A stretch of 25,626 nucleotides of DNA from a virus: positions 1 through 25,626 of IMG/VR virus record IMGVR_UViG_3300025133_000545. One strand, given 5' to 3'. How positions within the stretch are numbered: position 1 is the stretch's first letter; every line of letters begins with the position of its first letter. Position numbers and translations under genes: made by a program. Under the pieces are notes generated by a model, which saw only the letters and a list, made by a program, of their open reading frames with translations, had not been told where the DNA came from and did not search any database. Below, one piece after another: positions 1 to 25,626 of this stretch.

Positions 1-19
1 ATGGAAACTTTTTTCAACT

Positions 20-442
20 TTATTTTAGTTCTCTTTGTTCATTCAAAAAACTACAACGATTACAATCATTATCTAAATCAATATTTTCTAATGGCTTTTC
101 CAACTTTAAATCTTTTAGTTTTTCATTTTCCACAATCATTTTAGTGCCGCCTGATACAAAGTTTTTGCCATCTACGGCTCTTTTAACAGTATAAAGATAA
201 AATGTTGTCTTCCACATTGATACTCTTACTATTCGCCCGGGTCGGCCATCCAATATAATTATGTCATCATTATTATAATCATTTCCAAAAAAAACTATAA
301 ACCCTGCTATTAAAGATTCTATGGTAGTTTTGAAAAATAATATCGCTACCGCCGCTATAAACATCCACCCATACTCACCCAACAAAACACTTACACTATT
401 TTGTATAGTGTTTCCTATTTCATGTGCATTTGTTACTTCCAT
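20..442 (-). CDS. small MscS-like mechanosensitive-channel-type membrane protein
   Basis: 140 aa. Residues about 25-52 form one long hydrophobic stretch (WMFIAAVAILFF...IAGFIVFF) that resembles the pore-lining helix of MscS channels. It is followed by a beta-rich segment with the pattern of the MscS beta domain: DDIIILDGRPGRIVRVSMWKTT, then MIVENEKL matching the family's IPN.k position. This is far shorter than E. coli MscS (286 aa): the first membrane helices and the C-terminal cage domain are absent, so only the pore helix and beta domain remain. ATG start behind GGGGA. It is the only gene downstream of its own consensus promoter at 534-562 within this window. The fold assignment is from motif pattern only. 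Role in the phage is unknown; osmotic control or a lysis/membrane function are guesses. Confidence 0.6.
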   Translation of the reverse strand: MEVTNAHEIGNTIQNSVSVLLGEYGWMFIAAVAILFFKTTIESLIAGFIVFFGNDYNNDDIIILDGRPGRIVRVSMWKTTFYLYTVKRAVDGKNFVSGGTKMIVENEKLKDLKLEKPLENIDLDNDCNRCSFLNEQRELK

Positions 443-533
443 CTAAATTCCCCAATACTATTTGAGAAATATTCTCTTTCACCATATCATGATTTATAAC
501 CTTCTTTCTTTTTAAAACTTATTCATTATCTAT

Positions 534-562
534 AATATAAGAAACTCTAGAGGCTTTGTCAA
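534..562 (-). promoter_or_regulatory. sigma70-like promoter upstream of the MscS-like gene
   Basis: Reading the minus strand: TTGACA (557-562), a 17-bp spacer, then TATATT (534-539). It follows the stop codon of the preceding gene directly and gives a leader of about 85 bases before the ATG at 442. The upstream AAAAAGGC flank is shared with the sites at 7436 and 19654. Confidence 0.8.
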
Positions 563-572
563 GCCTTTTTAA

Positions 573-902
573 TCATTCATCCTTATCTTCTTCTTCAAAT
601 ATTTTCAGGATGTCATCCATAGAATGTAAGATTTGCTCGTCTTCCTTACTCTTCTTTAAATCTTTTAATTTTTCTTTTTGTTCCGAAGTGAGCCCTTTAT
701 CCAAAATATTCTTAAACTCTTCATCTGGAGTAAATTCAATTAACATTCCATCACCTTCTTCAAACTCATTTATATTTTCTAATATTTCAATATATTCCTC
801 TAAATCGCCGATGTGCTGCAAAAGTCTTTCCTGCCGTTCGAGAAGGGTAGCTACAATATTAATTAACTTATTCGCATTATCCATCTTGGCTTTTCTACTC
901 AT
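573..902 (-). CDS. hypothetical acidic coiled-coil protein
   Basis: 109 aa, not recognised. The sequence is strongly charged and helical (LLERQERLLQHIGDLEEYIEILENI, then an acidic and lysine-rich tail EQKEKLKDLKKSKEDEQ), which suggests a coiled coil. No signal peptide, membrane segment or cysteine pairs. The ATG at 902 has a strong Shine-Dalgarno (GGGGAG, 5-base gap) and overlaps the end of the upstream nuclease gene by 8 bases, so the two are probably translationally coupled and cotranscribed from the promoter at 1437-1465. It ends immediately before the promoter at 534-562. Confidence 0.75.
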   Translation of the reverse strand: MSRKAKMDNANKLINIVATLLERQERLLQHIGDLEEYIEILENINEFEEGDGMLIEFTPDEEFKNILDKGLTSEQKEKLKDLKKSKEDEQILHSMDDILKIFEEEDKDE

Positions 903-1338
903 TTTGCTCCCCTTCTTTGCTCACTACAAGCGAAATGTTTTGCACCACGGCATTATACTCTTCTTTGAGCTGTTGCTCTTTTATCCTTATGAGTTCGTAT
1001 CCTTCTTTTTTTGCTATCCAGTTTTTCAGGTAGTCGTTGCGCTTTGCCATCATAATAACATAACTGGGTTTATCTCTTTTGTCGTGGTAGTATGCTCCAT
1101 CAACTTCGAGTAAGACATTATATCCTATTAGTTTAAAGTCGTAGTATCTATACCCTTGGAGGTATTTTAGTGGAACCTCTCGCTCCCACTCTATCTTTAA
1201 GTCATCCAACATATCAGCAACTACTTGTTCTAAACTACTCATTGGGCGCTTCGTTCTATTCTGCGGTGGCGGGCTGTTTTTATCACGTATCTTCCGTCGT
1301 AACCGCTCTACTGCCTTCTTATTGTATCGCTTCTTCAA
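895..1338 (-). CDS. PD-(D/E)XK-type endonuclease, Vsr/DUF559-like
   Basis: 147 aa with the core pattern of Vsr/DUF559-like restriction-fold nucleases: YYDF (about 65-68, D67), then LLEVDG (76-81; E78, D80), a conserved D..K helix (NDYLKNWIAK), and GYELIRIKEQQL (113-124), typical of the last strand and helix. The first 33 residues are very basic (RRKIRDK, KRP) and may bind DNA. The start is TTG at 1338 behind AAAGG with 8-base spacing; an in-frame stop lies upstream and no in-frame ATG precedes Met33. It could be a freestanding homing nuclease or a host-DNA-degrading or repair nuclease; context does not decide. It is the first gene after the promoter at 1437-1465 and overlaps the next gene by 8 bases. 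Confidence 0.65.
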   Translation of the reverse strand: MKKRYNKKAVERLRRKIRDKNSPPPQNRTKRPMSSLEQVVADMLDDLKIEWEREVPLKYLQGYRYYDFKLIGYNVLLEVDGAYYHDKRDKPSYVIMMAKRNDYLKNWIAKKEGYELIRIKEQQLKEEYNAVVQNISLVVSKEGEQNE

Positions 1339-1436
1339 ACTTATTACCTTTACTCATCCAAAGGTTTCACTACCTTACATCTACAACACGCCTTTTTTAG
1401 CATTACCTATATCCCCACCAAATCAAGAGTGTATAT

Positions 1437-1465
1437 AATATAAACATTTTTTATTCGTTTGTCAA
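1437..1465 (-). promoter_or_regulatory. sigma70-like promoter upstream of the nuclease gene
   Basis: Minus strand: TTGACA (1460-1465), 17-bp spacer, TATATT (1437-1442). The -35 box lies inside the last codons of the upstream gene (stop at 1451). The leader to the TTG start at 1338 is about 90 bases and carries a short AAGGT/ACCTT inverted repeat of unknown meaning. Confidence 0.8.
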
Positions 1466-1705
1466 ACCAGCTGGCTTGTCGTGCGTATCGGTGAAAAGCT
1501 CGGTTTCCTCGTGCTGATATTTTTCGAGTTTTTCTACTCTTTCCTGTAGCATCGCAATAGTCGTCTCTAAATTTTGCGCATGTGTGCGATATGCCACCAT
1601 CAGCTTCTCAGTTTCAACGATTCTGCCATGGATGGCTACGAGTATTTCGTGTGGCTCAGCATCCTGTGCCGCTTGTGCCATATGAGGGGTTAAAATATTA
1701 CTCAT
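1451..1705 (-). CDS. hypothetical coiled-coil protein
   Basis: 84 aa, not recognised. The centre (ETEKLMVAYRTHAQNLETTIAMLQERVEKLEKY) has heptad-like leucine and alanine spacing, so a coiled coil is likely; the tail is acidic. I place the start at the ATG at 1705 (MSNILTPHM) because AGGA lies five bases before it; the longer reading begins with TTG at 1717, inside that ribosome-binding site. It overlaps the end of the upstream gene by 8 bases, indicating coupled translation. The promoter for the next operon is embedded in its 3' end. Confidence 0.7.
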   Translation of the reverse strand: MSNILTPHMAQAAQDAEPHEILVAIHGRIVETEKLMVAYRTHAQNLETTIAMLQERVEKLEKYQHEETELFTDTHDKPAGLTNE

Positions 1706-2117
1706 CTCTTTCCTCAAACCTTTCTTTAAAATACTGTAACATATTATTTATAGTCTCGTTTTCTTTTTTCTTTTCTTTAGTAGAACTATCTTTCTTCGGA
1801 TGTAGAGGTGGCTGGCTCTCATCATTCGTTTTTTTTTCTTCGTTTTTCGTAGAGCCTGGCTCACTATATTCAGCCGATACTAAATGAGCTGCATTTAATA
1901 AAGAAGCATTAAGATTACTAATGTCGGCATTTAAAACCTCTATTAGTTTTAGTATCTTAAAACATTCAGAATTTCCCAGCATGGCAGAGACATTATTTTG
2001 AGATAGACTAATATGCGTATTCTTATCGAGCATCCCTAGTTGATTCTTTATCATATCTATTTCACCTAGAATACTAATAAAAACATCTAACTCTTTAGGC
2101 ATTGATTCACTATTCAT
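1698..2117 (-). CDS. hypothetical protein with charged low-complexity C-terminus
   Basis: About 139 aa, not recognised. The N-terminal 80 residues look helical (LDVFISILGEIDMIKNQLGML). From about residue 90 to 125 it is low complexity and rich in K, E, S and T (KNEEKKTNDES, KEKKKENE), so probably disordered, ending in a short helix. Several starts are possible (GTG 2123, ATG 2120, ATG 2117); ATG 2117 has the best-spaced GAGAG. It overlaps the upstream gene by 8 bases and is one of a run of small unknown genes between the polymerase gene and the promoter at 1437. Confidence 0.65.
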   Translation of the reverse strand: MNSESMPKELDVFISILGEIDMIKNQLGMLDKNTHISLSQNNVSAMLGNSECFKILKLIEVLNADISNLNASLLNAAHLVSAEYSEPGSTKNEEKKTNDESQPPLHPKKDSSTKEKKKENETINNMLQYFKERFEERDE

Positions 2118-2493
2118 CATCACTCTCGTATGTCTCTGTTTCCATAATTACCAAATTTATATCTTCCAATTGGCCTGCACTATTAAACTTTATATTAATA
2201 TCATAGTTATTAACCAATCGTGCAATATTTCCTTTTGATTTATCAAAAAGATAATATAACATTCTGTTAAATCCTTGATCGGTGTCATCTTTTTGTGCAG
2301 CATCATATATAGAATTAACAATAACCCAATGCCTGAATGTATTATCTTCAGTTAAATCTTGATCAGTAAGCCCTTGCGGAATCTCTTCACGAAGTTTTTC
2401 TGACATTTTAAGTAGATTATCTTTTATATACTCTACTCTATATTTTAATTTTTCTTCATCAACTTCTAATAGCTCTTCTATTGCTTCGCTCAT
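2110..2493 (-). CDS. hypothetical acidic protein
   Basis: 127 aa, not recognised. Soluble and acidic, beginning MSEAIEELLEVDEEKLKYRV and ending ETETYESDDE. The start is fixed by a textbook Shine-Dalgarno, AAAGGAG with 5-base spacing, in front of the ATG at 2493; the 33 bases upstream that also read open are the ribosome-binding region. A hydrophobic beta-like stretch near the end (INIKF...INLVIMET) suggests a folded C-terminal domain. Cotranscribed with its neighbours; it overlaps the next gene. Confidence 0.75.
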   Translation of the reverse strand: MSEAIEELLEVDEEKLKYRVEYIKDNLLKMSEKLREEIPQGLTDQDLTEDNTFRHWVIVNSIYDAAQKDDTDQGFNRMLYYLFDKSKGNIARLVNNYDINIKFNSAGQLEDINLVIMETETYESDDE

Positions 2494-2503
2494 AAAAACT
2501 CCT

Positions 2504-2644
2504 TTATAAAAAAGGGTTAGCTCCAAACACTTTTAAATTCTTGTTGGATAAAAACCATTCTGGGAGATAATCCAACTCAAAAATATTCATAGCTAACCCA
2601 TGCTTTTTAAATGCTTTCTCCCTCTGGACTTTCTCCAAAAGCAT
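2504..2644 (-). CDS. possible small protein overlapping the neighbouring gene
   Basis: Up to 46 aa from the ATG at 2644 (MLLEKVQREKAFKKHGLAMN...), or 28 aa from the ATG at 2590. It fills the otherwise empty 113-base gap between two genes and overlaps the upstream gene by 38 bases in another frame. The C-terminal part (LDYLPEWFLSNKNLKVFG) reads like protein. No clear Shine-Dalgarno precedes either ATG, so it may be a chance ORF. Not recognised. Confidence 0.35.
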   Translation of the reverse strand: MLLEKVQREKAFKKHGLAMNIFELDYLPEWFLSNKNLKVFGANPFL

Positions 2645-3221
2645 CTTTCGGCGAGAAGACATATTTTTTAGACTCTTGATCAATCTCATACAAACATAAC
2701 TCTTTATTTTCTTTATTTTCTTCTATATTAAATTGAATCTCATCATCGCTTTGATTATATACTTCCATAATATAGGGAATATTTAAAGGTATAAAGAAGT
2801 CATGATCATTAGGGTTCATTACGATAGTTTGTATAGGAGATTTTATTAACTGATGTGTTAGTGCATTAGGGCTCATTGCAACTTGCGCAGTCATATTGTT
2901 TTGCATAATTTCACTTATTTTATGCAACGACATATTCACCAGTATTACTCTGGGTCCAAAACTGTTTCTGATATTCTTTGTAATATTAGCTCGATTAATA
3001 TAATTACTCGCAATATACTCTTCAGTGAAACCTACAACAGCTTTGTCTTCATTACTTAAAGTAACAGTATAAAGTTGATTACCGTCTAAATTACCAACAA
3101 ACCACATATGGAAATCATTTTTAATAAGAGTGTTGAAAACAATTTGAGCAGCAATCTTCCCTGGCTTGCTCTCTATTTCTTCGGCAGGCCACTTTCGTAA
3201 ATCCGGTTTAAATGAGCCCAT
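2607..3221 (-). CDS. hypothetical protein, possible SseB-like fold
   Basis: 205 aa. The middle reads LYTVTLSNEDKAVVGFTEEYIASNY, followed by TIVMNPNDHDFFIPLNI. The order of a beta strand ending in an FT(s/e) motif, helices, and an NP motif near the end loosely resembles SseB N-terminal-domain proteins; this is a weak match by eye. The start is ATG 3221 (MGSFKPDL) because AAGGAG lies seven bases upstream; the longer reading from 3239 begins within that ribosome-binding site. It is the first gene after the polymerase, 39 bases downstream, with no promoter seen between. Confidence 0.6.
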   Translation of the reverse strand: MGSFKPDLRKWPAEEIESKPGKIAAQIVFNTLIKNDFHMWFVGNLDGNQLYTVTLSNEDKAVVGFTEEYIASNYINRANITKNIRNSFGPRVILVNMSLHKISEIMQNNMTAQVAMSPNALTHQLIKSPIQTIVMNPNDHDFFIPLNIPYIMEVYNQSDDEIQFNIEENKENKELCLYEIDQESKKYVFSPKDAFGESPEGESI

Positions 3222-3260
3222 AAAGCTTCTCCTTGACATAATAAATATCGTCGTGCCTTA

Positions 3261-6200
3261 TTAGTATAGCTCTTGTTGTAATTTTAATAGATTATCTTCC
3301 GTCAATAAACTATTGCGATCCCACGCCAAACTTCTACCAAAATTGTCAGATGTCAATTTGACAGCTACAATTTTACCGGGAACCAATTCATCTTCGCAAT
3401 ATTGCAATTTATTATGCCACACTCTAAAACTACTGCCATCTTCTGCTCTTACGTTCGCATATGGTTTACCCTTCTTTGTCTTTAGTTTCTCTACCGTGCT
3501 AATCTTTGTCCAAAAGTGCCGCGAGTTTTCTTCCTCTTCATCATATTCAGATATGTGTTGAAACTCTAAATGATTTACAAGTTCCGTCATCATCTTCAAT
3601 CTCTCTACATTTTCCGACACTCTGAATCCGACAAACTCTAACTCAAAATTAACTAACTCTTTTTCCGTATACTCTTCCATAGGAATTTTAAAGGTATCCA
3701 ATAATGCCGGTATATACTTACCCGAAATCAAATCATTAAACTGTATGCCCTCATCGTCAAATAATTTAACCATTAATGTCTTAAAGTTCTTCTTGGTCTG
3801 TAAGGTAAAAGTATTATACACATCCATAATATCACATAATGCTTTTCGCGTGTATTCTTTTCCACAAAACAGCAACCCATCAAACAACCCCAACTGAATC
3901 AATACTTTTAGACCATTGTGAGGAATCATCTTTAATTCCAAATTGTCTCTATAAAATTCTGTAAAGTCGAGCCATCCAGAACCAAAAGGTCTATTCTTTT
4001 CTATCTTGTTTAATACACTATCACCTAAACCTTTTATGTTTTTTAACCCAATAGTAATGTTATCTTTTGTCACTGAAAATTGCTTTGAGAAAGTATTAAT
4101 GTCTCCCACACTTACTACAGGGTTATCCAACAATTTTCTACCCATTGTCAACCCTAAGGCAATCTCTTCGTGTTGCCCTGTATGACTATTCAACATAACC
4201 TCTGTAAACTCTGCCGGATACTTTGCCTTGAAATAACTAGTCCAATAAGCCAAAATACTATAACTAATCGCATGTGACTTATTAAACAAATAACCCGCAT
4301 TGTCAATCAACTTCTTAGCCACTGCTTTAGTATCTTCTAAAGGCAATAACATTTTTTCTGGATGCGGATATAAGTGCTCTTCCAAATATGCATTACACTT
4401 TTTATAATCCAACCCTTCCGCGATCTTTCTAAGAATATCGCCCTGTCCAAAATTCAAACCAAGAAGATTAAACATCTGAATAAACTGCTCTTGGTAAATC
4501 ATAATGTTTTCAGTTGGCGCCAAAACATCATCAAACAATGCATGATGATCATTCTTTGATTCTTCTTGACCATTTCTTCTACGAAGAAACGCTTCGGTTG
4601 CACCTAACTTAATGACGCCAGGACGATATATTGCATTTACTGCCGCAATGTCTTCCACATTTCGTGGAACCATCTTCTGTAAGCATCTTGTTATGTTGGC
4701 TCCACCAAACTGAAACACTCCATAGGTATCACCTTCACACAATAACTCATACGCCTTATCGTAATATTTCTGTTCTTCTTCATCTAAATCTTCTCTATCA
4801 ATCGACATTCTATAAATCTCATCAATCGTTATGCCGACTTTCTTCATTACTTCCATTATAACTGATAAAGTCGAAAGACCCAACATATCAATCTTAAGAA
4901 ACTTCATACTAGCTAACTCATCAATCTGCCACTCTGTAACCAAATCACCTTCTTTTGATTTCCTCAATGGCATTACATCATACAGCGGTTGTGACGATAT
5001 AATCACCCCGCCGCCGGCAATTGTTTGATTTCTTATATTACCAATTAATGTATCAATTGTTGTAATAAAATCTTGCCCTTCCTTTTTATCCAAAGATTCC
5101 ACAAAGCCTCTTACTTCTGAATTACTATTCATCAAATCAGTAAACGAAGTTAAATCTTTATTTAGCGAAATATGTCCGCTTATTGTTTTTGCAATCTTGT
5201 TAGAAAGTTTGAAGTCAATACCTTTATCTTTTGCCAGATCGCGAAACAAAGTATTAACAGAATAGCGGGAATAGGCACAAACAGAAGCAATATTAGCGTC
5301 GCCCCACTTGGAGGCCACATAGCTTTTAACATCCGCTCTACGGTTGTCTTGGAAATCATTGTCAATGTCGGGCTCCTTAATTCTTTCCGGATTCATAAAT
5401 CGCTCAAAGAATAAGTCATATTTAATTGGATCTAAATGCGTAATACCCAACAGCCAACAAATTAACGAGCCACTTGCACTGCCACGCCCTGGCGACATAA
5501 GTATGTCATTCTCATATGCCCATTGTGTAAAATCATTTGTTATAAGGAAATAGTCTATATAACCCTTATCTGCAATCAAATCTAACTCTATTTTTAGTCT
5601 ATCTACATACTTCGGAATATCTTCTTCAACAATAAGTTTATCCCTTACCTTATCAGCCATTCCTTTTTGTAAGAGATTTAACATATACTCTTTATTGTCT
5701 TTAAAAGTGGATGGTGTCGGAAACTTGGGTTCCTTAACAGTTTCTGTATCAAGCTCGGCATGGCATCTAGAAGCTATTTCTTTTGTGCTTTCTATACCTT
5801 CATACAGATATTCATCCTCAATAATGTCACCCATACCTGCATCATACCACTTTTGTATCATCTCTTCTTCTGTGGCAAAATGTAGCTTATCTATACCCGC
5901 TTCATCAAACGAAGTATTCATTCGATATAAAAAGTTGTGAGTTTCGTGATGGTTTTCATCCACATAATGCGTGTCATTAGCGAGTAAGCACTTTACATCA
6001 TACTTCTTGCGGAATACCTCAATAAGCACTTGGTTATATTCCCGCTGCATATCCAAGTCATGAGGATGTAGCTCAATAAAAAAGTTGTCTTTACCAAAAA
6101 TGCCAAGCATATCCTCAAACCACACACTCATATCATCTATCTTATGGTTTTGCAACATTCGAGCCATTGGAGAAATAACACAAGTAGTAGTCGCGATGAT

Positions 6201-6659
6201 GCCTTTATTGTATTGACGAAGTAAGTCTAGGTCAATACTGGGTTTAGAATAAAACCCCTCCGTATTAGCAAGATAGTTTAGCTTGTATAGGTTTCCCAAC
6301 CCTTCCTGCGTTTCCGCCAACAACAGCAGGTGTGCCTTGCGCATACGCTGCTTACCCTCTTCTCTTATCTCCGTAGCGGTTTTACCTTCTTTTTCTGCAT
6401 CCGTAAGCCCACGCTGGTGTCTATCTGCTGTAAAATACATTTCGTTGCCAAGAATGATTTTGGTGCCGGTTTTCCTACCCGCTTCCGTGAAAGAATAATG
6501 GCTGGCACACGATCCGTGTTCTGTGACTGATAATGCTTCTTGCGAAATGTTTGCAGCCTTTTCACAATAGTCAATGGGTTTACCCACACCATCGAGCAGG
6601 CTGCCGAAGGAAGAATGGAGGTGGAGATGCGAAAAAGTGGTGACAGCTCTATTACTCAA
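3261..6659 (-). CDS. dnaE: DNA polymerase III alpha subunit (DnaE-type) with PHP domain
   Basis: 1132 aa, close to the usual DnaE length (about 1160). The N-terminal PHP domain keeps metal-ligand motifs: HLHLHS (11-16), TEHGS (46-50), GNE (71-73), ELHPHD (196-201) and NDTHY (228-232). The polymerase palm has PGRGSASGS (390-398), PDIDNDF (430-436, catalytic D431/D433) and KIDMLGL (third Asp at 591). FNKSHAISY (792-800) is the family's conserved loop, and an OB-fold-like region (KLKTKKGKPYANVR) lies near 1060-1110. This is the phage replicative polymerase; most T4-like phages use family B instead. Start is TTG behind AGAGGA with 7-base spacing. A dedicated promoter sits at 6690-6718. No separate proofreading exonuclease gene is visible; the intact PHP site may supply that activity (inference). 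Confidence 0.95.
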   Translation of the reverse strand: MSNRAVTTFSHLHLHSSFGSLLDGVGKPIDYCEKAANISQEALSVTEHGSCASHYSFTEAGRKTGTKIILGNEMYFTADRHQRGLTDAEKEGKTATEIREEGKQRMRKAHLLLLAETQEGLGNLYKLNYLANTEGFYSKPSIDLDLLRQYNKGIIATTTCVISPMARMLQNHKIDDMSVWFEDMLGIFGKDNFFIELHPHDLDMQREYNQVLIEVFRKKYDVKCLLANDTHYVDENHHETHNFLYRMNTSFDEAGIDKLHFATEEEMIQKWYDAGMGDIIEDEYLYEGIESTKEIASRCHAELDTETVKEPKFPTPSTFKDNKEYMLNLLQKGMADKVRDKLIVEEDIPKYVDRLKIELDLIADKGYIDYFLITNDFTQWAYENDILMSPGRGSASGSLICWLLGITHLDPIKYDLFFERFMNPERIKEPDIDNDFQDNRRADVKSYVASKWGDANIASVCAYSRYSVNTLFRDLAKDKGIDFKLSNKIAKTISGHISLNKDLTSFTDLMNSNSEVRGFVESLDKKEGQDFITTIDTLIGNIRNQTIAGGGVIISSQPLYDVMPLRKSKEGDLVTEWQIDELASMKFLKIDMLGLSTLSVIMEVMKKVGITIDEIYRMSIDREDLDEEEQKYYDKAYELLCEGDTYGVFQFGGANITRCLQKMVPRNVEDIAAVNAIYRPGVIKLGATEAFLRRRNGQEESKNDHHALFDDVLAPTENIMIYQEQFIQMFNLLGLNFGQGDILRKIAEGLDYKKCNAYLEEHLYPHPEKMLLPLEDTKAVAKKLIDNAGYLFNKSHAISYSILAYWTSYFKAKYPAEFTEVMLNSHTGQHEEIALGLTMGRKLLDNPVVSVGDINTFSKQFSVTKDNITIGLKNIKGLGDSVLNKIEKNRPFGSGWLDFTEFYRDNLELKMIPHNGLKVLIQLGLFDGLLFCGKEYTRKALCDIMDVYNTFTLQTKKNFKTLMVKLFDDEGIQFNDLISGKYIPALLDTFKIPMEEYTEKELVNFELEFVGFRVSENVERLKMMTELVNHLEFQHISEYDEEEENSRHFWTKISTVEKLKTKKGKPYANVRAEDGSSFRVWHNKLQYCEDELVPGKIVAVKLTSDNFGRSLAWDRNSLLTEDNLLKLQQELY

Positions 6660-6689
6660 AATTTATTCCTCTCTAAAAGTTGTATATAT

Positions 6690-6718
6690 AATATAACGCT
6701 TTTCTTACGCCGCGTCAA
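6690..6718 (-). promoter_or_regulatory. sigma70-like promoter for the DNA polymerase gene
   Basis: Minus strand: TTGACG (6713-6718), 17-bp spacer, TATATT (6690-6695), followed by more TA-rich sequence. The -35 box overlaps the 3' end of the HTH gene (stop at 6705). The leader to the TTG start at 6659 is short, about 25 bases. Confidence 0.75.
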
Positions 6719-6920
6719 GGCTTTTCTTGGCTCGGAGGTATATTCTATTACGAGGCATCGCCTCACTTACACCATACTTTTCTGCTATTTCTTTATAAGT
6801 CATTCCAGCTTCTCTATCTGCCACCAGGTCTTCTGTTTTTATAACGTCGCGACGAAGGAAGGCGCCAAGATGAGAAGTTTTCGGTAGGTTATTTTCTTTC
6901 TCATATCTTCTTACCACCAA
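6705..6920 (-). CDS. small helix-turn-helix protein
   Basis: 71 aa or slightly less. Residues about 31-66 (DLVADREAGMTYKEIAEKYG, then VSEAMPRNRIYLRAKK) match a resolvase/sigma-type helix-turn-helix: a helix, MTYKEIAEKYGVS, then a basic recognition helix. It may bind DNA as a small transcriptional regulator, or be the DNA-binding part of a host-takeover protein. Candidate starts are TTG 6920 and GTG 6917; neither has a good Shine-Dalgarno, but the gene overlaps the end of the preceding gene by 10 bases, so coupled translation is likely. Cotranscribed from the promoter at 7436. It directly precedes, and its 3' end contains part of, the polymerase promoter. Confidence 0.65.
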   Translation of the reverse strand: MVVRRYEKENNLPKTSHLGAFLRRDVIKTEDLVADREAGMTYKEIAEKYGVSEAMPRNRIYLRAKKSLDAA

Positions 6921-7384
6921 CTAGGAATAGCTGATGGCTCTTTCCAAGTAGCAAAATCTGCCTTATCATTGCGATAATAAGTGCGATATGCTTCTACTGT
7001 GTTACTTTGTTTATACTCAGAGGGCATACAACAGGGTGGCTCTGAGAATAATTTTTGAGGAATACGTTTGGGTGGCGACTTAAGAATAGTTTTGAGTTTA
7101 ATAATAGACGTATGAATTTTGCCATAACGTGCAGTATATTCCTCACCAAGAGCAATAAAATGCGAATATAACCATTGATAGTTTAGATGACTCTCACGTA
7201 CCCACTTAGTAGACGGATGATTTTTATGAGCTTCTTTATACAACAACTCATTATTATTTTTATCAAGAACCCGATGTGCTGTAGAAAGCATTTGTGCTGA
7301 CTCAAGTATCATCTTTACAACGTGCTTGTCACAACATTGTTGAGCAGCTACAGCAGGGTTTGGGTCTAAATAAAAGATATTCAT
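6911..7384 (-). CDS. conserved phage protein, MNIFxLDxDP family, function unknown
   Basis: 157 aa. It starts MNIFYLDPNPAVAAQQCCDK and continues HVVKMILESAQMLSTAHR, then HPSTKWVRESHLNYQWL, PCCMPSEYKQSNTVEAYRTY and a terminal W-rich SWW. I recognise this pattern from many marine and T4-like phage genomes, where the protein is usually unannotated or weakly linked to DNA glycosylases. The conserved C, H, D, K and W residues suggest an enzyme rather than a structural protein, but I cannot assign a reaction. ATG start behind AGAAG. It has its own promoter at 7436-7464 and overlaps the HTH gene. Confidence 0.75.
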   Translation of the reverse strand: MNIFYLDPNPAVAAQQCCDKHVVKMILESAQMLSTAHRVLDKNNNELLYKEAHKNHPSTKWVRESHLNYQWLYSHFIALGEEYTARYGKIHTSIIKLKTILKSPPKRIPQKLFSEPPCCMPSEYKQSNTVEAYRTYYRNDKADFATWKEPSAIPSWW

Positions 7385-7435
7385 TATTCTTCTTTCGGTA
7401 AAGTGGTTTTTAGATAGTCTAAATTCTCTTTACTA

Positions 7436-7464
7436 AATTTAACAAAATAATCGATGTTTGTCAA
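7436..7464 (-). promoter_or_regulatory. sigma70-like promoter with extended -10
   Basis: Minus strand: TTGACA (7459-7464), 17-bp spacer, TAAATT (7436-7441) preceded by TGT, giving an extended -10 that may offset the weaker hexamer. The AAAAGGC flank before the -35 is shared with sites at 534 and 19654. The -35 overlaps the stop codon of the dCMP deaminase gene. Confidence 0.7.
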
Positions 7465-7907
7465 GCCTTTTCTTTGTTTATTTTGCATAACTTTATACCA
7501 GAAAATTCTAAAAACTTTTTGCCTTCATCTATACGATACTCGTCAATATAGTGATATTCTTTTATTCCTGACGCAACCAATAACTTTGCACACCAGAGAC
7601 AAGGTGTTTGAGTAACATACATAATACAGCCATCAGTATTAATACCATTGCGTGCAGCATATCCAATAGCATTTTGCTCTGCATGGATACCTTGGAAACA
7701 CGAACCATTGCTATCCTTACCACAAGCTTCTTCACCACCTTCTTCCAAACAATTTAAGCCACCAGCGATGCTTCCATTATAACCAAAAGAAATTATTCGA
7801 TTGTCTTTAATTAGTAACGCTGCTTGTTTAGTTTTAGCACAGGAGCTACGCTCGGCTATTAATAAAGTTATTTCTGCAAAAAGCTCATCAAAACTTATTC
7901 TACTCAA
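7461..7907 (-). CDS. dCMP deaminase (ComE/dCMP deaminase family)
   Basis: 148 aa from the chosen start. Zinc-dependent cytidine-deaminase motifs are complete: HAEQNAI (H75, E77) and TPCLWC (C103, C106). The family's early AERSSCAK motif is present, and a cysteine-rich insertion (CLEEGGEEACGKDSNGSC) lies between, typical of phage and bacterial dCMP deaminases. It converts dCMP to dUMP, the substrate of ThyX encoded at 17883-18581. I choose TTG 7907 (reading SRISFDELF) because AAGGAG lies four bases upstream and it overlaps the previous stop (TTGAGTAG); the longer reading from ATG 7931 has no ribosome-binding site. Confidence 0.9.
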   Translation of the reverse strand: MSRISFDELFAEITLLIAERSSCAKTKQAALLIKDNRIISFGYNGSIAGGLNCLEEGGEEACGKDSNGSCFQGIHAEQNAIGYAARNGINTDGCIMYVTQTPCLWCAKLLVASGIKEYHYIDEYRIDEGKKFLEFSGIKLCKINKEKA

Positions 7908-8325
7908 AGCACTCCTTCGTTTTTTCATCATACGCTAACTTGCCAGTCCTGACGTTAATCAATTGCTGATCTTTTTCAGAATATTTTGTTAGTTGCCCTA
8001 CCGTCATATAATACGTCATGGTTTTAATATCGCCAAAGTCTTCTGATAGTTTTTTTAAAGTACCATGAAAATAAGTGCCAGGTTTTTGTACAATCTTTTT
8101 TGCAGGCCTTATTAATCCCTCTAGCGACATTGCATTCTCTGCACTCTTTTGTTTACGACGATATCTTTCATGAACTTTAGTAGATTCAGATTTATTTCTT
8201 TCTTCTTCCATCTTATCATCATTAGCTCTTATCTTCTCGTAGTTTTCCTTAAGGCGTTCACTCTCTAATTCTTCACGATGACTTTCGGTTCCTATCTTTC
8301 GCAAGATAGATTTAGCGCTAGACAT
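7900..8325 (-). CDS. hypothetical charged protein
   Basis: 141 aa, not recognised. The first 65 residues are highly charged and probably one long helix (REELESERLKENYEKIRAND, then KVHERYRRKQKSAENA). The second half is more globular (TMTYYMTVGQLTKYSEKDQQ). The start is certain: AAAGGAGG five bases before the ATG. It sits between the ribonucleotide reductase and dCMP deaminase genes in one transcription unit, but nothing in the sequence links it to nucleotide metabolism. Confidence 0.75.
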   Translation of the reverse strand: MSSAKSILRKIGTESHREELESERLKENYEKIRANDDKMEEERNKSESTKVHERYRRKQKSAENAMSLEGLIRPAKKIVQKPGTYFHGTLKKLSEDFGDIKTMTYYMTVGQLTKYSEKDQQLINVRTGKLAYDEKTKECFE

Positions 8326-8336
8326 TAATGCCTCCT

Positions 8337-10187
8337 TTAAAATACTTCGCAGGCGCCGCCTGCACAGGCGAGTTCGCCAGTAAGGTTAGTGTTATCCATT
8401 ATCTCTACGACTCCACTTAAATCTACTTCTTTTAGATTATCAATCAGCCCCTTAAAGGTTGTTTCATCTATATCTTCAAACGGAGCTTGCTTATAGTTAC
8501 CACCAAAATAAGGCAACACAGACAGTCCATTATAATATTCACGATTAGACCACATCCATTTGCCAACTTCATCCCACTCATCTTCTTTAACTGAAACAGT
8601 GCAAGACACATTGTGTGTATTATTTCCACCGTTATGTCCGGGCACAATCCATCGGTTGTATATATCCCTTACTCTTTCCAAAAGCTCTAAGGAAGTTTCG
8701 TGACGTAAGATGCCGGTGTCTGGTGCTCTTTGTGGGATAGAAATAACAGCCTGACTATCAGCCTTAAAGAAATCATCTTCTATTAATTCAGGATGATTAA
8801 TGCTAAGGTAAGTATAAATGGCCTCATTTTTACCTACTCTAATGCGTCGAATATAATAGTCATTATGCCAAGCATGCACTCCACTAGAAGTACCCAACAC
8901 ACATGAAGTAGTTCCGCTTGGCTTAACTGTCGTAACTCTAGCGGCATGATTAATACCTAACTCAACTGCATAATACTTATTTGCATCAGTCGCTACTTTA
9001 GCTGCTTCTTCTAAGTCCAACTTCTGAACTCTCCCGCTACCAATGCCGGTCATTCCAATACCAAGTAAAGCATCTTTCTCTGTAGTACGCCGCCATATAT
9101 CTCTAAGGTAATGAAAGTTAGTATAAGAGGCTTGTAAAGTGCCGATAAGAGATGCCGCTGAAACTCTTTCATTAAGCTCTTGCTGTGTCTCTACATCACT
9201 CACATTTACTTCACAAAGATTACAGAATTGAAACGACCTAAGCGCGATTTCTGCACATGGATTAGTACCCCATTCGGAATCGTTAGTAAAGTATACGCCA
9301 GGCTCTCCAGCGCCGCTTTCTTTTACTTTCTCCCAAATATTGAAAAAATCTTTCTTCTTAACTCTATGTCGCACAACGACCGCAGAGTTATTGGCTCTTG
9401 CTCTTTGCGGCTCACCCTCCCACCAGTCTCCAAATTTACATTGAAGCATTTCTTGATCATCAAGGGAAAACAAACTAATAGTAGCAGACCTGCGGATGCC
9501 TCCAGATAAAACTGCGTCTGCAATCCAACAAATGATATCGTGTACTTCCAAAGTAGAGAGTTGCTCACCATGTTCTTTCCTATCAAAAATTCTTTTTATA
9601 TTGTGGACACAATCTTTTAATGGTTGTGGGCCGGGAGCTTTACCACCACTAGTTACTAACAAAGCGCCCTTTGGGCGAACACTACTAAAATCAAATTCGG
9701 GCTCTGGTCTACCCATAAAATATGACTTCATCAACATCTTTATACAATCAGACCAACCCTCGATGCTATCACCAACAAGATAGCGTCGTCTTTTTGTAGG
9801 TTTAGTAATTTGAGGTAACTTTTCTACATGATGTTTCTGTACCGAATAACCTACACCAGTTCCACCTAACAACAAAAACATTACTTCACTAAACGCTCGG
9901 TAATCATCAATCGGAAGATAAGCGCAATTATATATACGAGAAGGTGTTTGTTTTATTGCAGGGCCAGCAAATTGTAAAGATCGCATTGATGGTAAAACTT
10001 TTTTATCATACACCAACTCATAAGCTTTTTCTATGCTCGGCATCAGCTCCGGAAAGTTGGCAATGTGCATATCGCGATTGCGTGTAACTAATTCTTTCCA
10101 TGTTTCTCGCCGTTGTTCAGTAGGCAAATATCTTGCATACTTCATGTGGACTGTAATTTCTGATAAAATTTGCTGACTTATATCCAA
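8337..10187 (-). CDS. nrdJ: adenosylcobalamin-dependent (class II) ribonucleotide reductase
   Basis: 616 aa from TTG 10187, chosen because GGAG lies seven bases upstream; the longer reading starts with GTG 10193, one base from that GGAG. It matches monomeric NrdJ of the Lactobacillus leichmannii type: NCAYLP (C88), LLLGGTGVGYSVQ, RPKGALLVTSGGKAPGP, NPCAEIAL with the radical cysteine C311 and E313, FCNLCEV with C322, PSGTTS, and a C-terminal redox pair CAGGAC (C608, C613). The C311-C322 spacing equals C408-C419 in the reference enzyme. It reduces ribonucleotides to deoxyribonucleotides and needs host or environmental B12. It is shorter than the roughly 740-aa reference, so allosteric parts may be reduced. 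No class I subunits are seen. Confidence 0.93.
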   Translation of the reverse strand: MDISQQILSEITVHMKYARYLPTEQRRETWKELVTRNRDMHIANFPELMPSIEKAYELVYDKKVLPSMRSLQFAGPAIKQTPSRIYNCAYLPIDDYRAFSEVMFLLLGGTGVGYSVQKHHVEKLPQITKPTKRRRYLVGDSIEGWSDCIKMLMKSYFMGRPEPEFDFSSVRPKGALLVTSGGKAPGPQPLKDCVHNIKRIFDRKEHGEQLSTLEVHDIICWIADAVLSGGIRRSATISLFSLDDQEMLQCKFGDWWEGEPQRARANNSAVVVRHRVKKKDFFNIWEKVKESGAGEPGVYFTNDSEWGTNPCAEIALRSFQFCNLCEVNVSDVETQQELNERVSAASLIGTLQASYTNFHYLRDIWRRTTEKDALLGIGMTGIGSGRVQKLDLEEAAKVATDANKYYAVELGINHAARVTTVKPSGTTSCVLGTSSGVHAWHNDYYIRRIRVGKNEAIYTYLSINHPELIEDDFFKADSQAVISIPQRAPDTGILRHETSLELLERVRDIYNRWIVPGHNGGNNTHNVSCTVSVKEDEWDEVGKWMWSNREYYNGLSVLPYFGGNYKQAPFEDIDETTFKGLIDNLKEVDLSGVVEIMDNTNLTGELACAGGACEVF

Positions 10188-10189
10188 TT

Positions 10190-10408
10190 TCACTCTCCGT
10201 CTGTTGGTGTTCTTACATTCTTAGCTGACTCATAACCATCTCTAAAAAATCCTTTCCCAAAACTAACTCCTACTTGCTCTATTGTTCGCCTTACTTCTTC
10301 ACCACAATTGGGGCAATAAACCTTTTCTCTGGGGTTGTATTGCTTGATACTCATCTTTTTAGTCAAATGAAAAGTGCATCCCTCACAAACCCAAGTGTAT
10401 TCAGGCAT
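10190..10408 (-). CDS. FmdB-like zinc-ribbon protein
   Basis: 72 aa. It begins MPEYTWVCEGC and has a second CPNCGEEVRRT: C8-x2-C11 and C32-x2-C35 form a zinc ribbon. The arrangement MPxYxxxCxxC...CPxCG...F.G.GF.RD is that of the FmdB family of putative regulators. The ATG at 10408 has AGGAG seven bases upstream and overlaps the previous stop (TGATG). It sits directly before nrdJ with its end overlapping the nrdJ ribosome-binding site, suggesting tight coupling. A role in regulation or nucleic-acid binding is family-level inference. Confidence 0.75.
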   Translation of the reverse strand: MPEYTWVCEGCTFHLTKKMSIKQYNPREKVYCPNCGEEVRRTIEQVGVSFGKGFFRDGYESAKNVRTPTDGE

Positions 10409-10653
10409 CAAATACTCCTAGTGCCCAATTTTTCCACTCGATGAATAAACTCTTGTGTGCCATTTTCTCTGGCAATTATAACTTCATATTCTATTTCTTC
10501 ATTAGTAATGGGCTGCTCTTTAGTGATCATATCATTAGCCATGCTAATCACATTATCTATCTTTGTTTTAGTGCGAGGTACAGAATAGACATTATTAATC
10601 TGTATCTCGCTATTCCCATATCTTCTTGTTCTTGTGATTGTTAATCTTTCCAT
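10408..10653 (-). CDS. hypothetical protein
   Basis: 81 aa, not recognised. The first third is basic (MERLTITRTRRYGNSEIQ) and the rest mixed beta and helix (EEIEYEVIIARENGTQEFIH). No membrane segment or cysteines. ATG start with TAGG five bases upstream, six bases after the helicase stop codon. It lies between the helicase and the FmdB-like gene in the operon from promoter 13106-13134. Confidence 0.65.
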   Translation of the reverse strand: MERLTITRTRRYGNSEIQINNVYSVPRTKTKIDNVISMANDMITKEQPITNEEIEYEVIIARENGTQEFIHRVEKLGTRSI

Positions 10654-10659
10654 ATCAAC

Positions 10660-12003
10660 CTACGCTTCCTCTTTAACATCGCGGTAAAAAGATCTCATCT
10701 TATCACCACCACTTAACAAACTATTTACCTTATCACCTACTGAAAAGCCAGCCGGTTGATCGTCATTCAAATCAATAAAAGCGCGAGCTGGGTCCATATC
10801 AATATTGTAATTAACATTAGCTTGACCCATACGATTTTTGCCAATATGGAACTTCCGTTGTGAGAATGTACCAAAGAAGTCTACAACCATTGCTTTATTA
10901 ATCGCTTCGCCAACCTTATCAATTGTGATAACATCGTCATTGAAACCTTCTCTATTACTTTGAGTTGCCGTCCAAATCGGTAGCTTCATCTCCATAGACA
11001 ACGCACGAAGATCTTCAAAAATACTTTCAAGCTCAAAGCGTTTTTGATCATAACCGCGGCGGCTTTTCATCAAGTCACCATAATCAATAATAATAAGATC
11101 GGGATCAAAACCATTTGATAGGAGCCTTCCCATATGAAACTTGATAGTGTTAATTGTTGCAACCTTCGGCGGATACTCCTTAATATATAATTGCCCACCA
11201 TTAAAACGAACTAGTTGAGCTTCAGCTTCTACCATCCGGTTACGCAATTCCTTGGTGGGAATGCCTGTAATACGACTATCATAACGATTACCTACATGAG
11301 TTTCGCTCAACTCAAATGTATAATGAATAACATTCTTACCAGCCGCTAATGCACCATACCCAAGATTAACTAAGAAAAATGATTTACCGCCTCCAGTTGG
11401 AGCCATCACCACACCCAACTCACCATTCGCTAAACCGCCATCTAAAACTTCGTTAGCATCCAACAATGGAAACCCTGTTGGAATACAAGCCCGTGCATGA
11501 ACTTGCTGGCGAGACTTAAACGAATCAAAATAATCAGCTCCCAAATCTTGTTCAGTACTAATCTTTAAGCTATCTTCAATAGTTTTTTGAATCTCTTCAA
11601 ATCTACCTTCTTTCAACAATTCTACCGATTGCAGAATTGCGCCTTTCATAGATTGATTCTTACAAAACTCTAATGACTTATCTTTTGCGTATTCAATTTC
11701 TTGACGATTTACTTTTGTCTCAATATCCAATAAAACATTAATTGTTGATTCTTTTAGTTCGCCCTCTGGATATTGCGCAATTTCTGTCTTTAATATTTCA
11801 TAGGACGGCGGGCCATTATACTTATTAAAAAGCTTCCTTATTTCTAACCAAATTGTTTTATGTGCCTCTGATGTAAAATACTCTTCTTTTAAAACCTCAA
11901 AACTCTTTTCAAAAAACTCTCTATCAATCAGTGCTGCTTGTAACACACAATTCTGAAAGTTTGTTCCAAAAGACTTAAAAGAATCAACATCTGTATACGC
12001 CAT
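10660..12003 (-). CDS. replicative DNA helicase (DnaB/gp41 type)
   Basis: 447 aa. The N-terminal helical domain (residues about 10-75) resembles DnaB_N. The RecA-like ATPase core has Walker A APTGGGKS (201-208), the DnaB-typical HYTFELSE segment (227-234), Walker B LIIIDYGD (303-310), and a later ATQSNREG sensor-like region. It is expected to form a hexamer that unwinds the fork ahead of the DnaE-type polymerase. No primase gene is visible in the window. ATG start with GGAGAGAG at good spacing, 11 bases after the exonuclease gene, so the two are cotranscribed from the promoter at 13106-13134. Confidence 0.9.
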   Translation of the reverse strand: MAYTDVDSFKSFGTNFQNCVLQAALIDREFFEKSFEVLKEEYFTSEAHKTIWLEIRKLFNKYNGPPSYEILKTEIAQYPEGELKESTINVLLDIETKVNRQEIEYAKDKSLEFCKNQSMKGAILQSVELLKEGRFEEIQKTIEDSLKISTEQDLGADYFDSFKSRQQVHARACIPTGFPLLDANEVLDGGLANGELGVVMAPTGGGKSFFLVNLGYGALAAGKNVIHYTFELSETHVGNRYDSRITGIPTKELRNRMVEAEAQLVRFNGGQLYIKEYPPKVATINTIKFHMGRLLSNGFDPDLIIIDYGDLMKSRRGYDQKRFELESIFEDLRALSMEMKLPIWTATQSNREGFNDDVITIDKVGEAINKAMVVDFFGTFSQRKFHIGKNRMGQANVNYNIDMDPARAFIDLNDDQPAGFSVGDKVNSLLSGGDKMRSFYRDVKEEA

Positions 12004-12014
12004 TTATCTCTCTC

Positions 12015-12986
12015 CTATAATATCACCGGTTCGCGCGATACTGACATAAAGGTCGAAACCCAATTATCAATATTACTTGGCGAAATGTTTTCACCCAACA
12101 ACTTAAGACGAAGCTGATAAGAATTAAACTTCAATTCTTTATTTTCGTAACTTCTTTCCAACGCCTGAATCGACTGCATGTTAACGTCTATATCTAGTAA
12201 CTGTACTATCCCATAATTTCTTCTCATCAATTCTGCGTTATCAATATACTTCTCATACTTCTTCTCTTTTTGTTTACCTGCGTATTCTAAAATGTCATCT
12301 ACACCAGCTTCTTCCATATTGTTTAATAGTGGAAAATCAGTCTTTGCTGTCGGCTCTCCGACGCCTTTGACTCCCCCTATGTTATCACTCTTGTCACCTA
12401 CGATCGCCTTTAGAAGCGCGTAATTAGGTGGAAAAACGTCTTCTTTTTGCATCATCCAGTCAAGGTCTATCAACTCACCTCTTGGATTCTCTTTTGTTTT
12501 CACAGGGCGAAAGATCGACGTCCGTTCATCTACCAACTGGAAGAAATCTCTGTCCGTTGAAATGATTATTTTTGCGTCATCTTTAAAAAAAGTTCTACAA
12601 GAATACGCAATCTGATCATCAGCTTCCAAGTATTGAACCGCAGGTTGGTAAACAGGCAATACATCTAAACACTCTTTTACTAACTGCAGTTGTCGTGCAA
12701 ATGAAACCGACTCATCTTCCTGCGAATACTCAAAATACCTATTTAGCCCTCTAAATTTGCGGCCTTCTTTATATTCTTTGAGCGTTTTTCTTCGACGCTC
12801 TGAAGAACCTTTCCCCTCCCAAACCACAGAAACAATATCGGGGTTATGTTTCTTAATCTGGGACTGTAAGCTATTAAGAGTGCCAAAAGCACCACCAATA
12901 TGCTCACCATCATCATTTGTTAATCTCATTGCTGAAAAGTTTCTAATGAACATATTCATCAAATCAATTAATAAAACCTTTTTCAT
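12015..12986 (-). CDS. 5'-3' exonuclease / RNase H (FEN-like)
   Basis: 323 aa. The pattern of T4 RNase H and PolI-type 5' nucleases is clear: LLIDLMN (D8), the acidic cluster EADDQ (121-125), STDRDF (143-148), GDKSDN (197-202) and a helix-hairpin-helix-like GVKGVG (205-210). It would remove RNA primers and flaps during lagging-strand synthesis. It lies just upstream of the helicase gene and shares its promoter. ATG start behind AGAGGAAA, which is located inside the end of the 18-aa ORF at 12990-13046. Confidence 0.9.
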   Translation of the reverse strand: MKKVLLIDLMNMFIRNFSAMRLTNDDGEHIGGAFGTLNSLQSQIKKHNPDIVSVVWEGKGSSERRRKTLKEYKEGRKFRGLNRYFEYSQEDESVSFARQLQLVKECLDVLPVYQPAVQYLEADDQIAYSCRTFFKDDAKIIISTDRDFFQLVDERTSIFRPVKTKENPRGELIDLDWMMQKEDVFPPNYALLKAIVGDKSDNIGGVKGVGEPTAKTDFPLLNNMEEAGVDDILEYAGKQKEKKYEKYIDNAELMRRNYGIVQLLDIDVNMQSIQALERSYENKELKFNSYQLRLKLLGENISPSNIDNWVSTFMSVSREPVIL

Positions 12987-12989
12987 TTA

Positions 12990-13046
12990 TTATTTTCCTC
13001 TATTACGTTGCCCAAACCAAATAATACGGCGCCTTCGTTTTGACAT
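12990..13046 (-). CDS. 18-residue basic leader-like ORF
   Basis: ATG at 13046 with AGGAG seven bases upstream, encoding 18 residues with an arginine-rich start (MSKRRRR) and ending in TAA. It is the first start after the promoter at 13106-13134, and its last codons carry the ribosome-binding site of the exonuclease gene three bases on. It may be a real micropeptide or a translated leader that couples exonuclease expression. Not recognised. Confidence 0.45.
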   Translation of the reverse strand: MSKRRRRIIWFGQRNRGK

Positions 13047-13056
13047 TTTAAGTCTC

Positions 13057-13302
13057 CTACCACATTACCATACGCGTAAAAAGCCTCTTTGTGATCATTC
13101 TATAAAATATAACCAATTCTCTCCAATTTGTCAAGGACTCTTTTCGTTCTACTAACGATTCTTTTTCCCGCATTTTGGCTAGCCTAATTGCCCATCTTTG
13201 CTGTCTTAAAATGCTTAATTTGGAGCCACCTGTCTGCCAAACAGAGTGATCTACAAAAATCCAAAACCAAATCCTAAGTGTGATTAACATAATAAAAACC
13301 AT
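13057..13302 (-). CDS. possible small membrane-anchored protein
   Basis: 81 aa. A hydrophobic, aromatic N-terminus (MVFIMLITLRIWFWIFV) could be one membrane helix, followed by a basic, helical remainder (RQQRWAIRLAKMREKESLVE). It fills the gap between the lipoprotein gene and the replication operon. The stop codon overlaps the Shine-Dalgarno of the 18-aa ORF, a normal arrangement here. Against it, no ribosome-binding site is visible before the ATG and a strong promoter lies inside its 3' half. Not recognised. Confidence 0.5.
   Translation of the reverse strand: MVFIMLITLRIWFWIFVDHSVWQTGGSKLSILRQQRWAIRLAKMREKESLVERKESLTNWRELVIFYRMITKRLFTRMVMW
13106..13134 (-). promoter_or_regulatory. sigma70-like promoter for the replication operon
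   Basis: Minus strand: TTGACA (13129-13134), 17-bp spacer, TATATT (13106-13111). It is embedded in the reading frame at 13057-13302 and would drive the 18-aa ORF, exonuclease, helicase and probably the genes on to nrdJ and dCMP deaminase. Confidence 0.8.
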
Positions 13303-13331
13303 TAATTAATATTAGTGACTCAGCATCATCT

Positions 13332-13814
13332 TCATCCCTCATCTTTTTCCCTCCGCGTTGGTGTTGGTAGTTTTCTATTTCTTGGGTTTATTCTTTTCTG
13401 CCAAACTATTTTGGCTCCTTCTACATCCCTACGAATCGGCGCATCTTTAACCTCAACCTTAGCGCTTCGTCGTGTTGGCGTAATGGTTTTCTGCGGCTGT
13501 AATACGGATAGTTGTGATTCATTATGTATATGGTAAGTGTTGTAGGGACTATAACCGTTAGAATAATAAGAAACAATAGGGTAATACCCATTGCCGTAAG
13601 GTGAGTAAGAGTATTGTGGCCATAGCTCATAACGTCTGTTAACCATTGGCCTGTGTTCATCTCTCTCATCTCGTTGATAGTTATTTTCTAAATTACGAAC
13701 ATTTATTTTAGGTGCGGGCTTTATTTGCAGTGGGTCATAAAGTAGTGTATAGCATCCATCCAATACTAAAAGTAAAGAAACCAATGTTAAATATTTAAAG
13801 ATTTTCCGATACAT
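13332..13814 (-). CDS. predicted lipoprotein
   Basis: 160 aa. A basic start (MYRKIFK), hydrophobic segment (YLTLVSLLLVL) and lipobox-like LDGC with C21 form a type II signal peptide. The mature part is rich in tyrosine, asparagine and proline (SYSPYGNGYYPIVSYYSNGY), then a basic tail (PTRRSAKVEVKDAPIRRDVE), suggesting an extended envelope protein. It overlaps the end of the upstream 3D-domain gene by 20 bases. An overlapping membrane-protein and lipoprotein pair recalls the inner and outer spanin arrangement for disrupting the outer membrane, but the sequence does not prove this. An outer-membrane location implies a Gram-negative host. Confidence 0.65.
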   Translation of the reverse strand: MYRKIFKYLTLVSLLLVLDGCYTLLYDPLQIKPAPKINVRNLENNYQRDERDEHRPMVNRRYELWPQYSYSPYGNGYYPIVSYYSNGYSPYNTYHIHNESQLSVLQPQKTITPTRRSAKVEVKDAPIRRDVEGAKIVWQKRINPRNRKLPTPTRREKDEG

Positions 13815-14367
13815 AATCTAACCTTCTTAATGATGCGTCATTATACTTGTATGGCTCAACACCAGGCGTTTCTAAAATATCAATACGATTTATCCAGCGC
13901 CGGGCCATCGTATCGCGGACTTGGTAAACTCCAGACTTCTTACCCGCATCCACCCACACATAATCACCATATTTAAGGAACCCCCCATAACGTACAAGCA
14001 TATTCCGTGAAACCGCAACATATCTATATTCACTTGCCTTACTTATTTTAATTACACTTCCATCGGCCGTAATGTTTGGTGTATCATCAGTTTGATCTGC
14101 AACAGGATGATACATTGTTACGACTACTTGATGCTTATTATTCTCGTACTCTTCTATCTTTTTTTCTTTTACTGCTAGCTTTCTAGCTAACTCTAAACCT
14201 CTTATTGTAGTATCTAATATTAATGAATCAGCTACCGAAACCATTCTCTCCATCAATAAATTTTCTTCTTTAAGTGTATCAATTTCATTTTTCTTTTCTA
14301 TACTATGTGTAGTAAAAACCACCAATAGAAGAAGAATAGCTACGGTTTTCACTTTCTCTCTCTGCAC
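13795..14367 (-). CDS. membrane-anchored 3D-domain (double-psi beta-barrel) protein
   Basis: 190 aa. An N-terminal membrane helix (VAILLLLVVFTT, about 9-20) is followed by a coiled-coil stretch (KNEIDTLKEENLLMERM to about 75), then a C-terminal domain: TMYHP (84-88), TADGS (100-104), YVAVSRNML (116-124), GGFLKYGDYVWVD (128-140), DTMARR (152-157), RIDIL (161-165). This is the pattern of 3D or MltA/RlpA-like double-psi barrels, with Asp residues at 102, 152 and 163. Such domains act on or bind peptidoglycan, so the periplasm is the likely location. GTG 14367 has GGGG eight bases upstream; GTG 14352 is an alternative. The gene lies just after tRNA-Gln and overlaps the lipoprotein gene. The 103 bases before it show only weak promoter-like sequence. 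Confidence 0.7.
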   Translation of the reverse strand: MQREKVKTVAILLLLVVFTTHSIEKKNEIDTLKEENLLMERMVSVADSLILDTTIRGLELARKLAVKEKKIEEYENNKHQVVVTMYHPVADQTDDTPNITADGSVIKISKASEYRYVAVSRNMLVRYGGFLKYGDYVWVDAGKKSGVYQVRDTMARRWINRIDILETPGVEPYKYNDASLRRLDYVSENL

Positions 14368-14470
14368 TTTATTTACCCCGATAATATAAATACTGCATGA
14401 AAAAATTATAAAAATACACTATCATTTAAAAATATTTAAATTCATGTTTGGGAAAATTTTTTGGAAGGGG

Positions 14471-14546
14471 TGGCTGGGCTGTAGCGACTCGAACGCTAAT
14501 CTGCAAGATCCAAAATCTTGTGTATTACCAATTATACGACAGCCCA
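14471..14546 (-). tRNA. tRNA-Gln(TTG)
   Basis: 76 bases including an encoded CCA. Acceptor stem TGGGCTG/CAGCCCA with discriminator G, D arm GTAT/ATAC, anticodon stem CAAGA/TCTTG with loop TTTTGGA (anticodon TTG, reads CAA), T arm TAGCG/CGCTA with canonical TTCGAGT loop. The first 34-35 bases are duplicated at 15190-15223 on the far side of a GC-rich insert. Confidence 0.95.
14512..14545 (-). repeat. direct repeat, copy 1: 5' half of tRNA-Gln
   Basis: 34 bases, 33 identical to 15190-15223; the only difference is at 14538 against 15216. The repeat covers the acceptor 5' strand, D arm and anticodon 5' stem and stops within the anticodon loop. Confidence 0.95.
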
Positions 14547-14644
14547 AAAACTCATACTTTATGCAACAAACTTAGCTGAATCAAACCCTAAAGAAAGAAA
14601 ACTACTCCCAACCAGAACGCAGATGATGAGGGTTGTGAGTTCAC

Positions 14645-15163
14645 TCATCCTTCCCTTCCCGGCGCTCGGGAGACGGGATCCCACCAAGGTCGATGCATCG
14701 GACTTGTCTTCCCGGCGCTCGGATCAAGTGGGCATTCGCCGGGACCATGAGCGTTGACTGCGCCACACATGCCACATTCCTCGGCGCTTACGCCAGCCAG
14801 TTCGTCGGCCCGGGCTCGATCGACTACGGCAGCCAGTTCGTCGGCCCACTCCTCAATTATCCCCTCACACCCTCCCCAATCTCCGTACTTTTCCTCCCGC
14901 ATCTCCTTCACCACCCGCGCTGCCGCTGTGCGGAGGGCTTTGATTTCCGCTTGATCGCGTTTATATCCAGCACACATGGTTTCAAACTCTTTTGTGCGGG
15001 TATACAATGCCCCCCGTGCCTCGGCCAGCTTACGGGTCTGTGCGTCGTAGGCCAGACGCAAGTTGTTGGCGCGGTCGTTGGCCTCGGCCAATTCCCGCCT
15101 TGTGGAGTTCAATTCTACTCCCAGATCGGCAATCTCCAGCCGTAGATCAGATTCAAGTTTCAT
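14645..15163 (-). CDS. GC-rich foreign ORF: coiled coil plus zinc-knuckle-like motif
   Basis: 172 aa, not recognised as a family. Residues 1-75 are a clear coiled coil (ESDLRLEIADLGVELNSTRR and so on), followed by an alanine- and glutamate-rich region with a 12-residue near repeat (WADELAAVVDRA / RADELAGVSAEE). A compact C-x2-C-x5-H-x4-C cluster (C130, C133, H139, C144) resembles a zinc knuckle, so nucleic-acid binding is possible. The tail is rich in P, R and W. Codons end mostly in G or C, unlike every other gene here, which shows recent acquisition from a GC-rich source, perhaps another phage. ATG start with a modest AGGGA upstream. It lies between tRNA-Gln and a copy of that tRNA's 5' half. 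Confidence 0.75.
   Translation of the reverse strand: MKLESDLRLEIADLGVELNSTRRELAEANDRANNLRLAYDAQTRKLAEARGALYTRTKEFETMCAGYKRDQAEIKALRTAAARVVKEMREEKYGDWGGCEGIIEEWADELAAVVDRARADELAGVSAEECGMCGAVNAHGPGECPLDPSAGKTSPMHRPWWDPVSRAPGREG
14655..14722. repeat. 15-bp direct repeat in the GC-rich ORF
   Basis: cttcccggcgctcgg occurs at 14655-14669 and 14708-14722. The 53-base offset is not a multiple of three, so the copies are read in different frames and the repeat is at DNA level. Confidence 0.85.
14794..14847. repeat. 18-bp direct repeat in the GC-rich ORF
   Basis: cagccagttcgtcggccc occurs at 14794-14811 and 14830-14847. The 36-base offset keeps the frame and encodes the repeated ADELA peptide. Confidence 0.85.
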
Positions 15164-15189
15164 ATCGTCCCTGTCATTTTTCCTATAAA

Positions 15190-15223
15190 AAAATCTTGTG
15201 TATTACCAATTATACAACAGCCC
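15190..15223 (-). repeat. direct repeat, copy 2: orphan 5' half of tRNA-Gln
   Basis: Matches 14512-14545 at 33 of 34 bases. No tRNA 3' half follows, so this copy cannot make a tRNA. It supplies the last codons and the stop of the HNH remnant frame. Confidence 0.95.
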
Positions 15224-15383
15224 TATAATAGCCGAATTGTTCTGCTGTATGCTTCGCATGGCAGTTGGCGCATAGCACTTCACACTTCGCGGCTTCCTCT
15301 TTAACTTTAACCAAAGATTTAGAATCACATATCAATAAGGTTTTCATTATTACCCAAGAGTGAAAACTTATATGGGAAAAACT
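15210..15383 (-). pseudogene. C-terminal remnant of an HNH (homing-type) endonuclease
   Basis: An open frame runs from directly after the tRNA-Glu 3' end to a stop inside the tRNA-Gln half repeat. It contains a 45-codon ORF from ATG 15347, which has only a weak GGGTAA upstream. The motif KEEAAKCEVLCANCHAKHT is the typical second half of HNH nucleases, with the C-x2-C zinc pair and terminal His. The first half, with the other zinc cysteines and the catalytic His and Asn, is missing. The remnant begins where the tRNA-Glu ends, suggesting a deletion or recombination that joined the two. The last codons (RAVV, stop) come from tRNA-Gln sequence. It is probably not an active nuclease. Confidence 0.7.
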
Positions 15384-15384
15384 C

Positions 15385-15457
15385 TACTCCCAACGGGGCA
15401 CGATCCCGTACTTTTGCCGTGAAAGGGCAATGTTCTAACCGATTAAACTATGGGAGC
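15385..15457 (-). tRNA. tRNA-Glu(TTC)
   Basis: 73 bases without encoded CCA. Acceptor stem GCTCCCA/TGGGAGT (first pair G.U) and discriminator A, D arm GTTT/GAAC, anticodon stem TTGCC/GGCAA with loop CTTTCAC (anticodon TTC), variable loop AAGT, T stem ACGGG/CCCGT. The T loop is ATCGTGC, with the usual T54 and A58 exchanged. The 5' base coincides with the last base of the stop codon of the upstream membrane-protein gene. Confidence 0.85.
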
Positions 15458-15729
15458 TAGCTCTTAATAAAAAACTTAATAAAGCGAACACAACAGAATA
15501 TCAAAAACAATAAACCGCCTGCTGCAGTAGTTGTAATTTCTGTTACACTAAAGGTAGGAGCTACACTATAATTCCACAGAAAAGAAAACACCCAACCTAG
15601 AAACAGGAAAAGTGCCCCGACAAAAAGGGCAACAATTCCTATCCCTATTATCAAACCTATGATAAAGAATACCCAAATCCACCAAGGATATTTTTTATCA
15701 TCTTCTTTTAATGTTTCCCAGAATTTCAT
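15457..15729 (-). CDS. small inner-membrane protein
   Basis: 90 aa, not assigned to a family. A short charged start (MKFWETLKEDDKKYPW) precedes two hydrophobic segments: about 17-53, which could cross the membrane once or as a tight hairpin (WIWVFFIIGLIIGIGIVALF), and about 69-83 (AAGGLLFLIFCCVRF), ending in a basic tail. The ATG overlaps the recA stop (TAATG), so translation is coupled to the recombinase gene. Its stop touches the 5' end of tRNA-Glu. Role unknown. Confidence 0.75.
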   Translation of the reverse strand: MKFWETLKEDDKKYPWWIWVFFIIGLIIGIGIVALFVGALFLFLGWVFSFLWNYSVAPTFSVTEITTTAAGGLLFLIFCCVRFIKFFIKS

Positions 15730-16883
15730 TAGAGAATCTCGTCCGTTCCTAACTCTTCAGTGGTGACTTCTTCGGCTCTTTTATCTGGATCTTGTTCGAT
15801 AACTAGTGACTGCTTAACCTTAAGCTTACAATAAGCTCTTGCTTCTTCTTGTGCAGGCTCCCTTACCCAATCTACAAACTTACGATTTTGAAATTCATAT
15901 ATTTCGCCGGTGTCTTTATTAACAATAGATGACTTTTGTGCAGAAATCTTATCAGCTACGCCGCTCTTCAGCAAGACATCAAGCCAACTTTCTTCATCAA
16001 TCAAACCCTTAGTGAAATACATTTTTAGTTCAGCATCTCTATGGGGTGGACCAAGACGATTCTTAATTACCTTTGGCTTTATGCCAACCCCTATTACATC
16101 CTTACCAACCTTAACTTTGCCTCCACTATAAAGTTTAACTCTTACAGAAGAGAAAAAGGGTATAGCCTTACCGCCAGGAGTTGTGGTATCATCGCCAAAG
16201 AAAACACCAATCTTCTGCCTTACTTGATTTAGAAATACTAACGACACGCGTTGTGTGCCGATGAAACGGATGCTCTTTCGTAAGCCTTGGCCAATAAGAC
16301 GAGCAGCTAAACCAATAGTTGCCTCTCCATATTCGTTTTGAATTTCAGTATCAGTAGATGTACCTGCTACAGAATCCCAAACGATACAACACAGTTTATC
16401 TTTATGGGTTTCGCGGACTCGACGAATGATCTCTTCTATTGCTTGAAAAACTTTCTCTACAGAATCTACTTGAAGATAAACAAGATTGCCACCTTCGTGT
16501 TGAAACTTTAGACCTAACAATCTAAGAAAATCTTCATTAGCAGCATTTTCTGTATCAATAAGAATAGGTATACCTCCCTTGTCTTGACAATCCTTAAGAA
16601 TCATATAAGACAAAAGAGACTTACCAGTAGCAGCTTCGCCACTGATCTCAACTAGCTTACCAACGGGAATACCACCGTCAGCCTCTACACTATTAGAAAT
16701 GATTGTATCTAAAACAGTAGAGCCGGTTGATAGCCACTCTTTTACTTCTGCAGGGCTGTCGCCTTTGCCCATAATGTAAGCAACATCGCCTAACTTCTTG
16801 TTAAGAGAGTCTACAAGAATTTCAGTAAGGACGCTGTTATCATCAACAGCGCCCTTACTTGTCGCGACTTTTTTACGAGCCAT
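15729..16883 (-). CDS. uvsX: RecA/UvsX-type recombinase
   Basis: 384 aa. Walker A GEAATGKS (82-89), Walker B CCIVWD (165-170), the MAW-like start IPVGKLVEISG, and the DNA-binding loop region TTTPGGKAIPFFSSVRV (233-249), with VFLNQVRQKIG just before. These are the RecA-family core elements; the C-terminal domain is short and acidic. It promotes strand exchange for recombination-dependent replication and repair, together with the ssDNA-binding protein encoded one base upstream. ATG start without a strong Shine-Dalgarno, so coupling with the SSB stop is likely. Transcribed from the promoter at 17825-17853. Confidence 0.93.
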   Translation of the reverse strand: MARKKVATSKGAVDDNSVLTEILVDSLNKKLGDVAYIMGKGDSPAEVKEWLSTGSTVLDTIISNSVEADGGIPVGKLVEISGEAATGKSLLSYMILKDCQDKGGIPILIDTENAANEDFLRLLGLKFQHEGGNLVYLQVDSVEKVFQAIEEIIRRVRETHKDKLCCIVWDSVAGTSTDTEIQNEYGEATIGLAARLIGQGLRKSIRFIGTQRVSLVFLNQVRQKIGVFFGDDTTTPGGKAIPFFSSVRVKLYSGGKVKVGKDVIGVGIKPKVIKNRLGPPHRDAELKMYFTKGLIDEESWLDVLLKSGVADKISAQKSSIVNKDTGEIYEFQNRKFVDWVREPAQEEARAYCKLKVKQSLVIEQDPDKRAEEVTTEELGTDEIL

Positions 16884-16884
16884 A

Positions 16885-17685
16885 CTAGGTTAGCAGCTTA
16901 TCAAAGGCTGCACCAATCTTCTCACTAACCTCATCTTCTTCGGACTCTACCTTCTTGGTAAAATCCTTACCCGTTCCTGCTGTACTATCAGAATCGTCAG
17001 CGTTAGGATTAATGTGCTTATCCAACGCCACCTTCATCTCATCAATCGGCGTGAACTGAAAGAGTTCATCAATCGGCTTCACACTATCAATGATAGTAGG
17101 AATATCCTTCTTTGGTGCAAGTGGAGTGGGCTTAAGAGCGGTGATTACCGAACCGGGTACCAACCAATTATTAAACCCATGCTCCATCTTTACTACCAAA
17201 TCCAAACCTTCATTCTCATCGGTAATATCTACGCCTTGTCGCAAGGCACTCTTTACCAAATCAAGAATATCCTTGTAGGTAGTACGAGGCGAAATACTCC
17301 ACCAACGGATACCCTTATCCTCTTCGCCGCGCTTAATGATAGGAATATAGGCTCGATTCTTTGGAGCCATATTCTTAAACATTTCCTTAAAACTTTCATC
17401 ATTGGTCTGCTTAAACTGGTCCCAACACTTTGTCGCGAAATCACAAATCGGATCTGACTCGCCCTTCATCTTTGTCGGACAAAGAAATGTACGCCCAGCG
17501 ATTCCAAAATGAAACCACATCTCTTGAAAAGGCATTTCCAAATCATGCTTATAAGGCGCAATACGAATATTATGTTCGCCTTCGTCCAACTTAATAATAG
17601 CGTCTTGATTGCCGTTGCCATTATTGCTCTTTGTCGGATCAAGCTTGTCCAATGCCGCGTTGATTTTATCTAGGTTAATCGCCAA
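16885..17685 (-). CDS. single-stranded DNA-binding protein (gp32-like)
   Basis: 266 aa. The core resembles T4-like gp32 SSBs: EGEHNIRIAPYK, MWFHFGIAGRTFLCP, and a possible zinc set H59, C69, C81, C87, followed by aromatic OB-fold strands (GIRWWSISPRT). The C-terminus is acidic and flexible (ADDSDSTAG, ESEEDEVSE), as in SSBs that recruit partners, and ends in a short hydrophobic helix (AAFDKLLT). Start is TTG 17685 with AAGGAG six bases upstream. It leads the SSB-recA unit, with a long leader holding a consensus promoter at 17825 and an extended -10 at 17727. Confidence 0.85.
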   Translation of the reverse strand: MAINLDKINAALDKLDPTKSNNGNGNQDAIIKLDEGEHNIRIAPYKHDLEMPFQEMWFHFGIAGRTFLCPTKMKGESDPICDFATKCWDQFKQTNDESFKEMFKNMAPKNRAYIPIIKRGEEDKGIRWWSISPRTTYKDILDLVKSALRQGVDITDENEGLDLVVKMEHGFNNWLVPGSVITALKPTPLAPKKDIPTIIDSVKPIDELFQFTPIDEMKVALDKHINPNADDSDSTAGTGKDFTKKVESEEDEVSEKIGAAFDKLLT

Positions 17686-17726
17686 AATAATCTCCTTAAA
17701 TGATTGTAAAACTACGATACTGAAAC

Positions 17727-17735
17727 ATTATAACA
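17727..17735 (-). promoter_or_regulatory. possible second promoter (extended -10) before the SSB gene
   Basis: Minus strand TGTTATAAT: a perfect TATAAT (17727-17732) with an extended TG. At 17-bp spacing the -35 is only TTTATG. It lies about 40 bases before the SSB start and could add expression of SSB and UvsX. Confidence 0.45.
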
Positions 17736-17745
17736 CATTTTACCT

Positions 17746-17877
17746 CTAACATAAACCTAACGACTCATTTTTTTCTAACTCATTTTCACTCCTATTTTTT
17801 CTGTCTTTGAACCAACTATACATTAATATAAGGAATCCGAAGACGGAAGTCAAGGAAAAAATCACATATTTAATCAT
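17746..17877 (-). CDS. small single-span membrane protein
   Basis: 43 aa, ATG at 17877, five bases after the thyX stop. The hydrophobic N-terminus (YVIFSLTSVFGFLILMY) forms one membrane helix, followed by a charged tail (WFKDRKNRSENELEKNES). That organisation is unlikely by chance and the ORF fills the gap between thyX and the SSB leader. The Shine-Dalgarno is weak (GGGG, then AAGAAAAATG), and the SSB promoter lies within its codons. Not recognised. Confidence 0.55.
   Translation of the reverse strand: MIKYVIFSLTSVFGFLILMYSWFKDRKNRSENELEKNESLGLC
17825..17853 (-). promoter_or_regulatory. sigma70-like promoter for the SSB-recA unit
   Basis: Minus strand: TTGACT (17848-17853), 17-bp spacer, TATATT (17825-17830). 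It gives a leader of about 130 bases before the SSB TTG start. It is embedded in the 43-aa ORF. Confidence 0.75.
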
Positions 17878-17882
17878 TTTTC

Positions 17883-18581
17883 TTAGCCCCAGTAAAGGTC
17901 TTCCCAGATCTGCGTTGTCTGGGGATACAGGTTATGTAGCATTTTTTTCAGTACAATAGCGTATTGCCTTATTTCCCATTGAGCTGTAGGCTCATCTCTC
18001 AGCTCAATAAAGTTGCAAATAGCTTGAAAAGAAGCAGTCCAATAAAACTCTGTATAACAAGATAGTGGTAGTAGTGCCCGGGCCTGCTCTTTTGCTACTC
18101 CCATTTCTAGAAGCTTCTTGTAGTAATGCTTACCTACTTCGATGGCTTGTCGGTAGGACTCCCTGGCTTCTTCTTGGCTAGAGATTGCACCCACTGACGC
18201 CTGTTTAGAGTCTTCGCTCTGTTGCCGCCAGATTTCTGGAGTATAAAATTCACCCACTGGGAGATATCTTTGAGAGACTTCATTCCAAGCATGATCCTTT
18301 GTTATAGAGGAAGAGGTTGTTTCAATACCGACAACGTGCTTATAAAGTTGTCGAGTAACAAACTCTGGAGCCTTAATATGAAACTGAACTACAAGATGTC
18401 GAAACGGGGAAAAGTGTTTGTGTTTGGCAAGATAACGAACGAGGCGTTCATCACTTTTATCATATGTCTTTTTTCTCTTACCAAAAGATACTCTTGCAGA
18501 GTTTGCTACGGTTAGATCATTACCAAGATGATCAATAACCTCTATGAAGCCTAAATCTAAAACCGATTCTTTTAATTCCAT
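17883..18581 (-). CDS. thyX: flavin-dependent thymidylate synthase
   Basis: 232 aa, the usual ThyX size. Family motifs: SARVSFGK near the start, HFSPFRH (56-62, normally HxSPFEH), FVTRQLYKHVVG (74-85), and NEVSQRY (100-106), the second half of the ThyX signature. The canonical RHR is changed to a K-H-V form in an RQxxKHxxG context, known in some phage ThyX proteins. It methylates dUMP to dTMP with methylenetetrahydrofolate and FAD, using dUMP from the dCMP deaminase at 7461-7907. ATG start directly after the stop of the upstream small gene (TAAATG), so coupling is likely. Confidence 0.92.
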   Translation of the reverse strand: MELKESVLDLGFIEVIDHLGNDLTVANSARVSFGKRKKTYDKSDERLVRYLAKHKHFSPFRHLVVQFHIKAPEFVTRQLYKHVVGIETTSSSITKDHAWNEVSQRYLPVGEFYTPEIWRQQSEDSKQASVGAISSQEEARESYRQAIEVGKHYYKKLLEMGVAKEQARALLPLSCYTEFYWTASFQAICNFIELRDEPTAQWEIRQYAIVLKKMLHNLYPQTTQIWEDLYWG

Positions 18582-18770
18582 TTAGCAACTAACACCTCTT
18601 ACAATATGTTCATCATCAGCGTCGAGTTCATCATAATTGAGAAGAGTATAATCTATCTCTTTAATGCGTTGTTTCGTATTCTGCCGGTGGGATCTTCTAT
18701 CTTTCTTTTTACTACTCTTATGAGGGTTTACAATTTCGCCAGGTTCTCGTCGCCGAGTGGTTCGTGCCAT
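18582..18770 (-). CDS. small basic protein
   Basis: 62 aa, not recognised. Strongly basic N-terminal half (MARTTRRREPGE, SSKKKDRRSHRQNTKQR) and acidic C-terminal part (YDELDADDEHIV). ATG start with AAGGA six bases upstream, 12 bases after the ligase-fusion gene and contiguous with thyX. The charge pattern suggests nucleic-acid binding or a flexible adaptor, but nothing firmer can be said. Confidence 0.65.
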   Translation of the reverse strand: MARTTRRREPGEIVNPHKSSKKKDRRSHRQNTKQRIKEIDYTLLNYDELDADDEHIVRGVSC

Positions 18771-18782
18771 TGTGTTCCTTCC

Positions 18783-20612
18783 TTATGCATATTTTAAACT
18801 TCCCAAAATCTGATTGATAGGTGCAAAGGTTCCCGTTAATTTATAAGTTTTACCCTTATAGTTGAATACAACACCTTCGGATGGGACAATCCTTTTGAAC
18901 CCACCAGCCTTCTTCAGCCTGTTCAAGTGCCGTTTCAATTGAGATATCTTTTTGAGATCACCTCCCCCTCGTAAACTATTGATTGTGGATTTTAAATCTT
19001 TTTTAATGCTTCTAACGGCTGCATCTGGAGATGCAGATATAAGGTTATCGACATTTGCAAGAACCTTTGCACCTAATTCCAAAAATAAATCTTCAAACGG
19101 AGCCACGTTCTGTTGAGCAAATTTATTAAAATTTTGTTTATCCATTTTCTTTGCCCAATTCAAAACTTTTTCATCCTCAAAATTCTTCTTATTCAGAGCT
19201 TTGGATTTATCACCAAAGACCCACCTATTAATTAAAGCTTTTTTAGTCTGGTTGTCAAGCTTTATTCTTGCTTTTCTTGCCTCGGCATTAATTTTTTGCA
19301 ACCACCATTTTTCGTGATAGCGAGTAATCTTATCTGTATTACTCAACCCATATTTCTTTTGAAGCGCATAAAGCTTCTTTATGAAATATTGTTGGTCTTC
19401 TTTAAAATCTTTCGAGTCCGGCAATGTTACAGCTACGGGCCCACGAATTTCAAAAGTATTCTGTGCATCTTGATTAATTTGTTTAATCATACCTGCTAAC
19501 TTGGAACCACTTTCCTTATCCTGACCGATAGGATTACCTTCTTTATCATATTCCACATTGCCATGAAAAATAATCATATCTTTCCCATAAGGAATAACAT
19601 TTTGTGTGGGCACATAAATGATTTCTAAATTCATCCACTTATGACCATTATCAAATATACTACCTCTTTGCTTTTCTGTCAAGCCTTTTATTGCACTTTC
19701 CAAATCTTCCATTGTAGCAGAGAATGCCTTGGTAAGCTCGCCTCTGCCAGCAAACATTTTCTTGATGCCGGCGGTAGTCAATGAGTTTTCGCCAAAGTTT
19801 TTAATCTGACCCTTATTTCTTGCAGCTACTAACTGACCATTTTTCCAAGACACCATAAGATTTTGGCCGTCGAGTTTTTCAGTCACACCCTCTACATTTA
19901 CTCCACCCTTTAGAAGCCGAGTAATCATACTCTTAAAGTCACCAAAAGTCAAGTTAGTATTGTCAAATGGATGCATCATATGACCTGCGCCGCCTCCTTC
20001 GTATATCGGCCCTCTTGTTTCTGTTTCTTCATTTATTTTCGTCAGGCGGTTTATCACAAGTTTTTGTATTTTCTTGTTGCTAATGCCCAGTATTTTCTGA
20101 AAGAGCTTTGCCTTTGACTCTGGTGTGCGACGCTTGGAGCCAAGCGCAGCTCTTACAGATGAGCCTGACATTTCCGCGCCCGCGACCTTCAGGGCTATGT
20201 GCGGCATAACATAAACATAGCCATGTTTCTCAAAACTATCCATCGGTGCATTAGGCTTATACATAACGAAGTATTTACCGGCTGAAAGGCGGCTGGCGTC
20301 TTTTTTTCCTACAGCAAACACTACCCGTGTATTTTTCGGCAGTCTCTTCGTCACCTCAACAGCTTTATACGGATTCTTTACTCTTACTATGCGAGCTGAC
20401 GGCACGCCGTGTGCCATCCATATCGCCTTCTTCTCTGCGAATGTAAATGGCGACGTTGGCCCAGTAACATCACTTGTGGCGACGTAGACGTTTTTTACAC
20501 CAAACTTATCAACCAGCGCGTCGTAAGCTGCCTTATGATGCTTGGCAGCGGGTTGAAAGCGACCGGGTAGTATAGCCACCACTCTTGGTTTTACGGCTTC
20601 AGTTAGTTTCAC
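18783..20612 (-). CDS. fusion: NadM-like nucleotidyltransferase + RNA/DNA ligase-type domain
   Basis: 609 aa with two catalytic domains. Residues about 10-165 are a Rossmann nucleotidyltransferase of the NMNAT/FAD-synthase kind: GRFQPAAKHH (17-26), SPFTFAEKKAIW, VGKKDASRLS, and SGSSVR (149-154, the ISSTxxR position). The first His of the usual HxGH is Ala here. From about 205 a covalent nucleotidyltransferase domain follows: motif I TEKLDGQN (K246), AARNKGQI, MNLEI, and near the C-terminus EGVVF (from 579) and YKLTG (K591), matching motifs IV and V of RNA and DNA ligases. Motifs I and IV are about 330 residues apart, so a large insertion is present. It probably seals RNA or DNA ends or handles NAD or nucleotide caps (inference). 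GTG start behind AGAGAG. A consensus promoter lies inside it at 19654-19682. Confidence 0.75.
   Translation of the reverse strand: MKLTEAVKPRVVAILPGRFQPAAKHHKAAYDALVDKFGVKNVYVATSDVTGPTSPFTFAEKKAIWMAHGVPSARIVRVKNPYKAVEVTKRLPKNTRVVFAVGKKDASRLSAGKYFVMYKPNAPMDSFEKHGYVYVMPHIALKVAGAEMSGSSVRAALGSKRRTPESKAKLFQKILGISNKKIQKLVINRLTKINEETETRGPIYEGGGAGHMMHPFDNTNLTFGDFKSMITRLLKGGVNVEGVTEKLDGQNLMVSWKNGQLVAARNKGQIKNFGENSLTTAGIKKMFAGRGELTKAFSATMEDLESAIKGLTEKQRGSIFDNGHKWMNLEIIYVPTQNVIPYGKDMIIFHGNVEYDKEGNPIGQDKESGSKLAGMIKQINQDAQNTFEIRGPVAVTLPDSKDFKEDQQYFIKKLYALQKKYGLSNTDKITRYHEKWWLQKINAEARKARIKLDNQTKKALINRWVFGDKSKALNKKNFEDEKVLNWAKKMDKQNFNKFAQQNVAPFEDLFLELGAKVLANVDNLISASPDAAVRSIKKDLKSTINSLRGGGDLKKISQLKRHLNRLKKAGGFKRIVPSEGVVFNYKGKTYKLTGTFAPINQILGSLKYA
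19654..19682 (-). promoter_or_regulatory. intragenic sigma70-like promoter
   Basis: Minus strand: TTGACA (19677-19682), 17-bp spacer, TATATT (19654-19659), preceded by the same AAAAGGC found at 534 and 7436. It lies around codons 311-320 of the 609-aa fusion gene and would transcribe its 3' half and then the small basic gene, thyX and the 43-aa ORF. Confidence 0.6.
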
Positions 20613-20671
20613 ACTTTCTCTCTATTACCTAAACTCATATTTTTTTCGCATCGTCATACTATAAATATCGC

Positions 20672-21634
20672 CTAAATATACTTATCTACTAACCCGAGAA
20701 ACTCTTTGCCGCGCTGCTCTGTTGTGTGATGTCTTAATAACTTTGTAAAACCTCTATTAGCTATTTTCTGAGCTTCGTCAGGGTGCGCTACATAATACTT
20801 TGCCTTCGCTACTAACTCATCTAGGTCATTATATACCACGAAATCCTCGCCATCAATATATGAGTTGTTCCAAACATAAGGCTCAATAGGCTGATACATA
20901 AGCATGCAGCCATTGGCCAAACTTTCCCAGAACCTACCAGTTTGGCGAGCTTCGGCACAGCCGTAACTATCGACACTTATTTTTGTTTTTAAGAGTTTTT
21001 GAAAATAACCACTATGATGCCGGCCTCCAGTATCAACCAACGGTGATGAATGACCTTTTCTATACTCTCCAACAAATACGCTTTCGTCGTGAGCAAAAGC
21101 ATCTTTGAGTGAGTTCATAATATCAAAACGCCAAGGACGCTTTTCACAAGCAGACATAATACAAACTAGAGCATCTGTTTTACTTTGCCAAATATTTCTA
21201 TGAGAGGCATTAGTTCTAGTAAAATGTCTGTCTTCTGCTGCGAAAATAAGTGACTCAACATTGTCGGAATGATGATTTTGGCTAGCGTTCAGTTCCCTTT
21301 TTATATAAAGTTTATAATCACTAGGGTTCCCTTCATACGCCGCAAAATCACTACCATCTAAAAATATATCTATATTTCCTTGTAACTCTCCAACCAACGG
21401 ACCTATTACTTCTTTATACTTTAGCTCTAAGGCAGAATGGCATAACATTACATAGTCAGCCATCTTAGCTACTTGCACTTGCGTCTTAAAGGTTTGGATA
21501 GGATGTTTACAATAGTTGTAGTCTGCGTTAGAAAAAACCTTTATTCCATCTAACTTATTTAGTCCCTCAATAATTGTGGCTGTTGAATGACAATAATGAT
21601 GTGGAGATATTACAAATAAGTTTTTAGTCCTCAC
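20672..21634 (-). CDS. glycosyltransferase (GT-B, group 1-like)
   Basis: 320 aa. The C-terminal half has the pattern of CgeB/Glyco_trans_1_2-type transferases: ISVDSYGCAEARQTGRFWES, then LANGCMLMYQPIEPYVW, a GEDFVVYNDLDELVAKAKYY segment, and HPDEAQKIANRGFTKLLRHH. The FWESLANGC helix normally holds the acidic residue contacting the sugar nucleotide. The N-terminal half is Rossmann-like but divergent. GTG start overlapping the previous stop (GTGA), with AGGAG about nine bases upstream. It follows the heptose genes in one transcription unit, so a heptose or related sugar donor is likely (inference). The acceptor could be surface polysaccharide, virion protein or DNA. Confidence 0.75.
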   Translation of the reverse strand: MRTKNLFVISPHHYCHSTATIIEGLNKLDGIKVFSNADYNYCKHPIQTFKTQVQVAKMADYVMLCHSALELKYKEVIGPLVGELQGNIDIFLDGSDFAAYEGNPSDYKLYIKRELNASQNHHSDNVESLIFAAEDRHFTRTNASHRNIWQSKTDALVCIMSACEKRPWRFDIMNSLKDAFAHDESVFVGEYRKGHSSPLVDTGGRHHSGYFQKLLKTKISVDSYGCAEARQTGRFWESLANGCMLMYQPIEPYVWNNSYIDGEDFVVYNDLDELVAKAKYYVAHPDEAQKIANRGFTKLLRHHTTEQRGKEFLGLVDKYI

Positions 21635-21861
21635 CTATTTTTTCTCCTACTTGCCTTTGCCGTCTTTCTCTTATCCTTATTTTTCTTTCGCCATGTGGCA
21701 TTAAACTTTTGGCGATGGTTCTTAGCAATACGAGCGGCATGGGAGGCTATTTCTTTATCTTGTAATTTTTGTGCATCGGCCGCAGTAGTAGCAACTTCTT
21801 TTTCTTCTTTCTCTTTAAACGCATCCATCAACTGCGATTCTAATGAGCCAACTTTATTCAT
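21631..21861 (-). CDS. small protein with basic C-terminus
   Basis: 76 aa, not recognised. An acidic, helical first half (LESQLMDAFKEKEEKEVA) and an extremely basic end (HRQKFNATWRKKNKDKRKTA, then RRKNR). ATG with AAGGA six bases upstream. It overlaps the glycosyltransferase start by four bases, so the two are translationally coupled. The basic tail may bind nucleic acid or a membrane surface. Confidence 0.65.
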   Translation of the reverse strand: MNKVGSLESQLMDAFKEKEEKEVATTAADAQKLQDKEIASHAARIAKNHRQKFNATWRKKNKDKRKTAKASRRKNR

Positions 21862-21869
21862 TGCAATCC

Positions 21870-22127
21870 TTACGTTATAATATTAGAATTAGCTTTTCTA
21901 AGAATTTCTTCATACAATTCTTCAGGCAGCTGCATTGTATAACAATTAGGGCAAACATAAATCATTATACCTCCAAGATTAAGAGGGAGCACTTTAGCTT
22001 TCTCTTCTTCCTTTTCTCTCATCGCCTCCGTAATTTTATGATCACATGCCTTACAGTGATACAGAATTTCTGGATCTTTAGGAGGAGGTTCAGGGAACTT
22101 TAGAATCTTTTCATCATCCTTTGGCAT
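21870..22127 (-). CDS. zinc-ribbon protein
   Basis: 85 aa from ATG 22127 (MPKDDEKILKF), chosen because AAGGAG lies seven bases upstream; the longer reading from 22145 begins in that site. Two C-x2-C pairs (HCKACD, C25/C28; YVCPNC, C59/C62) about 30 residues apart form a likely zinc ribbon. A proline-rich start (FPEPPPKDPE) and charged middle surround it. The start overlaps the 3' end of the preceding 55-aa gene by 14 bases. Function unknown; a small nucleic-acid- or protein-binding factor is plausible. Confidence 0.7.
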   Translation of the reverse strand: MPKDDEKILKFPEPPPKDPEILYHCKACDHKITEAMREKEEEKAKVLPLNLGGIMIYVCPNCYTMQLPEELYEEILRKANSNIIT

Positions 22128-22281
22128 TCTTCGGCTCCTTTTCAAGAAGCTTCACCTCTTCATCTAATAACATATTATATATCTTTTTCAAAGTTTCTGT
22201 CTTAACCTTATCAGAAATGGTTATTAACAAAACATTTTCTGCGCCGTTATGCAAAACACCTTTTAATATTCTTTCACTCAT
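22114..22281 (-). CDS. small hypothetical protein
   Basis: 55 aa, not recognised. It begins MSERILKGVLHNGAENVLLI and continues TISDKVKTETLKKIYNMLLD, then a basic end (KLLEKEPKNAKG). The reading is protein-like, beta then helix. The ATG overlaps the gmhA stop (ATGA), and its 3' end overlaps the zinc-ribbon gene, so it completes an unbroken chain of coupled genes. The chain of overlaps is the main support. Confidence 0.7.
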   Translation of the reverse strand: MSERILKGVLHNGAENVLLITISDKVKTETLKKIYNMLLDEEVKLLEKEPKNAKG

Positions 22282-22841
22282 ACCTGCACCAAGTCTTCCA
22301 CTATTCCATGCAATATAATCTCACTAGTCAATTCTATTACACCATAGTTATAGTTATCAATGTGAATGTAATCATGCTCAAAAACTTTTTCAGTAAATGG
22401 GTTTTCCCCATCCATTCCAAAAATAGAGAGGGTTGAGCCAAGGCAGTCGTGGGCATGTTCCAAAGCATTTAGAATGTTTTTACTTTTACCCGAAGATGAA
22501 ATTGCCACAAGATAATCACCCTTGTTGAAATGATTAATCTTCATCCATTCAACCAAAGCATTCTCTTGACCATAATCGTTGGTGAGGGCGGTGTGCAAAC
22601 TATTATTACTTAGCGTAAGGGCTTTCATATTACATCGCTTATTTAGGTCAGTTGATATATGCTCTGCAATAGCGCATGAACCACCGTTACCAATAATAAA
22701 TACTCTCTTCCCAATTGCTGTTTGACGGTGTTGATACTCATGCCGCCAGACCTTAGTAACTTTTCTTATTGTGTCTCTATCTTCACTACCTTCTATTTTC
22801 TGCAATGCAGAAATAATATCTTTATAATAATCGTTTTTCAC
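22278..22841 (-). CDS. gmhA: SIS-domain sugar isomerase, phosphoheptose isomerase-like
   Basis: 187 aa, the usual GmhA length. The SIS-fold motifs are present: GNGGSCAIAEHISTDL (from 51), NDYGQENALVEW (88-99) and ISSSGKSKNIL (114-124), with a C-terminal ELTSEIILHGIVEDLV helix that in GmhA carries active-site His and Glu. GmhA converts sedoheptulose-7-phosphate to D-glycero-D-manno-heptose-7-phosphate. GTG start overlapping the kinase stop (GTGA), with GGAG about ten bases upstream. Its partner kinase gene lies directly upstream, which supports the heptose assignment over other SIS isomerases. Confidence 0.85.
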   Translation of the reverse strand: MKNDYYKDIISALQKIEGSEDRDTIRKVTKVWRHEYQHRQTAIGKRVFIIGNGGSCAIAEHISTDLNKRCNMKALTLSNNSLHTALTNDYGQENALVEWMKINHFNKGDYLVAISSSGKSKNILNALEHAHDCLGSTLSIFGMDGENPFTEKVFEHDYIHIDNYNYGVIELTSEIILHGIVEDLVQV

Positions 22842-23863
22842 CAGCTAAGTGTCTCCATATTTAACACAACCCTACTACCATACTTATCAATAATAAATGG
22901 CATTTCTTGATAATCTCCCAACGCATCTTTTAGTTTCTTTTTATCTTCAGCCCAGAATAGAAAGAACCCACCGCCTCCAGCGCCTATCACTTTTCCACCA
23001 CTAGCGCCACCTATTGTTGTAGCAACATCATAAATTCTATCCAATTCTTCATTGCTTATATTACCAGCAAACTTTTTCTTTAATTCCCAATTTTGTCTTA
23101 ATGCGATCGGGATTGCATCAATATCCTTAAGAACCAAATGCTCTGAAAGCCGTTCTGCTACTTCAACGTTTTCATGCATATTATGAATTATTTCTTGATC
23201 ACTTATAAGGTTTTCTTCTTGAGTAGCTAATATATCTTTTGATTCTCTTGTTACTCCAGTATAAAATAAATGAAGATTGTCAGATATATCTCTAATTTCT
23301 TGATCACAAAAACCAAAACCTTTTACTCTTTTATAATCTCCAGCTTGTACATTACAGCCAAACTCCATCTTATTAAGCCCACCAAAAGCTGCTGCATACT
23401 GGTCTTGTATTCCAATAGGTTTTTTACACCTTTCTATCTCTATGTAACACGCTTGCTTCACCAGCGCTTCTTTACTAACATATCGGCCTTCCAAAGTATG
23501 CAGAGCCAATAAGAGACCAACAAGAAAAGAGCTACTACTTCCCAATCCAGTGCCCTTTGTAGGTATATCGGCCCAGTTGATAATTTCGACTCCATATTTC
23601 ACATTCATAAACTTAAGAGTTTCACGAATGAAGTCATGCTGTATATCATCTAAATTATTTACATCTACAACTTCATTATCTGAATACTTAAGATAAACCT
23701 TATTGTCAAATCTTTTTCTCACTAACACATAAACATACTTGTTTATCGTGGCAGATATGCATGCAGCTGGGTGCTTCAAGTAATAAGATGCCATATCACT
23801 TCCGCCGCCTGCAAAAGTGATTCTTAATGGTGTTTTAGTAATTATAATTTTACTACCCTCCAT
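22838..23863 (-). CDS. hddA: GHMP kinase, D-glycero-alpha-D-manno-heptose-7-phosphate kinase-like
   Basis: 341 aa. HddA-type start TKTPLRITFAGGGSDMASYY (10-28), the ATP-binding GHMP motif PTKGTGLGSSSS (101-112), CYIEIERCKKPIGIQDQYAA and AFGGLNKMEFG, and the C-terminal GAGGGGFFLF (294-303). This is the signature of heptose-7-phosphate 1-kinases in the GDP-heptose pathway. Its product is heptose 1,7-bisphosphate or the 1-phosphate route intermediate. Together with gmhA and the epimerase it forms a phage sugar-nucleotide pathway. The matching nucleotidyltransferase (hddC) is not in the window. ATG start with AGG close upstream. Confidence 0.88.
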   Translation of the reverse strand: MEGSKIIITKTPLRITFAGGGSDMASYYLKHPAACISATINKYVYVLVRKRFDNKVYLKYSDNEVVDVNNLDDIQHDFIRETLKFMNVKYGVEIINWADIPTKGTGLGSSSSFLVGLLLALHTLEGRYVSKEALVKQACYIEIERCKKPIGIQDQYAAAFGGLNKMEFGCNVQAGDYKRVKGFGFCDQEIRDISDNLHLFYTGVTRESKDILATQEENLISDQEIIHNMHENVEVAERLSEHLVLKDIDAIPIALRQNWELKKKFAGNISNEELDRIYDVATTIGGASGGKVIGAGGGGFFLFWAEDKKKLKDALGDYQEMPFIIDKYGSRVVLNMETLSW

Positions 23864-23899
23864 TTAAAACCTATTTCATCAGACCAAATTCTAACCAAT

Positions 23900-23998
23900 T
23901 TAAACCCACCCTCTATTCTTGGCATAATAAGCTCGTTGACGGTCTGCATGATACTTCGCCAACTCTTCCTTCGTTCTGTTTACTTTAGCTTTACCCAT
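23900..23998 (-). CDS. small basic ORF
   Basis: 32 aa starting MGKAKVNRTKEELAKYHADR and ending in a basic, aromatic tail (QRAYYAKNRGWV). The ATG lies four bases after the upstream stop, with only a weak GGTAG before it. It fills most of the 139-base gap before the kinase gene, and the regular charged pattern looks like a real peptide. Not recognised. Confidence 0.5.
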   Translation of the reverse strand: MGKAKVNRTKEELAKYHADRQRAYYAKNRGWV

Positions 23999-24002
23999 TA
24001 CA

Positions 24003-24689
24003 CTACCAAGGATTATTATCGTCATGCATGTGTGCTACACCATTCTGTTGGGCACCTTGTTCAGTAAAGTTAACGTTTCTACCCAACTCCTTACTCACAA
24101 ACTTAGCGAACCCTGAATCTGTATAGATATTCCACGGGCCGTCGTGGTGGACTTGAATGAAAGTTTCATCATTCGCTTCTTCATAAATAGTATTGATAGA
24201 TTTGACTCTAACAGACTTTGGTAACTTGCCTTCATCACTCCATATACTATCACCGGCTAATTTAGCTTTCTTGCCCTTGGGATAGCTCTTCAAAATGTTT
24301 TCAATCTTTTTTGTTCTCTTTAAATCCGCGGTATGCTGATCTGGAAACTCAAACTCAAGCTGGTCGGGATTCTTATCCAGTTTTACACCACTAACATCAT
24401 CATAAGATGCAGCACGGCGATAGATAGTTTTACCACCATCGGGACTTTCATAAATGTAGCCTCTCTTATTAATATCCTTATATGATTCATCAAGCACTAT
24501 TTCCTTAAACCCCTTGGCTACCCGTGCTGACATATATCCACCCCCATTCTGAATATGCTGAATATGTTGCCTATCTTTATCCGTTATAACTTGATTCTTA
24601 ATATGCTCAATGTGCTCTCTATCTTTATTGATATCTACTTTCTTCGCGTTAATTCTTTCGCGCATTTCTTTATCAACCCTAACCGTCAT
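24003..24689 (-). CDS. hypothetical protein with N-terminal His-rich repeat
   Basis: 228 aa, not recognised. The N-terminus holds two copies of a 16-residue unit (DREHIEHIKN and DRQHIQHIQN plus linker). A second part from about 53 (ARVAKGFKEIVLDESYKD) and a C-terminal section with HHDGPWNIYTDSGFAKFV follow. The ATG has GGGAG seven bases upstream and overlaps the epimerase end by 11 bases, so it is coupled to the sugar operon. An internal ATG at residue 53 also has a GGTGG-like site and could give a shorter form. No evidence that it is an enzyme. Confidence 0.7.
   Translation of the reverse strand: MTVRVDKEMRERINAKKVDINKDREHIEHIKNQVITDKDRQHIQHIQNGGGYMSARVAKGFKEIVLDESYKDINKRGYIYESPDGGKTIYRRAASYDDVSGVKLDKNPDQLEFEFPDQHTADLKRTKKIENILKSYPKGKKAKLAGDSIWSDEGKLPKSVRVKSINTIYEEANDETFIQVHHDGPWNIYTDSGFAKFVSKELGRNVNFTEQGAQQNGVAHMHDDNNPW
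24552..24628. repeat. imperfect direct repeat, 48-bp period
   Basis: 24552-24580 and 24600-24628 match at 24 of 29 bases. The 48-base offset is 16 codons and encodes the repeated DRxHIxHIxN peptide. Confidence 0.8.
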
Positions 24690-25626
24690 TTCTTTTCTCC
24701 CATAAACTCTGCACAGTTTTTCTTACACCTTCTTCAAAAGAAATCTTAGGAGCCCATGCCAACTCTTCTTCAGCCTTTGTAATATCAGCTAAAGTAATTT
24801 GAGCTTCGTTTGGTTGGTCATCTTTATACTCAATTAATCTTGGTATATTCTCTTTTACTTTTTTACAAGCATCAAATACTTTATGATAAACTTGCAGGAT
24901 GGAATGATTTTTGCCAAACCCAGCGTTGTAGGTTTCACTGCCATCTCTATTTCCCCTAACAGCCAAAGCTGCCATATGAAAATCAGTTAGGTCATCAATA
25001 TGTAGAAAATCTCTTCTCTTTGAGCCATCACCATAAATTATAGGAGTTTTATTATCAAAAAGACAAGATGCGAAAGAGCCTACCACCGGAGGTATATCTC
25101 TTTCAAGATTCATAGAAGGCCCATATATATTGGTGTATCTAAACAGGGTAGTGCCTATATCGTTTGTTTTACCAAAACTTCTTACAAATTGTGATGCTGC
25201 CATTTTAGTAATAGCATAATACCCCATTGGAGTGTTTATATTTGGTGCTGTTGTTTCAGCGGTGGGGTAGTTTTCTTCACCTGTTATACTATCATATAAA
25301 GCTGACGTATCGGAGAAGAAAAAGTGTCTCGCTCCAAGCTTCTTGGCTTGTTTTAGAATATTTAGTGTGCCTTTGATATTTACATCTATCGCTTCATCGG
25401 TGTAGTCACGGCAAAAGTACAATTCGCCCCGGGCCGCAAGGTGCCAGACGGAATCAACATTTGTATGTATATTATCACAACACCACTTATTACAAATATT
25501 GACGTTTCTAAAATGAAATTTAGGGTGGTCAATAAAGTCACTCATATTTTCCATAAAGCCACAATCAAAATTATCCAAGCCAAAAACTTCGTGCCCCTCT
25601 TTGAGAAGCCTACGAGCCAAATGACT
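24679..25626 (-). CDS. NAD-dependent epimerase/dehydratase (extended SDR), 5' end outside the window
   Basis: About 315 aa visible; the frame is open to the window edge, where it reads SHLARRLLKEGHEVFGLDN, so the N-terminal GxxGxxG loop lies beyond the end. Extended-SDR features: WHLAARG, NIKGTLNILKQAKKLG, FFSDTSALY (catalytic Ser/Thr), YYAITKMA (YxxxK), FRYTNIYGP, and RRDFLHIDDLTDFHMAALAV. This fits UDP-glucose 4-epimerase or GDP-sugar 4,6-dehydratase/epimerase enzymes. Being upstream of hddA and gmhA, a heptose-nucleotide or GDP-mannose-type sugar is the likely substrate (inference). It ends within the start of the next gene. Confidence 0.88.
   Translation of the reverse strand, partial: SHLARRLLKEGHEVFGLDNFDCGFMENMSDFIDHPKFHFRNVNICNKWCCDNIHTNVDSVWHLAARGELYFCRDYTDEAIDVNIKGTLNILKQAKKLGARHFFFSDTSALYDSITGEENYPTAETTAPNINTPMGYYAITKMAASQFVRSFGKTNDIGTTLFRYTNIYGPSMNLERDIPPVVGSFASCLFDNKTPIIYGDGSKRRDFLHIDDLTDFHMAALAVRGNRDGSETYNAGFGKNHSILQVYHKVFDACKKVKENIPRLIEYKDDQPNEAQITLADITKAEEELAWAPKISFEEGVRKTVQSLWEKRNDG

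Follow-up and report, generated by a model that had tools for sequence, protein, structure and literature searches.

The window analysed here is a 25,626-base virus record (IMGVR_UViG_3300025133_000545) from an uncultured phage, and its minus strand carries replication and nucleotide genes encoding a DnaB-like helicase, an exonuclease, RecA/UvsX, thymidylate synthase and ribonucleotide reductase. The tRNA locus of this phage, described throughout along the minus strand on which all of its features lie, reads tRNA-Glu, HNH endonuclease gene remnant, half tRNA-Gln, GC-rich ORF, tRNA-Glu end, 50-nt spacer and tRNA-Gln. ARAGORN called an intact tRNA-Glu (TTC) at 15385-15457 and an intact tRNA-Gln (TTG) at 14471-14546, the latter identical to the copy of L003 at 75 of 76 positions. 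The two tRNA genes also adjoin each other in relatives, where their pairing is conserved, but the whole arrangement seen in the window was found in one contig only.

Comparison with relatives, collected through RecA (55 loci), revealed variation at this position. In four of them (L002, L003, L004 and L007), only 4-8 bp lie between tRNA-Glu and tRNA-Gln, so the window has gained DNA; the insertion and the empty site postulated in the initial annotation are thus both found. The sister phage L002 has 4 bp between its tRNA genes and no insert, with about 98% identity to the window on both flanks and 97-100% around most of the locus. Relative to the empty sites, the extra DNA spans 14547-15384 and is composite, starting at 15384 rather than at 15189, and the HNH remnant and the tRNA-Glu 3' end that form its outer parts can both be recognised as phage DNA. 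Identity to L002 falls locally at tRNA-Gln and at about 14200-14500, and the window locus accordingly looks, on its sequence, like a recombinant patch; further local dips elsewhere, such as 13000-13299, are those expected of a mosaic phage. The tRNA content of the locus among relatives is none, Glu, Glu+Gln or Glu+Val+Gln. In L028, a tRNA-Val (4678-4754) stands between tRNA-Glu and tRNA-Gln, and tRNAs have therefore been gained at the locus as well. Two contigs of close relatives (L141 and L142) have their position 1 a few bases past tRNA-Gln, at about window position 14450, which suggests that assemblies break there owing to a population that is mixed at the locus.

The first 160 bp of the gain (15225-15384) are a decayed free-standing HNH endonuclease gene with its leader, recognized by blastn against the loci of relatives, by the sequences themselves and by protein alignment (SKSLVKVKEEAAKCEVLCANCHAKHTAEQFGYYRAVV). 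Positions 15384-15329 match the HNH leader of L005 at 92% over 53 bp, and positions 15316-15225 match the C-terminal coding part of the L006 HNH gene at 84% over 92 bp. The window copy lacks the middle of the gene, about 325 bp, and contains no intact gene; judged by this sequence, it is dead. Intact HNH ORFs of about 140 aa lie exactly between tRNA-Glu and tRNA-Gln in L005 and L006 and match phrog_2255 at E values of 4e-35 and 2e-27, respectively, while the Pfam HNH model scored them below its cut-off. The gene is optional at the site, being present in L005, L006 and L153 and absent from the four relatives with an empty site; in L153 (1-508) it occupies the homologous place with no tRNA-Gln behind it.

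The orphan 5' half of tRNA-Gln (15190-15224), identified by repeat search, by tRNA alignment and by the end of the L006 ORF, directly follows the HNH remnant, as the intact tRNA-Gln follows the HNH gene in L006. Since the HNH frame stops inside tRNA-Gln in L006 and inside the orphan half in the window, the orphan is most simply read as the tRNA-Gln that formerly followed the HNH gene. The initial annotation had reported a 34-bp direct repeat of the tRNA-Gln 5' half that ends at the anticodon loop, and this description holds. The copies at 14512-14545 and 15190-15223 are identical at 33 of 34 positions, a figure that omits the first base of the 34-35 nt copy at 15224-15190, and they lie at a spacing of 678; when extended, the repeat reaches 39 nt at 92%. 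On its inner side, the repeat stops at tRNA position 35, within the anticodon. An alignment with the tRNA-Gln genes of 14 relatives assigned the sole mismatch to a C-to-T change in the orphan copy: because the position is C in the intact tRNA-Gln of the window and in 13 of the 14 relatives, G in the divergent tRNA-Gln of L028 and T in none, the change belongs to the orphan. The mismatch had earlier been taken as a sign that an element brought its own tRNA copy, but a change private to the orphan does not point to an imported attachment site. The tRNA-Gln genes fall into two sequence types, one shared by the window and L003 and the other found in L002, and these types do not track flank relatedness.

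The two repeat copies enclose 643 bp of GC-rich DNA with one ORF, again as the initial annotation described. G+C content is 55% over 14547-15189 and 58.6% over 14613-15163, whereas the window as a whole has 37.9% and the richest 550 bp elsewhere in it no more than 48%. Within this interval, the filler proper (14618-15189), considered foreign on its composition and yielding no credible match in phages, plasmids or viral and genome contigs, is GC-rich from 15163 down and is preceded by a short AT-rich leader. Its left joint has no copy elsewhere in viral contigs, and the suggestion that the cassette might recur in other phages found no support, as searches of phage, plasmid, viral and genome contigs returned no second copy. 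The initial annotation had further named, as outcomes against an insertion, a GC-rich ORF shared by relatives or a longer GC-rich block in them; the ORF is absent from every relative at the locus, and no larger block was found.

Only one credible ORF was recognized in the GC-rich DNA (14645-15163, minus strand, 172 aa). Its product has no credible relative in Pfam, PHROGs, NCBIfam or phage and plasmid records (tblastn to E 10), and none in viral or genome contigs by an exact short peptide search, which distant relatives could escape. AlphaFold2, run on the single sequence with no alignment, modelled a long helix over residues 2-90 and a low-confidence, disordered C-terminal tail, a model that is no help for function. 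Inspection by eye found a CX2CX5HX4C motif in the C-terminal part, which is possibly zinc-binding, and the ORF may be a passenger. A plus-strand ORF of 150 aa (14693-15145) also has a gene-like codon-position GC, yet it was set aside because its direction is opposite to that of the annotated neighbours and the encoded protein does not look like a natural one. The 172-aa ORF also contains short direct repeats of 20-23 nt at 90-96% identity (14789-14811/14825-14847 and 14650-14669/14703-14722), suggestive of recent internal duplications.

At the far joint, the GC-rich part stops at about 14617, exactly where TTCTGGTTGGGAGTAGTTTTC (14617-14597) begins. This segment corresponds to a tRNA-Glu 3' end followed by spacer (TTCTGGTTGGGAGTA + GTTTTC): its first 15 nt are identical to the tRNA-Glu end of L024, and its last 15 nt to the tRNA-Glu end of L038 together with the spacer. 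The remnant matches the window's own tRNA-Glu over 11 nt, a length reached in none of 3000 dinucleotide shuffles. The same 21 nt also fall in a frame of 29 codons whose start overlaps the stop codon of the 172-aa ORF (ATGA), and for this reason the remnant could be partly foreign coding DNA with a chance match to tRNA-Glu. Between it and the intact tRNA-Gln lies an AT-rich spacer of 50 nt (14547-14596), for which no match was found in relatives or viral contigs. The second Glu-Gln copy is thus partial, consisting of the tRNA-Glu end, spacer and full tRNA-Gln.

We surveyed the viral loci of the 80 best relatives of this HNH family. Same-strand tRNAs were found nearby in 31 of these loci, and in 18 the HNH homology ended at or inside a tRNA 5' end (tRNA start between -5 and +40 nt relative to the end of homology), compared with 2.3 on average and never more than 9 over 5000 trials of random placement; this control does not model gene order inside tRNA arrays, but the excess is still large. 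The pattern is a sign that genes of this HNH family end at tRNA genes family-wide. Among annotated phages, the HNH gene overlaps tRNA-Gly in crAss001 and tRNA-Met in Streptomyces phage Wofford. The free-standing HNH proteins concerned (crAss001 gp8 and Wofford gp171) share about 38-39% identity with the L006 HNH protein, and the 3' ends of their genes overlap a tRNA gene, as in L006. In contrast to the window, both look intact and have no orphan tRNA half with foreign DNA noted beside them. A reading of the paired tRNAs in these two phages as duplications around the HNH gene was rejected, since the two tRNA-Gly and the two tRNA-Met genes are dissimilar in sequence. A comparable orphan tRNA piece occurs among the best 80 HNH relatives in L085 only, where an intact tRNA-Trp (1383-1454) precedes an HNH gene of the same family and an exact copy of the 18-nt 3' end of that tRNA-Trp (1931-1948) lies directly behind it.

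Taken at face value, the layout of the window would mean that the Glu-Gln pair was duplicated in tandem, imperfectly and only in part, and that foreign DNA fills the new joint. The locus occurs as HNH-less, HNH-carrying and HNH-remnant alleles, the last with a partial second copy and foreign filler at its joint. We consider it somewhat probable that this phage tRNA pair is a hot spot for homing endonucleases and was remodelled by break-and-repair recombination, and the half tRNA is most likely a recombination scar and not the signature of an integrating element. According to this model, an HNH gene first entered the spacer of a few bases that separates the two tRNA genes in this phage group, as the comparison of alleles shows; in L006, the HNH 3' end runs into the 5' end of tRNA-Gln. 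The gene then lost its middle in the lineage of the window, a step visible in its product. A break in tRNA-Gln near the anticodon, placed there because the repeat ends at this point, would finally have been linked, with about 550 bp of unrelated GC-rich DNA in between, to the tRNA-Glu 3' end of another copy of the locus, carried by a sister genome or a co-infecting phage; the geometry of this joint is evident, and the mechanism is the conjectural part. The outcome would be Glu, HNH remnant and half Gln, then GC-rich DNA, then Glu end, spacer and Gln, leaving each tRNA with one intact copy.

The break was likely made by an HNH enzyme of the phrog_2255 family cutting the tRNA region, and its repair likely relied on the phage's own RecA-type recombination; we infer both the cut in tRNA-Gln as trigger and the joining of the pieces by phage recombination. 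Since the HNH gene of the window is dead, the cutting must date from an earlier time or be the work of an enzyme from another phage.

The nearest tested precedent, which the remodelling of the window resembles by analogy, appears to be SegB of T6. SegB brings about segmental amplification of a T6 tRNA locus through homologous recombination, and the joints lie at short shared sequences; its cuts have been mapped within tRNA genes, and amplification requires SegB nuclease activity together with phage UvsX and UvsY, recombination at the short shared sequences being probable (PMC13096335). As in T4 and T6, where SegB targets tRNA-containing DNA, a free-standing endonuclease gene is located among phage tRNA genes and recombination duplicates the tRNA locus, the cut and repair being presumptive in the window. 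Unlike the window gene, which is HNH (phrog_2255) and decayed, SegB is an active GIY-YIG enzyme; moreover, the window duplication is partial and its joint holds foreign DNA. Free-standing endonucleases and their homing have been reviewed (PMC2988022), and nuclease genes have been described at boundaries of phage gene exchange (PMC10448857). The parts of the window locus are of known kinds, whereas foreign DNA in a partial tRNA-pair duplication beside a dead HNH gene appears to be a new combination, which we did not find described in the open-paper literature searched.

Growth and decay of a tRNA array offers an alternative to which we assign a minor, although appreciable, chance. The GC-rich ORF would have been an ordinary gene between tRNAs in an ancestor with the order Glu-HNH-Gln-ORF-Glu-Gln, from which later deletions took away the first Gln's 3' half and the greater part of the second Glu, and no endonuclease cut would be needed. 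Small ORFs and repeated isotypes are common in phage tRNA arrays, crAss001 and Wofford being examples, and the locus itself varies in tRNA content among relatives, as described above. However, two Glu-Gln pairs occur in no relative and the GC-rich ORF is missing from all of them, while an orphan that ends inside the anticodon and keeps 33 of 34 identical positions makes the event look recent.

The initial annotation proposed a mobile or satellite-like cassette, and site-specific integration of a small cassette into the tRNA-Gln 5' half by a recombinase acting in trans seems unlikely to us. As in tRNA-integrated elements, the window has an intact tRNA at one end, a truncated direct repeat at the other and DNA of foreign composition between them, and sister phages have an empty site. 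In contrast to such elements, a phage tRNA-Glu end plus spacer is located inside, beside the intact tRNA-Gln, and the HNH remnant lies outside the truncated copy, with the orphan half directly following it just as tRNA-Gln follows the intact HNH gene of a relative. The mobile cassette is not supported. Neither a second copy of the cassette nor one of its left joint was found. No recombinase was detected in the element, as initially stated, or among 25 window proteins scanned against PHROGs, a set that excludes a DnaE-like ORF, some small ORFs and the genome beyond the window. The earlier reading is therefore partly supported, having seen a true insertion scar and misread its type. A metagenome assembly chimera, in which a GC-rich fragment was joined to the phage at the tRNA repeats, would account for the single contig and the 34-nt repeat at the joint, and assemblers do break just past tRNA-Gln in L141 and L142, but it is very improbable because a single sister phage matches the window on either side at about 98%, the joints are more than plain repeats in common (the left one passes from repeat into unique DNA), and the HNH and tRNA-Glu remnants would be left unexplained.

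Under the favoured break-and-repair reading, the locus provides a readable before-and-after series at one tRNA locus, from empty through HNH-occupied to decayed with partial duplication and filler, and with it a means of testing whether phage tRNA sets are shaped, and new genes admitted, by homing endonucleases. It also cautions against taking every half tRNA beside foreign DNA in a phage as the sign of an integrase element. A broader proposition, that this HNH family routinely cuts tRNA genes at the anticodon and that repair captures foreign genes and leaves orphan halves as scars, is doubtful at present; if true, homing endonucleases would make phage tRNA loci places where genes are captured, and the GC-rich ORF, possibly of use to the phage, would be one acquired recently.

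Two further observations concern this phage group. In L033, a 70-bp stretch (80%) from the end of the gene lying downstream of the tRNAs is repeated in inverted orientation upstream of tRNA-Glu (6279-6348), another rearrangement at the same tRNA locus. In the window, the minus-strand gene at 895-1338 encodes a 147-aa protein that matches phrog_9084 (homing endonuclease) and phrog_559 (HNH endonuclease) and is possibly the product of a second endonuclease gene of the phage.
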